From: Alphaproteobacteria bacterium
GTDB taxonomy: Bacteria; Pseudomonadota; Alphaproteobacteria; Rickettsiales; SXRF01
Direction of reading: 5' to 3'
Length of the DNA: 64,000 bases
NCBI GenBank assembly: GCA_020049775.1
Contig: JAGVLO010000004.1
Span: 62,001-126,000, forward strand
The number at the start of each line of letters is the position of its first letter. The stretch's first letter is position 1. The notes beneath the pieces are model-generated. The model saw only the letters and a program-made list of their open reading frames with translations. It searched no databases and was not told the origin of the DNA. Below, one piece after another: positions 1-64,000 of this stretch. The translations under genes and the position numbers were made by a program.

Positions 1-1106
1 TCCTGAGACATGCTGACCGATTGCCATTTGAGTACCATCAGAAATGCCGCGCAAATGGCGGCGCGTTTCAGGTCCAGCTTCTTGGTGTAGCCATATATCA
101 GCCATGCCGACGCGAAGAAGGGCAGACTCAGGAAACGGCCCGACATAAAGTCGCCGCCTACGCAAACCACATATGCCATATAGGCGAAAACGCCTGCGGC
201 AATTGGCATGAAAACGCGCGGGTGGTCATCATCCGGCACCATTGGTTTTTTCTTGAGTGCGGCTGTTGCCGTGTCTTTAATCTGGTCGATGGCGCGGGCG
301 AGCATCAGGAACAAAATCATGTAGCTGAACAGGTCGGTGCTGTACTGCTCAAAAAGGTAGAGTACGCCTTGCTTCATGTAGTCGATGCCCTCAATGCCGG
401 TGCTGAGCTTGGCGTATTTGGTGTTGGGGAAGGCAAAGCCGTAATAGAAAAGCGAGAACAGAGTCCACAGCGCCAGCGGCAGTGCGCCTAATATGATATA
501 TTTCCAATTCATGCTGCGCCATTTGAGGAAAACAAGGCAGGCAAGAACAGGGGTGTAGAACACAATGGTATCCAGCCGGTTGAGCAGTGCCAGCGCAATA
601 TTTAGCGAAAGGTAAAACCAGAAGCGCGGGTGATTGCGCATACGCAGCATCAGGTAACCAAAGGTGGCAAACAGCAGGTGGTTCATTGGGTTTTCCAAGC
701 CGGAGGTACTGAACTCCACGAAGCTTTTGGAAAGTCCCAGCGGTAGCAGCAGGCAGACAACAGCAAGCTGGGCAGGTCTGTCGAAAGTGCGTATGGCAAC
801 GGCGAAGGCGGCCATGGTGCATGCCACCGAAAGAGTGACGGACACGAGAAAGATATTGTCCCACAGCGCATAAAGCGGGATATGCAGGAACATCCATAGC
901 GGGTGGGTGTAGGCCTGCACGCGTTCGTAAGTGTTCCAGCGCAGGCCATAGCCGTTCAGGAAATTATCCACTACGCGGAAAGTGATGTAGGCGTCGTCGG
1001 ATACCCACGACACCAGCACGATGTAAATGGCCAGCACAGCGAAGCTGGCGGCCAGCAGCAGCTTCGCCAGATGCGGGGGGAGGGAATCTAGGCTTTGTTT
1101 TTCCAT
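1..1106 (-). CDS. GT-C family membrane glycosyltransferase (AftB/ZomB-like), 3' end outside window
   Basis: Partial gene; at least 368 codons read without a stop from ATG at 1106 to the window edge. The protein is rich in membrane segments. After the first one comes an Asp-Asp pair (residues 37-38) in the context SDDAYITFR, followed by YERVQAYTHPLWMF near residue 59. This is the pattern of GT-C enzymes related to the mycobacterial arabinofuranosyltransferases, which use a polyprenyl-phosphate sugar donor and have an acidic catalytic pair in the first extracytoplasmic loop. Its start overlaps the end of the DprE1-like gene by 19 bases, so the two are probably translationally coupled, and that neighbour fits a decaprenyl-phospho-arabinose donor. 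The family is supported by motif; the sugar specificity is inferred. Confidence 0.75.
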   Translation of the reverse strand, partial: MEKQSLDSLPPHLAKLLLAASFAVLAIYIVLVSWVSDDAYITFRVVDNFLNGYGLRWNTYERVQAYTHPLWMFLHIPLYALWDNIFLVSVTLSVACTMAAFAVAIRTFDRPAQLAVVCLLLPLGLSKSFVEFSTSGLENPMNHLLFATFGYLMLRMRNHPRFWFYLSLNIALALLNRLDTIVFYTPVLACLVFLKWRSMNWKYIILGALPLALWTLFSLFYYGFAFPNTKYAKLSTGIEGIDYMKQGVLYLFEQYSTDLFSYMILFLMLARAIDQIKDTATAALKKKPMVPDDDHPRVFMPIAAGVFAYMAYVVCVGGDFMSGRFLSLPFFASAWLIYGYTKKLDLKRAAICAAFLMVLKWQSVSMSQ

Positions 1107-2452
1107 TGCAGCCGTTCGCTCATCATGGACGTGAAGCGGTTGTCAGGGTCAATGTCGTGTATCTGCTCGCACCATTCGGTTGCGCTTTTTCCATACATCT
1201 TATGGAAAAGTTCCGGTGTGAGCATGGCGTCTTTGGCGAGGTAGATGCGCCCGCCATGGTCGGCAACCCACTGGTCAAGCTTGGGCAGCATAGAGCGCAC
1301 TCGCGCTGTGTTTGGGAAATCGAGTGCAATACTGTAGCCGCGCAAGGGGAAGGTGAGCAGGCCTTTGCCTTCGCGGTGGTATTTTATAACTGCAAGGAAG
1401 GAAAATCCCTTGCATTGATGCACTGTCTCAAGGAAGTGGCGCAGTTTGGAGGCAATGTCCGGTGTTTCGGGAATCAGGCACTGGTACTGGAAAAACCCGC
1501 GCTTGCCATAGAGCTTATTCCACATGCCGATGCTGTCGAGCGGGTGGAAGAAACCGTTGAAGTTCACAATTTCGCTGCGCGGATCGACCGTGTATTTTTT
1601 AAAGCGCCAGCGGTTATACAGCGCCATGGAATAACGGTTGAGTACAAAGCCGGGCAGGAACACAGGCACTTTCAGTTTGGTGGGTGCGGGTGTGAATTCT
1701 GAAAGCACCATGCCGCCATCGCCGGTGGTGATGTGGTTGGCGGCTTCGAATACACCGCGCCCGAGCGATTCGCCGCTGGCCATGTGGTCTATCCAGCCTA
1801 CCATGTAATCGGCGCTGTCGCGGTAGCGCTCGAACGCGCCCACCATGTCCTCAATCGATTTGACGCAGTAGGTGTTAGTCTTGAGCGACGCTGAGGAAAT
1901 GGGCTTAAGTTGTAGCGTGATCTCCTCGATAATACCTGTCATGCCCATGCCGCCGGCGGTGGCCCAGAAAATATCGCTTTTGTCCGTTGGTGAGCAGGCA
2001 ATTGTTTCGCCCGAGGCTAGCGTTAGACGAATGGATTGCACATGTTCGGCGAAGTCGCCCTCGCGGTAGTGGTTTTTACCATGCACGTTGCAGGCGAATG
2101 CTCCGCCGAGTGATACGAAACGCGTACCGGGTATATTGGCGGGAAACCAACCGCGCGGAATGGCAAGATCCATCAACTCGGCCAGCGTAACGCCTGCCTG
2201 CGCGCGCACGACACCTCTGGACGGGTCGAACTCGATGAAATGGTCCATGCGTTCGGTGCGGATGACGCCATTGGCAGAGAGTGATGCATCGCCGTATGAG
2301 CGCCCCATGCCACGCGCCAGCAGTGATCCTTGGTGTTCTTTCAGGATGAGTTGCAGCTCACGCTTTTTTTCCGGACGGTAGGAGACGCAGTCCTGCGCAG
2401 GCGCGTTTCCCCAACCGGAGAGAATCTGATGCTTCGAAAGCGGCATAATCAC
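1088..2452 (-). CDS. FAD-linked oxidase, DprE1-like (decaprenylphosphoryl-ribose 2'-oxidase family)
   Basis: A 454-residue PCMH-type FAD-binding oxidase. It has RGMGRSYGD at residues 47-55 and a glycine-rich segment ending in HGKNHYREGDF (about 124-134), the hallmark of DprE1, which oxidises decaprenylphosphoryl-ribose at C2' on the way to the arabinose donor. No signal peptide is seen. GTG at 2452 overlaps the stop of the upstream hydrolase as GTGA; an ATG at 2446 is the alternative start. The 3' end overlaps the start of the GT-C glycosyltransferase. DprE2 (the reductase) and the UbiA-type synthase are not in this window. The general family is clear. The exact substrate is inferred from motifs and from the downstream arabinosyltransferase-like gene. 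Confidence 0.8.
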   Translation of the reverse strand: MIMPLSKHQILSGWGNAPAQDCVSYRPEKKRELQLILKEHQGSLLARGMGRSYGDASLSANGVIRTERMDHFIEFDPSRGVVRAQAGVTLAELMDLAIPRGWFPANIPGTRFVSLGGAFACNVHGKNHYREGDFAEHVQSIRLTLASGETIACSPTDKSDIFWATAGGMGMTGIIEEITLQLKPISSASLKTNTYCVKSIEDMVGAFERYRDSADYMVGWIDHMASGESLGRGVFEAANHITTGDGGMVLSEFTPAPTKLKVPVFLPGFVLNRYSMALYNRWRFKKYTVDPRSEIVNFNGFFHPLDSIGMWNKLYGKRGFFQYQCLIPETPDIASKLRHFLETVHQCKGFSFLAVIKYHREGKGLLTFPLRGYSIALDFPNTARVRSMLPKLDQWVADHGGRIYLAKDAMLTPELFHKMYGKSATEWCEQIHDIDPDNRFTSMMSERLQWKNKA

Positions 2453-3261
2453 CTAATAAGGTTATGTTTTTTAGCGAAGTCTAAAACATGCGCTGAAATG
2501 AGGCCGCTGTCAAAGTCATTATGATTGGTGTTGGGTAAAAAGAAGGCTTGTTTTGGCTCGCTGGCCGCCTCGAAAATGGTGCGGCCATGCTTTACCGGGA
2601 TTACATTGTCACGCTCGCCGTGGAAAATAACCAGCGGCGCTTTAACATTCTTAATTTTGTCGATGGAGCGGAACTTGTCCTTAATCATTAATTTCACGGG
2701 GACGAAGCTGTAAAGTTCGCTGGCACGGTCTTCCACCGAAATATAGGGCGCTTGCAATATCAGCATGGATACAGGGTATTCCGTAGCCATCTGCACGGCC
2801 ACGCCTGTACCCAGCGATTCACCGTAGAGTGCAGCGCGGTCCGGTGTAATGTTTTTTTCTTTCAGGAAGGACATGACGGCGTGGGCATCGGCGTAAAGTC
2901 CTTGCTCGCTGGGTGATCCTTCGCTTTTGCCGTAACCGCGATAGCTGAGTGCCGCTACACCAAAGCCCTTGCTGGCTAGTGCTGCATAAATACCCGCGCG
3001 CCCGCTGATATTATGGGCGTTGCCATGGAAATAGGCGATGGTGGGAAATCCCGCGTTGGCTGCGCGATACCAGATTTGCAGTTTAAACCCATCGGCGGTG
3101 GTAATAAATGTTTCGTCAAAGTCTGTAAGCCCGTAGGCCTGCGGTGCTTCGGTTTGCTTGTCCGGATGGAAAAGCAGTATGCGCTGCATCGCATACATCA
3201 ATACTATTAGCAGGACGTAGGCAATCAGGAGGTTAGTAAGCAAATTAATCATGGATTTCAT
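2449..3261 (-). CDS. membrane-anchored alpha/beta hydrolase (BEM46/ABHD13-like)
   Basis: A 270-residue protein with one N-terminal membrane segment (residues 5-25) and a serine-hydrolase fold. The visible catalytic set is Ser149 in GESLG, Asp218 in ERDNVIP and His247 in TNHND; HGN at 79-81 is the oxyanion-side motif. The length and the HGNAxN motif match the BEM46/ABHD13-like group, whose bacterial substrates are mostly unknown. It is first in a minus-strand run with the DprE1-like oxidase and the glycosyltransferase, overlapping the former by four bases. This suggests co-expression and perhaps a role in envelope lipid or glycan metabolism, which is inference only. Confidence 0.8.
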   Translation of the reverse strand: MKSMINLLTNLLIAYVLLIVLMYAMQRILLFHPDKQTEAPQAYGLTDFDETFITTADGFKLQIWYRAANAGFPTIAYFHGNAHNISGRAGIYAALASKGFGVAALSYRGYGKSEGSPSEQGLYADAHAVMSFLKEKNITPDRAALYGESLGTGVAVQMATEYPVSMLILQAPYISVEDRASELYSFVPVKLMIKDKFRSIDKIKNVKAPLVIFHGERDNVIPVKHGRTIFEAASEPKQAFFLPNTNHNDFDSGLISAHVLDFAKKHNLIR

Positions 3262-3363
3262 GTGTGAATTGAGTGGCTTTAAGCACTGTTTCTTTCAGTA
3301 TCCCATGAGAGCGTTAACGGGCTATTAATCACTGGTTGCTATCGTCCGCCGCGGAGGTGCAAC

Positions 3364-3864
3364 ATGATACAGATAATAGGCATTTACCTGATATTCAGCA
3401 TGTTGGCGGTTATCTGGCTAGATGTGACGCGCTATATCATTCCCAACTGGCTTGTGGGTTCGGTGCTTGCATTGTATCCGCTGGTCGTATTCATGTCTCC
3501 GGTGGCGCTCGACTGGCAGATGGCGCTGGCGGCGCTGGGCATTGTATTTGCCGTTGGCTATGTATTTTTTATTATGCGCTGGATGGGCGGTGGCGACATT
3601 AAACTAATTATCGCCTGCAGCCTGTGGGTGGGGCTTGGACATCTGGTGGATTTCATTTTTGTGCTGTCGATTATCGGCGGCGCGTTTTCGCTGGCGCTTT
3701 TATTCCTGCGCAAAGCCATGCCACATATTCCGAACAAATCCGGCAAAGCGCTTCCGCGCGTGCTGCAGGTGGGCGCTCCAGTGCCTTATGGCGTGGCGAT
3801 TGCCGCTGCTTTCCTGCTGCTGATGTGGCAGGGGCAGATACAGGGTGTAACCTTCGGCTTTTAA
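3364..3864 (+). CDS. cpaA: type IV prepilin peptidase, TadV/CpaA type
   Basis: A 166-residue integral membrane protein of the A24 aspartyl peptidase family. The two catalytic aspartates are visible: Asp20 in the first segment (WLDVTRYIIPN) and Asp78 in the GGGD motif. It lacks the N-terminal methylase and zinc domain of full PilD enzymes, and its length fits the CpaA/TadV class that matures Flp pilins. A good Shine-Dalgarno (GGAGG) precedes the ATG. No other tad/cpa genes are nearby, so it is an orphan here, and a role in general pseudopilin maturation is equally possible. It is divergent from the hydrolase gene and convergent with the YihY gene, overlapping the latter's 3' end by four bases. 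Confidence 0.85.
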   Translation: MIQIIGIYLIFSMLAVIWLDVTRYIIPNWLVGSVLALYPLVVFMSPVALDWQMALAALGIVFAVGYVFFIMRWMGGGDIKLIIACSLWVGLGHLVDFIFVLSIIGGAFSLALLFLRKAMPHIPNKSGKALPRVLQVGAPVPYGVAIAAAFLLLMWQGQIQGVTFGF

Positions 3865-4736
3865 ATTTTTCCGCTGCCGTTGTTATTCTGGCGTGACGGC
3901 CTGCCCATGATCTGCATGAGCTGGTGGTTGAGTTCGGCACCGAAAATAAAAATGATGTTGCACAGGTAGAAAAACAGCAGTGCGGCGATGATACCGCCCA
4001 AGCTTCCGTAAATCAGGTTCACCAAATCAAAGTGGGAAAGGTAGAGCGTAAACAAATGCGCCGCCCCCAGCCACAGCATAACCACCACCATTGCGCCGGG
4101 CGCGACATCTAGGAAGCGGTTGCGTGTGTTGGGAATCAGGTAATATAGATATGACACAGCGATAAACAGTACAATGATACTAGCCTTCACCGCGATGGCG
4201 CTGATTTCTTCATGGTAGGAGGTAATGAAACTGGTGCTAAGCGCCGTCTCCAGATTTTGCAGGAACAGCGGCACGGCGACCAGCAGCAGCATGGCAAAAA
4301 TCATAATGAAGGTAAGGAACAATAGTTGCAATATGCTCAGTGACCGGCGTAACCAGTAGGCGGGCGGGGTGGTGACACGGTAGGCGCGGTTTAGCACAGT
4401 GCGAAGCCCCTCAACGGCGGAAGACGCCGTCCATATTGCGCCGACGATAGCAACCGTCAGCAGTCCTTGCGGTGGGCCAGAGATAATTTCGACAATGCGC
4501 GGCTTGATGGCGGCGGTAATGTGGTCGGGGAACACGGGCAATATGGCCATGATGGCTTCGGCACCGGCATCGCCCTGTCCGAGGAAGCCGATAATGGCAA
4601 TCATGAATACAAGCAGTGGAAACAGCGCCAGCAGGCCAAGGAACGCAAGATAACCCGCATGCTCGATACCGTCATGCATGACGGTATCATAAGCAGCCTT
4701 GTAGATGCAGCGTAATATCCGTTTTAAAAGTGTCAT
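3861..4736 (-). CDS. YihY/BrkB family inner membrane protein
   Basis: A 291-residue polytopic membrane protein (about six hydrophobic segments) of the YihY/UPF0761 family. Family signs are the N-terminal HAGYLAFLGLLALFPLLVF stretch and WTASSAVEGLRTVLNRAYRV near the middle, both typical of this group. These proteins were once called RNase BN in error, and their biochemical role is still unsettled. I place the start at ATG 4736, because it overlaps the stop of aguA as ATGA and begins with MTLLKRILR. A longer frame to 4781 would read back into aguA. Its coupling to agmatine degradation genes is unusual and of unknown meaning. Confidence 0.8.
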   Translation of the reverse strand: MTLLKRILRCIYKAAYDTVMHDGIEHAGYLAFLGLLALFPLLVFMIAIIGFLGQGDAGAEAIMAILPVFPDHITAAIKPRIVEIISGPPQGLLTVAIVGAIWTASSAVEGLRTVLNRAYRVTTPPAYWLRRSLSILQLLFLTFIMIFAMLLLVAVPLFLQNLETALSTSFITSYHEEISAIAVKASIIVLFIAVSYLYYLIPNTRNRFLDVAPGAMVVVMLWLGAAHLFTLYLSHFDLVNLIYGSLGGIIAALLFFYLCNIIFIFGAELNHQLMQIMGRPSRQNNNGSGKI

Positions 4737-5758
4737 TCCGGTTCCTGCTGTGACATGCAGTGGATGGTGCCAAGCCCCCACACAAGGTCAACAGCATGGA
4801 TGCCTACGACATCACGCTTGGGGAAAAGCTCTGCCAGTACGGACAGGGCAACGCGGTCGGCGGGGTCGTTGAACGTGGGTACCAGAACCACATCATTGGT
4901 AATTAGAAAATTGGCGTAAGACGCGGGCAGCACCTGCCCCTCGAACACCACCGGTTTTGGCATCGGCAATTCCACGACGGTCAGTTGTTTGCCGCTCTGG
5001 TCGCGGGCAGCCTTGAGCCTCTTCACGTTATCAGCCAGCAATGCATGGTTATCGGATTTTTTGTCTTTTTCCACAACAGTGACCACGGTGGTGGGGTTTA
5101 CGAAGCGGGTGATGTCATCGACATGGCCGTGCGTGTCGTCGCCGACAATGCCGTTGCCAAGCCAGATGATTTGCCTGATGCCGAGATATTTCTCAAACAC
5201 GGATTCATAATCGTCGCGCTTGAATCCCGGGTTGCGCTCCTGCACTTTCGATAGCAAACATTCTTCGGTGGTAAGCAGCGTGCCTTTGCCGTTGACATCA
5301 ATCGACCCGCCTTCCAGCACTACCCGTTTGCCTTTGTACACCGGTTCGATGCGCTTGAGCTTCAGCGATTGGTTGAACAGGGCGGGGACTTTGTCGTCGA
5401 GCTTGTGGTTGGGGTATTTGGCCCATGCGTTGAAGCGCCAGTCGAGCATCTGTTTTTCATCGCCGGAAACTTTCACGAAAATGGGGCCGCTGTCACGCAG
5501 CCAGATGCGGTTGGTGGGGATGATGTGCATCTCCAGCTTTTTCATGCTCACGCCCGAGCGTTCGCATACGTCTTTGGCTTTTGTGCGTTCCTTGTCGTTG
5601 CGCACCACAAGGCGCACGCGCTGCGTTTGCGTGATGGCACGGATAATTTCGCCATATACCCACGGTATCGGCTCGAACTTGCCCGGCCAGTCTTCCTTGT
5701 TGTGCGGCCATGCAAGGAGGACGGATGACTGTTTCTCCCACTCGGCTGGCATCAGCAT
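4733..5758 (-). CDS. aguA: agmatine deiminase
   Basis: A 341-residue enzyme of the peptidylarginine-deiminase-like superfamily that hydrolyses agmatine to N-carbamoylputrescine and ammonia in the cytoplasm. Visible signature elements are WLRDSGP (86-92), EGGSIDVNGKGT (149-160), DDTHGHVDD (207-215, with the catalytic His and Asp) and the nucleophile Cys334 in LGTIHCMSQQ. It lies three bases downstream of aguB, which takes the next step, so the two form a pathway operon. No arginine decarboxylase is seen in this window, so agmatine would come from elsewhere in the genome or from outside. The assignment is secure. Confidence 0.93.
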   Translation of the reverse strand: MLMPAEWEKQSSVLLAWPHNKEDWPGKFEPIPWVYGEIIRAITQTQRVRLVVRNDKERTKAKDVCERSGVSMKKLEMHIIPTNRIWLRDSGPIFVKVSGDEKQMLDWRFNAWAKYPNHKLDDKVPALFNQSLKLKRIEPVYKGKRVVLEGGSIDVNGKGTLLTTEECLLSKVQERNPGFKRDDYESVFEKYLGIRQIIWLGNGIVGDDTHGHVDDITRFVNPTTVVTVVEKDKKSDNHALLADNVKRLKAARDQSGKQLTVVELPMPKPVVFEGQVLPASYANFLITNDVVLVPTFNDPADRVALSVLAELFPKRDVVGIHAVDLVWGLGTIHCMSQQEPE

Positions 5759-5761
5759 CGG

Positions 5762-6652
5762 CTAACTCCCGAAACGCTTGGTGATTCCGCTGTAAGCATC
5801 GACGCGGCGGTCGCGGAAAAACGGCCACCAGCGGCGCGTCTGCTCCGACCATTTGGGGTCAACCGTGGCGGTGAGTATTTCTTCCTTGTCGTGGCTGCCC
5901 ATGGCGAGGATGCGTCCATACGGGTCGCAAATGAAGGAATGCCCCCAGAATTCGATGCCGCCATCTTTCGGCCCTTCATGGCCGATGCGGTTGACCGACG
6001 CCACATACACGCCGTTGGCAATGGCGTGGCTGCGCTGGATGGTTTCCCACGCACTGACCTGCGATTCGCCGAATTCTGCCTTTTCATAGGGCTGCCAGCC
6101 GATGGCGGTGGGGTAGAACAATACGTTTGCGCCCTGCATGGCGGTGAGCCTTGCGCCTTCGGGATACCACTGATCCCAGCAGATGAGCGTGCCGATTTTG
6201 CCGACGCTTAAATCAAATGCCTTGAAGCCGAGATCGCCCGGCGCGAAATAATATTTTTCCTCGAACAGCGGGTCGTGCGGTATGTGCATCTTGCGGTAGA
6301 TGCCCGCTATCTCGCCGGTTTTGTCGATGATGACTGCCGTGTTGTAATACAGGCCCGCTGCCGCGCGCTCGAAAATAGAGTTCACAATGGCCATGCCGGT
6401 TTTTTTGGCGATCTTCGCCAGTGCCTGTGTGGTAGGGCCGTCGAAAGGCTCGGCGAGGTCAAATATGGCAGGGTCGATCCGCTGGCAGAAATAATCGGTC
6501 AGAAACAACTCCGGCAGGCACGCTACCTGCACGCCCTTGCTGGCCGCTTCTTCGAGCATGCTGACGGCTTTTTTCATGCTTTCTTCCTTCACACTGGAAC
6601 AGCGCATCTGTATCAGGCCGATAGTGAAAGGAGAGGAGGGGATAGCACTCAT
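5762..6652 (-). CDS. aguB: N-carbamoylputrescine amidase
   Basis: A 296-residue carbon-nitrogen hydrolase of the nitrilase superfamily. The triad is Glu48 (LPELFLTDYFC), Lys121 (YRKMHIP) and Cys158 (LICWDQWYPEGAR). The last motif and HDPLFEEKYYF are typical of AguB, which converts N-carbamoylputrescine to putrescine, CO2 and ammonia. It is the first gene of the aguB-aguA-yihY minus-strand operon. The start at 6652 gives a normal family N-terminus (FTIGLIQMRC). It faces an approximately 400-base non-coding stretch that must hold its promoter. Confidence 0.93.
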   Translation of the reverse strand: MSAIPSSPFTIGLIQMRCSSVKEESMKKAVSMLEEAASKGVQVACLPELFLTDYFCQRIDPAIFDLAEPFDGPTTQALAKIAKKTGMAIVNSIFERAAAGLYYNTAVIIDKTGEIAGIYRKMHIPHDPLFEEKYYFAPGDLGFKAFDLSVGKIGTLICWDQWYPEGARLTAMQGANVLFYPTAIGWQPYEKAEFGESQVSAWETIQRSHAIANGVYVASVNRIGHEGPKDGGIEFWGHSFICDPYGRILAMGSHDKEEILTATVDPKWSEQTRRWWPFFRDRRVDAYSGITKRFGS

Positions 6653-6894
6653 ATCAGTCTCATTAGGTTAGCAATCATTCCAAGGCGGGAACATGTACGA
6701 ATTTAAATAAACAATCAATAGGTTATTGAAAAAAATTGTCATAGTTCCCAAAAATCAGCCTAGTACTAGCAATGATTCAAAAAGACACAAGGATTTTTGA
6801 GGGAGTAAACGCTATTGCAGCCCGTATTAGGCTGTAAAAAGTCAGAAAATGTGCCACTCTCCAGCATTCGTAAAAATATATTAACAAACGCCAC
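6653..6894. other. intergenic stretch upstream of aguB
   Basis: About 240 bases with no convincing gene on either strand. It is more AT-rich than the flanking genes and must contain the minus-strand promoter of aguB, but I cannot pick a clear -35/-10 pair. It ends where the GC-rich transcription unit at 6895-8220 begins. Confidence 0.5.
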
Positions 6895-6923
6895 TAGACG
6901 CCTGATATTCAATGCAATATAAT
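6895..6923 (+). promoter_or_regulatory. candidate sigma-70 promoter of the repeat-protein unit
   Basis: TAGACG at 6895-6900 and a perfect TATAAT at 6918-6923 are separated by 17 bases. Shortly downstream the leader carries GAGGCTACC (from 6927), matching the transcript-start-like AGGCT motif found at the same place in the three other GC-rich units of this window. Confidence 0.6.
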
Positions 6924-6969
6924 TCTGAGGCTACCTTTAGCTTAGACTTGCAAAAGTTTAGGCTACACA

Positions 6970-7050
6970 GACTGACCCGCACAACTTCGTGCGGGTAGTC
7001 TTCGGTTTGAGATCCCTTAACTGGGGTCTCCATACACCTGAAGGGGTGTA
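6970..7050 (+). promoter_or_regulatory. structured 5' leader with three hairpins, the last holding the Shine-Dalgarno
   Basis: Three successive hairpins lie before the start codon. First, ACCCGCAC (6975-6982) pairs with GTGCGGGT (6989-6996). Second, GAGATCCC (7009-7016) pairs with GGGGTCTC (7023-7030). Third, TACACC (7033-7038) pairs with GGTGTA (7045-7050). The third encloses the purine-rich ribosome binding sequence AAGGGG directly before ATG 7053. Such a layout could limit translation initiation or stabilise the mRNA. No known riboswitch fold is recognised. Confidence 0.65.
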
Positions 7051-7052
7051 AC

Positions 7053-8162
7053 ATGCAGGTTGCCACATGGCTGGTTGAGAAGCTGCAAGGCTTCGGACTG
7101 ACGGCCGAGATGGTGCTGATCGCGTCGGCTGTACTGGTGGCGGTGATCCTGCTGCAGGCGTTCATCCTGCGGCTGCGTCGCCGGGCGGTGAAGCGGGCGA
7201 CCGACGAGGAGATGCAGGCGAAAGCCGAACTCGCCCGTCAGGAAGCCCTATTCACGCAGAAGCTGGGGGACTCGGAACGCAAGTTCGACGAAGTCCTCGC
7301 GAGCCTCGGGAGTGTCAAGCTGCTGGATGAGAAACTCCAGCGGCTCGAGAAGCTCGAGGTGCTCGGCAAGGTGCGTGAGCGCTTTGCCGCGGCGCAACTG
7401 GAACCCATGCTCGTACAGCTGCGAAAGCTGGACGATCTCGGGGACCTCAGCGAACTGGAAGGCCGGCTCGACAAGCTGCTGGACGTCCAGAACAAGCTGG
7501 AACAGTTGCGAAACGGCCCCGATGCTACAGAGCTGAAGGCCCGTCTGCAAACCCTGCCCAACCCCGAAGATCTGGGGTGGGACAGCGACTCCGTGGACAC
7601 GCTGACCAATCTCCAGCGGGCGATGGAAGGCTTCAGTGTGGAGAAACTGGCCGAACTCAAGGCCAAGTTCGACATCCTCGACGCGTTCCCCGCGCCCGAC
7701 GATCTGGGGTGGCTGGACGACATGTACGGGATCGTGAACGAGATGGACAACCAGCTCGGTGAGTGGACCGTGGAAGAGCTGCAGGGCGTGAAGGCCAAGT
7801 ACGACGTGCTGGACGGGTTCGATAGCCCCGACGACATGGCGTGGCTGGACGAGATGTACGAGAAGCTCGACGAACTGGAAAACCAGCTCGCCGATCGGAC
7901 CGTGCAGGACCTGCAGGCACTGAAGGCGAAGTACGACGCGCTGAACGAGTTCCCCTCCGCTGACGACATGGGGTGGGTGGACGATGTCCTCGAGAAGCTG
8001 CCGGACCTCCGGAAGCAACTCGATGGCATGACGGTCGCTGACCTCACGGCCCTCAAGGAGAAGTACGACGAACTCTCCGGGATGGACGAACTCGACGACA
8101 CGGCCATCGACAACCTCGGCAAGCTGATGGCGTTGAGCAAGGCGCTCAACGGCAGCAAGTAA
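7053..8162 (+). CDS. membrane-anchored coiled-coil protein with 44-residue repeats
   Basis: A 369-residue protein not assigned to any family. An N-terminal hydrophobic segment (about residues 18-39) is followed by an arginine/lysine-rich stop-transfer region, a charged heptad-like helical region (about 50-155), and four tandem repeats with a period of exactly 44 residues. Each repeat carries an Asp-Leu/Met-Gly/Ala-Trp element (173, 217, 261, 305) and an LKAKYD-like element. The predicted topology is a membrane anchor with a long cytoplasmic or extracytoplasmic helical rod. Codons end mostly in G or C and use CTC, GAC and AAG far more than the flanking genes, so the unit looks acquired. It has its own promoter, leader and terminator and no operon partner. 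A structural or scaffolding role is a guess. Confidence 0.75.
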   Translation: MQVATWLVEKLQGFGLTAEMVLIASAVLVAVILLQAFILRLRRRAVKRATDEEMQAKAELARQEALFTQKLGDSERKFDEVLASLGSVKLLDEKLQRLEKLEVLGKVRERFAAAQLEPMLVQLRKLDDLGDLSELEGRLDKLLDVQNKLEQLRNGPDATELKARLQTLPNPEDLGWDSDSVDTLTNLQRAMEGFSVEKLAELKAKFDILDAFPAPDDLGWLDDMYGIVNEMDNQLGEWTVEELQGVKAKYDVLDGFDSPDDMAWLDEMYEKLDELENQLADRTVQDLQALKAKYDALNEFPSADDMGWVDDVLEKLPDLRKQLDGMTVADLTALKEKYDELSGMDELDDTAIDNLGKLMALSKALNGSK

Positions 8163-8171
8163 GCCAACGAA

Positions 8172-8220
8172 CCTCTCTCGCAAGAGAGGGGAAAACCCCA
8201 TCCCGAAAGGGATGGGGTTT
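8172..8220 (+). terminator. double-hairpin terminator of the repeat-protein gene
   Basis: CCTCTCT (8172-8178) pairs with AGAGAGG (8183-8189) around a CGCA loop. A 12-base stem follows (8193-8204 with 8209-8220) closed by a GAAA tetraloop, and its descending arm ends in TTT. It insulates the unit from the convergent gene at 8266. Confidence 0.85.
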
Positions 8221-8265
8221 GCGTTTGCAGCTATTATTTTCAGTGTGAATTAATGATGCGGCTGG

Positions 8266-8859
8266 CTACATTCCACGTCCGCTGCCGCGTTCTTCAGGAC
8301 TTCCGCGGTTGATGTATTTATCAACGGCTGATGGGCCTTCCCGCGTTTCCGGCTCGGCAGGAGTTTCCTGCACTTCGGCGGCTTTTGCGTATTTTTTGGG
8401 GCCGGTGCCGTATTTTTCTTCCATGGCGGCGGCCTGCCCGGGCGGTGCCAACACATAGATTTCCTTGAAGCCCTGCCTTTTGAGTTCCAGCAAACGGTGG
8501 TTGCCCTGATCGACGCCTGCAAGGCTTACTTCCGGCATATCCAGCTGCCCGCCCTTGATGGCGGTGCGTATGTTGTCATAGCTGCGCTGGGAATCCTGCG
8601 CCTGATGGCTGCTGTTGGCAAAGGGTACGAGTTTCCACAGCGGGCTGGGCGCGGCCTTGCCGCCGGTGCGGCCTTCAAGCGTAATATCTTCCAGCATTTT
8701 TTCAAGGTCCACGCGCACGGGAACCTGCGAATATTCGCCCATTGGCTTTTGCGGCGGGTAGGTGAATTCCAGCGTGGCGCCGGAAGGGCTGGCTACCACG
8801 AAATTAGTGGGTTCGCGCACGGAATTGGCAGGGCGTTTGACAGGAGGGTTATCGACCAT
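8266..8859 (-). CDS. hypothetical protein with a ParB/nuclease-like motif
   Basis: A 197-residue protein with no signal peptide or membrane segment. Most of it is unrecognised. The central part (about residues 100-145) reads GQLDMPEV, then DQGNHRLLELKRQGF, then IYVLAPP. This resembles the ParB/Srx-like fold, in which a D-x-G-x-H-R turn binds nucleotide. The N-terminal third is proline-rich and the C-terminal tail is rich in Glu, Pro and Arg. It stands alone on the minus strand, with its base composition like the host genes. A nucleotide-binding function is possible but rests on one motif. Confidence 0.55.
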   Translation of the reverse strand: MVDNPPVKRPANSVREPTNFVVASPSGATLEFTYPPQKPMGEYSQVPVRVDLEKMLEDITLEGRTGGKAAPSPLWKLVPFANSSHQAQDSQRSYDNIRTAIKGGQLDMPEVSLAGVDQGNHRLLELKRQGFKEIYVLAPPGQAAAMEEKYGTGPKKYAKAAEVQETPAEPETREGPSAVDKYINRGSPEERGSGRGM

Positions 8860-9047
8860 AAATAGCGTTCAAAGCGTTGTTTGGCCTGATTATACCCTGT
8901 TTATGTTAAGGTTTTATGGCTGAGCTATATATTTATATGAACAAACCGCCCATATAAATTATTGATAAACATTATTTTTGTCTCTGTGGCATTCACGCCG
9001 TGATGATGTTTTTTTAGCAAACGAGGGGGGTACGAAAAGCCTGTAAA

Positions 9048-9122
9048 TGGTGGCTCGAGAGGGATTTGAACCCCCGACCAAGGGATTATGATTCCCCTGC
9101 TCTACCGCTGAGCTACCGAGCC
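9048..9122 (-). tRNA. tRNA with CAT anticodon (tRNA-Met, elongator type)
   Basis: A 75-base cloverleaf with encoded CCA. The acceptor stem GGCTCGG pairs with TCGAGCC, the D arm reads GCTC-AGC-GGT-AGAGC, and the anticodon loop ATCATAA gives CAT. The T arm holds GGTTCAAATCC. Initiator features (a C1 mismatch and three G:C pairs closing the anticodon stem) are not evident, so it is an elongator methionine tRNA or, less likely, the lysidine-modified isoleucine tRNA. Confidence 0.9.
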
Positions 9123-9212
9123 ACATTATCTACAAAGCCAGAGGCATAGGAATTAGGGGCGGGAAGGCCAAAAAGCAAGCGAAAACTGAAGGCGGACCGC
9201 CCCAAAAGGCAA

Positions 9213-9248
9213 TAAAAAACGCGCTGACCTTGGCCAGCGCGTTTTTAT
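9213..9248. terminator. bidirectional intrinsic terminator
   Basis: AACGCGCTG and CAGCGCGTT form a strong stem flanked by an A-run on one side and a T-run on the other. It can end the minus-strand transcript of the gene at 9289-9522 and shield the tRNA-Met. A second perfect hairpin (9260-9281, eleven-base arms ending AACAATCTAA) lies just upstream of it on the same transcript. Confidence 0.8.
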
Positions 9249-9288
9249 TAAATAATTAGAACAATCTAAGGTTAGATTGTTTCTATTA

Positions 9289-9522
9289 TTACATCTTCTT
9301 TTCTTCGGTCTTTGCCTTTTCTTCGGTCTTGCCAGCAGCAGGAGCGGTCTTGTCTGCAGCAGTAGCAGCAGCTTCGTCCTTCTTAGCATCCTTAGCATCG
9401 GTTTTAGCAGCATCGGTGGTAGCTACGGTCTTTGCAGCAGCGTCCTTCTTTACTTCTTCAACAGCGAAAGCAGGAGCGGAGAGAAGGCCGAGAGCGGCGA
9501 TCAGAGCGAGTGTCTTGGTCAT
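9289..9522 (-). CDS. small exported Ala/Lys-rich protein
   Basis: A 77-residue protein that starts with a clear Sec signal peptide (MTKTLALIAALGLLSAPAFA), giving a mature part of about 57 residues. The mature part is almost only Ala, Lys, Thr, Asp and Glu, and is predicted to be disordered. An AAGGA Shine-Dalgarno lies at good spacing. Two hairpins follow the stop. The function is unknown; low-complexity periplasmic peptides of this type occur in many alphaproteobacteria. It is transcribed alone. Confidence 0.7.
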   Translation of the reverse strand: MTKTLALIAALGLLSAPAFAVEEVKKDAAAKTVATTDAAKTDAKDAKKDEAAATAADKTAPAAGKTEEKAKTEEKKM

Positions 9523-9663
9523 GGGTTTAATCCTTAAAAAAGATGTTGGTTTTAATAGTATGCCCCGACTTGCATCGGGCGTGTGGGCATATAAACACCC
9601 TGAGGATTAAACTGCCATGTAAAAAATATTACATTTTTGTAATCTTGCGGCTGCTGTGGATAA

Positions 9664-10071
9664 CTAGGTCAGCAGGGCATGAATTTCCGAGGTTTTTGCG
9701 GCCAGCACATTCTCGCTGTAGGGGGCGCCCGCAACGCCACTGTTCCATATTGGATTGGGCCATGCCGCATCGTTCTCAAAGCGTGCGATAACATGGATAT
9801 GCAGCTGCGGAACCATGTTACCCAGCGCGGCGATATTCATTTTATGGGCGTTCGTATGCGCTAAAAATTGTGCAGTGCAAAAACGCACTTCCTGCATCAC
9901 GGTTTGATAGTCTGTTTCGCCCAGTTCAGAAATTTCGCGTACGCCATCGCGCATCGGCACCAGTATCAGCCACGGGAATTGGGAGTTATTCATCAGCAGC
10001 ACGCGGCAGGCTTTCAGGTCGCAGATATGTGCGCAGTCTTTGGCTAGTTGCGGATGCAGCTCGAAAGCCAT
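9664..10071 (-). CDS. HIT family nucleotide-binding protein
   Basis: A 135-residue histidine-triad protein. The triad region reads VPQLHIHVIAR, with His91 (the expected nucleophile) and His93 present and Gln89 in place of the first triad histidine, a variant I have seen often in proteobacterial HIT proteins. Members hydrolyse nucleoside phosphoramidates or dinucleoside polyphosphates; the physiological substrate is not predictable. It sits two bases downstream of purB and is probably co-transcribed with it. Confidence 0.87.
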   Translation of the reverse strand: MAFELHPQLAKDCAHICDLKACRVLLMNNSQFPWLILVPMRDGVREISELGETDYQTVMQEVRFCTAQFLAHTNAHKMNIAALGNMVPQLHIHVIARFENDAAWPNPIWNSGVAGAPYSENVLAAKTSEIHALLT

Positions 10072-10072
10072 A

Positions 10073-11368
10073 TTATTTGCCGAACACGCGCTTGAAGATG
10101 GTGTTCACATGCTTGGTGTGGTAGCGCAGGTCGAACAGTTTTTTCAGGTCTGCGGCCTTGATATGTTTGGTGATGTCCTTGTCGGCGGAAAGCTCGGTCA
10201 GGAAGTCTTTGCCCTGTTCCCACACTTTCATGGCGTTACGCTGTACCAGCTTGTACGAGTCCTCGCGGCTGACGCCTGCCTGTGTGAGCGCAAGCAGTAC
10301 GCGCTGCGAAAACACGAGGCCGCGCATTTTGTTCATGTTTTTTTCCATGGTGTCGGGATAGACCACCAGCTTGTCGATGACGTTCGTCAGGCGGTTCAGC
10401 GCGAAATCGAGCGTTACTGTAGCATCGGGCGCAATCATGCGCTCAACGGAGGAGTGCGAAATATCGCGCTCGTGCCATAATGCTACATTTTCCAGCGCGG
10501 GCGTGACATAGCCGCGCACAAGGCGGGCAAGTCCGGTGACGTTTTCGGAAAGCACAGGGTTGCGCTTGTGCGGCATGGCCGAGCTACCTTTCTGGCCGGG
10601 GGAGAAATATTCCTCGGCTTCCAACACTTCGGTGCGCTGCAAATGGCGGATTTCCACGGCGAGGCGTTCCATCGAGCTGGCGATAACGCCGAGCGTGGCA
10701 AAGAACATGGCGTGGCGGTCGCGCGGGATAACCTGTGTGGAAACCGGTTCTACTGTCAGGCCCATTTTCTTGGCAACGTACTGTTCTACAAATGGATCGA
10801 TATTGGCGAATGTGCCGACAGCGCCGGAAATAGCGCAGGTGGCGATTTCAGCGCGTGCGGCTTTCATGCGTTCGCGGCAGCGGTTGAATTCGGCGTAGTA
10901 ACCCGCCAGCTTCAGGCCGAATGTCACCGGCTCGGCGTGGATGCCGTGGCTGCGGCCAATGGTCGGCATGTCCTTGGTTTCATAGGCGCGCTTTTTAATG
11001 GCGGCGAGCAGGGCATCTAAATCTTTGAGTAAAATATCGCTGGCGCGGGCAAGCTGCACAGCAAGGCAGGTGTCGAGTACGTCGGAGCTGGTCATACCCT
11101 GATGCAGGAAACGTGCTTCCGGCCCTACATATTCCGCTACGTTGGTGAGGAAAGCGATAACGTCATGCTTGGTGGTGCGCTCGATTTCGTCGATGCGCTT
11201 TACGTCGAACTTGCCTTTTTTCCATATGGTCTTGGCCGCGCTTTCGGGAATCACCTTGAGTTTTGCCAGCGCGTCGCAGGCATGTGCTTCCAGCTCGAAC
11301 CAGATTTGGTAACGTGTCTGGTCGCTCCAGATATTGGCCATTTCAGGGCGGGAATAACGCGGGATCAT
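10073..11368 (-). CDS. purB: adenylosuccinate lyase
   Basis: A 431-residue enzyme of the aspartase/fumarase superfamily that splits SAICAR and adenylosuccinate in purine synthesis. The flexible signature loop GSSAMPHKRNP lies at about residues 261-271, and TSSDVLDT and GRSHGIHAEP are present. I chose ATG 11368 because the family N-terminus is MIPRYSRPEM; a longer frame to 11410 adds 14 atypical residues. The HIT gene follows after one base. Confidence 0.95.
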   Translation of the reverse strand: MIPRYSRPEMANIWSDQTRYQIWFELEAHACDALAKLKVIPESAAKTIWKKGKFDVKRIDEIERTTKHDVIAFLTNVAEYVGPEARFLHQGMTSSDVLDTCLAVQLARASDILLKDLDALLAAIKKRAYETKDMPTIGRSHGIHAEPVTFGLKLAGYYAEFNRCRERMKAARAEIATCAISGAVGTFANIDPFVEQYVAKKMGLTVEPVSTQVIPRDRHAMFFATLGVIASSMERLAVEIRHLQRTEVLEAEEYFSPGQKGSSAMPHKRNPVLSENVTGLARLVRGYVTPALENVALWHERDISHSSVERMIAPDATVTLDFALNRLTNVIDKLVVYPDTMEKNMNKMRGLVFSQRVLLALTQAGVSREDSYKLVQRNAMKVWEQGKDFLTELSADKDITKHIKAADLKKLFDLRYHTKHVNTIFKRVFGK

Positions 11369-11434
11369 TTTTTGTACGCTTTCTTGAGAATTCGAGGACG
11401 GGAGTGACAACGAAATGTGCCACTAGAATGACTT

Positions 11435-12055
11435 TTAATAGGCAACAGGCACGGGGTCAAGGGCGCGCCACAAATACCATGTGGCAACCGTGCGGTAAGG
11501 CTTCCAGCGTTCGCCAAGGGCGCGGAAATCCAGCATATTCATGGGTTCATTCTTGTTGTAATGCCTGAAAACCGCCTTTTGCAGGCCGATATCGGCCACG
11601 GGGTAAACGTCGGGGCGGCCAAGGTGGAAAATCAACAACATTTCCACTGTCCAACGGCCAATGCCCTTGATGCTGGTCAGTTCCTTGATAATTTCATCGT
11701 CGGTCATGTTCGGCCAGTTTTTGATGACATCCTTATTATCAAGGAAGTGATTGGCCAGCGCGTGCATGTAGGTCACTTTGCGCTCGGACAGGCCGCAGGA
11801 GCGAAGTATGGCGGCGTCTATGTTGGCAAGTTTGCGCGGGGTAATTTTGTCAGCGGCCATCATTACCCTGTTCCACACCGTGTCGGCGGCTTTCACTGAA
11901 ATCTGCTGGCCGACGATGGAGCGCGCCAGCGTATAAAAAGCTTCGCCGCGCAGCTGCATGGTTTCGCCTTCGTAAGAGGCAATGAGTTTTTTCATCACCT
12001 TGTCGGTTTTGGAGAGTTCTTTTTTCGCTTCGTCCCAATAAGCGGGGGAGGTCAT
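11435..12055 (-). CDS. alkA: DNA-3-methyladenine glycosylase II (AlkA-like)
   Basis: A 206-residue HhH-GPD base-excision repair glycosylase. The helix-hairpin-helix LTSIKGIGRWTVEM covers 126-139, and the catalytic aspartate is Asp155 in VADIGLQ. The iron-sulfur cluster of the Nth/MutY group is absent. It lacks the N-terminal domain of E. coli AlkA, which is normal for short forms. Its start overlaps the pheT stop as ATGA, so it is the last gene of the pheS-unknown-pheT-alkA series. Confidence 0.88.
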   Translation of the reverse strand: MTSPAYWDEAKKELSKTDKVMKKLIASYEGETMQLRGEAFYTLARSIVGQQISVKAADTVWNRVMMAADKITPRKLANIDAAILRSCGLSERKVTYMHALANHFLDNKDVIKNWPNMTDDEIIKELTSIKGIGRWTVEMLLIFHLGRPDVYPVADIGLQKAVFRHYNKNEPMNMLDFRALGERWKPYRTVATWYLWRALDPVPVAY

Positions 12056-14454
12056 TGGCGCAATTGGCCGCCAAAGCCTTTGTTTGCAGCGGCGACAATG
12101 GCGTTGCTCACTGTGGTGATGTCGGCATCGGACAGCGTGCGCTCAAAGGATTGCAGCGTCACTTTCACGGCGACCGATTTCTTGCCAGCGTCCACGCCTT
12201 TGCCGGAATACACGTCGAAAATGCGTACATCGGTCACCAGCTGTTTTTCAGCGGCGTTGATGGCTTTGATGATATCGGCTGCAGGCACCTTATCATCCAC
12301 AATAAAAGCGAAGTCACGCTCCACTGCCTGATATTCAGAAAGTTTCAGTGCGGGGCGGGTCTTTGATTTAGCACGCGGGGCGGGGATGGTGTCGAGGAAA
12401 ATTTCAAAGCCGGATACGCGGCCTTCGATATCGAAACGTGACAAAATGCCCGGGTGGATTTCACCGAAATAGCCCAGCACAATCTTGCCACCCAGCGTCA
12501 GCGCACCGCTGCGGCCGGGGTGATACCATGCGGGGAGATTGGTGGTGACGATGTCAGCTTTATTCAGGCCGAGCGATTGCAATATGTCCAGAGCATCGGC
12601 CTTGGCCTCAAACGCGTCGGTTTCTCGTGATTTGTTGGCAAACAGCGCCTCATTATAGTGTTGTTCGGTTACCGTGCCGCTGCGAATACCACAAGCCACC
12701 ATACGCTGGCCTTCGGGTGTGATGTCAAAAAATTGCAGGCCGACTTCAAACAGCGAAACATCCTTGAAGCCACGGAATGCGTTCTTTTTTGCCGCTTCCA
12801 GCAGGTTGGGCAGCAGGTTGGGGCGCATGGTGTCGAGGTCAGCGGAAATCGGGTTGACCAGTTTCAGTTTCGCATTGCCCCCGCCGAATAATTTTGCCTG
12901 CGCTTCCGGCAGGAACGACCACGTCACGGCTTCACTCATGCCGCGCGAGGCCAGCGTGCGCTTGGCGAGGTGTACGCGTTTTTGGGCAAGGTTCAGTGCC
13001 GGTTTGCTGATAGCGGGCAGCTTGGGCAGCGGCGTGGTCGGGATATGGTCATAGCCGTGGATGCGCAATACTTCTTCCACCAGATCGGCTTCGCCCTCAA
13101 CGTCGGCGCGCCATGACGGCGGGGTGACAACCCAGCTGCCATATTCGGATTTGCAGGCAAAGCCAAGCGCCGTGAGTATGGATTCCACCTTGTCATTATG
13201 CAGCGATACGCCGCCTAAATTTTCAATGCGTTCAGCCTTCAGCGTGATGCTGCGCGGCGCATACGGTGATTTACCTGTCACTACCAGTTCGCTGGTCTCG
13301 CCGCCGCAGAGTTCCTTAATCAGGCACAGCGCGAGTTTCGCGCCGGTTTCCAGAAATTCAGGGTCAACGGCGCGTTCAAAGCGGTAGCGCGCGTCGGAAT
13401 CAATCTGCAATGCGCGGCCATTGGCTGCCACATGCGCAGGCTTGAAGAGTGCCACTTCCAGAAACACGTCGGTGGTGTCCATGCCGCAGCCGGTGGGTTC
13501 ACCGCCGATAATGCCGCCAAGCGCCTGCGGCGCTGCATCGTCGGCTATCACGCACATGCCCGAGCCGAGGATATAGTCTTTGCCGTTAAGTGCTTTCAGC
13601 GATTCGCCGGATTTGGATTCACGCACACTCAGATTGCCCTTGAGTTTTTTGATATCATAGACATGCAGGGGGCGGCCAAGGTCGAAGGTGATGTAGTTGG
13701 TGATGTCCACCAGCGCGGAAATTGGTTTCTGGCCGATGGCTTCCAGCCGTGTTTTCAGCCATGACGGGCTTTCAGCGTTTTTCACGCCTTTGATGGCAGC
13801 GCCAATAAACTGGTTACAATGTGGCGTTGTAATGGTGACATTCACGGGTGATTTGAAACTGCCCTTTACGCCGGAAATATCCGGCAGGGGCTTGAGTGTG
13901 CCAAGGCCTGCAGCGGCGAGGTCACGCGCCACGCCGCGCACACCAAGACAATCGGCGCGGTTAGGGGTGATAGCGATTTCGATAACGGGGTCGTTCGCAC
14001 CCAGCGCGTCAATGGCTGGGCTGCCGATTTTTGGCTCGCCGGAGAGTTCAATGATGCCTGCGCCGTCCGTACCCAGAGAAAGTTCGGCGGCGGAACACAA
14101 CATGCCGTTGCTTTCTACACCGCGAATCTTGGTTTTTTTAATGACAAGGCCGTTAGCGGGAATCAGCGCGCCTTCCTTGGCCAGCACTACATATATGCCT
14201 GCGCGGGCGTTGGCCGCGCCGCAGACAATCTGCAATTCTCCTACATCCGTCTGCACCTTGCACACGCGCAGCTTGTCGGCTTCGGGGTGTTTTTCGGCCT
14301 GCAGGATTTTGGCAACGGTAAAGGCGGCCAAATCTTTGCTGCGGTCGGCGATGGACTCAACTTCAAGGCCGACAGCCGTCAGCGTGGTGCTTATTTGCTC
14401 CAGTGACGCGTTGGTATCGAGATGGTCTTTCAGCCAGCCGAGGGTGAATTTCAT
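12052..14454 (-). CDS. pheT: phenylalanyl-tRNA synthetase beta subunit
   Basis: An 800-residue beta chain of the alpha2-beta2 enzyme that charges tRNA-Phe. It begins [12 protein letters not shown] and has an N-terminal EMAP/OB-fold tRNA-binding domain (about 40-150), B3/B4 editing and B5 domains, and a C-terminal ferredoxin-fold anticodon-binding domain ending FGGQLRQ. I moved the start to ATG 14454, since the longer frame overlaps the gene before it in sense and has no family support. It overlaps both neighbours by four bases. Confidence 0.96.
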   Translation of the reverse strand: MKFTLGWLKDHLDTNASLEQISTTLTAVGLEVESIADRSKDLAAFTVAKILQAEKHPEADKLRVCKVQTDVGELQIVCGAANARAGIYVVLAKEGALIPANGLVIKKTKIRGVESNGMLCSAAELSLGTDGAGIIELSGEPKIGSPAIDALGANDPVIEIAITPNRADCLGVRGVARDLAAAGLGTLKPLPDISGVKGSFKSPVNVTITTPHCNQFIGAAIKGVKNAESPSWLKTRLEAIGQKPISALVDITNYITFDLGRPLHVYDIKKLKGNLSVRESKSGESLKALNGKDYILGSGMCVIADDAAPQALGGIIGGEPTGCGMDTTDVFLEVALFKPAHVAANGRALQIDSDARYRFERAVDPEFLETGAKLALCLIKELCGGETSELVVTGKSPYAPRSITLKAERIENLGGVSLHNDKVESILTALGFACKSEYGSWVVTPPSWRADVEGEADLVEEVLRIHGYDHIPTTPLPKLPAISKPALNLAQKRVHLAKRTLASRGMSEAVTWSFLPEAQAKLFGGGNAKLKLVNPISADLDTMRPNLLPNLLEAAKKNAFRGFKDVSLFEVGLQFFDITPEGQRMVACGIRSGTVTEQHYNEALFANKSRETDAFEAKADALDILQSLGLNKADIVTTNLPAWYHPGRSGALTLGGKIVLGYFGEIHPGILSRFDIEGRVSGFEIFLDTIPAPRAKSKTRPALKLSEYQAVERDFAFIVDDKVPAADIIKAINAAEKQLVTDVRIFDVYSGKGVDAGKKSVAVKVTLQSFERTLSDADITTVSNAIVAAANKGFGGQLRQ

Positions 14455-14996
14455 GTAAGCTCTGCCCCTGTCATCATGGCCTTGCGGCGGGCTTCTACCG
14501 TGTCTATCCATGATTGGCGTGGCGTCTTCGCCGTGGCAACCGCTAGCGCAGCATTATAATGCTCAAGGCATTCGGGTGGCAGGGCGTCCTGACCCAGGCA
14601 ATCCTCGATGTCGCGGCGGTATTTTTCAGCCTTGGCGGCGTAGTCGCGGATAAAGTCTGCCTGTGTGGGCTGCGGCATACCGCTGCCTGTGCGGGCTTTG
14701 ACCAGCATCTCGAGATTGTGGAAAGCATCTTTCAGCAGGATTTCATTTGGCGTGCCGTCAAATTCACTTACGGCAAATTGCAGCACGTCTTCAATAGCTT
14801 CGCGGCGGGTGCGTGGGCTTTCCAGCACCTTGTCCACTTTTGCACGTTTCTTTTCGCTTAATGCCTCGTCTTCGTCTTTGGGCATATGGAGCGCCGCGTC
14901 GGCATAGGCGCGCACATAACTCAGGCTGATTTCCGTTGTCATGCGCTCGGTGATGTCCTTGTTTATCAAGGGCAGATTTTCAATGCTGATGCTCAT
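14451..14996 (-). CDS. unknown protein encoded between pheS and pheT
   Basis: A 181-residue cytoplasmic-looking protein, acidic and predicted to be mostly helical, with no motif I recognise. It overlaps the pheS stop and the pheT start by four bases each (ATGA junctions), so it is translated at a ratio tied to the synthetase subunits. Codon use matches its neighbours, so it is not a recent arrival. In most bacteria pheS and pheT are adjacent. The tight coupling suggests a conserved lineage-specific gene, possibly related to translation, but that is inference from position alone. Confidence 0.75.
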
Positions 14997-16108
14997 AAGC
15001 CTCCGATCAATGACGGGATGGCCAATGCATCGAAACCATAATGTTTCAACCAGCGCGCGTCGCTTTCAAAAAAGGTGCGTAAATCAGGAATACCATATTT
15101 GAGCATGGCAAGGCGCTCGACGCCCATGCCAAAGGCAAAGCCTTGCCACTCGTTGGGGTCAAGGCCGCAGTTTCTAAGCACATTTGGATGAACCATACCG
15201 CAGCCCATCACTTCCAGCCAGTCAGCGCCTGCACCAATCTTGATTTCCTCGCGCGAGCGCGTGCAGCCTATATCCACTTCCGCCGAAGGTTCGGTGAAGG
15301 GGAAAAAGCTTGGGCGGTAGCGCACGGGTACGTTATCCAGCTCAAAAAACGCCTTCAGGAATTCGATGATGCAGCCCTTGAGGTGTCCCATATGAATATT
15401 CTTGTCGATGACGAAGCCTTCAACCTGATGGAACATCGGCGTGTGGGTAATATCGGAATCGCAGCGGTACGTTGAGCCGGGCGCGATGAAGCGGAAAGGC
15501 GGCTTACCTGCTTTCATGGTGCGAATCTGCACCGGCGATGTGTGGGTGCGTAGCAGTGTTTTGCCGTCGCCCCCGGGATTATTTGAATTTCCTTGTAAAT
15601 AGAAGGTGTCGTGCATCTGGCGGGCAGGGTGCGACTCGGGAATGTTGAGTTTGTCGAAGTTCATTTCGTCGGATTCGATGTCCGGCCCTTCGGCAACCGA
15701 AAAACCCATATCGGCGAAGATGGCGGTGATTTCTTCAATGACCTGTGTCACCGGGTGAATTTTGCCTTGCGTCTCGGCGCGGGCGGGCAGGGTAACGTCG
15801 ATGGTTTCGGTTTGCAGGCGTTCGTTGAGTTCCAATATTTTAAGATCAGACCTCCGATCTTCAAGCGCTTGTTCAACGCGGCGCGCATCATGATTAAAGC
15901 GCTCTCCAGATTTTTTTCTTTCTTCTACATCTGGAATATTGCCTAAACTTTTTCTCAGAAGCGTATAAACGCCGCTTTTTTTGCCAAAGGCCTCAAGGTC
16001 AATAGCTTCTAATTCAATTGTGGATGTAGCTTTTTGAATACGCGAAATAAAATCCGCGAATTGTTCTGTAAGCTGCGCACCTGTTACTGTTACCATTTGT
16101 GTCGTCAT
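14993..16108 (-). CDS. pheS: phenylalanyl-tRNA synthetase alpha subunit
   Basis: A 371-residue class II synthetase catalytic subunit. The N-terminal coiled coil (about 1-95) is followed by the catalytic domain with the motif 2 region ([15 protein letters not shown]), [10 protein letters not shown], and the motif 3 region near the end ([16 protein letters not shown]). A short extra loop (about [10 protein letters not shown]) interrupts the region before TSPVQIRTM. The first ATG (16108) lies within a palindromic repeat; ATG 16096 is an alternative start giving 367 residues. Neither has a strong Shine-Dalgarno. It is downstream of rplT, as in many alphaproteobacteria. Confidence 0.95.
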
Positions 16109-16198
16109 TCCGGCGTAGGCCGGAATCCATGCTGCTATTTAAAAATACTGGCACAGATTCCGGCATTAACGGTGGACTCCGGCCTACGCCGGAGTGAC
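16104..16198. repeat. pair of inverted REP-like palindromic units
   Basis: A 26-base unit at 16104-16129 (GTCATTCCGGCGTAGGCC...) and its near-perfect inverse at 16173-16198 (24 of 26 bases match after reversal) enclose about 43 bases. Each unit is itself a palindrome (CCGGCGTAGGCCGG). This is the pattern of dispersed proteobacterial REP-type repeats. It fills the whole rplT-pheS gap and overlaps the annotated first codons of pheS. It could act as a terminator-like structure between the two genes. Confidence 0.8.
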
Positions 16199-16204
16199 AA
16201 AGAT

Positions 16205-16573
16205 TTACGCTGCTTTTTTAGCGAGCGCAGCTTTCGACTGTTCAACCAGTGCCTTGAAAGCGGCTGGTTCGCGTGTGGCGAGGTCAGACAGCACCTTGCG
16301 GTCAACGCTGATGCCGGCTGTTATCAGGCCGTTCATGAACTGTGAATACACCATGCCGTGTTCGCGTACGCCGGCGTTGATGCGTTGGATCCACAGTGAG
16401 CGGAACGTGCGTTTTTTGTTGCGGCGATCGCGATATGCGTATTTCAGGCCTTTTTCGACTTTTTCAATCGCAACGCGGAAGCAGGTGCTTGAGCGGCCGC
16501 GATAGCCTTTTGCCATTTTGAGCACTTTTTTGTGGCGGGCGTGCGTGGTAACCCCTCTTTTAACGTGTGCCAT
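16205..16573 (-). CDS. rplT: 50S ribosomal protein L20
   Basis: A 122-residue basic protein of the large subunit, starting [16 protein letters not shown] and containing [17 protein letters not shown], both diagnostic of L20. The length is normal. It follows rpmI after a gap of 14 bases and is co-transcribed with it. L20 is also an autogenous repressor of this operon in several bacteria; no such leader site is identified here. Confidence 0.97.
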
Positions 16574-16587
16574 GGTTCAATGCTCCC

Positions 16588-16794
16588 TTATTTGCTGTTG
16601 CCGTAAGGCATGTACTGCACGATACGATGCGTATCCGACTCATCCATGATGGTGGTGCCGCGTGCATTGCGGATAAAACGGTTGGTGCGCTTGCGCATAC
16701 CGTGGCGTTTTCCGGCTTGGGAGGCTACTACTTTACCGGTTGCGGTGAAGCGGAAACGCTTCTTGCAACCACTTTTGGTTTTCAACTTTGGCAT
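16588..16794 (-). CDS. rpmI: 50S ribosomal protein L35
   Basis: A 68-residue basic protein beginning [14 protein letters not shown] and containing [12 protein letters not shown], as in L35. ATG 16794 is chosen from the family N-terminus; an open frame continues upstream to 16926 but without family similarity. infC, often directly upstream of rpmI, is not here, and the next gene upstream runs in the opposite direction. Confidence 0.95.
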
Positions 16795-16974
16795 TTTCCT
16801 ATCCTTTATTTTAGAATTGCGTTTAAGGGCTTTCGCCCTTTTGGTCACTTTATCAAGTGACTCCAACCCACCAAGGCAATGCCTCGCCCGGAGATTGGGG
16901 GAGGAACTTAATAGACGCAAAACCACCCCATTTCAAGCAAAAAACAGCCATTTGCGAATTATTTTCAGTTATGG
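16795..16974 (-). promoter_or_regulatory. leader region of rpmI-rplT
   Basis: An untranslated stretch on the minus strand with two visible hairpins in the transcript: AAGGGC/GCCCTT (16823-16838) and GTCACTT/AAGTGAC (about 16843-16860). It is GC-rich near its distal end. It may hold the operon promoter and a translational control structure, but no specific L20 or IF3 control element can be recognised. Confidence 0.35.
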
Positions 16975-17004
16975 TTGAAATAACCGACGTTTGCACTATA
17001 TAAT
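16975..17004 (+). promoter_or_regulatory. candidate sigma-70 promoter of the Bax-inhibitor-1 gene
   Basis: TTGAAA (16975-16980) and TATAAT (16999-17004) are separated by 18 bases, with the start codon 54 bases further downstream. The fit to the vegetative consensus is good. Confidence 0.65.
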
Positions 17005-17057
17005 AGTAACAAATCCAGAAATATTCTGGGTTTACACAATTTTTTAGGAGGTTTTCA

Positions 17058-17810
17058 ATGACATTTCGCGATCCGTTTACTACAGCGGCGCAATCTTACG
17101 AGCAAACCCGTGCCGTCGAGCGCGACGCTGGCTTGCGTGCTCACATGCTGCGTGTTTACAATTATATGGCCAGCGCACTCGCGCTGACCGGTATTGTAGC
17201 ACTTTTTGCAGCCAATTCACCCGCTTTCCTCTCCCTGCTGTATCAGGTAGAAAACGGCAATCCCGTTGGCGTAAGTGGGTTTGGCTGGCTGGTCATGTTT
17301 GCCCCGTTGGGTTTGGTGCTTTGGCTGAGTTTCGGTATTCAGCGTATGAGCTTGTTTACCGCTCAGGCTGTTTACTGGGCGTACGCGGCGTTGATAGGCC
17401 TTTCCCTGTCGTCCATTTTCCTTGTTTATACAGGTGAAAGCATTGCCCGTACCTTCTTCGTAACCGCCGGTACTTTTGGTGCTATGAGCATTTATGGCTA
17501 CACTACCAAGCGTGACCTGTCGGGCATGGGTGCATTCCTGATTATGGGACTGATTGGCTTGCTGCTTGCTTCGCTGGTGAATATCTTCCTGCAAAGCTCG
17601 GCATTGTCTTTCGCCACGTCGGTTATCGGCGTGCTGATTTTCGTAGGCCTGACCGCCTATGATACCCAGAAAATCAAGGTCATGTACTACCAGATGAGCG
17701 GCCAAGGCGAAGCGCTTGCCAAGGCGGCCGTTATGGGCGCACTCAGCCTGTATATGGACTTCATCAATATCTTCATATACCTGCTGCGCTTTATGGGCGA
17801 ACGCAAGTAA
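17058..17810 (+). CDS. Bax inhibitor-1/YccA family membrane protein
   Basis: A 250-residue protein with a soluble N-terminus and about seven membrane segments, of the BI-1 (TMBIM, UPF0005) family. The C-terminal half contains the family pattern VGLTAYDTQKIK and ALSLYMDFINIFIYLLRF. Bacterial members act as calcium leak channels or modulate membrane proteases. A perfect AGGAGG Shine-Dalgarno lies seven bases before the ATG. It is transcribed alone, from a good promoter to a strong terminator. Confidence 0.92.
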   Translation: MTFRDPFTTAAQSYEQTRAVERDAGLRAHMLRVYNYMASALALTGIVALFAANSPAFLSLLYQVENGNPVGVSGFGWLVMFAPLGLVLWLSFGIQRMSLFTAQAVYWAYAALIGLSLSSIFLVYTGESIARTFFVTAGTFGAMSIYGYTTKRDLSGMGAFLIMGLIGLLLASLVNIFLQSSALSFATSVIGVLIFVGLTAYDTQKIKVMYYQMSGQGEALAKAAVMGALSLYMDFINIFIYLLRFMGERK

Positions 17811-17831
17811 CCTTGCGGCAGTAAGAAAAGA

Positions 17832-17863
17832 AAAACCCGATCGTGAAAACGGTCGGGTTTTTT
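17832..17863 (+). terminator. intrinsic terminator after the Bax-inhibitor-1 gene
   Basis: AAAACCCGATCG and CGGTCGGGTTTT form a stem around a TGAAAA loop, followed by a T-run. It separates this gene from the permease gene that follows. Confidence 0.88.
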
Positions 17864-17917
17864 ATTGTGTAGATTCCCGTTGCGGCAAGCGCCCAGCCGT
17901 GGCAATTGAGTAGCATT

Positions 17918-18691
17918 ATGAAACTCATCAACACCATCGGCGTATATACCTTGTGCAAGCGTGAAATCTGGCGCTTTTCCAAGGTCTGGAATCAGACCGT
18001 GATTGCGCCGGTCATCACCACGCTTTTGTTCCTTGCCATCATGACGCTGGCCATGGGCGCCGACCATAAAACCGTCGAAGATATACCGTTCAACCAGTTC
18101 ATCGCCCCCGGCTTGATTATGATGGCTATTGTGCAGAACGCCTTTGCCAATACGTCGTCGTCGCTCATGCTGGGCAAGATACAGGGCGTGATTATCGATA
18201 TCCTCACCCCGCCGCTGACCGGTGGTGAAATCACTTTTAGTCTTGTTATGGGCGGCATAGTACGTGGCTTTGCCGTAGGCATCGTGGTGATGGCGGCAGT
18301 ATATGTATTCGTGCCATTCACTATGGCACATCCGCTGGTGGCGTTTCTGGTGGTGCTGCTGTCCAGTATTATGCTGGCGCTGTTGGGTGTGGTCACTGGC
18401 CTGTGGGCGCAGTCGTTTGATCATGTGGCGGCCATTACCAATTACATCATCACCCCGCTGGCGTTCCTGTCCGGCACGTTTTATTCGGTCAAGCAGCTGC
18501 CGGAGTTCTGGTACACGGTTTGCCACTATAACCCATTCTTTTATATGATAGATATTTTCCGTTACTCGATTATTGGCGTCAGCGACACCCATGATGTGAC
18601 GATGGGGCTGGTGGTATTGACGGTAACTAATATTGTGTTGTGGATCATGACGGTAGTGCTGTTCCGCACGGGGTATCGCCTGAAGACGTAA
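17918..18691 (+). CDS. ABC-2 type transporter permease
   Basis: A 257-residue integral membrane protein with about six segments, of the ABC-2 (DrrB/NodJ/YadH-like) export permease family. Features seen are the cytosolic N-terminus LCKREIWRFSKVWNQTVIAPVI and the C-terminal PLAFLSGTFYSVKQLPEFWYTVCHYNPFFYMID, a classical ABC-2 signature region. No ATPase partner is adjacent, so it must pair with one encoded outside the window. ATG 17918 is preferred to a TTG at 17906. The substrate is unknown. Confidence 0.87.
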   Translation: MKLINTIGVYTLCKREIWRFSKVWNQTVIAPVITTLLFLAIMTLAMGADHKTVEDIPFNQFIAPGLIMMAIVQNAFANTSSSLMLGKIQGVIIDILTPPLTGGEITFSLVMGGIVRGFAVGIVVMAAVYVFVPFTMAHPLVAFLVVLLSSIMLALLGVVTGLWAQSFDHVAAITNYIITPLAFLSGTFYSVKQLPEFWYTVCHYNPFFYMIDIFRYSIIGVSDTHDVTMGLVVLTVTNIVLWIMTVVLFRTGYRLKT

Positions 18692-18700
18692 GTAAAACTG

Positions 18701-18729
18701 TTGACATAACCCCCGCCACTACAGATAAT
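18701..18729 (+). promoter_or_regulatory. sigma-70 promoter of argD-argF
   Basis: A perfect TTGACA (18701-18706) and GATAAT (18724-18729) are spaced by 17 bases, 35 bases upstream of the argD start codon. No ARG-box-like operator can be distinguished. Confidence 0.75.
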
Positions 18730-18764
18730 CGCCGTTTTTCCATTGTCAGGAATAGAGTTAGCCG

Positions 18765-19931
18765 ATGTCTTCGGTATTGCCGGTTTACCGGCGTTCCAAC
18801 ATTGTTATTGCGCGCGGGGAAGGGGTGTATCTCTTTTCGACCGAGGGAGTTCGTTATCTTGATTTTGCCGCAGGCATTGCGGTCAATGCGCTTGGCCATT
18901 GCCATCCGCATGTGGTGGCCGCACTTAAATCGCAGGCGGATACGCTCTGGCATTGTTCCAACATGTACCGCATGGAAGGCTTAGAACGTCTCGCCGACCG
19001 CTTCGTCGAGCGCAGCTTTGCCGACAAGGTTTTTTTCTGTAACTCGGGAACCGAGGCAGTGGAATGCGGCCTGAAAATGCTGCGCAAATATCATGACGCC
19101 ACCGGCAACCCGCAGCGCTACCGTGTTATCACCATGGAAGGCGGTTTCCATGGCCGCACGCTGGCCTGTATTTCCGCTGGCGGTAACGACATTGCCCGCA
19201 AGGGCTACGAGCCGCTGGTCGATGGGTTCGACCGCGTGCCGTTCAACAATCTCGAAGCGGTGAAAGCGGCTATAGGCCCGCAGACGGCGGCTATTCTTGT
19301 CGAGCCAGTGCAGGGCGAGGGCGGTATTCATGTGGCCACCAAAGAGTTTTTGCAAGGCGTGCGCAAGCTGGCTGACCAGCACGGGCTGTTACTATACCTT
19401 GATGAAGTGCAATGCGGCCTTGGCCGCACGGGCGCGTGGTTCGCCCATGAGCATTACGGCATCACACCGGACATCATGTCGGTGGCTAAGGGTATCGGCA
19501 ACGGCTTCCCGCTGGGAGCGTGTTTTGCAACTGAAAAAGCCGCGCAGGGCATGGTGCCGGGTTCGCACGGCTCTACGTATGGCAGCAATCCGCTGGCAAT
19601 GGCGGTCGGCAATGCGGTGATGGACGTCATGTCGGAGTCGGGCTTCCTTGAGCAAGTGAATAAAGTAGCTATGACATTAAAAACCGGCTTGCAGTCATTG
19701 CAGCAATCCTTTCCACAAATTTTGCGGGAAGTGCGGGGCATGGGGTTGATGCTCGGCGTACAACTCGGTGTTCCGGCTATGGAGATGGTTGAGCGCCTAC
19801 GCAGCCGCAAGTTGTTGGTGACGGCGGCCGAGGGCGATGTGCTGCGCATTGTGCCACCGCTTATTATTGAAGAAACGCATGTGCAGGAGGCGCTGGCGGT
19901 GATGTCTGGCGTATGTAAGGAATGGCAATAA
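18765..19931 (+). CDS. argD: acetylornithine aminotransferase (class III, PLP)
   Basis: A 388-residue fold-type I aminotransferase. The PLP lysine is Lys242 in SVAKGIGNGFPLGA, and the upstream PLP-contact motif FCNSGTEAVECGLKM and LDEVQCGLGRTG are present. It converts N-acetylglutamate semialdehyde to N-acetylornithine in arginine synthesis, and may also serve in lysine synthesis. It overlaps argF by ten bases; the pair argD-argF is common in alphaproteobacteria. It is driven by a strong promoter at 18701. Confidence 0.93.
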   Translation: MSSVLPVYRRSNIVIARGEGVYLFSTEGVRYLDFAAGIAVNALGHCHPHVVAALKSQADTLWHCSNMYRMEGLERLADRFVERSFADKVFFCNSGTEAVECGLKMLRKYHDATGNPQRYRVITMEGGFHGRTLACISAGGNDIARKGYEPLVDGFDRVPFNNLEAVKAAIGPQTAAILVEPVQGEGGIHVATKEFLQGVRKLADQHGLLLYLDEVQCGLGRTGAWFAHEHYGITPDIMSVAKGIGNGFPLGACFATEKAAQGMVPGSHGSTYGSNPLAMAVGNAVMDVMSESGFLEQVNKVAMTLKTGLQSLQQSFPQILREVRGMGLMLGVQLGVPAMEMVERLRSRKLLVTAAEGDVLRIVPPLIIEETHVQEALAVMSGVCKEWQ

Positions 19932-20854
19932 CAGACACAGGAAAAACAAGGCATTTTCTGGACCTTTCGGCGTTTGACGCGGCCACGCTGCGCCTTATCC
20001 TTGACCACGCGGCACAGCTGAAAGCAGAGCGCAAGAGCGGCGAATTCAGGCCGCTGCTCGCTAATAAAAAACTGGCCATGATTTTTGAAAAAAATTCCAC
20101 CCGCACACGCGTTTCATTCGAGGTGGCGATGATGGATCTTGGTGGCCATGCCCTGCCGTTCAACAGCAATGAACTGCAGATTGGGCGCGGCGAAACGGTA
20201 GCAGATACGGCACGCGTGCTTTCGCGGTATGTTGATGCCATCATGCTGCGTTGCCACAGCCATGACAAGTTGCTGGAACTGGCCAAAAACGCAGGTGTAC
20301 CCGTTATTAACGGGCTGACCGAATACAGCCATCCCTGCCAGATTATAGCTGATATATTAACGTTTGAGGAGCATGTCGGGCCGATTGCCGGAAAAACTAT
20401 TGCATGGATAGGTGACGGCAATAACGTGGCGCAAAGCTGGATTATGGCGGCGGCGCTATTTGGTTGCAAGTTGCGGCTTGCCTGCCCGCCCAAGCTTAAT
20501 CCGTTGCCGGAAGTGGTGGAATGGGCAAAAAGCCGGGGCGGCGATATCGAGCTGATGACTTCGCCGGAAAAAGCGGTAGCCGGAGCTGACGCCGTGATTA
20601 CCGATACATGGGTGTCGATGGGCGACGTGCATGCCGAGGCGCAAATCAAGATGCTTGCTTCCTACCAAGTGAATGCGGCGCTTATGAAAAAAGCATCCCC
20701 GTCAGCTGTTTTTCTGCATTGCCTGCCTGCGCACAGGGGAGAAGAGGTGACCGAAGATGTGATAGACGGCCCGCAGTCACGTGTGTTTGACGAGGCGGAG
20801 AACCGCCTGCATGTTCAGAAGGCTATACTTTTGTGGTGCTTAGCAAAAATATAG
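19922..20854 (+). CDS. argF: ornithine carbamoyltransferase
   Basis: A 310-residue cytoplasmic enzyme that joins carbamoyl phosphate to ornithine, giving citrulline. The carbamoyl phosphate site STRTR (in FEKNSTRTRVSFE), the ornithine-side HSHD and the HCLPAHRGEEV motif near the C-terminus are all present. The start ATG lies within the last codons of argD, so translation is coupled. Length and motifs fit the anabolic enzyme. Confidence 0.95.
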   Translation: MAITDTGKTRHFLDLSAFDAATLRLILDHAAQLKAERKSGEFRPLLANKKLAMIFEKNSTRTRVSFEVAMMDLGGHALPFNSNELQIGRGETVADTARVLSRYVDAIMLRCHSHDKLLELAKNAGVPVINGLTEYSHPCQIIADILTFEEHVGPIAGKTIAWIGDGNNVAQSWIMAAALFGCKLRLACPPKLNPLPEVVEWAKSRGGDIELMTSPEKAVAGADAVITDTWVSMGDVHAEAQIKMLASYQVNAALMKKASPSAVFLHCLPAHRGEEVTEDVIDGPQSRVFDEAENRLHVQKAILLWCLAKI

Positions 20855-20911
20855 TGCAAAAACAAAAGAGTAATGCTAGAATGACGCTAATAAAAAGAGG
20901 TTAAGATTATT

Positions 20912-21574
20912 ATGCGAGTCTTCGGTCTTTTTGCGCTTGTAATCATATCGGTTGCATTGATATTTTTTGGTCATAGTTCTTCACGCCAGAAACTTGATGA
21001 CCGAAAGAAGTACGGCAGCGATGTGCTTATAAAAAAAATATCAGAATACAACGTAAAAGAACACGATTTGGAAGGGTATGTTGGGCAGGCTGGCGTTACG
21101 CGCACACCTCTGCGCGATCAGGATGCCATTAAGGGAATTCCTTCACGCAAGACCCCGGCGGCAACTCGTGATAACAACACTTTACGCTATCCGGCGCCTC
21201 AGAAGCCAATTCAACCCGCATCCCAGCCTCCGAAGCCAGCTGCTCCTTCAAATACAAATGATTATTACCCGCCACCACCGGCTGTTGAAGATCCAGAGGC
21301 ACAGCAGTACAACAATTACAGCGGCCCGCGTTCCAGCCTTGAGGAGAGTAGCGACGGGTTCAAGCTGCCTTTCCCGCCGTCGCCTAATCCCCATATTGAC
21401 TATCTTAGGGGGGGGCAAAAAATATCGTACCAGAGCGATATCGTGTACACCTATGACGTTAACGGTAAACCAGCCCCGATGCCTGATGGTGAATACGACG
21501 TTCGGTTACCTAATGGAAAATACATAAGAATGTATGTTCAGGACGGTAAAAATATGCTCCAGCCGGATGAATAA
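20912..21574 (+). CDS. unknown membrane-anchored, proline-rich protein
   Basis: A 220-residue protein with one N-terminal hydrophobic segment (residues 4-19) that serves as an anchor or uncleaved signal. A long Pro/Ala/Asn-rich linker (about 75-160) leads to a small C-terminal domain (about 165-220) with a repeated GEYDVRLPNGKYIRMYV-like beta pattern. The bulk is probably periplasmic. An AAGAGG sequence precedes the start at usable spacing. No family is recognised. It lies between argF and dxs with host-like codon use. Confidence 0.65.
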   Translation: MRVFGLFALVIISVALIFFGHSSSRQKLDDRKKYGSDVLIKKISEYNVKEHDLEGYVGQAGVTRTPLRDQDAIKGIPSRKTPAATRDNNTLRYPAPQKPIQPASQPPKPAAPSNTNDYYPPPPAVEDPEAQQYNNYSGPRSSLEESSDGFKLPFPPSPNPHIDYLRGGQKISYQSDIVYTYDVNGKPAPMPDGEYDVRLPNGKYIRMYVQDGKNMLQPDE

Positions 21575-21662
21575 AATATCCCTAAAAAAAGCCTGACAAA
21601 GCCTCCTTTTGCCTGTAAGCATTAACCTTTAAGATACAGCCATTAGGGGTCTGCTTGCAGCC

Positions 21663-23576
21663 ATGACCATGACACCGTTGTTAGATACGGTACACGTACC
21701 GAAAGATATGCGTTCCATGACGCAGGAGCAGCTGGAGCAGCTGGCCTCGGAAGTACGCGCCGAATTGGTCTCCGCCGTTTCGCAAACGGGCGGGCATCTG
21801 GGCGCGGGGCTTGGCGTGGTCGAACTGACTGTGGCGCTGCACCATGTGTTCGACACACCGGAAGATATTCTCATTTGGGATGTGGGCCACCAGTCCTACC
21901 CGCATAAAATCCTCACCGGCAGGCGTGACCGCATACGCACATTGCGAAAGCCCGACGGACTTTCCGGTTTCTGCAAGCGTGATGAAAGTGAGTATGATCA
22001 TTTCGGCGCGGGACACAGTTCCACATCGATTTCCGCTGCGCTGGGCATGGCCGTTGCACGCGATATGGATGGCAAAAAACATGATGTGATTGCCATAATC
22101 GGCGATGGCGCGATGAGCGCGGGCATGGCGTTTGAAGCACTCAACAACGCTGGTGCTATTGATACGCGCCTGATTGTTATCCTCAATGACAACGACATGT
22201 CGATAGCGCCGCCTGTGGGTGCAATGAGTGCTTATTTTGCACGTCTATTGTCTTCGCGTCCTTATCACAAGCTTCGCGATATCGGTAAGGCGCTGATAGA
22301 AAAATTCCCCGAGCCGCTTGCCCGCTTTGCACGCAAGACCGAGCATTTTGCGCGTGATTTTGCAGTGGGCGGCACGTTGTTTGACGAACTGGGTTTTTAT
22401 TATGTCGGTCCGGTGGACGGACATAATCTGGCGCACCTGCTGCCTGTGCTGCGCAATATCAAAAATGACCGTGACACCGGCCCCATATTGCTGCATGTGG
22501 TCACCAAAAAAGGCTATGGCTACGCGCCTGCCGAAGCTGCTGATGACAAATACCACGGTGTGGTGACCTTTGATGTTTCTACTGGTGCGCAAAAGAAAAC
22601 GCCTGCAAGCGCCCCAAGCTACACCAAAATATTTGCCGAAAGCCTGATTAAGGAAGCAAAAAACGACAACAAAATTGTCGCCATTACCGCTGCCATGCCG
22701 TCTGGCACGGGTCTGGATTTATTCGCAAGGGAATTCCCCGAGCGCTGTTTTGACGTAGGCATTGCCGAGCAGCATGCCGTGACCTTTGCCGCTGGCCTAG
22801 CCGTGCAGGGTTACAAGCCGTTTGCCGCGATTTATTCTACCTTCCTGCAACGCGCCTATGATCAGGTGGTGCATGATGTGGCGTTGCAAAAACTGCCTGT
22901 GCGTTTTGCTATTGACCGTGCTGGCCTTGTCGGTGCTGACGGGCCGACCCATGCCGGTTCGTTTGATATCACCTATCTTGCCACGCTGCCTAACATGGTG
23001 GTGATGGCAGCTGCCGATGAAGTAGAACTGATGCATATGGTGGCGACTGCCGCTGCTATTGATGACCGCCCATCGGCCTTCCGCTATCCGCGCGGCGAGG
23101 GCCTGGGTTTGGCACTACCAGAAAAAGGCACACCGTTCGAAATCGGCAAGGGGCGCATCATGCGTGAGGGCAACAGGGTAGCGCTTTTATCGCTAGGCAC
23201 GCGCCTGCAGGAATGCATGAAGGCAGCGGAATTGCTTGACGATATGGGTATTGTTGCAACCGTTGCCGATGCACGTTTTGCAAAGCCGTTGGATGAGGCG
23301 CTGATTCGCCAGCTGATGAAAAACCATGAACTGTTGGTAACGGTGGAAGAGGGCGCTATTGGCGGTTTTGGGGCGCATGTATTGTCGTTCGCTGCACAGG
23401 CAAATCTGCTGGGCAGCAACAGCCGTATATTGCCGCTATACCTGCCGGATATATTCATTGAGCAGAACACCCCAAGCGTGATGTATGAACAGGCGGGTCT
23501 CAATGCTGTGCAGATTGTCACTTCCGTGTGTGAAAAACTGGACCTGAAGCCGGTGCTGGTAAAGAAGGCACTCTAG
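21663..23576 (+). CDS. dxs: 1-deoxy-D-xylulose-5-phosphate synthase
   Basis: A 637-residue thiamine-diphosphate enzyme that condenses pyruvate and glyceraldehyde 3-phosphate, the first step of the MEP isoprenoid pathway. The GDG of the TPP-binding motif is at about residue 147 with the downstream LNDNDMSI; the catalytic-domain [13 protein letters not shown] and the C-terminal transketolase domain are complete. The start [10 protein letters not shown] fits the family. The upstream 88 bases carry no gene. Confidence 0.96.
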
Positions 23577-23714
23577 CCTGTCATATAGCCGTAAAATGAA
23601 CTCAAAACACTGATAATTAACTATATATTCAATGTTTCTTCACAAAAAATTCATGTGCTGTAACGCATATTTGTGGTAACCTAGCAGTATAGGATAAAAA
23701 TTATTGAGGTGGCT

Positions 23715-24146
23715 ATGTCTGAATCTGACAATCCTTTTAACAAAAATGCCGAAATGGCAAGGATGCGCGACGATGTCGCCAACCGTAAATTCAATATCAA
23801 GATTAAGGGCATGTTGATTACCGGCGCGTTGATGCTGGGCGGCTTTGCGTTACTGGCGGTTGCACCGGCATTACTTGGTGCCGCTACCCCGCTTATTGGT
23901 GTTGCCTTGATGGGTGCCAGCGCGATTGCAGGCCTGTTTACACTCAAGGAAACTAAAAAGCTCGAAGTGGACGAACAATACCTGCAAGGGTACATGCAGG
24001 GAAAAACTCACTGGGGTGAAGGCTACCGCAAGGAAGTAGCCGAACACGGGTATTCGCTCGGCGGCCCCGTCGTTACCAGCAATGGCCCTGATATGGGCGG
24101 TATTCCTGGCGCTCGTGGCGGCCAGTACCGTGGCACTAACTCGTAA
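23715..24146 (+). CDS. unknown protein with two membrane segments
   Basis: A 143-residue protein. A charged N-terminus (1-32) is followed by two hydrophobic helices (about 34-56 and 62-80) separated by a short turn, then a hydrophilic, Gly-rich C-terminal tail. No family is recognised. ATG 23715 has GAGG at six bases; a GTG at 23709 in frame is less likely. It is the first of four small genes (to 25655) with short gaps between them. Its function may relate to the adjacent cell-wall enzyme. Confidence 0.65.
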   Translation: MSESDNPFNKNAEMARMRDDVANRKFNIKIKGMLITGALMLGGFALLAVAPALLGAATPLIGVALMGASAIAGLFTLKETKKLEVDEQYLQGYMQGKTHWGEGYRKEVAEHGYSLGGPVVTSNGPDMGGIPGARGGQYRGTNS

Positions 24147-24159
24147 TTAGGCTTCAATC

Positions 24160-24678
24160 TTGAATCTTAAATTAGCTGCTTCTTCCACTATTATTGTCTC
24201 GAATAACCAGCTTTCGTTTAACGGGCTGGTTATTCGCTGTGCTATCGGTAAATCCGGCATCAGCGATAAAAAGCAAGAAGGTGACGGCGCTACGCCGCGC
24301 GGAATTTTCCCTTTGCGTGAATGCTGGTATCGCGCCGATCGCATTAAATCCATCAAAACCAGCCTGCCCCTGCGTGTCACGCATGAGGAAGACGGATGGT
24401 GCGACGCTCCTTCCAGCCCCCATTACAACAAGCCGGTAAAGCTCCCGTACTCCTTGTCACATGAGAAGATGTGGCGTGAAGACCATGTCTATGACATCGT
24501 GGTGCCGCTGGGCTATAACGATGACCCCGTGATAACTGGCAAGGGCAGCGCTATATTTATGCATCTTGCCCGTGAAAATTATGAACCTACCGAAGGTTGC
24601 GTGGCGCTTTCCCAGCCCGACCTGCTGGCGCTGCTGGCTCTTTGCGCCCCCGGCGTTTGTATCGAAATCAAAGCTTGA
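24160..24678 (+). CDS. L,D-transpeptidase (YkuD domain) protein
   Basis: A 172-residue protein made almost only of a YkuD catalytic domain. The active-site pattern is present with His135 (FMHLAR) and Cys147 (TEGCVAL), preceded by GDGATPRGIFPLR, a family landmark. Such enzymes form 3-3 crosslinks in peptidoglycan or attach proteins to it. No signal peptide is visible, which is unusual for an enzyme working outside the membrane. The only in-frame start is a TTG at 24160 directly after the previous gene, because an upstream stop blocks extension. Confidence 0.85.
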   Translation: MNLKLAASSTIIVSNNQLSFNGLVIRCAIGKSGISDKKQEGDGATPRGIFPLRECWYRADRIKSIKTSLPLRVTHEEDGWCDAPSSPHYNKPVKLPYSLSHEKMWREDHVYDIVVPLGYNDDPVITGKGSAIFMHLARENYEPTEGCVALSQPDLLALLALCAPGVCIEIKA

Positions 24679-24731
24679 CCCCATTAACTATTGTTAATAA
24701 ATTAACACCCTAAATCATTTCGAGGGTCTCC

Positions 24732-25328
24732 ATGGAATTTTTCACGCATAGCACACTGAAAGATGGCGATGTTATCCAGTTTGATGGCAATGTCTCTGTT
24801 TTCGATCACCCTAAAGGTCACAAGCAACTGGCTCAGGAAAAATTTCTCACCGGAGATGAAGACGCTACTCCGCTGCCTGAAAAGCAGCTGTTTCTGGTAT
24901 TGTCTGAATCAGGCCACTATTCTAGCATTAGCAATGCGGCAATGCACACGGTCAAGGCATATCAACTAGTACCCATTGATCCCGCGAACATGGATAACGT
25001 GAATTTCAAAGACTACCATGTTGTGATGCCGTTGGATAAGGGCGTGCTTAAGTCAGCCAATGGTAAGGACAACGACCTAAAAACCAACCGTGATATCATC
25101 ACTCCGCAGCAAATGCATATTGTCGGGCATATCGACTATACCCGCACGCTGACAAGAAGGGGTGACGATGTTTCCAGTTCAACGACATTCAACACCAGCA
25201 AGCCCGTGTTGAAAGATATCCGCGAGGTTGATGCACGCACCGGCAAATTCAAGCCTGCGGCTGAGGTCACGCGTGACAAGCCTGCCGTTACTCCGGATAC
25301 GCCGGACCAGCAGCAGGGACGCGCATAA
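24732..25328 (+). CDS. hypothetical protein
   Basis: A 198-residue hydrophilic protein with no signal peptide, membrane segment or known motif. The first two thirds look like a mixed alpha/beta domain, and the last 50 residues are charged and probably disordered. GAGGG precedes the ATG. It is followed after three bases by another unknown gene, so the two are probably an operon. Base composition matches the host. Confidence 0.6.
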   Translation: MEFFTHSTLKDGDVIQFDGNVSVFDHPKGHKQLAQEKFLTGDEDATPLPEKQLFLVLSESGHYSSISNAAMHTVKAYQLVPIDPANMDNVNFKDYHVVMPLDKGVLKSANGKDNDLKTNRDIITPQQMHIVGHIDYTRTLTRRGDDVSSSTTFNTSKPVLKDIREVDARTGKFKPAAEVTRDKPAVTPDTPDQQQGRA

Positions 25329-25331
25329 CAA

Positions 25332-25655
25332 ATGATAGCCAATAAAAACCTGTCCGGTGATGTGATGCTGCTGCGTGAGAGGGATGCTTCCGGCGAGCAG
25401 GCCTATTATTTTGTAAAGCCACATGCGGGTAAGCAAATAATGCTGGGCAAAATGCCACGAGGAACTCAGTATAACATTGAAGAATATGGGGTTATTCTGG
25501 CTTCCGGCTATGGCAATCCCGAGGGCGAAACCATCGCGTGGGTTAACAGCGAATACGGCACGGAATTTGTGCTAGCTGGTGAGCAAGAGACTTGTGCTGA
25601 AACTGCACAGTCCGGTCCGATGCATAATTTTCTGCATATCAATCCCCAGCAATAG
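25332..25655 (+). CDS. hypothetical protein
   Basis: A 107-residue protein of unknown family. The sequence alternates hydrophobic and polar residues (AYYFVKPHAGKQIMLGKM, then YGVILASGYG), suggesting a small beta-rich fold. No signal peptide. It starts three bases after the preceding gene and ends 18 bases before a stem-loop (CCGGA/TCCGG at about 25680-25699) in the ahcY upstream region. Confidence 0.6.
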   Translation: MIANKNLSGDVMLLRERDASGEQAYYFVKPHAGKQIMLGKMPRGTQYNIEEYGVILASGYGNPEGETIAWVNSEYGTEFVLAGEQETCAETAQSGPMHNFLHINPQQ

Positions 25656-25743
25656 CGGATTTCCGTTGCAGTTTTGGCAGCCGGAGGCTAGCTTCCGGCC
25701 AGTTCTTACAATTACCGATTAAACCCATAAGGAATCATTCACC

Positions 25744-27069
<1,326 letters not shown>

Positions 27070-27087
27070 AACGCTTTTCATTTAATC

Positions 27088-27170
27088 GTTCGCGTTGTTA
27101 TCCTTCAGACGCGGCGCACTCACATAGTTGTTCTATGCTGCGTGCGCCTTGCCTCGGCTACCTAGCGAAC
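27088..27170. repeat. large imperfect inverted repeat downstream of ahcY
   Basis: An outer pair GTTCGC (27088-27093) and GCGAAC (27165-27170) encloses an inner hairpin in which GGCGCAC (27113-27119) pairs with GTGCGCC (27142-27148) and CATAG (27123-27127) with CTATG (27133-27137) around TTGTT. It could terminate ahcY transcription or be a dispersed palindromic element. Confidence 0.55.
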
Positions 27171-27268
27171 AACCAAAGCAAAAGTGTTCTCAATATTTTA
27201 CCACCAAACCACATGACATCTTGCTGCATTTGGATTATGAATGCAGGGAGATAACAAGTGGTTGGGTA

Positions 27269-29401
27269 ATGTATAAAGCCAGCTTTAAAGCAGTTTTTCT
27301 TGCTACATGCAGTGCGCTGGCGACCAGTGCGCCTGCGTTTGCTTTGGCTGATGGCGGCATTTCCCCTGATATCGGGTTGTCCTGTTTCATGCTGGGAGCG
27401 GTGGGTGCGTTGTTTGTGGGTGGCATTGTTGTGCGCTCGCACAGAAAAGCATCTTCAATTGCGGTGACGGAAAACCCTCAGTTCAAGCGCATTAAACAGG
27501 AAAACGAAAAGCTCAAAGCTGAACTCAAGAACTGCTCTACCATCATCAATATGGCGCCGTTTCCTATCTGGCAGCGCGAAGGCAATCTGCGCATCCATTT
27601 CTACAACCTTGCTTACAGCGAGGCGATAGAAGATATCGTTGAAAAAACCAATCCCACGGAAACACCGGAACTGGACAAGAAAATTCCTGCCATGGCCAAA
27701 CAGGCGATGGAGAGCGGTATGCCCGTGACTGAACGCCGCCACATCGTGCTTGATGGTGCGCGCAAGCTTTTCCAGATTACCGAGTTACCCATACCGGAAG
27801 AAAAAGTGACGGTGGGTTTTGCTTTCGATATGTCGGAAGTAGAATTGCTGAAAGAGGATATGGCACGCCATATTTCTGCGCAGGATGACTTGCTGGAAAG
27901 CTCGGCCAGCGCTATGGCGATTTACGGGCCGGACATGCGTCTTAAAAGCTTCAATTACGCGTTTGTAGCGTTGTGGAAGCTCGATGAAATGTGGCTGGAG
28001 TCACAGCCGACCTACGGCGAAATACTCGAAGCCTTACGCGAAAAGCGTCATCTGCCGGAACAGGCGAATTTCCAGCTTTTCAAACAGCAGCAGATAAAAT
28101 TATTCACCACGCTTATTGAGCCGCGAGAGGAATTTTTCTACCTGCCGGATGGAAAAACTCTCCGCGTGATTGCCATTCCGCACGCGCTTGGTGGTATATT
28201 GTTTGCGTACGAAGATGTAACTGACCGGCTTGCACTGGAGAGTTCCTACAATACACTGATTGCCGTGCAGCGCGAAACACTCGATAATCTGCATGAGGGC
28301 GTAGCTGTGTATGGCGAGGACGGCCGCCTAAAGTTGTTTAACCCGGGTTATCTTAAGCTGTGGAATATCGATTTTGAATGGGCGCGCACCGAGCCGCATT
28401 TCAGCGAAGTGGTCGAGCGTTGCAAGCTGCTATACGCCTATGACGACTGGGATGCCTTCAGGAAAAGTCACATAAGCTACATGCAGACGCGTGAATCCTA
28501 TTTCCGCCTGTTGGAACTCAGCAACGGCAAGGTGATTGACTGGCGCAAGGTTCCCCTGCCTGATGGCGCGACGCTGATAACCTACCTTGATATCACGGAT
28601 TCCACGTTGGTGGAACGTTCCTTGCGTGAACGCAACGAAGCGCTGCAGGAAGCCGACCGCCTGAAGAGTGAATTCCTTGCCAACGTGTCCTACGAGTTGC
28701 GCTCGCCGCTGACCTCTATCAGCGGGTTCTCGGAAATGCTCAAGCAGCAGTATTTCGGGCCGCTCAGCGACAAACAGAAAGAATATGTCGAGGGTATCTT
28801 CCAGTCGTCGCAGCACCTGATGCAGCTTATCAACGACATTCTTGACCTTGCTAGTATCGAGGCAGGATACATGCATCTCGATGTCAGCAAGTTCGACATT
28901 CACGACATGATGAAGTCGGTATTGTCGCTTATCCGCGAGCGTACCAAGGAACTGAACTTAAGCATCGTCTTTGAGTGTCCGCCGGAAATCGGCAAGATGA
29001 CGGGTGATGAAACGCGTTTGAAGCAGGTGCTGTTCAACTTGTTGTCCAATGCCATCAAATACTCCATGGCCGGCCATATCATCGCCATGGGTGCAAAAGA
29101 ATTGCCCTCGGGTGAAATTGAACTGTGGGTGCAGGACGAGGGGCAAGGCATTCCGCAGGAAGAGCAGGAAGCTATTTTCAACAAATTCTACAAAGGCAAA
29201 AATCAGGACGCCATGAAAGCCAAACCAACCTCGCGCTCTGGCACCGGCCTTGGCCTTTCTATTGTAAAAAGCTTTATCGAGCTGCATGGCGGCAAGGTGG
29301 TGCTGCATTCCGAACCTGGCAAGGGTTCGCGCTTTGAGTGTCACCTGCAACGCCATACCCCTGAACTGCAGGGATCGATTAAAGCAGGAAAAGCCGCATG
29401 A
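27269..29401 (+). CDS. divL: DivL-like PAS sensor pseudo-histidine kinase
   Basis: A 710-residue protein with an N-terminal signal or membrane region including a segment at about 40-58, a short coiled coil, at least three PAS-like segments, and a C-terminal kinase core. In the dimerisation helix the usual phospho-acceptor His is replaced by Tyr475 (FLANVSYELRSPL). The ATPase half is intact: NLLSNAIKYS, DEGQGIP and GTGLGLSIV. This substitution is the defining feature of Caulobacter DivL, which controls CckA and the CtrA cell-cycle pathway through binding DivK. ATG 27269 is chosen as start with modest support; an upstream extension lacks similarity. Confidence 0.82.
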   Translation: MYKASFKAVFLATCSALATSAPAFALADGGISPDIGLSCFMLGAVGALFVGGIVVRSHRKASSIAVTENPQFKRIKQENEKLKAELKNCSTIINMAPFPIWQREGNLRIHFYNLAYSEAIEDIVEKTNPTETPELDKKIPAMAKQAMESGMPVTERRHIVLDGARKLFQITELPIPEEKVTVGFAFDMSEVELLKEDMARHISAQDDLLESSASAMAIYGPDMRLKSFNYAFVALWKLDEMWLESQPTYGEILEALREKRHLPEQANFQLFKQQQIKLFTTLIEPREEFFYLPDGKTLRVIAIPHALGGILFAYEDVTDRLALESSYNTLIAVQRETLDNLHEGVAVYGEDGRLKLFNPGYLKLWNIDFEWARTEPHFSEVVERCKLLYAYDDWDAFRKSHISYMQTRESYFRLLELSNGKVIDWRKVPLPDGATLITYLDITDSTLVERSLRERNEALQEADRLKSEFLANVSYELRSPLTSISGFSEMLKQQYFGPLSDKQKEYVEGIFQSSQHLMQLINDILDLASIEAGYMHLDVSKFDIHDMMKSVLSLIRERTKELNLSIVFECPPEIGKMTGDETRLKQVLFNLLSNAIKYSMAGHIIAMGAKELPSGEIELWVQDEGQGIPQEEQEAIFNKFYKGKNQDAMKAKPTSRSGTGLGLSIVKSFIELHGGKVVLHSEPGKGSRFECHLQRHTPELQGSIKAGKAA

Positions 29402-30258
29402 CCGAAAAACGTTATATCTTGCAGCTTTCCTGCCGCGACGTGCGCGGTATTGTTGCGGCGGTGACAGGTTTCTTAGCCGAAAATCACGGCTTCATTATTG
29501 AGTCCGCGCAGTTTGGTGATGCCTCCACGGGGCAATTCTTCCTGCGCATCGAGTTTACCATCGAGCCGGGCGGGGCAGGGCAGGACATTCTGAAAAAGCG
29601 CTTCCACGAGCAGGTAGGACAGCGCTTTTCCATGCAGTGGCAGATTTTTGACAAGCAACGTAAAAGCCGCGTGCTGGTGATGGTGTCGAAGTTTGGGCAT
29701 TGCCTCAACGATTTGCTTTATCGTCACACCACTGGCCAGTTGGCTATTGAAATTCCCGCTATCATTTCAAACCACCGCGAATGGGAGCGTGCTGCAGACT
29801 GGCACGATGTACCGTTTTATTATTGCCCGTTGGAGCAAGGTAAAAAGGATGCGCAGGAAAATCAGGTGTGGGACATTATCCAGAGGCATCAGGTCGATGT
29901 GGTGGTGCTTGCACGTTATATGCAGGTGCTGTCGCCGGATTTATGCAAACGCCTCGCGGGGCGGGCCATCAACATCCATCATTCCTTCCTGCCCAGTTTC
30001 AAAGGCGCAAAACCCTACCAGCAGGCGTTTGACCGCGGCGTAAAGTTGATTGGCGCCACCGCGCATTATGTGACGACCGATTTGGACGAGGGGCCAATTA
30101 TAGAGCAGGAAGTAGCTCGCGTTGACCATACGCATGCTCCGGAAGATCTCGCCGCTATAGGGCGCGACATTGAGTGTTTAGTTCTGGCACGCGCGCTGAA
30201 ATTCCATATCGAGCATCGCGTGTTGCTCAATGGTCATAAAACAGTTGTTTTCAGATAA
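29398..30258 (+). CDS. purU: formyltetrahydrofolate deformylase
   Basis: A 286-residue enzyme that releases formate from 10-formyl-tetrahydrofolate. It has an N-terminal ACT domain (about 5-85) and a C-terminal formyltransferase-fold domain with NIHHSFLPSFKGAKPYQQA and GATAHYVT-DLDEGPII, the PurU signature. It overlaps the end of divL as ATGA. It balances one-carbon units and supplies formate for PurT-type purine synthesis. The gene is complete and ends 28 bases before the hairpin of the next unit. Confidence 0.94.
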   Translation: MTEKRYILQLSCRDVRGIVAAVTGFLAENHGFIIESAQFGDASTGQFFLRIEFTIEPGGAGQDILKKRFHEQVGQRFSMQWQIFDKQRKSRVLVMVSKFGHCLNDLLYRHTTGQLAIEIPAIISNHREWERAADWHDVPFYYCPLEQGKKDAQENQVWDIIQRHQVDVVVLARYMQVLSPDLCKRLAGRAINIHHSFLPSFKGAKPYQQAFDRGVKLIGATAHYVTTDLDEGPIIEQEVARVDHTHAPEDLAAIGRDIECLVLARALKFHIEHRVLLNGHKTVVFR

Positions 30259-30286
30259 TTTCAAAATGTACGAGTAATACACTTGC

Positions 30287-30317
30287 GCACAGGTCCCCCT
30301 TGTGAGGGGACCTGTGC
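30287..30317 (-). terminator. hairpin ending the HTH-receiver unit
   Basis: A perfect 12-base stem: GCACAGGTCCCC (30287-30298) pairs with GGGGACCTGTGC (30306-30317) around a seven-base loop. There is no T-run on either side, so it may be a stabilising 3' structure rather than a classical intrinsic terminator. It could also end purU transcripts. Confidence 0.65.
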
Positions 30318-30348
30318 GGCTGGTGTTGCTGGGTCAGCCGGACTTGCC

Positions 30349-30912
30349 TCAGGCCGCCTCTTCGCTCTCGAACAGTTTCAGCTTGGTGCTGAGCTGCATC
30401 ACGTCGAAGGGGCGCTGGAAGGTGAAGTCCGCACCGTCGAACTGGCTGACGCCGTCCTCGCAGGTGACCACGACCACGACCGAGTCCTCGAACAGCTCCT
30501 CCTTGCGGATGCTGCCGATGCCGTCACGGACGTTGTCGTTCGTGAGGCTGTACTGGTCGAGGATGATCACCTTCGGCGGGTTGGCCGTTTTCACGGACAG
30601 CCCCGCCTCGAGCAGACTGCCGGCGTGGGTGAACGCCAGTTTGCTGTCGTCGCCGACCTTGATCACGTCCATCAGCGCCGGGTCGAGCCCGACGGTGAGG
30701 ATGTTGACCTTGGCCTGCTCCTCCAGCTCGTCGCCCTGCGGCATCCCGTACTCCTTGAAGAACCGGATCAGGTTCTCGCGGGGGATGCGGCGGTCCTGAC
30801 TCCCGGGGATGCGATACCCCTTGAGGCGGCCGCTGTCGAACCACTTGCTGACCGTCCGCGGCGCGACCTTCGCGATCTTCGCCACCTGCCCAGTTGTGAA
30901 CACAGTACGCAT
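30349..30912 (-). CDS. MerR/excisionase-type HTH protein fused to a degenerate receiver domain
   Basis: A 187-residue protein. Residues 5-57 form an excisionase-type winged HTH (TTGQVAKIAKVAPRTVSKWF, then RIPGSQDRRIPRE). Residues 68-178 look like a response-regulator receiver: Asp77 at the acidic site, Asp119 (VIILDQYS) as possible phospho-acceptor, Thr150, but Arg167 (QRPF) where the conserved lysine is expected. It may therefore be a phosphorylation-independent regulator. Start ATG 30912 follows AAGGAG; an upstream extension to 30987 is not coding. Codons end almost always in G or C, unlike purU and lon. From memory, this HTH wording occurs in Planctomycetes, a hint of distant transfer. No partner kinase is adjacent. 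Confidence 0.82.
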   Translation of the reverse strand: MRTVFTTGQVAKIAKVAPRTVSKWFDSGRLKGYRIPGSQDRRIPRENLIRFFKEYGMPQGDELEEQAKVNILTVGLDPALMDVIKVGDDSKLAFTHAGSLLEAGLSVKTANPPKVIILDQYSLTNDNVRDGIGSIRKEELFEDSVVVVVTCEDGVSQFDGADFTFQRPFDVMQLSTKLKLFESEEAA

Positions 30913-31021
30913 GGCGTACACTCCTTGAAACGGCCTTTCTTCACCCGAACGACCTGTAACTCCAACCGGAGGCACATGAAGAGCCATTCGGATCGAAGTA
31001 AAAGCCAGACAGTGGTAGCCT
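30913..31021 (-). promoter_or_regulatory. 5' leader of the HTH-receiver unit
   Basis: On the minus strand the leader begins near AGGCTACC (31021-31014), the same motif as at the leader start of the unit at 6895. A short CTCC/GGAG hairpin lies at about 30960-30972, and AAGGAG precedes ATG 30912. A clear -10 element is not seen; the DNA beyond 31022 is very AT-rich. Here the Shine-Dalgarno is not obviously paired. Confidence 0.45.
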
Positions 31022-31112
31022 GCCTAGAAAGTTAAATCAAGGTTAATGAAAGTGGCTATATAATTAATAATATAAAGGATTTATATGTATAATATATTGA
31101 TAATATTATATA

Positions 31113-31895
31113 TTATTCGTGACCATTAAACATGGTGCGTGCGCCAAGGAACATGGCGGTGGCGCCCAGGGCCATGCCGCCGACGCCAAGGGCGGCCTTG
31201 AGCATACGGTCGGGAACCGAGAGGGGTTCGATTTGCGCGGCAATCACAGGGTTGGAGTTAGCCGGATCAACGGATTTATAGCCGTTGAATGATTGCGAAA
31301 TCCAGTGACCGCCCATATTCATGAGAATGCTGCCAACACCAAGCTCTGCCGCGCCGATGGCAAAACGCGCTGTAGGCGATTTTGTTGCCAGCATAGCGTC
31401 GTGGCGTTGGAACACGCGCCCAAGGGCGCTGACATGCTGCCCGCCCTCAAAACCACCGAACGGATAACTTTCACCTGCGCCGCCATATGAACCGGATACG
31501 TCACCGGCGGGTACAGGGCTGTGGCTAAGGTGGCTGACGGCATTGCCTAATGCGGGCGCCACACTGCGCTCCAGTGTTTTAATAGGCGCTGAGTCGCGTA
31601 CGGAATCAATCACGATACCCAGCCTGTCCTGCACGCGGGCGCGCACATCGGCCAGTGGGGCGTCTGTTGCCATGCCAAATGTTTTGCGGGCGGCATCCAG
31701 CAATGTCTGGTCGGGGGTGGGGGTATTCAGTCCGGTATGGAAATTCAGGACGGTCTGCAGTGAATCGGCAAGCTTGCCCGCCTGCGGAAGCATCTCATTC
31801 TGGATGGTTTTGCCAAAACCGGAAAAACTGCTGCCGAGTGCGCCCAGCAATCGCTGTGCTTCATCAAGCAGTGGAATATAAGGGCCTTTAGACAT
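31113..31895 (-). CDS. hypothetical protein with C-terminal membrane-like segment
   Basis: A 260-residue protein of no recognised family. The N-terminal half is amphipathic-helical; residues about 130-160 are Gly/Ser-rich. A small-residue-rich hydrophobic stretch near the C-terminus (ALGVGGMALGATAMFLGA, about 235-252) may be a membrane helix. There is no signal peptide. It stands alone on the minus strand, upstream of the GC-rich unit. Similar free-standing hypotheticals recur in this window (36028, 41539, 63408), all with host-like composition. Confidence 0.6.
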   Translation of the reverse strand: MSKGPYIPLLDEAQRLLGALGSSFSGFGKTIQNEMLPQAGKLADSLQTVLNFHTGLNTPTPDQTLLDAARKTFGMATDAPLADVRARVQDRLGIVIDSVRDSAPIKTLERSVAPALGNAVSHLSHSPVPAGDVSGSYGGAGESYPFGGFEGGQHVSALGRVFQRHDAMLATKSPTARFAIGAAELGVGSILMNMGGHWISQSFNGYKSVDPANSNPVIAAQIEPLSVPDRMLKAALGVGGMALGATAMFLGARTMFNGHE

Positions 31896-31986
31896 CGTAC
31901 AAGCATACCGGCTTCTAGGGTTTTACGCCCCCCAGATTAGCACAAATTACCGATTGTAACATTAAACTATTGTTACAATAACGATA

Positions 31987-34404
31987 TCAGTGGGTTATAA
32001 GCCCGCCCTCATCTTTTGCTTTAGGGGTGGCTCCATCGGCAGCAGCCAGTTCTTTGGGGTCTTTCCACTCGACGGCTTCCGGCATACGCACCAGTGCATG
32101 GCCAAGAACCTCATCAACGGTATCAACCGGAATAATGGTCAGGTCTTTTTTGACGTTATCCGGAATTTCCTCAAGGTCTTTGACATTTTCTTTGGGTATA
32201 AGCACCGTGGTCAGGCCACCGCGTAGTGCTGCCAGCAGCTTTTCCTTTAGGCCGCCGATGGGAAGAACGCGGCCGCGCAGCGTGACTTCGCCGGTCATGG
32301 CAACATTTTTCTTGATGGGGATACCTGTCAGTACGCTGACGATGGCGGTAGTCATGGCAATACCTGCAGACGGGCCGTCCTTGGGCGTTGCGCCTTCCGG
32401 CACATGCACGTGGATGTCGCGTGTCTGGAAAGTAGGCGGGGTAATGCCAAGGCTGAGGCACCGCGAGCGCACATAGGATGCGGCGGCTTCCACCGATTCT
32501 TTCATCACATCGCCGAGTTTGCCAGTGTTGATGATTTTGCCTTTGCCGGGCATGGTTACGGCTTCGATAACCAGCAACTCGCCGCCGACTTCGGTCCAGG
32601 CGAGGCCAGTCACCATACCAACTAAATCTTCCTTCTCCGCTTCGCCAAACGAGAATTTTTTCACGCCCGCATATTTGCCGAGATTACCAGATGTCACTTT
32701 GACGGATTTTTTGTTCTTAAGCAGAATGTCTTTCACCGCCTTGCGTGACGCATTGGCGATTTCGCGTTCAAGGTTACGCACACCCGCTTCACGCGTGTAG
32801 TAGCGTATTATGTCGCGCAGAGCATCTTCGGTGATGGACCATTCATCTTTTTTCAGGCCGTGCGCTTTCATCTGTTTAGGGATGAGGTGGCGCTTGGCAA
32901 TGTTGATTTTTTCGTCCTCGGTATATCCGGGGATGCGAATAACTTCCAAGCGGTCAAGCAACGGGCGTGGCATGTTATAGGAGTTGGCTGTGGCCACGAA
33001 CATCACGTCTGACAGGTCGTAATCCACTTCGAGATAGTGGTCGTTGAAGGTGTTGTTTTGTTCGGGATCGAGTACCTCAAGCAAAGCTGCTGCCGGATCG
33101 CCGCGGAAATCCGAACCCATCTTGTCCAACTCGTCGAGCAGCATCAGCGGGTTTGACGATTTCGCCTTTTTCATCGACTGCACGATTTTACCGGGCATAG
33201 AGCCGATATAGGTGCGGCGGTGGCCGCGTATTTCAGCTTCGTCACGCACGCCGCCCAGCGAAATGCGCACGAAATTGCGCCCTGTGGCGCGGGCAACCGA
33301 CTTGGCTAGCGAAGTTTTACCGACGCCTGGCGGGCCAACGATGCACAGAATCTGGCTTCTTACCTGCTTGGTGCGTTGCTGCACGGCGAGATATTCAAGG
33401 ATACGTTCTTTGACTTTATCAAGGCCGTAATGGTCTTCGTCGAGTACCTTTTGCGCAAATTTCAGGTCGCTCATGATGCGCGTCTGTTTTTTCCACGGCA
33501 GGGAAATAATCCAGTCGAGGTAGTTGCGGATGACGGATGCTTCGGCCGACATGCTGCTCATGGAGCGCAGTTTCTTGACCTCTGCGAGCGCCTTTTCTTT
33601 TACTTCCTTGGTCAGGCGCAGCTTCTTGATTTTGTTTTCCAGCTCGCCGATTTCGTCCTTGCCGTCTTCGCCTTCGCCCAGTTCTTTCTGGATGGCCTTC
33701 ATCTGCTCATTCAGATAGTACTCGCGCTGGGTTTTTTCCATCTGGCGCTTCACGCGTGAACGTATGCGGCGCTCGGTGTTAAGCACGGCGATTTCATTTT
33801 CCATCAGCGTGAAGATATGCTCGAGGCGTTCGGATACCATTAGCATCTCGAGGATTTTCTGCTTCTCGGCAATATCCACCGACATATGCGCGGCAATGGT
33901 GTCCGCCAGCAAACTCGGGTTGGTGATTTTATTGACAGTGCCGAGCGTTTCCGGCTGTATTTTCTTGTTCAGCTTCACATATTGCTCGAACTGGCCGAGG
34001 ACGGTGCGGAACATGGCTTCGATTTCCTGCGCATCGCCGTTGACGTCATCAACCGGCGCGGCAATTACCTGGAAAAATTCCTTGTTGTCGAGGAATTCAT
34101 GGATGCGTGCGCGTGACACGCCTTCGACCAGCACTTTCACCGTGCCATCTGGCAGGCGCAGCAGCTGCAGGATGTTACCGAGTGTACCCATGTGGTAGAT
34201 GTCGGTTTCCTTGGGGTCGTCAACACCGCCGTTTTTCTGTGTTACCAGAAGGATCTTTCCTTCGCGCTTTACTACTTCTTCCAGCGCGCGCACCGATTTT
34301 TCGCGGCCAACAAAGAGCGGCACGACCATCGATGGGAAAACGACGATGTCGCGCAGTGGCAATACGGGAAAAATTTCGGTCTTGGGGTCTGGTGTCTGTT
34401 CCAT
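31987..34404 (-). CDS. lon: ATP-dependent protease Lon
   Basis: An 805-residue AAA+ serine protease of the LonA type, degrading misfolded and regulatory proteins. It has an N-terminal substrate domain, Walker [10 protein letters not shown] at about 355, Walker [11 protein letters not shown], and the Ser679-Lys722 dyad (KDGPSAG and GGLKEKL), numbered as in E. coli. The C-terminal extension is acidic with a run of small residues. In many alphaproteobacteria lon follows clpX, but here it is on the opposite strand and about 4.8 kb away from clpX. A heat-shock promoter could not be identified with confidence. Confidence 0.97.
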
Positions 34405-34588
34405 AGCGTTATGTTTTCAAACTGTGTGTATGTTGTGTTCAGGTGGGCATTTCAGTGCGGGAGAAGCGTATTTACTTCTTGCCATCTTAATATAAGGGAA
34501 CTATCCAAGCATTACCAGAGGTAAGGCGAAATAAAATTTCACTTATATTTATCAATATTATACAGTAAGATAATATTGTTGTGAACCT

Positions 34589-34673
34589 GCGGATGTGGCG
34601 GAACTGGTAGACGCACCAGATTTAGGTTCTGGCGTAGCAATACGTGGGGGTTCGAGTCCCTTCATCCGCACCA
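34589..34673 (+). tRNA. tRNA-Leu (anticodon TAG)
   Basis: An 85-base type II tRNA with long variable arm and encoded CCA. GCGGATG pairs with CATCCGC; the anticodon stem CCAGA/TCTGG encloses TTTAGGT with TAG at positions 34-36; the T arm has GGTTCGAGTCC. The last 27 bases are repeated at 34764-34790. Confidence 0.95.
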
Positions 34674-34790
34674 CTGGCTGTTACTAATAAATCCAGCCTT
34701 TTCCTCCACTCTGAGTACGTACCCCCACACATTTTTAATATAAGGCGCGCAGACATGCGCGACGGGGTTCGAGTCCCTTCATCCGCACCA
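34647..34790 (+). repeat. direct repeat of the tRNA-Leu 3' end (att-like)
   Basis: The final 27 bases of the tRNA-Leu gene (34647-34673, T arm to CCA) recur exactly at 34764-34790, with 90 bases between. Tyrosine-recombinase elements that integrate at tRNA 3' ends leave such attL/attR duplications. The DNA between the copies has no gene, so any element would be almost fully deleted, or the outer boundary lies elsewhere. The tandem GC-rich units start 28 bases after the second copy. Confidence 0.75.
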
Positions 34791-34817
34791 TAAAACAGCT
34801 GACTTGCAGTCATAAAA

Positions 34818-34847
34818 AAACTCCCATGCTTTCGCAGAGGGGAGTTT
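34818..34847 (-). terminator. intrinsic terminator of the first tandem unit
   Basis: In the minus-strand transcript AAACTCCC and GGGAGTTT form a stem closed by an inner GC/GC pair with GAAA loop, followed by seven T. Nearly identical sequence ends the second unit (35272-35301), and the 30 or so bases before it are also shared (GTGGGCAACGGTACA). Confidence 0.85.
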
Positions 34848-34898
34848 TTCCAAGTTTTTAGGCTTGTACCGTTGCCCACGGTTAGGGTTGAGCTTTCA

Positions 34899-35129
34899 TC
34901 AGTTTTTCGCGCGGAACTTGCTCGCCAGTTGGCCCGCGGTGAGGCGGCCCTGAGTGGTCAGCCCGTAGTCTTCGGCTTCGTCGTGGGACATGCGAATGTC
35001 CTCGCACTCGCCGTTTGAACTTCGGAGCGTCACACCCCTTTGATCTTCCAGCACGCGCCACGGATTGTGGTCGGGCTGTTCGTTGAAGAACCGACGGAGT
35101 TCCGCAGCAGACAAACGTCTCTTGCTCAT
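34899..35129 (-). CDS. small protein of a duplicated cassette family (copy A)
   Basis: A 76-residue soluble protein without known family. It aligns over its whole length with the 75-residue product at 35352-35579: AEL-RFFN-Q near the N-terminus, ED and DI in the middle, AE-YGL and QLAS-F at the end. The spacing of hydrophobic residues suggests a small mixed alpha/beta domain. AAAGGTG lies just before the ATG and is also part of a hairpin (35135-35151). The codons are GC-richer than the neighbours but less extreme than in copy B. It has its own promoter and terminator. Confidence 0.75.
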   Translation of the reverse strand: MSKRRLSAAELRRFFNEQPDHNPWRVLEDQRGVTLRSSNGECEDIRMSHDEAEDYGLTTQGRLTAGQLASKFRAKN

Positions 35130-35134
35130 ATCGC

Positions 35135-35260
35135 ACCTTTACGAAAAAGGTCTAGCCCTTACGGGCGGGTCGAATACTGCTACCTAAACGCTAGGTATCA
35201 GGCCTCTTAAGGTTGCCTCAACATAAAGAAGGGGCACCAAGTGACAGCCTCATTCTACCA
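35135..35260 (-). promoter_or_regulatory. promoter and structured leader of copy A
   Basis: An extended -10 TGGTAGAAT (35260-35252) is followed at once by GAGGCTGTCACTTGG (35251 down), shared exactly with copy B. The leader then has a hairpin TACCTA/TAGGTA, a GCCC/GGGC hairpin joined to the shared GGGCTAGACCTTT, and ACCTTT/AAAGGT (35151-35135) holding the Shine-Dalgarno six bases from the start codon. Confidence 0.65.
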
Positions 35261-35271
35261 TAGCTATAAAA

Positions 35272-35301
35272 AAACTCCCATGCTTTCGCAGAGGGGAGTT
35301 T
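35272..35301 (-). terminator. intrinsic terminator of the second tandem unit
   Basis: The same hairpin as at 34818-34847 (AAACTCCC/GGGAGTTT) with a T-run in the minus-strand transcript. It directly abuts the promoter of copy A, so each unit is insulated from the next. Confidence 0.85.
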
Positions 35302-35351
35302 CCCAGGTTTTTCAGGCCTGTACCGTTGCCCACGGTGGGGGATGAACGTCA

Positions 35352-35579
35352 TCACATGCGCTGGCTGAACTGCGACGCCAACTGGTTGGGGTAGTAGCGG
35401 CCGTGTTGCAGACCGTAGTACTCCGCCCACTCGAACGACACGTAGATGTCGCCGTCCGAGCCGTCGGGGTTCTTGAGGATGACGCAGTCGTCCTCGAACC
35501 ACACCCACCACGCGTTGTGCCGCTGCGCGTTGAAGAACCGCACCAGCTCGGCCACCGGGATGTCCTTGATGTCCACCAT
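35352..35579 (-). CDS. small protein of a duplicated cassette family (copy B)
   Basis: A 75-residue acidic, aromatic-rich protein (several Trp, Tyr and Phe) homologous to copy A at 34899-35129. Nearly every codon ends in G or C, a strong contrast to lon and tig. ATG 35579 follows AAGGTG; an upstream frame to 35642 is not credible because it runs through the conserved leader. The two units repeat at about 453 bases. No known domain is recognised. The proteins have diverged far more than the terminators and leader cores, which may mean that the non-coding parts are under selection or recombine. Confidence 0.75.
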   Translation of the reverse strand: MVDIKDIPVAELVRFFNAQRHNAWWVWFEDDCVILKNPDGSDGDIYVSFEWAEYYGLQHGRYYPNQLASQFSQRM

Positions 35580-35584
35580 CGTAC

Positions 35585-35712
35585 ACCTTGCGTAAAGGTC
35601 TAGCCCTTTTGAGGGGGCGGTCACGAACACTGACCCATCCAAAACAGGGTCAGGACTCCTAGGTTAGCTCAACAATGAAGTAGAGCTGCCAAGTGACAGC
35701 CTCATTCTATCA
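35585..35712 (-). promoter_or_regulatory. promoter and structured leader of copy B
   Basis: Extended -10 TGATAGAAT (35712-35704), then GAGGCTGTCACTTGG as in copy A. A CTGACCC/GGGTCAG hairpin (about 35635-35658), a GCCC/GGGC hairpin with GGGCTAGACCTTT, and ACCTT/AAGGT (35599-35585) with the Shine-Dalgarno follow. The order of elements equals that of copy A, although the first hairpin differs in sequence. Confidence 0.65.
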
Positions 35713-35715
35713 CGG

Positions 35716-36027
35716 CCAATGCTTAAAAGTGGTAAAATTTTTCTTCTTGATGCCGTCTGTTATTTGGCAATAAAATTTATATAAATCAAATGAATACCGT
35801 TGTTTATGCCGGATATACGCAATATTCTGCGGTTTGTTGGCATGTATTGCTTCGAGCGGCAAAAGCCTAACCGATAAATATTAATATAAAACAATATATT
35901 AAAAATGTTACACTTGGTAATAAAAGCACATTTTTCTTGTCATTAAATTTTAACACTATCCCTTTGTAATAGTGTGCTATCGTTACAATAAGTAGAACTG
36001 TAACCACTCGGGTTCGTAACGTAATTT
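35716..36027. other. AT-rich intergenic stretch
   Basis: About 310 bases without a credible gene, AT-rich, with several runs such as ATTAATATAAAAC. It must include the promoter of the plus-strand gene at 36028, but no clear element or Shine-Dalgarno stands out. Confidence 0.5.
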
Positions 36028-36846
36028 ATGGCATTAAACGCCGCGCAAAGACAAGGTATCCAGAACGTCTTCAGACAGACGCTCAATGATGCACGCATGC
36101 CGCCTGAGCAGCTTGGTATTGCCGACAGCCAGCGCCCGCAACTTGCGCAGTTTGCTGGTCCGAATATGGAAGAAAATGTGCGCAGCTATCAGGCTGCCAA
36201 TACGCAATTCAATGCCAAACGAGAAGCGCGCAGCAAAAATCCGCTGGCCCGCGAAGTTGCACGCGTAGAGGGCGAAGTAGAGGCCCAGCGCCGCGCAGGT
36301 ACACCTGAGGCACAGCTTACTACATTGCGTGACATGAGTTACCGCGACCTTGAAGAGCGCTTCATGAAGGGTGTGGACGGAGACCTCGCTAACCAGCAAT
36401 CGCGGGAACGAAATCAGCAGGCGTTGATAGAAAACGCCATGCGTTTTAACATTATCGGCGTGATTACCAGCCTCGTTAAAATGATATCCGGCGGCAATGA
36501 AATTCTCAATGTGCCGGGTCAATTAGCGCAGCAGGCGCTCAGTGGCCGCGGGCTTGATCCCGCACTGGCCGTGCAAAGCAATTTCCTTACCAGCGGCCTC
36601 GCATCGGGCTTTATGGGCATCGGCCAGAATATGCAAGATCCAAGCCTGCAGCAATATATCGGCAACACGGTAGCATCAACGCTGGCGCCGCCAGCGCAGC
36701 CTGCTGCAACCGCCCAGCCGACGGCTGTTGCGCAAAACGCGCCACCGCAACCGTTTGTAGCGCCTAATGGCACGCTGCCCGGCGCACCCACGGGCCTACC
36801 CACTGCCCGTGCCCAGGTGCAGACTACGGGCGCCAATATCGGCTAA
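36028..36846 (+). CDS. hypothetical protein with Ala/Pro/Gln-rich C-terminus
   Basis: A 272-residue protein of unknown family. It begins with a helical, charged region (1-135), has a moderately hydrophobic middle (about 140-165 and 180-205) and ends in an Ala/Pro/Gln-rich tail (from 222) that is probably disordered. No signal peptide is present. The style (glutamine-rich amphipathic helices and low-complexity tail) resembles the hypothetical proteins at 31113 and 41539. It stands alone between the GC-rich pair and tig. Confidence 0.6.
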   Translation: MALNAAQRQGIQNVFRQTLNDARMPPEQLGIADSQRPQLAQFAGPNMEENVRSYQAANTQFNAKREARSKNPLAREVARVEGEVEAQRRAGTPEAQLTTLRDMSYRDLEERFMKGVDGDLANQQSRERNQQALIENAMRFNIIGVITSLVKMISGGNEILNVPGQLAQQALSGRGLDPALAVQSNFLTSGLASGFMGIGQNMQDPSLQQYIGNTVASTLAPPAQPAATAQPTAVAQNAPPQPFVAPNGTLPGAPTGLPTARAQVQTTGANIG

Positions 36847-36954
36847 CCAGCTATCTTACACAAAAATTGCTATAAACCAGTTGCCTTTTAGTTTTCTTTG
36901 TGGTTACCCCTTAGTTCTAAAAATTTAACTTAAAACTAAGCTAGGACAACCATC

Positions 36955-38403
36955 ATGCAGGTTACTGAACTCGAGGCCAAGGGCCTCCACAAGCATTTCA
37001 AAATCACTGTGGATGCAAACCGTATTAAAAGCGAAGTGGAAAAAGAACTCCGCAGCGCCGGTGAACGCGTAAAAATCCCCGGCTTCCGTCCTGGCCATAT
37101 TCCCATGAAGGTACTCGAGCAGCGCTATGGCAAGAGCGTGCAGTCCGACGTACTCAAGAACGTCATCAACCAGTCCACCTCTGATGTTATCAGCCAGCGC
37201 AAGCTGCGTCCGGCACAGACGCCGAAAATCAATATTGAAGAATATAAGGACGGCGGCGAACTGATATTCACCATGTCGTTCGATTCTTTTCCGGAAGTGC
37301 CTGATGTGAAATTTGACAACATCACGCTCGACCGCAAGACATTCGAAATTCCCGAAAAGGAAGTAGATGATACACTGGCGCGTTTTGCAGAGCGCAGCCC
37401 GAAGCTGGTACGCGCCAAGTCTGGCGGCAAGGCGGCCAAGGGGCAGGTGGTAAAAATCGATTTCCTTGGCAAGCTTGACGGCGTGGCCTTCGAAGGAGGC
37501 GCAGCCAGCGATTTCAACCTTGAGCTGGGCAGCAGCCAGTTTATCGAAGGCTTTGAAGAGCAACTCATCGGCTCCAAGGAAGGCGATGACAAGCTGGTGA
37601 CGGTGACATTCCCGAAACACTACCCCAGCGAAAACCTTGCAGGCAAGGAAACCACTTTTGCCGTGAACGTGAAAGAAATCATGAACAAGGAAATGCCGGA
37701 AATAGACGATGCTTTTGCCAAGGAACGCGGCATGGCGGATCTGGCTGCGCTCAAGGCTGCAGTGCGCACCCAGCTTTCAAGCGAGTATGACCAGATTGTA
37801 CGCAACCAGCTGAAAAAACAGCTGTTCGATATTCTGGAAGAAAAATACGATTTTGCCCTGCCGCAAGGCATGGTGGAACTTGAGTTCAGCACCATCTGGG
37901 AACGTTTGCAGCAGGCCAAGAAAGAAGGCGACACTTCGCTAGCCGATAAATCTGATGATGAACTGAAAGAAGAATACATGCAGGTTTCGCGCCGCCGCGT
38001 GAAGCTTGGTATCCTGCTGGCTGAAGTGGGTCACCGCAGCAAAATCCAGATTACCCGCGAGGAACTGATGCGCGCTGTTATGCAGCATGCCAGCATGTTC
38101 CCCGGACAGGAACAGAAAGTCATGGAATTCTACCGTAGCCATCCGGAGCGCATGGATGAACTGCGCGGACCTATCCTGGAGGAAAAGGCTGTTGACCATA
38201 TTCTCGCACAGGTGAAATTCAACGATAAGAAGGTTTCCCTCAAGGATCTGGCGGAAGAAGAGGAAGATGAGTCAGATGAAAGCGGCTCTAAGAAAAAATC
38301 CTCTAAAGCGGCTAAAACCAAGGCTTCTGCCAGAGAAGACGACGAAGAGGACAGCAAACCGAAATCAGCCCCAAAAAAGAAGGCGGCGGGTAATAAGGAA
38401 TAA
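36955..38403 (+). CDS. tig: trigger factor (ribosome-associated chaperone)
   Basis: A 482-residue peptidyl-prolyl isomerase chaperone. It contains the ribosome-binding domain with GFRPGHIPMKVLEQRYG (about 43-59), an FKBP-type domain (about 160-245) and the C-terminal arm domain. A charged Lys/Glu/Asp-rich tail of about 55 residues at the end makes it longer than the usual 430-450. It is followed by clpP and clpX in the usual order. Confidence 0.95.
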   Translation: MQVTELEAKGLHKHFKITVDANRIKSEVEKELRSAGERVKIPGFRPGHIPMKVLEQRYGKSVQSDVLKNVINQSTSDVISQRKLRPAQTPKINIEEYKDGGELIFTMSFDSFPEVPDVKFDNITLDRKTFEIPEKEVDDTLARFAERSPKLVRAKSGGKAAKGQVVKIDFLGKLDGVAFEGGAASDFNLELGSSQFIEGFEEQLIGSKEGDDKLVTVTFPKHYPSENLAGKETTFAVNVKEIMNKEMPEIDDAFAKERGMADLAALKAAVRTQLSSEYDQIVRNQLKKQLFDILEEKYDFALPQGMVELEFSTIWERLQQAKKEGDTSLADKSDDELKEEYMQVSRRRVKLGILLAEVGHRSKIQITREELMRAVMQHASMFPGQEQKVMEFYRSHPERMDELRGPILEEKAVDHILAQVKFNDKKVSLKDLAEEEEDESDESGSKKKSSKAAKTKASAREDDEEDSKPKSAPKKKAAGNKE

Positions 38404-38462
38404 TTAACCTTTGGCCGCTACACAGGTTACTGTAACTTTATTTTTTTAATAGGGCATATTAC

Positions 38463-39110
38463 ATGGCTGATATTGTTGATTCGTTTACAAATACTCTCGT
38501 TCCTATGGTTGTTGAGCAGACGAGCCGCGGCGAGCGTTCGTATGACATTTACTCAAGGCTGCTCAAAGAGCGCATCATTTTCCTTGTCGGCCCTGTCAAC
38601 GACAACATGTCATCGCTTATCTGCGCGCAATTGCTCTTCCTGGAATCGGAAAACCCCGATAAAGAAATTTTCATGTACATTAACTCACCGGGCGGTGTGG
38701 TTACCTCCGGCCTTTCGATTTATGACACTATGCAATACATACGTCCGAAAGTGTCCACCCTTTGCTTTGGTCAGGCTGCGTCCATGGGTTCGCTGCTTCT
38801 GGCTGCGGGCGAGCCGGGCTTGCGTTATTCGCTGCCGAACGCACGCATCATGATTCACCAGCCGTCCGGCGGTTTCCAGGGGCAGGCGACGGATATCGAA
38901 ATCCACGCGCGCGAAATTTTGAACCTGAAAGCGCGCCTCAACCAGATTTATGTCAAGCACACCGGCCAGAAACTTTCGGTTATCGAAAAGAATATGGAAC
39001 GTGATAATTTTATGACATCTGAACAAGCCAAGGATTTCGGCCTTGTCGACAACATTATCGAGAAGCGCGCAGCTTCGGACGAGACACCAACCGACAAGAA
39101 ATCGAAGTAG
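38463..39110 (+). CDS. clpP: ATP-dependent Clp protease proteolytic subunit
   Basis: A 215-residue serine peptidase forming the Clp tetradecamer. The nucleophile Ser107 is in GQAASMGS and His132 in MIHQPSGG; the Asp of the triad follows in the handle region. The N-terminal residues before [18 protein letters not shown] are the expected propeptide. It works with ClpX, encoded 79 bases downstream. Confidence 0.97.
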
Positions 39111-39189
39111 TGAGATAGCGTATTTACAATTACGGCAGAAACATACTAGTCTAAACATAGTACATACCAATTAGAATTAGAGGCATTTC

Positions 39190-40458
39190 GTGAGCAAAGC
39201 AGGCGGCACCAGAGAATCAAAAAATACGCGTTATTGTTCCTTTTGTGGAAAAAGCGAGCATGAAGTACGCAAGCTGATTGCAGGCCCGACCGTATTTATC
39301 TGCGATGAATGTGTCGTACTCTGTATGGATATCATACGTGCCGCTGACAAGGGCGTACTCACCAAGGAAGGTGACGAAATCGCAAAACCGGCAGATATCT
39401 GCAAGGTGCTGGACGATTACGTTATCGGCCAGAAGCAGGCAAAAAAGATTTTGTCGGTCGCCGTGCATAACCACTACAAGCGCATTTCGCTGCTCGAAAA
39501 GAATTCCGATATTGAACTGGCGAAGTCCAACATTCTTGTGGTTGGCCCGACTGGTTCCGGTAAGACATTGCTCGCACAGACACTGGCGCGTATTCTTGAT
39601 GTGCCGTTCACCATGGCTGACGCTACGACACTGACCGAAGCCGGTTATGTGGGTGAAGATGTGGAAAATATCATACTGCGTTTGCTGCAGGCCGCTGACT
39701 ACAACGTTGAGCGTGCGCAGCGTGGCATCGTGTATATCGACGAAGTTGACAAAATTTCGCGCAAGTCCGACAACCCGTCTATTACTCGCGACGTATCGGG
39801 CGAGGGTGTGCAACAGGCATTGTTAAAAATTATGGAAGGTACGGTTGCTTCCGTTCCACCGCAGGGTGGGCGCAAGCATCCGCAGCAGGAATTCCTGCAA
39901 GTAGATACTTCCAATATTTTGTTTATATGTGGCGGTGCATTTTCCGGTCTGGAGAAAATCATCGCATCGCGCGGGCGGGGTACTGCCATTGGTTTCGGCG
40001 CCGACGTGCGCAGCAAGGAAAACCAGCGCATCGGCCAGCTCTTCTCACAGGTGGAGCCGGAAGATCTACTGAAGTTTGGCCTAATTCCCGAGTTCGTTGG
40101 CCGTTTGCCGGTAATTGCAACACTTACGGATCTTGACGAAGTAGCACTTGTTTCTATTCTTACCGAGCCGAAAAACGCGCTCGTCAAGCAGTACCAGAAA
40201 CTGTTCGAGATGGAAGGTGCGCGCCTGAAATTTTCTGACGACGCGCTCAAAGCAGTTGCGCAGAAAGCTATCAAGCGTAAGACGGGCGCACGCGGTCTGC
40301 GTGCGATACTTGAAGGTTACCTCCTCGACCTGATGTATGACCTGCCGAGCATGACAAATGTAGAAGAAATCATCATCAATGCAGATGTGATTGATAATAA
40401 TGCTGCGCCAGTGATTGTACATTCTGACCAGAAGCGCGAAAGCAAGAAACCCCACTAG
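39190..40458 (+). CDS. clpX: ATP-dependent Clp protease ATP-binding subunit ClpX
   Basis: A 422-residue AAA+ unfoldase. The N-terminal zinc-binding domain has Cys16, Cys19, Cys38 and Cys41. Walker A GPTGSGKT is at 119-126, the pore loop GYVGED follows, and the RKH and IGF-type loops are present. The start is GTG. It recognises tagged substrates and feeds ClpP; in alphaproteobacteria it also degrades the master regulator CtrA, which connects it to the divL gene in this window. Confidence 0.97.
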
Positions 40459-40750
40459 GGCATAGTATTTCATTTTCGTTGGTTCTCATACGCTGAAACT
40501 CCTTATTTTCTGCGCATTTCCAAGCGTATAAATTTTTGCGTACGTGTATCATTTTGCATATGTACCAATCCTAAACGCAGGCTCAGCGCGGCATTGCAAG
40601 TGTTTTTTTTCGTAAAAAAAATAGAATTGCTGTTTACAAGATAATTTTTCCATGCTTGATTTCCGCTCAGCTTGTAACAGAGGCCGTGATTGACGGATCT
40701 CAAAAAATTATTTGTACAAGTGTTAACCTAAGCAACGAGGGAGTTTCCAA

Positions 40751-41047
40751 ATGAACAAGAATGAACTGATTGCAGAAGTAGCAGACAAGACTGAACTCAC
40801 CAAAGCAAAGGCAGCAGAAGCGATTGATGCGTTTATCGCTGTTGTTTCCAAGTCTCTGTCCAAGGGTGATGAAATCCGTCTGGTTGGCTTCGGCACCTTC
40901 ACGGTTGTACACCGCAAGGCAACCGAAGGCCGCAATCCGCGCACTGGCGCAGTAATCAAGATTGCTGCCTCGAACAAGCCAAAGTTCAAGCCAGGCAAGG
41001 CTCTGACCGAAATGGTCAACAAGAGCAGCAAGCGTAAGGCAGCTTAA
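40751..41047 (+). CDS. hupB: DNA-binding protein HU
   Basis: A 98-residue nucleoid protein starting MNKNELIAEVADKTELTK, with the DNA-contact arm GRNPRTGAVIKI. An AACGAGGGAG sequence lies about ten bases upstream of the ATG. The upstream 290 bases hold no gene and must contain the promoter; I cannot identify a strong consensus. A strong terminator follows. In many alphaproteobacteria hupB follows clpX and lon; lon is missing from this position. Confidence 0.95.
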   Translation: MNKNELIAEVADKTELTKAKAAEAIDAFIAVVSKSLSKGDEIRLVGFGTFTVVHRKATEGRNPRTGAVIKIAASNKPKFKPGKALTEMVNKSSKRKAA

Positions 41048-41080
41048 TACTGCATTTTCGCTTCAATAGCTTATAGAAGA

Positions 41081-41109
41081 CGCCCGGACAATGCTCCGGG
41101 CGTTTTTTT
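41081..41109 (+). terminator. intrinsic terminator of hupB
   Basis: CGCCCGG (41081-41087) pairs with CCGGGCG (41096-41102), followed by seven T. Confidence 0.92.
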
Positions 41110-41194
41110 GCCACTCTTTTTGAAAAAGGGTGGTTGCCAAGGGCAAAAAAAGAGGGTAAAACGCCTTCTCTGTTTTGGTAACCCAGTGGTTTTG

Positions 41195-41270
41195 GGGCGA
41201 TTAGCTCAGTTGGTAGAGCATCTCGTTTACACCGAGAGGGTCGGCGGTTCGAGCCCGTCATCGCCCACCA
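41195..41270 (+). tRNA. tRNA-Val (anticodon TAC)
   Basis: A 76-base cloverleaf with encoded CCA. Acceptor GGGCGAT/ATCGCCC, anticodon stem CTCG/CGAG with loop TTTACAC, T arm GGCGGTTCGAGCCCGTC. It lies 47 bases before tRNA-Asp and is probably co-transcribed with it. Confidence 0.95.
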
Positions 41271-41317
41271 TTCCTTGGTAAAGCAATTACTTAACAGGTA
41301 TATATACATCCTTTTGC

Positions 41318-41394
41318 GGGGGTGTAGCTCAGTTGGTTAGAGCGTCGCCCTGTCACGGCGAAGGCCGCGGGTTCGAGTCCCGTCACTCCCGCCA
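41318..41394 (+). tRNA. tRNA-Asp (anticodon GTC)
   Basis: A 77-base cloverleaf with encoded CCA. Acceptor GGGGGTG/CACTCCC with one G-T pair, anticodon stem CGCC/GGCG with loop CTGTCAC, discriminator G as usual for Asp. Confidence 0.95.
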
Positions 41395-41397
41395 CTT

Positions 41398-41431
41398 AAC
41401 AAAAAAGGGCTTTCTGAAGCCCTTTTTTGTT
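41398..41431. terminator. terminator after tRNA-Asp, symmetric
   Basis: AACAAAAAAGGGCTT pairs with AAGCCCTTTTTTGTT around TCTG. It has a T-run on both strands and so can end the tRNA transcript and the convergent minus-strand gene at 41539. Confidence 0.9.
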
Positions 41432-41538
41432 AAGTGCAGAATGGATGAGAACCCATACGGGTTCGTAATTTTTTCAGGTGAGGGTGAATGGCCAGATGGC
41501 CATGAATCAATCCCGTCACTTCCGCTTAAGGGATAACA

Positions 41539-42309
41539 TCAGCCACGTTCTATTTGTGAGTCCCGACCAACTTTTTGGCCTTTTGCGTCTTCAAGGCTGG
41601 TACCGGGAGCATCAACGGCTTTTTCCGTGAATGTAACATCCTTTATGTTGGCATTCATACGCACCGGTTTGAGTACGTCCGATGCAATAGCCGCAGATAC
41701 TTTTATGTCAGCCGGGATTTTGCTGCCATCAAGCGCATCGAATTGGCCTGAAGACTGCAACGCCAGCATAGCATCAGACAGCAGTATAACATCATCGCGT
41801 GACATAGTCGTATTGAGACCTTTTTCACCTGCAGCGGCTATATTCCTGAGCTCAGTAAATGTTTCACCATTTCCGAAGGCAGTAGGGTTCTGCAGTGAAT
41901 TACCGCCAAAATTATGGTTTTTGCGAATAAAATCGACAGATTTTTCAATAGCGGCGCGTTGCTCTGCTGTGAGGGCTAATGCAATATCTTTTGGTTTTGG
42001 CAGCGGGTTGTCAGCTCTTTCCTGATTATATGCTCCGCTTAACACACGGTTGACAGCCCAGTATAGCGCGCCCTTTTCTGTATTTTGCCTTGGGTCGCCA
42101 ACACTGTCGCGATCCTCACTTGCAGTAACGCGATCACCATCAGCAACCTGCTGATTCACCATGTCCCTGAGCTTGAAGCCGATGTCCATGGCTGCTTTTG
42201 CTGAGTTAAACTCGCCAGTCTTAAAGCCCGAAATATCATGTGTGCCGTCATTGATTCTGGTGAGTAAATCAAACTGCTGCGCAGTCAGTGGTTTTGTATT
42301 GAATCCCAT
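41539..42309 (-). CDS. hypothetical protein
   Basis: A 256-residue hydrophilic protein with no signal peptide, membrane segment or recognised domain. It opens MGFNTKPLTAQQFDLL and appears mostly helical with a region (about 95-150) that has a regular helix-turn pattern including AFGNGETFTELRNIA. An EF-hand-like DGDRVTASEDRD stretch near residue 57 is too weak to call. It is alone between tRNA-Asp and the nuo operon. The base composition fits the host. Confidence 0.6.
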   Translation of the reverse strand: MGFNTKPLTAQQFDLLTRINDGTHDISGFKTGEFNSAKAAMDIGFKLRDMVNQQVADGDRVTASEDRDSVGDPRQNTEKGALYWAVNRVLSGAYNQERADNPLPKPKDIALALTAEQRAAIEKSVDFIRKNHNFGGNSLQNPTAFGNGETFTELRNIAAAGEKGLNTTMSRDDVILLSDAMLALQSSGQFDALDGSKIPADIKVSAAIASDVLKPVRMNANIKDVTFTEKAVDAPGTSLEDAKGQKVGRDSQIERG

Positions 42310-42616
42310 AATTCCCCCATTAGCATCTTTGGTTAAGCTATATTAATAAATATGGGTTAAATATTGATGAATATAAATATATAAACAAAAAAATCCACGC
42401 GGAACAATAAGTTGAAAACCCCAGATCATAAAATGCTATGGCATGTTCTAGTGCTGATGGCATTTTAACGCAGGTCTTTGTGGCATATTTTACACGTCCG
42501 GCCAGTTGATAGGCATTCGCGCCTAGCCTATTAAAAGAAATCATAAATTTCCCTTTTATCCCCTGTAGAAACTGTCTATAAACAAGCTGTAAAATCACAT
42601 TACACTGGCGAGGCAT
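42310..42616. other. intergenic region upstream of nuoA
   Basis: About 300 bases without a supported gene. It lies between divergent genes and must hold the nuo operon promoter. A minus-strand open frame of 92 codons spans it, but its composition and lack of Shine-Dalgarno argue against coding. The left part is AT-rich (ATATAAATATAT region near 42370). Confidence 0.5.
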
Positions 42617-42982
42617 ATGAATCAGGCGTTAGAACAATACTTTCCGATACTGGTTTTTCTTGGCATTGCAGTTGTTTTAGCGTTGGTTATGTTGGTGCTT
42701 CCGATGCTGGTTGGCCGCCAGAAGCCGGATACGGCAAAAAACTCCCCCTATGAGTGCGGCTTTGAGGCGTTTGGCGATGCGCGCGGCAAGTTCGATGTCC
42801 GCTTTTACCTGGTAGCTATTCTTTTCATCATTTTTGATCTTGAAGTGGCATTCCTGTTTCCGTGGGCGGTTTCGCTGCGGGAAATAGGCGAGTTCGGCTT
42901 CTGGTCGATGATGGGTTTCCTGTCTGTGCTGACCATTGGTTTCATCTACGAATGGAAAAAAGGCGCGCTGGAGTGGGAATAA
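42617..42982 (+). CDS. nuoA: NADH-quinone oxidoreductase subunit A
   Basis: A 121-residue membrane subunit of complex I with three helices. [35 protein letters not shown], the conserved loop and second helix, is intact and includes the Cys that reports the active/deactive transition in related enzymes. GGCGAGG precedes the ATG. It is the first gene of the nuo operon. Confidence 0.97.
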
Positions 42983-43013
42983 GCACATACTGCAAACATA
43001 AGGGTTTTTGCTA

Positions 43014-43541
43014 ATGGCACTGGTATCAGTTAATGCAGCGGTAAATCAGGATGAAATCCTGAACAAGGTGTTCGATGAATTCAACGACAAGGGTTTTGTT
43101 GTATCAAAGCTGGACAATCTGGTGAACTGGGCGCGTACCGGATCGCTGTGGCCGATGACCTTCGGCCTTGCCTGCTGCGCTGTGGAAATGATGCAGGCAG
43201 CCGCCAGCCGTTACGACATGGACCGTTTTGGTGTGGTGTTCCGCCCCAGCCCGCGTCAGGCAGACGTGATGATCGTGGCAGGTACGCTGTGCAACAAAAT
43301 GGCGCCTGCGCTGCGCAAGGTCTATGACCAGATGGCCGAGCCGCGTTGGGTGATTTCCATGGGGTCGTGCGCCAATGGCGGCGGTTATTACCATTATTCC
43401 TATTCGGTGGTACGCGGCTGCGACCGCATTGTGCCTGTGGATGTCTATGTGCCGGGCTGCCCGCCAACGGCGGAAGCCTTGATGTACGGTATTTTGCAGT
43501 TGCAGAAAAAAATCCGCCGTACCGGCACGATTATCAGGTAA
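43014..43541 (+). CDS. nuoB: NADH-quinone oxidoreductase subunit B
   Basis: A 175-residue peripheral subunit that binds the terminal 4Fe-4S cluster N2. Ligands are the tandem Cys54-Cys55 in LACCAVEMM, Cys119 in GSCANGGG and Cys149 in PGCPP. ATG 43014 is used rather than a TTG six bases upstream. It hands electrons to quinone at the interface with NuoD. Confidence 0.97.
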
Positions 43542-43549
43542 GGACCGCC

Positions 43550-44167
43550 ATGAAAACAGAAGCGCTCATACAACTGGCCGAACATGTTACCGCAAAAGTA
43601 GCGGGCGGCGTTACGCAGTCGGAAATTATTAAGGGCGAGGTGGTGCTGCACACCACACGTGAAAAGCTGCTGGAGCTGCTGAAGTTCCTGCGTGATGACA
43701 GCAAGTGCCAGTTCAAGCAGCTGGTGGAAATTGCCGGCGTGGATTATCCTGAGCGCGTGGAGCGTTTCGAGGTGGTGTATCTGCTGCTCAGCCTGCGCCA
43801 CAATTCGCGCGTGCGTGTTAAGCTGGCTACTGACGATGCTACGCCTGTGCCATCGCTGACTGCTTTGTTTTCATCAGCGGGCTGGTTCGAGCGCGAAGTA
43901 TGGGACATGTACGGCGTGTTATTTGCTGCGCATCCCGACCTGCGCCGCATTCTCACCGATTATGGCTTTGACGGCCATCCGCAGCGTCGCGATTTTCCGC
44001 TGACGGGTTATGTTGAACTGCGTTATGACGTGGAACAGAAGCGTGTGGTCTATGAGCCGGTAAAACTCAATCAGGCTTATCGTAGCTTTGACTATTTAAG
44101 CCCGTGGGAAGGCCCGAATTATCCCGCGCCGCAAGATCTGCCCGGCGACGAGAAAGCAACGAAGTGA
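43550..44167 (+). CDS. nuoC: NADH-quinone oxidoreductase subunit C
   Basis: A 205-residue 30-kDa-type subunit of the peripheral arm. It contains the family signature [21 protein letters not shown] and [12 protein letters not shown], and the [14 protein letters not shown] turn. The start ATG 43550 follows a short gap after nuoB; a longer frame upstream overlaps nuoB and is not real. nuoC and nuoD are separate genes, not fused. Confidence 0.96.
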
Positions 44168-44175
44168 GCAGGGAC

Positions 44176-44712
44176 ATGGATGTAATGCTGATGAAAGCAC
44201 CGACAGGACATACATCACAGGAAGTGACGCTGCGGCCCGCAACGCCTGCGGATTTTGCTGCAATATATGATTTATTCCAGAGTATCCTGCACGAGGGTAC
44301 TACCTATTCCTACAGTCCCGAGGAAATGACAAAAGAGCGCAGCCTGCAATATTGGATGGAAGCGCCTGGCACGCATTGTTGTGTGGCGGAATCGGGCGGC
44401 AAGTTCGCAGGCGTGTTTGCCGTGCGGCCCAACCGCACAGGACGCGCAGGCCATGTTGCCAACGCATCGTTTATTGTACATCCCGATCATCGCGGCAAGG
44501 GCGTGGGCCGTGCGTTGGGCCTGCGGGCTATCGAGGTTGCGAAGTCATTACACTACCAGTCGATACAATATAACTTTGTGGTTAGCGTTAACGAGGTGGC
44601 TGTAAAATTGTGGAAGGCGCTCGGCTACAGCATTGTGGGTACGCTGCCCAAGGGTTTCCAGCATCCGGCCAAAGGTCTGGTGGATGTATATATCATGCAC
44701 AGGTATCTGTGA
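44176..44712 (+). CDS. GNAT family N-acetyltransferase inside the nuo operon
   Basis: A 178-residue GCN5-type acetyltransferase. The acetyl-CoA pyrophosphate loop is seen in HPDHRGKGVGRALG (about 113-126), and the C-terminal beta strand ends VYIMHRYL. The sequence resembles the amino-acid or phosphinothricin-like subgroup. GTG 44164, overlapping the nuoC stop as GTGA, is an alternative start. It sits between nuoC and nuoD, which are normally adjacent. Its codon use matches the operon. The substrate is unknown, and a role in complex I is not established. Confidence 0.85.
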   Translation: MDVMLMKAPTGHTSQEVTLRPATPADFAAIYDLFQSILHEGTTYSYSPEEMTKERSLQYWMEAPGTHCCVAESGGKFAGVFAVRPNRTGRAGHVANASFIVHPDHRGKGVGRALGLRAIEVAKSLHYQSIQYNFVVSVNEVAVKLWKALGYSIVGTLPKGFQHPAKGLVDVYIMHRYL

Positions 44713-45533
44713 TGAGGGTACCTGCGTTGGCGGTAATTGGGGGGCTTGTAGTCTTTGGGAAGATTATGCTTGCGGATGGTGCCGTGGCGGCAACTACCGA
44801 TTTTCCGCCGGAATTGCTGGTTGATGGCAAGCCGCTGGAACCGTATTGCATGAATCAGTTTTTGTTAGGGGCGAGCCTGCAAATGGTTGATATGCGCGAC
44901 TGCGACATGAAAGATATAGAGCCTTCGCAGGAGGCAGGCTTCAATAAAGATGATGAATATGGCTATGAGTATGGTTACAAGGGCGATGACTGGTCTCCGA
45001 GTAAATCTTTCATCTATTATCAGTATCTGGGTATGTATGATGGTCTGCCTGTAGTTATGGTTAAAGGTACTGGTGGCGCTAACGGGCAAATGGTTGTTTT
45101 GATGACGTTACAACGAGAAGGTGACAAACTGAAGATGGTAGAAGAATTTGCCGGAGGTGATCGTTGCAGCGGTGGTATTGTTGATCCGCGCATTGAAGAA
45201 GGAAAATTGAAGTTCGATCGTCTTATGACGCCATATGATTTTCTAATAGTTTCAGAAAACAATATACATGAAATTGATGCGTACGATGACCTCGAGGCCA
45301 GCTTTGTAAGTTGTTTTGGAAAGGCAAGTTATGAAAACGGTCTGTTTAAGGAAATCAAGCTTACGGCCAAAGGAAAACACTTAAATACGTACACTGAAGA
45401 GGTTACGTACCAGAATTGTTTTAACCGTATTTACAAAGAATATCTTCACCAGGGTGTTCAAGCACTCAACCATGAGGGCCTAAAGGCGTTTACACAGACT
45501 TTCAATAAACTATGTATTGAGCAAAAAAACTAA
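44712..45533 (+). CDS. exported protein of unknown function inside the nuo operon
   Basis: A 273-residue protein with a signal peptide (about 1-27, ending GAVAA). The mature part has six or more cysteines (for example PYCMNQ, RDCDMK, RCSGG, SCFGK, QNCFNR), compatible with periplasmic disulfides, and a Tyr-rich stretch (EYGYEYGYKGDDW). It shares one base with the acetyltransferase stop (TGATG). No family is recognised. It is not a known complex I subunit or assembly factor. Confidence 0.75.
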   Translation: MRVPALAVIGGLVVFGKIMLADGAVAATTDFPPELLVDGKPLEPYCMNQFLLGASLQMVDMRDCDMKDIEPSQEAGFNKDDEYGYEYGYKGDDWSPSKSFIYYQYLGMYDGLPVVMVKGTGGANGQMVVLMTLQREGDKLKMVEEFAGGDRCSGGIVDPRIEEGKLKFDRLMTPYDFLIVSENNIHEIDAYDDLEASFVSCFGKASYENGLFKEIKLTAKGKHLNTYTEEVTYQNCFNRIYKEYLHQGVQALNHEGLKAFTQTFNKLCIEQKN

Positions 45534-45548
45534 CCAGAATGAATGCAC

Positions 45549-46733
45549 ATGTCGAAACCTGCCGTTGACCTTAAAAATCTGACATTGAATTTTGGCCCGC
45601 AGCATCCGGCCGCGCACGGAGTGTTGCGCCTTGTGCTGGAGATGGACGGGGAAGTAGTGGAGCGTGCCGACCCGCATATAGGCCTGCTGCATCGCGGCAC
45701 GGAAAAACTGATAGAGCATAAAACCTACCTGCAGGCTTTACCCTATTTTGACCGTCTTGACTATGTATCGCCGATGGCGCTGGAGCATTGCTATTCACTT
45801 GCAGTAGAAAAACTGCTTGGCTGCGAAGTCCCAAAGCGCGCGCAATATATTCGCGTCATGTTCTGCGAGCTGACACGCATCCTCAACCACATTCTCAACA
45901 TTACCACGCAAGCCCTTGACGTGGGTGCTATGACACCGCTTCTGTGGATGTTTGAGGAGCGTGAAAAAATACTCGAATTTTATGAGCGTGCGTCGGGCGC
46001 GCGTTTCCACTCTGCCTATATTCGTCCGGGTGGCGTGCATCAGGACATTCCGGCTGGTATGGAAGCGGACATCGCTGCCTTTGCCGATGGCTTCAAAAAA
46101 TATATCGATGATGTCGATAGTCTGCTTACCGGTAACCGTATCTGGAAGCAGCGCCTGGTCGATATCGGTGTGGTGACCGCTGAGCAGGCGATGGACTGGG
46201 GTTTTTCCGGTCCGATGTTGCGCGGGTCGGGCATTGCGTGGGATTTACGCAAAAGCCAGCCTTATGATGTGTACAATGAGCTGGATTTTGATGTGCCGAT
46301 TGGCAAGAACGGCGACTGCTATGACCGCTATCTGGTACGCATGGAAGAAATGCGCCAGTCGCTCAAGCTGATAAAACAGTGCGTTGAGAAAATGCCAAAG
46401 GGTCCGGTGACCACTTCCGACACCAAGGTTGCACCGCCCAAGCGTATGCTGATGAAGCAATCGATGGAAGCGCTTATCAACCACTTCAAGCTTTTTTCCG
46501 AGGGCTATCATGTTCCTGCCGGTGAAACCTATACGGCGGTTGAAGCGCCCAAGGGTGAGTTTGGTGTTTATCTCGTATCGGACGGTACTAACAAGCCGTA
46601 CCGCTGCAAAATCAAGGCCCCGGGCTTTGCCCACCTGCAGGCGCTGGAATTCATGACGCGTGGTCACATGTTGGCCGATGTGGTTACGATTATCGGCACC
46701 ATGGATATTGTATTTGGAGAGATTGACCGATGA
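45549..46733 (+). CDS. nuoD: NADH-quinone oxidoreductase subunit D
   Basis: A 394-residue 49-kDa-type subunit that forms the quinone site with Nuo[29 protein letters not shown] and the YDxYNELDF-like and [13 protein letters not shown] motifs are intact; the C-terminus FGEIDR is canonical. An ATG at 45543 two codons upstream is an alternative start. The next gene starts within its stop codon. Confidence 0.96.
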
Positions 46734-47629
46734 AATTTCACCGCCTGCCACTCCTGTTATGTATGAGCGTTATAATGATTGTGCCGTCTGCTGTTTCGGC
46801 ATCTCTAAACGATGTTCGCGACATGCTGGGAGGGGGTAGCAGTAGGGAGAGGGTGGATACCCCGCCACAGGCCATGCCGCCGCTTCCTGACGGCACGCCT
46901 CAAGAAACACCCGACTTGGCGGCCCCGCAACAAAACAAGTCACAGCAGCGTGATGCCTATTACGGGGCTAACGAGTATCAGAAGCGCAATAAGGATTTTC
47001 CGCCGCTGCCTCCTTCGCGCCCATGTGCTTTCAGCGATATATTGGGTGATTGGAAGTTGTCAAATGTCTATGAATATCCAGCGGGACCGGAGATGCATGA
47101 TTTTGCAGCGCGGCCTCACCAGTACCTGCAATTTTATCAGGAAAGCACTTATGGTAAGTATAGCGACCCCAATGCACGCAAGCTTGGACCGGAAGGTGTT
47201 CGCAGAGAAATCAAGAAGGATCAGCAGGGACTCCATCAGTTTGTTGTAGCTGAATCAGGCGTGATTTATTTTTATAATCAGGGTGTGGCAGCTGACTCCA
47301 GAGCGTGCTTTATTGTTGCAAATGCAAAAGAACCTTATGTTGTTGGGTCTATGCTCTTGATGCCTCCGGCAGGACAGCAATCGGCAAGGCTCGTAAAAGT
47401 CTATATACGACATGTTCCGGAATCTGCACCGCCTCCACGCGCTGGCAACAGACCCCCTTATTTACCTGCGGTTAGTCACACCGGTGCTACACCCAATGTT
47501 AATAGGCGTGTTCCGTCAACAAGCGTAAACCGGCCTGCGCCAAATACGGCACCGGCTAAAGTTAAAACAGAGAAAAACGCGACTAAGAATACTAAGCAAA
47601 AAAGGCAATACCATGACTCCAAGAACTAA
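46730..47629 (+). CDS. exported protein of unknown function between nuoD and nuoE
   Basis: A 299-residue protein. It has a signal peptide ([20 protein letters not shown]..., cleavage near residue 24), a Pro/Gln-rich linker (about 40-95), a folded-looking domain (about 98-225) starting [20 protein letters not shown], and a basic Pro/Asn/Lys-rich tail (from 230). The GDWKLSNVY-like start and alternating hydrophobic strands recall small lipocalin-type barrels, but this is a guess. It overlaps the nuoD stop as ATGA, so it is part of the operon. No related gene is recognised elsewhere in the window. Confidence 0.7.
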
Positions 47630-47659
47630 CATCTCCATTCTAAATATTACCATCGAAAT

Positions 47660-48292
47660 GTGCCTCAGCGTATGACCGGAAAGCTACATCACAGTACGCC
47701 TGAAAGTTTTGCCTTTACCGCGCAGAACCTAAAGCGCGCGCAGGAAATAATTGCCAAATACCCTGGGGGTAAACAACAGAGCGCCGTTATGCCGCTTCTG
47801 GCAATAGCGCAGCAGCAGAATGCCAACTGGCTGCCTAAGGCTGCGATGGATGTGGTTGCTGAAATGCTCGGCATGGCGCCGGTGCGTGTGTATGAAGTGG
47901 CGACCTTCTACAGTATGTATAACCTCGAGCCGGTGGGTAAGCACTTTGTACAGGTCTGCACCACCACGCCTTGCTGGCTGCGCGGCTCTGATGATGTTGT
48001 GAAGGCTTGCGAAAAACGACTTAACATCAAATGCGGAACCACCACGCCCGATGGACAGTTTACGGTAAAGGAAGTGGAATGCCTCGGCGCCTGCGTGAAC
48101 GCGCCGATGGTGCAGATTGTCAACGACAAGGGCGATCATTTCTACGAAGACCTGACAGCTGAAAGCATGACCAAAATACTTGATACGCTGGCAGCGGGCG
48201 AACAGCCCAAGCCCGGCCCGCAAAGCGCGCGCAAAAGCAGCGAGCCATTAAGCGGTATTACCACTCTCAAGTCTGTGGGGGGCAGCAAATAA
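47660..48292 (+). CDS. nuoE: NADH-quinone oxidoreductase subunit E
   Basis: A 210-residue thioredoxin-like subunit with the 2Fe-2S cluster N1a. The ligands are Cys100, Cys105, Cys141 and Cys145 (CTTTPC and ECLGACV). GTG 47660 or ATG 47672 may be the start. The C-terminal tail of about 35 residues is low in complexity. It works with NuoF as the NADH dehydrogenase module. Confidence 0.95.
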
Positions 48293-49575
48293 TGCTAGCA
48301 GATAAAGACCGTATTTTTACCAACCTCTACGGCCACCATGACTGGAAGCTGGCCGGTGCAAAATCGCGCGGTGACTGGAGCAACACCAAGTCCATACTGG
48401 CCAAGGGTCAGGAAGTGATTATCGAGGAAGTGAAAGCCTCCGGCCTGCGTGGCCGTGGCGGTGCGGGTTTTTCGACGGGCATCAAATGGTCGTTCATGCC
48501 CAAGCAATCCGTTGATGGGCGTCCGTCCTACCTTGTAGTGAATGCCGACGAGGGCGAACCAGGAACCTGCAAAGACCGCGACATGATGCGCCACGACCCG
48601 CACAAGCTGATTGAAGGCTGCTTGATAGCCTGCTTTGCCATGCGTGCTAAAGCTGCTTATATTTACATACGCGGGGAATTCCGCGAAGAGGCCGACCACC
48701 TTGAATTCGCCATTCAGGAAGCCTATGACGCCAAGCTGATTGGCAAAAATGCCTGCGGTTCTGGCTTTGACTGCGACGTGTTCGTGCATCGTGGCGCAGG
48801 TGCATATATCTGCGGCGAGGAAACGGCGCTGATTGAATCGCTCGAAGGTAAAAAGGGCCAGCCGCGCCTGAAGCCGCCATTTCCGGCGGCGTGTGGCGTG
48901 TGGGGCTGCCCGACCACGGTCAATAACGTGGAATCGATTGCTGTAGTACCCGAAATTCTGCGCCGTGGTCCGGCATGGTTTGCTGGCATTGGCCGCCCCA
49001 ACAATACCGGCACCAAGGTGTTCTGCATTTCAGGCCATGTGAACAATCCCTGCAACGTCGAAGAAGAAATGGGTATTCCGCTGAAGGAACTCATCGAGCG
49101 TCATGCGGGCGGTGTGCGCGGTGGCTGGGACAATCTGCTCGCCATCATCCCTGGCGGTTCTTCGGTGCCGCTACTGCCCAAAGATATATGCGATACGGTG
49201 CTGATGGATTTCGATTCGCTGCGTAACGTGAAATCCGGCCTTGGCACCGCCGCCGTCATTGTGATGGATAAATCCACCGATCTGGTGAAAGCGATCGCAC
49301 GCCTTTCCAAATTTTACATGCACGAGTCATGCGGCCAGTGTACGCCCTGCCGCGAAGGCACGGGCTGGTTATGGCGCATGATGGAACGCATGGCAACCGG
49401 ACACGCCAAGCTGGAGGAAATTGACCAGATGCTTGATGTGGCGGGCCGTATCGAGGGACACACTATCTGCGCGCTGGGCGATGCTGCGGCATGGCCGGTG
49501 CAGGGGCTGGTGCGCCATTTCCGTGGTGAAATTGAGCGCCGTATTAATGAATATACTAAAAAGAAAGTCGCTTAA
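48292..49575 (+). CDS. nuoF: NADH-quinone oxidoreductase subunit F
   Basis: A 427-residue flavoprotein that oxidises NADH. The glycine-rich [13 protein letters not shown] (FMN and NADH site) and the 4Fe-4S ligands in [13 protein letters not shown] plus [10 protein letters not shown] are all present. ATG overlaps the nuoE stop by one base (TAATG). Length and motifs are normal. Confidence 0.97.
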
Positions 49576-49666
49576 ATGAACCGTACAATTTTAATATACC
49601 GTAAAGGAACTGCAGGTAATTTGCAGTCGCTTGCAATTACGGAAACATTTTAAACAGGAGAGTTTT

Positions 49667-50008
49667 ATGGCAAAACCAATTATGCATGTTACAGGGATGG
49701 ACGGTGAAATTGACTTGCTGCCGGATCGTGTGGTTATAAGCCGTCCCGGTTTGTGGAACGCGATGAGGTTCGGCTTTAATTCCCAGCGTGAAATTCCTAT
49801 CGGCGCCATCTCAGAAGTAGCCTTTAAAAAAGCCGGTGCGCTTACGTTCGGCGAGCTGGAATTTGTGCGCAGCGGCCGCAGCACCGACGAACGCAAGAAA
49901 AACAGCCAGAGCGCCGTGAAGTTTAAGAAAAACAAAAATCAGGAATTTGAAATGCTGAAGGAAAAAGTATTTCAGATGATGGAACAACTGAGCAGACAGA
50001 AGTCGTAA
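49667..50008 (+). CDS. small PH-like (DUF4429-type) protein between nuoF and nuoG
   Basis: A 113-residue cytoplasmic-looking protein. The core reads IDLLPDRVVISRPG, then IPIGAISEVAFKKAG, then LEFVRSG, the strand order of bacterial PH-like domains of the DUF4429 type. A Lys-rich C-terminal helix follows. AGGAG lies at good spacing; an upstream frame from 49631 is less likely. It has no known part in complex I. Its codon use fits the operon. Confidence 0.7.
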   Translation: MAKPIMHVTGMDGEIDLLPDRVVISRPGLWNAMRFGFNSQREIPIGAISEVAFKKAGALTFGELEFVRSGRSTDERKKNSQSAVKFKKNKNQEFEMLKEKVFQMMEQLSRQKS

Positions 50009-50032
50009 TTAACCGCTAGAAGATAGTAAACC

Positions 50033-52099
50033 ATGCCAAAACTAACCATTGATGGACAAGAGATAGAAGTCGAAGCAGGTACAGTGCTGATTCAGGCTTG
50101 TGAGCAGCTGGGTATTGAAATTCCGCGCTTTTGCTATCACGAGCGTCTTGCGATAGCGGGCAACTGCCGCATGTGCCTTGTGGAGGTGTCTCCCGGTCCG
50201 CCGAAGCCGCAGGCGTCTTGCGCACTTCCATGCGCCGATGGCATGGTTGTGAAAACCAATACGCCGATGGTGAAGAAGGCGCGCGAAGGCGTAATGGAGT
50301 TTCTGCTTATCAACCACCCGCTTGATTGCCCTATCTGCGATCAGGGAGGCGAGTGCGACCTGCAGGACCAGGCCATGATGTATGGTTCTGGCAGTAGCCG
50401 TTACCACGAACACAAACGTGCCGTGGAAGACAAATATATGGGGCCGCTGATTAAAACGCAGATGACGCGCTGCATCCATTGTACACGCTGCATACGTTTT
50501 TCCACGCAGGTGGCGGGGGTGCCGGAGTTGGGCGCGTTTGGCCGCGGTGAGCATATGGAAGTCGGCACCTATGTAGAAAAAGCGGTTACCTCCGAGCTTT
50601 CCGGCAATCTGGTGGATGTCTGCCCCGTGGGTGCGCTCACCTCTAAGCCTTATGCCTTCACCTCCCGTCCGTGGGAATTGAAAAAAACCGAAACCATCGA
50701 CGTGATGGACGCGGTAGGCTCCAATATCCGTGTGGACAGCCGTGGTCAGGCTGTGATGCGCGTGTTACCTCGTGTGCATGAAGATGTGAACGAAGAATGG
50801 ATTTCTGATAAAACGCGCTATGCCTGCGACGGGTTGCGCGTACAGCGCCTCGACCGCCCGTATATACGCGGTGTGGACGGCAAACTTGCGCCTGCCACAT
50901 GGGCGGAGGCGCTGAAGGTGATTGCCGACCGCATGCGCATGCTCCAGCCAAACGAAATGGCAGCGATTGCCGGTAACATGGTGTGCGCGGAAAGTGTGAT
51001 GACTCTGCGCGACTTGCTGGACGGAATGCAAATCAATCACCGCGACTGCCGTCAGGAAGGCGCGGCGCTTAGCACGGCGCAGCGTTCCCACTACCTGTTT
51101 AACAGCGGCATCGCAGGAATCGAGCAGGCCGATGTCTGCATCCTGATTGGCGCGAATCCGCGTTATGAAGCCTCCATGGTCAATGCCCGCATACGCAAGG
51201 CGTGGCTGAAAGGCAGCTTGAAAGTTTACAATGTCGGCGCTGAAACAGACCTGACGTACCCATACGAACAGCTCGGCAGTGATCCGCGCATACTGGCAGA
51301 AATCGCAGCGGGCAAGCATCCCGTCTGCAAATTGCTGGAATCAGCCAAGAGACCCATGCTGGTACTGGGCATGGCGGCGCTTGCGCGCAATGATAGCGCC
51401 ACGATACTTGCCAGCGCCGCTTCGATTGCCAAACGCTATAATTTTGTGCGCGACGGCTGGAACGGCTTTAATGTGTTGCACACGGCAGCAGGCAGGGTAG
51501 GGGCGCTTGACCTCGGCTTTATACCCGGCCCGAAAGGTTACAATATCGGCAAAATATTTGATGGTTGTCGCCGTGGCGATATCAAGCTGGTGTATCTGCT
51601 GGGCGCCGATGAATTTGACATGGGCCTGCTGTGCGATGCGTTTGTCGTGTATCAGGGACACCATGGCGACGACGGGGCGCATGTGGCCAATGTCGTGCTT
51701 CCGGGCGCGGCCTACACAGAAAAAGATGCGACGTATGTGAACATGGAAGGCCGCGTGCAGCGTGCCAAGCGTGCCGTGTTCCCGCCGGGTGAAGCCAAGG
51801 AAGACTGGGCTATTATACGCGCTCTTTCTGACGCCCTCGGCAAGCCTCTGCCATACGATAACATCAACCAGCTTCGCGAGCGCATGCTGAAAGTTGCGCC
51901 GCATTTCGCCCGCATTGATGAACTGGCACTTGAAAAATGGACCGATATTGAAATGGAAGGTCAGCTGGTCATCAGTGATGAGCCGCTGGACGCCTATATC
52001 AATAATTTCTACATGACCGACCCGATAAGCCGCGCCTCGAAAACAATGGCCGAGTGCGCCCGTGAAGTGCTGAACCTGCAAATGAAGAGGGCGGCATGA
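50033..52099 (+). CDS. nuoG: NADH-quinone oxidoreductase subunit G
   Basis: A 688-residue 75-kDa-type subunit. N-terminal 2Fe-2S ligands Cys34, Cys45, Cys48 and Cys63 are visible, then the His-coordinated and tetracysteine clusters in [14 protein letters not shown] and [10 protein letters not shown], and CPVGALTSK. The C-terminal part is a molybdopterin oxidoreductase-like fold without cofactor, as usual for alphaproteobacteria. Confidence 0.96.
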
Positions 52100-53160
52100 T
52101 ATTCGAAGGCATGACGCTTGAGCAATGCTGGCTGGAGGTTGGCTTTCCGCTGGCGATGATTGTACTCAAAATCCTGATTGTGGTGGTGCCGCTACTTATC
52201 TGCATGGCCATGCTCACTTATTTTGAGCGCAAAATCATTGCTGCCATGCAGTTGCGCAGGGGGCCGAACGTGGTTGGGTTCATGGGGCTTTTACAGCCGT
52301 TTGCCGACGGGCTTAAGCTGCTGCTGAAGGAAACTATTATTCCCTCGCAGTCGAACAAGGTGGTGTTTTTGGCCGCGCCGATGCTCACCTTCATGCTGGC
52401 ATTGCTGGGCTGGGCGGTTATTCCTATTAATGCTGATTTCGTCATCGCCAACATAAATGTAGGCGTGCTGTATCTTTTCGCCATTTCGTCGCTTGGCGTG
52501 TATGGCATCATCATGGCTGGTTGGGCGAGCAACTCCAAATACGCGTTCCTCGGTGCCATTCGTTCCTCGGCGCAGATGGTCAGCTACGAAGTGTCCATCG
52601 GCTTTGTCATCGTCACCGTATTGCTATATGTCGGATCGCTGAACTTGAATGACATTGTGCAGGCGCAGGCGGGCGGTATGTCGCACTGGTTTGCTTTCAA
52701 CGTGTTCTCGGGCGAGTTTCTGCTGTTCCCGATGTTTATCCTGTTCATCATCTCGGCGTTGGCCGAAACCAACCGCCACCCCTTCGACCTGCCGGAAGCA
52801 GAAGGCGAGCTGGTGGCGGGTTACAACGTGGAATATTCGTCCATGAGTTTTGCGCTGTTCTTTCTTGGCGAATATATGAACATGATATTGATGAGTGGTA
52901 TCACCACCATCCTGTTCCTTGGCGGATGGCATGCGCCGTGGGAGGCGCCGATTTTTGCGGCCATTCCGGGAACGTTGTGGTTTATTCTGAAGGTTGTGTT
53001 CTGCCTGTTCATATTCATTTGGGCGCGTGCGACACTGCCGCGTTACCGCTATGACCAGCTGATGCGCCTGGGCTGGAAGATTTTCCTGCCGCTATCGCTG
53101 CTGTGGGTGGTGCTTACCGCTGCTTACGTCGTATATTTCAAACATCCGCTGGCGGGGTAA
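52096..53160 (+). CDS. nuoH: NADH-quinone oxidoreductase subunit H
   Basis: A 354-residue membrane subunit that links the quinone cavity to the proton channels. It shows [17 protein letters not shown] and [21 protein letters not shown], the two conserved family loops. It overlaps the nuoG stop as ATGA. Confidence 0.97.
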
Positions 53161-53164
53161 TAGA

Positions 53165-53809
53165 GTGGAAGAATTAGCAATCTGGTTAGTGGATATAGTG
53201 AAGTTGTTCGGATACCCGGGGCTGTTCGTCATGGCCTTTTTGGAGAGTACCTTCATACCTATTCCAAGCGCGGCTACCATGGTGCCTACCGGCTACCTCA
53301 TACATCAGGGCGAGATGAACCTGTTTATGGCGCTAGGTGTATCTACCGCAGGTTGCATCGGTGGCGCACTGCTGAATTATGTGATTGCGCGATTTCTGGG
53401 GCGGCGCTTTCTGGTTGCATACGGCCATTACATGTTATTCGGGCCTGAAAAAATGGAAAAACTGGATGTGTTTTTCGCGCGTCACGGCGAGATTTCCATG
53501 TTCACAGGCAGGCTGCTTCCCGGAGTGCGTCATGTAATTTCTTTTCCTGCCGGCCTCGCGCACATGAATGTAAAAAAATTCTGTCTTTATACAGGTCTTG
53601 GCGGTGGACTATGGATGGCAACCTTGATATGTGTCGGCTATCTGATTGGTGACAATAAGGAATTGGTCAAAGCATGGATGCCGTATGTGCTATCTTCCGC
53701 TGTAATTACCGCAGGCGTGATGGTGATCGTGTATGTGCTTTATCAGCGCCGCAAAAACAAAGGTTCTGCTAGCGTGAAAGGAGCAAAGGTCAATGATCTC
53801 GCAGCTTGA
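53165..53809 (+). CDS. DedA family membrane protein between nuoH and nuoI
   Basis: A 214-residue polytopic protein of the DedA/SNARE-associated family, lipid-carrier or proton-dependent transporters in other bacteria (undecaprenyl phosphate or phospholipid flippases). Signature elements are [19 protein letters not shown] near residue 25 and [20 protein letters not shown] near 117. The start is GTG four bases after nuoH. Its 3' end overlaps nuoI by 17 bases. It is not a complex I subunit, so it is an accessory gene by position. Confidence 0.9.
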
Positions 53810-54284
53810 CAGAACAGCACGCGCTTTCCTGCTTTCAGAACTGGTCGGCGGTTTTATGCTGACGCTCAAATACATGTTCAAAAAGCCGGTGACTATCAAC
53901 TATCCGTATGAGAAGGGGCCGCTGTCCCCGCGTTTCCGTGGCGAGCATGCGTTGCGCCGCTACCCTAACGGCGAAGAACGCTGCATTGCCTGTAAACTCT
54001 GCGAGGCTATTTGCCCCGCACAGGCCATAACCATTGAAGCCGAGGTGCGCGAAGATAATTCCCGCCGCACCACGCGCTACGACATCGACATGACCAAATG
54101 CATCTATTGCGGTTTCTGTCAGGAAGCCTGTCCGGTGGATGCGATTGTAGAAGGCCCGAATTTTGAATATGCCGCCGAAACGCGCGAAGAGCTTTTCTAC
54201 AATAAAGATAAACTGCTTTCCAATGGTGACCGGTGGGAAACGGCAATTGCCGCCAACCTTCAGGCGGATGCGGCGTACAGGTAG
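53793..54284 (+). CDS. nuoI: NADH-quinone oxidoreductase subunit I
   Basis: A 163-residue 8Fe ferredoxin-type subunit. Cluster ligands are Cys64, Cys67, Cys70, Cys74 and Cys103, Cys106, Cys109, Cys113 ([12 protein letters not shown] and [12 protein letters not shown]). It carries electrons in the peripheral arm from NuoG to NuoB. The ATG lies within the end of the DedA gene. Confidence 0.97.
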
Positions 54285-54287
54285 GAC

Positions 54288-54914
54288 ATGATGGGCGAGC
54301 TGGTTGCAACATTGATGTTTTATGTGTTTTCCGCCATCACGCTGTTTTCAGCGGGCATGGTGATCTCTGCGCGCAACCCCGTTCACTCCGTATTTTTCCT
54401 GATTCTGGCGTTTTTCAATTCCGCCGGCCTGTTTATCCTGCTCGGCGCAGAATATATCGCCATGACGCTGGTGATTGTATATGTCGGCGCGGTGGCGGTG
54501 TTGTTCCTGTTCGTGGTGATGATGCTCGATATCAACTTTGCCGAGTTGCGGCAGGGCTTCCTGCGCTATTTGCCCATGGGGCTGACCATGGCGGGTATCG
54601 TGTTGTTCGAGTTGCTGTTTATTTTCTATGTCTCGCTTTCATACCCCACTGATTCGGCGGTCTCGCGGCATTTCATCCCTGATGTGACGCAAGTGCCAAA
54701 CACGAACGCGATTGGGAATATCCTTTACACCTACTACCTCTACCCATTTCAGGTGTCGGGCCTTATCCTTCTGGTGGCGATGATTGGCGCTATCGTTCTT
54801 ACCCTGCGCTCCCGTCCGGGTGTACGCAAGCAAGTGATATCCAAACAGCTCGCCCGCCGTCCCGAGGACAGCATCGAAATCGTCAAAGTTAAATCCGGTG
54901 AGGGAATTTCCTGA
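54288..54914 (+). CDS. nuoJ: NADH-quinone oxidoreductase subunit J
   Basis: A 208-residue membrane subunit with five helices. The conserved third helix region ([24 protein letters not shown]), which carries the pi-bulge in known structures, is intact. It begins three bases after nuoI and shares one base with nuoK (TGATG). Confidence 0.95.
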
Positions 54915-55240
54915 TGGACCATCATTTCTTCGGCCATATCGGTATTTATCACTATCTCGTGGTGTCCAGCCTGCTGTTCACCATGGGCGTGTGTGGCATC
55001 TTCCTCAACCGCAAGAATATCATCACCATCCTGATGTCGATTGAGCTTATACTGCTTTCCGTGAACATCAATTTTGTGGCTTTCTCGGTCAAGCTGGGCG
55101 ATTTGACAGGGCAGGTGTTCGCCATGTTCGTGCTTACCGTGGCGGCGGCAGAAGCGGCCATTGGCCTTGCCATCCTTGTAATCTACTTCCGCAACCGCGG
55201 CACTATCGCGGTGGAAGACGTCAACATGATGAAGGGATAA
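54914..55240 (+). CDS. nuoK: NADH-quinone oxidoreductase subunit K
   Basis: A 108-residue three-helix subunit, homologous to MrpC. The membrane glutamates expected for proton transfer are present in [16 protein letters not shown] and [14 protein letters not shown]. Length and position between nuoJ and nuoL are standard. Confidence 0.96.
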
Positions 55241-55241
55241 C

Positions 55242-57197
55242 ATGATACCTATTATCGTATTCCTTCCTTTAATCGCGGCGGTGCTGGTCGGCCTTTTGGT
55301 GCGTGTGTTTTCACCTCGCGCGGCGCAGGCCATCACCTGCAGCGCCATGGTGATTTCTGCCGTATGCTCCGGCCTTGTGTTTGCCGAATTTGCCGGACTC
55401 GCCATGTCTGCGCATGGTTGGCAGGATACGGTGGGGGCGGGTGGCCTTGTCTATAAAATCAACATAGCTGAGTGGATCAACTCAGGTGATTTCAAGTCGT
55501 CGTGGACCCTGCGTGTGGACGCGCTAACGGCGGTAATGCTAGTGGTGGTGACGTGGGTTTCCGCCGTAGTGCATATTTATTCAGTTGGCTACATGAGTCA
55601 TGACGAACATCCGCAACGTTTCATGGCATACCTGTCGCTGTTCACATTTTTCATGCTCATGCTGGTCACGTCTGACAATCTTGTACAGCTGTTCCTAGGC
55701 TGGGAAGGCGTAGGGCTTTGCTCCTATCTGCTGATTGGGTTCTGGTTTAAAAAGCCTGAGGCCAACGCTGCGGCTATCAAGGCGTTCCTTGTCAACCGTG
55801 TGGGCGACTTCGGCTTTGCGCTTGGTATATTTGCCGTGTTCGTGATTTTCGGCAGCATCCAGTTCGATGCTATTTTCTCCGGCGCGGCTGCTCATAAAGA
55901 CGATGTGATGGAGTTTCTCGGCTTCCAATTCAACGCACTGACTTTGACTTGTATCTTGTTGTTTATCGGTGCTATGGGCAAATCGGCACAGCTCGGCCTG
56001 CACACATGGCTACCCGATGCTATGGAAGGCCCGACGCCTGTATCCGCGCTCATCCACGCCGCAACCATGGTGACGGCGGGTGTATTCATGGTGGTGCGCT
56101 GCTCGCCATTGTTCGAACAATCGGCGCAAGCGCTCGACGTAGTAATCGTAGTTGGTGCGCTGACTGCCTTTTTTGCTGCCACCGTCGGCTTAGTGCAGAA
56201 CGACATCAAGCGCGTCATTGCCTATTCCACCTGCAGCCAGCTCGGCTACATGTTTTTTGCCGCTGGTGTCGGGGCATATTCCGCCGCCATATTCCACCTG
56301 ATGACGCATGCCTTCTTCAAGGCGCTTTTATTCCTCGGCGCCGGTTCGGTTATCCATGGCATGTCGGGTGAGCAGGACATGCGCAAAATGGGCGGTATCT
56401 GGAGAAAGATGCCCATTACCTATGCCTATATGTGGATTGGTTCGCTGGCGCTTGCCGGTCTGCCTATCTTCGCCGGTTACTATTCCAAGGACATGATTCT
56501 GGAAGCCGCCTATGCCGCTGATGGCGTGGGCCGTTATGCCTTCTGGCTGGGTATCGCCGCTGCCTTCATGACCGCTTTTTACTCTTGGCGTCTGTTGTTC
56601 ATGACCTTCCACGGCCAGCCGCGCGCGTCCAAAGAGGTAATGTCGCATGTGCATGAATCGCCGCCCATCATGCTGCGCCCACTCTTGCTGCTTGCTTTTG
56701 GTGCGGTGTTTTCCGGTATGCTTGGCTACCACGCCTTTGGCATGGTTTCTTCCGATGGTGTGTTCTGGCAGATGAGCATTGCATCGCACGAGATTATCGA
56801 AAAGGCGCACCATGTACCTGGCTGGGTGCCTGTGTTGCCGTTGCTGATGGGGCTTTCCGGTATTGCGCTGGCGTGGCTGCTTTATATCGTAAGCCCGTCC
56901 ATACCCGCCAAGATTGCTAGGGTATTTGCTTTACCTTACCGCTTCCTGCTCAATAAATGGTATTTCGATGAGTTGTATGACTGGATGTTCGTAAATCCCG
57001 CAAAGCGCCTTGGCCATCACCTGTGGAAGTTCTGGGACGAGAAAATTATCGACGGCCTCGGGCCAAACGGTGCTGCGCTGCTTACGCATATTTTCGCGGG
57101 CCGTGCCAGCAGCCTGCAGACCGGTTATGTGTTCCACTATGCATTTGCCATGCTGCTCGGCTTCCTTACGGTCGTCAGCTGGGTGGTGATGAGGTAG
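55242..57197 (+). CDS. nuoL: NADH-quinone oxidoreductase subunit L
   Basis: A 651-residue antiporter-like proton pumping subunit of the distal arm. It has WEGVGLCSYLLIGFW, KSAQLGLHTWLPDAMEGPTPVSALIHAATMV and the long C-terminal lateral helix region. Membrane Lys and Glu of the proton path fall in the expected motifs. It starts one base after nuoK. Confidence 0.97.
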   Translation: MIPIIVFLPLIAAVLVGLLVRVFSPRAAQAITCSAMVISAVCSGLVFAEFAGLAMSAHGWQDTVGAGGLVYKINIAEWINSGDFKSSWTLRVDALTAVMLVVVTWVSAVVHIYSVGYMSHDEHPQRFMAYLSLFTFFMLMLVTSDNLVQLFLGWEGVGLCSYLLIGFWFKKPEANAAAIKAFLVNRVGDFGFALGIFAVFVIFGSIQFDAIFSGAAAHKDDVMEFLGFQFNALTLTCILLFIGAMGKSAQLGLHTWLPDAMEGPTPVSALIHAATMVTAGVFMVVRCSPLFEQSAQALDVVIVVGALTAFFAATVGLVQNDIKRVIAYSTCSQLGYMFFAAGVGAYSAAIFHLMTHAFFKALLFLGAGSVIHGMSGEQDMRKMGGIWRKMPITYAYMWIGSLALAGLPIFAGYYSKDMILEAAYAADGVGRYAFWLGIAAAFMTAFYSWRLLFMTFHGQPRASKEVMSHVHESPPIMLRPLLLLAFGAVFSGMLGYHAFGMVSSDGVFWQMSIASHEIIEKAHHVPGWVPVLPLLMGLSGIALAWLLYIVSPSIPAKIARVFALPYRFLLNKWYFDELYDWMFVNPAKRLGHHLWKFWDEKIIDGLGPNGAALLTHIFAGRASSLQTGYVFHYAFAMLLGFLTVVSWVVMR

Positions 57198-57201
57198 TGG
57201 C

Positions 57202-58689
57202 ATGCTGACAACACTCATACTTCTTCCCTTGCTTGGCGCACTGATGATCATGGTCTTCACCCGTGGCGACGACGAGCGCGCCGCCAGCGAAGCACGTGCC
57301 ATTGCCCTGTTCACCACGCTGATTACTTTCTTTGTGTCCATCTATCTGTGGATAGGGTTTAACCCTGCCACGGCGGATTTCCAGTTTGTGGAAAAGCACG
57401 AATGGTTCGTGGGCATGAATATCGGCTACTATCTCGGCATCGACGGTATTTCGCTGTTTATGGTGCTGCTGACCACATTCCTGATGCCGCTATGTATTTT
57501 ATGCAGCTGGCAATCCATCACTGTGCGCGTGCGCGCCTTCATGGTCAATTTCCTGATTCTGGAATCATTCGTTATCGGTGTGTTCTGCGCGTTGAACGCC
57601 ATCATGTTCTACCTTTTCTTCGAAGGCATGCTTATACCCATGTACCTGATTATCGGCATCTGGGGTGGCAACCGCCGCATTTATGCCGCCTATAAATTCT
57701 TCCTCTATACGCTGGCTGGCTCGGTGCTGTTTCTGGTCGCGATTGTCTATCTCTATAATGCGGTTGGTACCACCAGCATCCCCGACCTCATCAAGCACTC
57801 GCCGCGCCTTGGTGTGGATGTACAGAAATGGCTGTGGCTTGCTATGCTGGCGTCGTTTGCCGTGAAGGTGCCGATGTGGCCGGTGCATACCTGGCTGCCG
57901 GATGCCCACGTTCAGGCTCCCACCGCCGGTTCGGTGATTCTGGCAGGCATATTGCTGAAAATGGGTGCTTACGGCTTCCTGCGTTTCTCGCTGCCCATGC
58001 TGCCGGACGCGTCGCATTATTTCGCTCCTCTCATTTTTGGACTTAGCATTATCGCGGTGATTTACACCTCGCTGGTGGCGCTGATGCAACATGACATGAA
58101 AAAGTTGATTGCCTATTCATCGGTCGCTCATATGGGTTTTGTCACCATCGGTATATTCACCTTCAACATGCAGGGCATCGAAGGCGCATTGATTCAGATG
58201 ATAAGCCACGGGCTTGTATCCGGCGCGCTGTTCCTTTGCGTTGGTGTACTCTATGACCGTCTGCACACCCGCGAGATTGTGCGTTATGGCGGCGTGGTCA
58301 ATGTCATGCCAAAATACGCGCTGGTGTTCATGTTCTTTACCATGGCCTCGGTCGGCCTGCCTGCCACGTCGGGCTTCGTGGGCGAGTTCCTCATTCTGCT
58401 CGGCGCCTTCAAGGTGTGTACATGGCTGGCCTTTCTGACAGCTACCGGCGTGGTGCTTGGCGCTTCTTATGCGCTGTGGCTGTACCGCCGCGTGGTGTTC
58501 GGTGACATTGTGCATGAAGACGTGAAAACACTTCAGGAAATGGACGGCCGCGAACTTGTAACCTTTATTCCGGTCATCCTGCTGGTGCTGTGGCTGGGTA
58601 TTTTCCCCAAACATTATTTTACCGCCATGGACGCATCGGTCGAGCAGCTCATTAAACAGGCAACCACATTGCAAGTGGGGGTACGTTGA
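57202..58689 (+). CDS. nuoM: NADH-quinone oxidoreductase subunit M
   Basis: A 495-residue antiporter-like subunit with about fourteen helices. FFEGMLIPMYLIIGIWG, KVPMWPVHTWLPDAHVQAPTAGSVILAG and HDMKKLIAYSSVAHMGF are the family hallmarks. It overlaps the start of nuoN by one base (TGATG). Confidence 0.97.
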   Translation: MLTTLILLPLLGALMIMVFTRGDDERAASEARAIALFTTLITFFVSIYLWIGFNPATADFQFVEKHEWFVGMNIGYYLGIDGISLFMVLLTTFLMPLCILCSWQSITVRVRAFMVNFLILESFVIGVFCALNAIMFYLFFEGMLIPMYLIIGIWGGNRRIYAAYKFFLYTLAGSVLFLVAIVYLYNAVGTTSIPDLIKHSPRLGVDVQKWLWLAMLASFAVKVPMWPVHTWLPDAHVQAPTAGSVILAGILLKMGAYGFLRFSLPMLPDASHYFAPLIFGLSIIAVIYTSLVALMQHDMKKLIAYSSVAHMGFVTIGIFTFNMQGIEGALIQMISHGLVSGALFLCVGVLYDRLHTREIVRYGGVVNVMPKYALVFMFFTMASVGLPATSGFVGEFLILLGAFKVCTWLAFLTATGVVLGASYALWLYRRVVFGDIVHEDVKTLQEMDGRELVTFIPVILLVLWLGIFPKHYFTAMDASVEQLIKQATTLQVGVR

Positions 58690-60146
58690 TGGAAAACGTA
58701 ATCAGCCAAACCCTGCGCGTTATACTGCCGGAGCTTTACCTTGTGGTGATGGCCATGTTCCTGCTGATGGTCGCTGTGTATAAATGCAAGCGCGTGTGCA
58801 ACGCCATGCTGGCAGGTACGCTGCTTACCCTTGCCGGTACGGCGTGGTATTTATGGCCGATGCTGGGTGTGGCCAAGCAGGTGGCGGTGTTTAACGGCAT
58901 GTTCGCCACCAGCGCATTCATCGTGTTTTCAAAACTGATGGTGCTGGCAGCCAGCGCCATGGCGGTGGTCATTGCCGCCGACTGGCTGAAGGAAGAGGGC
59001 GGCTACCCGTCGGAATTCCTTGTGCTGATACTGCTGTCCACGCTTGGCATGTTGCTGATGATCTCCGCCAACGACCTGCTGGCGCTGTATGTGGCGCTCG
59101 AGCTGTCCAGCCTTGCGCTGTATGTGCTTACCGCCTTTACACGTGACAATGCGAAATCGAGCGAGGCGGGGCTTAAATATTTTGTTCTGGGTGCGCTGGC
59201 CTCAGGCATGATGCTGTTTGGTATTTCGCTTATCTATGGCTTTGCCGGTACTATCGGCTTCAAGGAGCTGGGCGAACTGTTCGCCAACAGTGCGCCGCCT
59301 TATTCACGCGGCGTTATCCTTGGCCTTGTCATGGTGATTGTCGGTTTCTGCTTCAAATTGTCGGCGGTGCCGTTCCACATGTGGGCGCCGGACGTATATG
59401 AAGGTGCGCCGACGCCTGTTACTGCGTTCCTTGCCACTGCACCCAAGATTGCCGCGTTTACGTTGTTTGCCCGCCTGCTGGCGCAGCCTTTCGGTTTGTT
59501 GTTCGACCAGTGGCAGCAGGTGATTATTTTCGCCTCTATGGCTTCTATGGTGCTGGGCGCATTTGCCGCCATCATGCAAACCAATATCAAACGCCTGCTG
59601 GCATACAGCTCGATTGGGCATGTCGGATTCATATTGATGGCAGTTGCTGCCGGTGGCAAAGACGGAATGGCGGCCCTGCTGCTATATCTCGCGCTGTATA
59701 TTTTCATGAGCATCGGTGCGTTCGGCTGCGTGCTGATGATGCGCCGCAATGGGCGCTATGTGGAAGACATAAGGGAACTGGGCGGGCTGGCGCAGACTTA
59801 CCCTATCCGCGCTATGGTGCTGGCTACGTTCATGTTTTCCATGGCGGGTATTCCGCCACTGGCTGGATTCTTCGGTAAAATGTATGTATTGCTGGCAGCC
59901 GTCAACCACCAGCTGGTATGGCTGGCAGTTATAGGTGTAGCGGCAAGTGTGGTTAGCGGCTATTACTACCTGAAGGTGGTAAAAGTGATGTATTTTGACG
60001 AACAGACGCAGCCTTTTGACAAAGACATGCCGCTTATGCTGCGTATTGGCGTGGGTATCAGTGTGGCGGTAACGCTGTTATTTTTCCTTGCGCCGTCCAG
60101 CCTTGTGTCACAGGTCAAGGATGTAGCGGAGATTATGGTTAAATAA
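58689..60146 (+). CDS. nuoN: NADH-quinone oxidoreductase subunit N
   Basis: A 485-residue antiporter-like subunit adjacent to NuoK. It shows VALELSSLALYVLTA, KLSAVPFHMWAPDVYEGAPTPVTAFLA and NIKRLLAYSSIGHVGF. It is the last nuo gene and is followed by birA after one base. Confidence 0.96.
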   Translation: MENVISQTLRVILPELYLVVMAMFLLMVAVYKCKRVCNAMLAGTLLTLAGTAWYLWPMLGVAKQVAVFNGMFATSAFIVFSKLMVLAASAMAVVIAADWLKEEGGYPSEFLVLILLSTLGMLLMISANDLLALYVALELSSLALYVLTAFTRDNAKSSEAGLKYFVLGALASGMMLFGISLIYGFAGTIGFKELGELFANSAPPYSRGVILGLVMVIVGFCFKLSAVPFHMWAPDVYEGAPTPVTAFLATAPKIAAFTLFARLLAQPFGLLFDQWQQVIIFASMASMVLGAFAAIMQTNIKRLLAYSSIGHVGFILMAVAAGGKDGMAALLLYLALYIFMSIGAFGCVLMMRRNGRYVEDIRELGGLAQTYPIRAMVLATFMFSMAGIPPLAGFFGKMYVLLAAVNHQLVWLAVIGVAASVVSGYYYLKVVKVMYFDEQTQPFDKDMPLMLRIGVGISVAVTLLFFLAPSSLVSQVKDVAEIMVK

Positions 60147-60147
60147 T

Positions 60148-60933
60148 ATGGCATCACAAAAACACATTCCCGCCAACGATTTGCTGAACGATTACCACCT
60201 GCTTTCCTTCGATAGCCTGGATAGTACTAATGAAGAGGCCAAGCGCCTTGCCAAGGGTGGCGGCTGCCATGGCGCGGTCATCTGGGCCAGAAAACAATCG
60301 GAAGGCCGTGGCCGCATGGGCCGCAACTGGGTATCGTCTGAAGGCAATTTGTTTGTCTCGGTATTGCTGCAGCCCGACAAGGTTCAGAAAGATCTGGCTC
60401 AACTCTCTTTTGTGGCGGCCATTGCTGCCGCCGAGTCGCTCGAGGCGATTCTGCCTACGGGTAAAAAGCATCTGCGTTGCAAATGGCCGAATGACATTTT
60501 GCTCTCCGATAAAAAGGTGGGCGGCATATTGCTCGAATCGTTCCAGACCGACGGTTCTGACAAGCCGTGGGTAGTAGTAGGCGTTGGCATCAATATCGAC
60601 AGTTTCCCGCCGCGCACCGATTTTCCGGCCAGCTGCCTGCGTGAAGCGGGTGTGGAGCTGGTCAGCGCCAAGATTGTACTTTCGCGCTTTATTCACCATT
60701 TCATCGAACGCTATAACGAGTGGAACACCAAGGGCTTTGCGCCTGTCCGCAAGCGCTGGATGGGCTATGCGTGGGGGCTGGACAAGCGCCTGAGTGCGCG
60801 TATGCCCAAAAGCACCGTTGAAGGTATTTTTGAAGGCATAGACGACAGTGGCACCTTGTTGCTCAAGCTTGATAACGGCAAGCAGGAGCAGATAATGGCC
60901 GCTGATATTTTCCCCGTTGCCGTAGGAGTTTAG
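60148..60933 (+). CDS. birA: biotin-[acetyl-CoA-carboxylase] ligase
   Basis: A 261-residue biotin protein ligase without the N-terminal DNA-binding domain of E. coli BirA, so it is an enzyme only, not a repressor. The ATP/biotin loop GRGRMGRNWVSSEGNL (about 52-67) and KWPNDILL (about 112-119) are visible. It attaches biotin to carboxylase subunits. The order nuoN-birA-coaX-rnj is typical for alphaproteobacteria. Confidence 0.93.
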   Translation: MASQKHIPANDLLNDYHLLSFDSLDSTNEEAKRLAKGGGCHGAVIWARKQSEGRGRMGRNWVSSEGNLFVSVLLQPDKVQKDLAQLSFVAAIAAAESLEAILPTGKKHLRCKWPNDILLSDKKVGGILLESFQTDGSDKPWVVVGVGINIDSFPPRTDFPASCLREAGVELVSAKIVLSRFIHHFIERYNEWNTKGFAPVRKRWMGYAWGLDKRLSARMPKSTVEGIFEGIDDSGTLLLKLDNGKQEQIMAADIFPVAVGV

Positions 60934-60937
60934 TGTA

Positions 60938-61723
60938 GTGCTTCTGGTCATAGACGCAGGCAATACCAACGTGGTGTTTGCCGTATTTAACGGCGAAAAG
61001 CTGATGGGTCAGTGGCGTATCTCCACCGACAGCCGCCGCACCGCTGACGAATATGGCGTGTGGCTGACGCAGGTGCTGGAACATGCGGGCATCAATCCCA
61101 AGAAAGTATCCGGCGCGGTGCTGGCCACCGTAGTGCCGCAGGCATTGTTTGACCTGCGCCAGCTTGCCAAGCGCTATTTCAACACGGAACTTCTGGTTAT
61201 CGGCGATCCGCGCGTTAAGGTTGGTGTGGGTGTGAAAATCGATAACCCTTCGGAAGTGGGCGCCGACCGTCTCGTCAATGCTTTCGCTGCGTGGACGCGC
61301 CATAAGCAGCCGCTTATCGTTGTTGATTTCGGTACGGCGACAACCTTTGATATCGTTAATAAGACGGGTGATTATATTGGTGGCATCATTGCCCCGGGCA
61401 TCAATCTTTCGCTGGACGCATTGCACCGTGCGGCGGCAAAGCTGCCGAACGTCGGCATCCAGAAACCTTCCAAAGTTATTGGCACCAATACCATCGGCGC
61501 CATGCAGTCGGGTATTTATTACGGCTACGCCGGATTGGTCGAGGGCATTTGCAGAGAAATAAAAGCCGAACATGGTACGGCCATGGCGGTGATTGCCACG
61601 GGCGGATTGGCCTCGCTTTATGCCAAAGCCTGTCCGGTGATTGAACATCTTGAACCTGATTTAACCATTCATGGCCTGCGCCTGCTTTATGACATGAACA
61701 AGCATCTCGTAGCTGCCGCATGA
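60938..61723 (+). CDS. coaX: type III pantothenate kinase
   Basis: A 261-residue ASKHA-fold kinase that phosphorylates pantothenate, the first step of coenzyme A synthesis. DAGNTNVVFAV (6-16), GADRLVNAFA (about 108-117) and DFGTATTFD (about 129-137) are the phosphate, pantothenate and adenosine motifs. The start is GTG. It overlaps rnj as ATGA. Confidence 0.95.
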   Translation: MLLVIDAGNTNVVFAVFNGEKLMGQWRISTDSRRTADEYGVWLTQVLEHAGINPKKVSGAVLATVVPQALFDLRQLAKRYFNTELLVIGDPRVKVGVGVKIDNPSEVGADRLVNAFAAWTRHKQPLIVVDFGTATTFDIVNKTGDYIGGIIAPGINLSLDALHRAAAKLPNVGIQKPSKVIGTNTIGAMQSGIYYGYAGLVEGICREIKAEHGTAMAVIATGGLASLYAKACPVIEHLEPDLTIHGLRLLYDMNKHLVAAA

Positions 61724-63381
61724 CCTTTGATTTTTCCAAGTACGAAGACGAGCTGCTGTTTGTACCTCTTGGCGGCTCGAACGAAATAGGCATGAACCTG
61801 AACCTCTACACCATTGGCGGCAAATGGCTGATGGTGGATTGCGGCATCGGCTTTGCCAACGATTACCTGCCGGGTGTGGAAGTGGTAGTGCCTGACATTT
61901 CCTTTATTGTTGAGCGTAAAGACGATTTGCTCGGGCTGGTGCTTACCCATGCCCATGAAGATCATCTTGGCGCTGTTCCCTATTTGTGGCGCGAGCTGGA
62001 ATGCCCGATTTACGCCACGCCCTTTACCACCAGTTTCCTGAAGCATAAAATCTCAGAAATGGGGCCGGGCAAAAAACCCAAGTTGCATGAGTTGCCCACG
62101 GGCGGTTCGGTGAAGATCGGGCCGTTTGGCATCGACCTTATCGACCTTACGCATTCCATCCCTGAAATGCAGGCCGTGGCTATTACCACCAGCGCGGGCG
62201 TGGTGATGCACACGGGTGACTGGAAGTTTGACGCCAAGCCGCTGATAGGTCCGGTGTCGGATTACGATGGTCTTAAAAAATATGGCAACGGCAACGTGCT
62301 GGCCATGGTCTGCGATTCCACCAACGTATTTGTCGAAGGCGAATCCGGATCGGAAGGTGAGGTGCAGATACATCTGAGTAAGGTAATTTCGGAATGCACC
62401 CAGCGTGTGGTGGTTACGACCTTTGCGTCTAACCTTGCCCGCGTGGCTACCGTCATCAAGGCTGCGCATGATGCAGGGCGCATGGTTTGCCTTGCCGGAC
62501 GATCGCTGCACCGAGTGGTGGCGGCGGCGCGTGAGAGCGGCTATCTTTCTAATGAAGTGGAATTTATTGACGAACGTGACATCATGAACATCCCGCGCCC
62601 CGACGCATTGATTTTATGCACGGGTTGCCAAGGTGAGCCACGCGCGGCGCTTACGCGCATGGCCAAGGGTGAACACCCGAATATCAAGCTGACGCCTGGC
62701 GATGCGGTGATTTTCTCCTCGCGCAAGATTCCCGGTAATGAAATGAAAATCAACTGGACGCTCAACAAACTGGTGGAGCGCCGCGTGGAAATTATCAGTG
62801 AGAAAGAACATTTCATCCATGTGTCCGGCCATCCCGCACGTGATGAACTGAAACGCATGTACGAGCTGGTGCGCCCACGCATTGCCGTACCCACCCATGG
62901 TGAGGCCCGCCATTTGCATGAACATGCGAAGCTGGCGCGTTCGCTCGGCGTGAAAGAAACAGTAGAGGCGCATAACGGCGCTATCATCTGGCTGGCGGAA
63001 GGCGAAGCAAGCGTCATAGGCAAGGTGAAGTCAGGTTACATGGCGATAGACGGCCTGTCGCTGATTCCGTCCGACGGCGATATTCTTCGCACCCGCCGCA
63101 AATTGCGCGATGACGGTGCGTTGTTTGTAAGTGTGGTGCTTGATAACAAGGGAGGTTTACAACACCCTGTACAGCTGTCTGCGCCCGGTGTGCTGGACGT
63201 GAAAGAAGATGCCGAACTGATAGAAGAATGTATCGCCGAACTCACGCATTTGCTGGAACATGTAAAGCCGCGTTCGTCAGACGAGCAGATTAAAGAATCA
63301 CTGCGTCTTTGCTTGCGCAAACTGTTCAAGAAAGAACTGGATAAAAAGCCGGTGATTGAAGTGCAGATAGCGCGCGTTTAA
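61720..63381 (+). CDS. rnj: ribonuclease J
   Basis: A 553-residue metallo-beta-lactamase/beta-CASP ribonuclease acting in RNA processing and decay with 5'-exonuclease activity. The zinc motif HAHEDH is at 77-82; the beta-CASP core with CDSTN and HVSGHPARDEL, and the HGEARH motif near residue 390, are present. It is translationally coupled to coaX. Confidence 0.95.
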   Translation: MTFDFSKYEDELLFVPLGGSNEIGMNLNLYTIGGKWLMVDCGIGFANDYLPGVEVVVPDISFIVERKDDLLGLVLTHAHEDHLGAVPYLWRELECPIYATPFTTSFLKHKISEMGPGKKPKLHELPTGGSVKIGPFGIDLIDLTHSIPEMQAVAITTSAGVVMHTGDWKFDAKPLIGPVSDYDGLKKYGNGNVLAMVCDSTNVFVEGESGSEGEVQIHLSKVISECTQRVVVTTFASNLARVATVIKAAHDAGRMVCLAGRSLHRVVAAARESGYLSNEVEFIDERDIMNIPRPDALILCTGCQGEPRAALTRMAKGEHPNIKLTPGDAVIFSSRKIPGNEMKINWTLNKLVERRVEIISEKEHFIHVSGHPARDELKRMYELVRPRIAVPTHGEARHLHEHAKLARSLGVKETVEAHNGAIIWLAEGEASVIGKVKSGYMAIDGLSLIPSDGDILRTRRKLRDDGALFVSVVLDNKGGLQHPVQLSAPGVLDVKEDAELIEECIAELTHLLEHVKPRSSDEQIKESLRLCLRKLFKKELDKKPVIEVQIARV

Positions 63382-63407
63382 GCGCCAGCACAAACAACAA
63401 TTGATGA

Positions 63408-63866
63408 TTAGTGGATGGAGTTGCTCTGGGTAACGGCGCGGGAGGCTTGTTCCTGCGTGGCTTTATCACGCCACTGCGTAGCCGATTTACCATCAGCAGG
63501 GCCGTCCTGTTCTTTGGCAATTTCTAACCCGCGTGATACGCCCTGCGAGTAAGATACTTTGGCGACATTTGCTATGTCATTGCTGGCTGGCTGCACCGCT
63601 TCGCGGCTAGTGACCACGCCGGTGACTGTACCGGACAATGCGCCGACAGCTGCCATGGTAACGCCAACAACCTCTGCGCCAACCAACGCACCCAGCGCGA
63701 TAACCGGCAAGGCAAGCCCGCCTGTAGCAGCGGCGATTGCAGCACCTGCGACAGCACCCATCAGCGCACCCACTGCACCGCCTGCCAGCGCGCCTTTTAC
63801 GCTTCCGGCAATGCCGCTCATCACTGAGCTGAGGAAGGAGGGTTTTTTAGGTTCGTTGTCCGCCAT
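63408..63866 (-). CDS. glycine-zipper protein of unknown function
   Basis: A 152-residue protein. A short charged N-terminus precedes a long Gly/Ala-rich hydrophobic region (about 17-85) with repeated GxxxG-type spacing, such as GALAGGAVGALMGAVAGAAIAAATGG, typical of glycine-zipper membrane segments. The C-terminal 65 residues are polar and Gln/Ser-rich. There is no cleavable signal peptide. Such segments insert in membranes and self-associate. It is convergent with rnj. Confidence 0.7.
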   Translation of the reverse strand: MADNEPKKPSFLSSVMSGIAGSVKGALAGGAVGALMGAVAGAAIAAATGGLALPVIALGALVGAEVVGVTMAAVGALSGTVTGVVTSREAVQPASNDIANVAKVSYSQGVSRGLEIAKEQDGPADGKSATQWRDKATQEQASRAVTQSNSIH

Positions 63867-64000
63867 TTTTATTGTCCGCCCATACTATGTATATTGCCGA
63901 GGTTCATTTACCACCTGTTCGCGGCGGTCAGTAACCATTGTGCAGAAAGAATTGCGTCCTTTTGTACAATGCGGCCCAGATTCATGCACTGTATTTTGTT

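Follow-up and report, generated by a model that had tools for sequence, protein, structure and literature searches.

The window, a 64,000-nucleotide stretch of alphaproteobacterial DNA, carries two minus-strand units in tandem between a tRNA-Leu(TAG) gene and a gene starting at 36028, with a spacing of 448-454 nt (Table 1). The wider neighbourhood is the interval from lon to tig-clpP-clpX, and the neighbours of the tandem are lon, tRNA-Leu, tig, clpP, and clpX. The tandem duplication proposed in the initial annotation of this DNA is real, and the shared elements it listed, namely the terminators (34818-34847 and 35272-35301), the GAGGCTGTCACTTGG start, and the GGGCTAGACCTTT core, lie on the minus strand where it had placed them. 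Both units follow the same order, from a TGn-TAGAAT element through a leader, a gene, and a 3' hairpin to a terminator. Identity between the units stops exactly after the terminator run TTTTTTTAT, and the other limit is the -10-like hexamer, upstream of which the two are unrelated (8/26 positions identical). Because the identity is bounded in this way, the repeated unit equals one transcription unit. The gap between unit 1 and unit 2 is ~8 nt, and the terminator of the first (36 nt) meets the promoter block of the second (21 nt) at the junction. A short inverted repeat, TGACT-TGC-AGTCA, adjoins the end of unit 2 at 34800-34812, and none follows unit 1.

Table 1. Features of the tandem and the adjacent tRNA gene (positions within the window)
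Feature	Position	Strand	Basis or remark
Unit 1, transcribed first: TGn-TAGAAT to end of terminator T-run	35266..35712	-	Alignment of the two units
Unit 2, layout as unit 1	34812..35260	-	Alignment of the two units
Unit 1 leader, predicted hairpins 35666-35687, 35630-35653, 35604-35615, 35585-35599	35585..35687	-	
Unit 2 leader, predicted hairpins 35211-35238, 35177-35201, 35155-35166, 35135-35151	35135..35238	-	
Unit 1 gene, 75 aa, GC3 0.96	35352..35579	-	
Unit 2 gene, 76 aa, GC3 0.71	34899..35129	-	
Island 1, unit 1: TAGAATGAGGCTGTCACTTGG, -10-like hexamer preceded by TGA, through presumed RNA 5' end	35689..35709	-	Promoter function inferred
Island 1, unit 2: TGG before hexamer; directly downstream of unit-1 terminator	35237..35257	-	
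Island 2, unit 1: AAGGGCTAGACCTTT, 3' arm of hairpin 3 and anti-SD arm of hairpin 4	35594..35608	-	
Island 2, unit 2: same 15-nt block as unit 1	35146..35160	-	
Island 3, unit 1: ACCGTGGGCAACGGTACA, hairpin past stop codon	35319..35336	-	
Island 3, unit 2: 18-nt 3' hairpin	34865..34882	-	
Island 4, unit 1: intrinsic terminator, GAAA loop	35266..35301	-	
Island 4, unit 2: terminator identical to that of unit 1 (36/36)	34812..34847	-	
tRNA-Leu(TAG), behind which the tandem lies	34589..34673	+	
Exact 27-nt repeat of tRNA-Leu 3' end, att-like, ~21 nt from the end of unit 2	34764..34790	+	

Aligning the two units revealed four non-coding islands of 21, 15, 18, and 36 nt that are 100% identical, set against a background of ~55% identity. 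None of 20,000 simulations at 55% identity produced runs of these lengths; with identity set to 64%, at most 4 of 20,000 did so. The 21-mer TAGAATGAGGCTGTCACTTGG occurs exactly twice, with 0 occurrences expected from shuffles. The initial annotation had described conserved flanks around a fast-changing centre and proposed comparing divergence in leader, coding part, and terminator. This description holds for the 3' UTR and terminator, which are kept as a block (77/85 identical, the terminator itself 36/36), but not for the leader between the islands, which at 36/64 identical positions (56%) is no better conserved than the coding part (125/226, or 55%, including one 13-nt run of identity). The protein-coding stretch therefore changes no faster than unconstrained non-coding DNA; rather, short control elements change more slowly.

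The TGn-TAGAAT element is placed alike in both units, from which we infer an extended -10 promoter in each; a promoter scan found no -35 match upstream of the hexamer. Elsewhere in the same genome (G000:C7:26517-26546), CTATGGTAGAATGAGACTG is a near-copy of the unit-2 promoter region upstream of a 72-aa ORF, and elements like it are possibly a host type of extended -10 promoter. A BLAST match on that contig (E 0.013) was rejected as a third cassette copy because it covers the -10 region only and the downstream ORF (72 aa) is unrelated.

Both leaders are predicted to form four hairpins at corresponding columns, with stem sequences that differ (for example, CUGACCC:GGGUCAG and CUG.UACCUA:UAGGUA.CAG). 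RNAalifold applied to a MAFFT alignment gave a poor consensus because the stems shift register, and we used a column-tolerant test of shared pairs in its place. This test counted pairs within two columns, with controls that shuffled the variable positions and kept the conserved columns fixed. In this comparison of two sequences, the leaders had 22.5 base pairs in common vs. 3.8 ± 5.0 in the controls, 10 of 1,000 of which reached 22.5. In the last hairpin, the Shine-Dalgarno (SD) sequence AAGGUG is predicted to pair with CCUU of the 15-nt island (p 0.97 in unit 1 and 0.94 in unit 2). Such low predicted SD accessibility is not exceptional, since several among 27 ordinary genes of the window equal it, and leader 2 as a whole folds with no greater stability than its shuffled versions. 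A switch in which AAGG:CCUU pairing would free the SD was also considered and rejected (4-6 kcal/mol less stable, p ~0.01 or less). By prediction, then, this is a four-hairpin leader that would sequester the SD, and translational gating by the leader would be the likeliest control mechanism. No match for the leader was found in Rfam 15, in which the tRNA alone reached the gathering score, and the promoter scan found no sigma70-like promoter on the plus strand of the leaders that could serve an antisense RNA. Two further hairpins lie at the 3' end, one of them with both stem sides changed between units (CAGG:CCUG vs. CAAG:CUUG).

Where the initial annotation saw proteins sharing only scattered residues, 31 of 74 aligned residues are identical (42%), and in a genome search the two matched at E = 1.9e-8, making them true homologues. 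Their coding sequences have diverged with a dN of 0.60 and a dS of 1.29, giving a dN/dS below 1. AlphaFold models of both are confident (pLDDT 86 and 84) and share one arrangement of elements, namely helix, two strands, strand, short helix, strand, and helix. Hydropathy indicates that both proteins are soluble (GRAVY -0.46 and -1.09), with a top 19-aa hydropathy of 0.47 and no hydrophobic stretch. Searches of Pfam, NCBIfam, PHROGs, and PADLOC returned no credible family, and Foldseek matched no solved or viral structure (best E 0.57 in PDB and 0.088 in BFVD). The proteins thus appear to represent an orphan, unclassified small fold, presumably with an accessory role as mobile-element cargo.

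The cassette is rare. The additional copies that the initial annotation had suggested looking for did not appear: the genome holds none beyond the two units, and pattern and covariance-model searches, which included 297 genomes of the order, found the leader only here. Protein searches across order, class, and phylum samples, IMG/VR, phages, plasmids, and the contigs of all GTDB species yielded one relative, encoded in an alphaproteobacterial MAG (G311, JALHRI010000034.1); phages, plasmids, and IMG/VR contained no relative of the cassette. The G311 relative scored E = 3.7e-34 with a three-row profile that includes the relative itself and 1.7e-9 before its inclusion. As a third member of the family in another genome, it supports the reading frame. 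Weak protein matches in G901/G976 and others (E 0.002-0.1) were short and partial, and we judged them to be chance. The gene of the G311 relative lies between trpA and a ParB_N gene, adjoining a DUF3768 gene in a repeat-rich island. The leader is absent there, so the protein does not invariably come with it. Between the ParB_N gene and trpA on the same contig (L045:2465-4260), we observed three copies of a ~100-134-nt repeat containing GTTCGAAANNCGTTC, which separate DUF3768, an 80-aa ORF, the relative of the cassette protein, and a 159-aa ORF; no more copies of the 134-nt repeats were found in the G311 genome at E <= 0.01.

The initial annotation had also pointed to sister strains, and the comparison covers one genome of the same genus (G005) and one of the same family (G009), both of which have the site without cassettes. 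In the former, the next gene comes directly after tRNA-Leu. In the latter, a truncated copy of the tRNA 3' end comes after tRNA-Leu, as it does in the window, with the next gene and tig beyond it. The cassette protein had no match in either of these or in any other family genome searched. Codon bias also sets unit 1 apart: its GC3 exceeds that of every 76-codon window of local genes (mean 0.625, sd 0.09, maximum 0.91), whereas that of unit 2 falls inside the local range, and the two copies differ from each other (73/76 vs. 55/77, Fisher p = 4e-5). The cassettes sit just outside an older att-like duplication at the tRNA, and tRNA genes are a common landing place for integrative elements. We found no integrase-domain match on this 305-kb contig and no recognised mobile-element genes near the tandem. 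Because no phage, plasmid, or viral relative and no integrase-domain match were found, it is composition, together with absence in relatives, that speaks for mobility. These point to a probable horizontal origin of the units. The word "cassette" in the initial annotation is apt, as each unit is self-contained and, given the unusual GC3 and the same site empty in relatives, probably foreign.

The reading we prefer, with modest confidence, is that of an acquired, moron-like single-gene transcription unit that was tandem-duplicated and whose translation is gated by its leader. Each unit would run from an extended -10 promoter through a structured leader of ~110 nt and the gene for a soluble orphan protein of 75 or 76 aa to a 3' hairpin and intrinsic terminator. 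The unit would have been acquired horizontally, inserting into the intergenic region between tRNA-Leu and tig, and what stands there today would be an old tandem pair that arose by a long-ago duplication or was acquired as a pair. The conserved anti-SD arm (CCUUU) would pair with the SD, so that translation is probably held down and protein made only once something opens the SD hairpin. The perfect islands would then be the elements required by control and termination, while the rest, coding and non-coding alike, would have drifted to ~55% identity. The diverged pair amounts to a clean natural experiment on what is kept in a small acquired gene: the start, the translation gate, the 3' hairpin, and the terminator, not the protein. 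Should regulation by the leader be borne out, a new and very rare cis-regulatory RNA would accompany a small fold of no known class; otherwise, this would be an ordinary acquired pair of orphan genes. A bolder extension, which we regard as doubtful, is that a new, undescribed SD-gating leader RNA (four hairpins with a 15-nt core) and an orphan protein family form a compact mobile expression cassette, in which the RNA is constrained more than the protein and tandem arrays can be built from members of different donors.

The closest known parallel is with phage morons of the lambdoid type, in which one ORF with deviant base composition stands between its own promoter and terminator (PMC1524935, PMC4378225). 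Like these, each unit is one small gene with a promoter-like element of predicted activity and a folded terminator conserved at 36/36, inserted between genes that are adjacent in the two relatives. Deviant composition is a likeness for unit 1 only, as unit 2 is within the local range. By contrast, the tandem lies outside any recognisable prophage, among neighbours running from lon to clpX and with no phage relatives; its units are a diverged tandem pair; and its conserved structured leader falls outside the moron definition. Because phage context is absent, we call the units moron-like rather than morons in the strict sense. The junction resembles the composite promoter-terminator stem-loops (PeSLs) of T4-like phages as these are summarised in PMC4503421 (citing Arbiol 2010 and Comeau 2014), in that the terminator of one gene directly precedes the promoter of the next and both are conserved between neighbouring units. 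In that account, many PeSL copies flank different genes, whereas here there is one junction, between homologous genes, and no phage context. The units also recall integron cassettes as small repeated single-gene units but differ in that each brings its own promoter and terminator; the contig also gave no integrase-domain match. As a candidate integron attC, the tandem was rejected: it contains two isolated GTTRRRY 7-mers and complements only, none paired into an attC, and core sites paired as in an attC are lacking at the unit ends.

The initial annotation had favoured a cassette family whose contents can be exchanged, or units recombining through their ends. On this account, two separately evolved family members would have been joined through their common terminator and promoter, with exchangeable centres. 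The meeting of the 36-nt terminator with the 21-nt promoter block, units only ~8 nt apart, and above all the strong GC3 contrast, which would be unexpected after divergence in one genome and is the sole hint of separate histories, are in its favour. However, a third copy turned up neither in this genome nor in the others searched, the two centres are homologous, and recombination would homogenise contiguous ends, whereas islands also occur in the interior of the unit and the leader sequence between them has diverged to the same extent as the coding part. Constraint on short elements therefore explains the pattern without exchange, and we consider a joining of separate members unlikely.

Somewhat less likely still is a tandem type I toxin-antitoxin-like pair, in which a potentially harmful small protein would be made from an SD-sequestering mRNA and silenced by an antisense RNA. 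The model here would be timP, a type I toxin mRNA whose 5' UTR has four stem-loops, the fourth of which sequesters the SD (PMC11228461). Our leaders likewise have four predicted stem-loops with the last on the SD, a likeness of architecture only with no sequence relation claimed, and tandem copies and an intrinsic terminator would also fit. Type I toxins, though, are small and hydrophobic, typically under 60 aa, whereas the cassette proteins are longer, soluble, and without a PADLOC, Pfam, or NCBIfam match, and no sigma70-like antisense promoter was seen in the leaders.

We give even less credence to the idea that a chromosomal orphan gene was duplicated in tandem long ago, as an ordinary event without mobile history or special regulation, its islands being simply promoter, ribosome-binding region, and terminator. 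Such a history would suit the presence of two copies only, the commonness of SD pairing in the window, and the lack of recognised mobile-element genes nearby. It sits poorly with a site that is empty in both relatives, a protein absent from every other family genome searched, the GC3 of unit 1, and islands that go beyond bare functional need by taking in the terminator loop, both its arms, and the 3' hairpin. The least likely of these accounts, that the functional product is a structured, sRNA-like RNA conserved at both ends with the small protein secondary, gains from non-coding islands that stayed perfect while the protein drifted to 42% identity and from the two additional 3' hairpins with one stem changed on both sides, but is countered by a protein family that exists elsewhere without the leader, a dN/dS below 1, a confident predicted fold in both copies, and the lack of an Rfam match.

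Two further observations concern the surroundings of the tandem. The 3' end of tRNA-Leu (34647-34673) is duplicated exactly over 27 nt, 117 nt downstream. G009 has the same duplication layout, but both of its copies carry another common sequence, CAAGTCCCTCCACCCGCACCA, which suggests that the two copies may have been homogenised within each genome or laid down independently. Between the tRNA-Leu/cassette region and tig, the gene at 36028-36846 encodes 272 aa without a Pfam match. A 738-aa gene occupies its position in G009, and G005 and other relatives have different-looking starts there, so that it looks like a fast-changing, lineage-specific gene.
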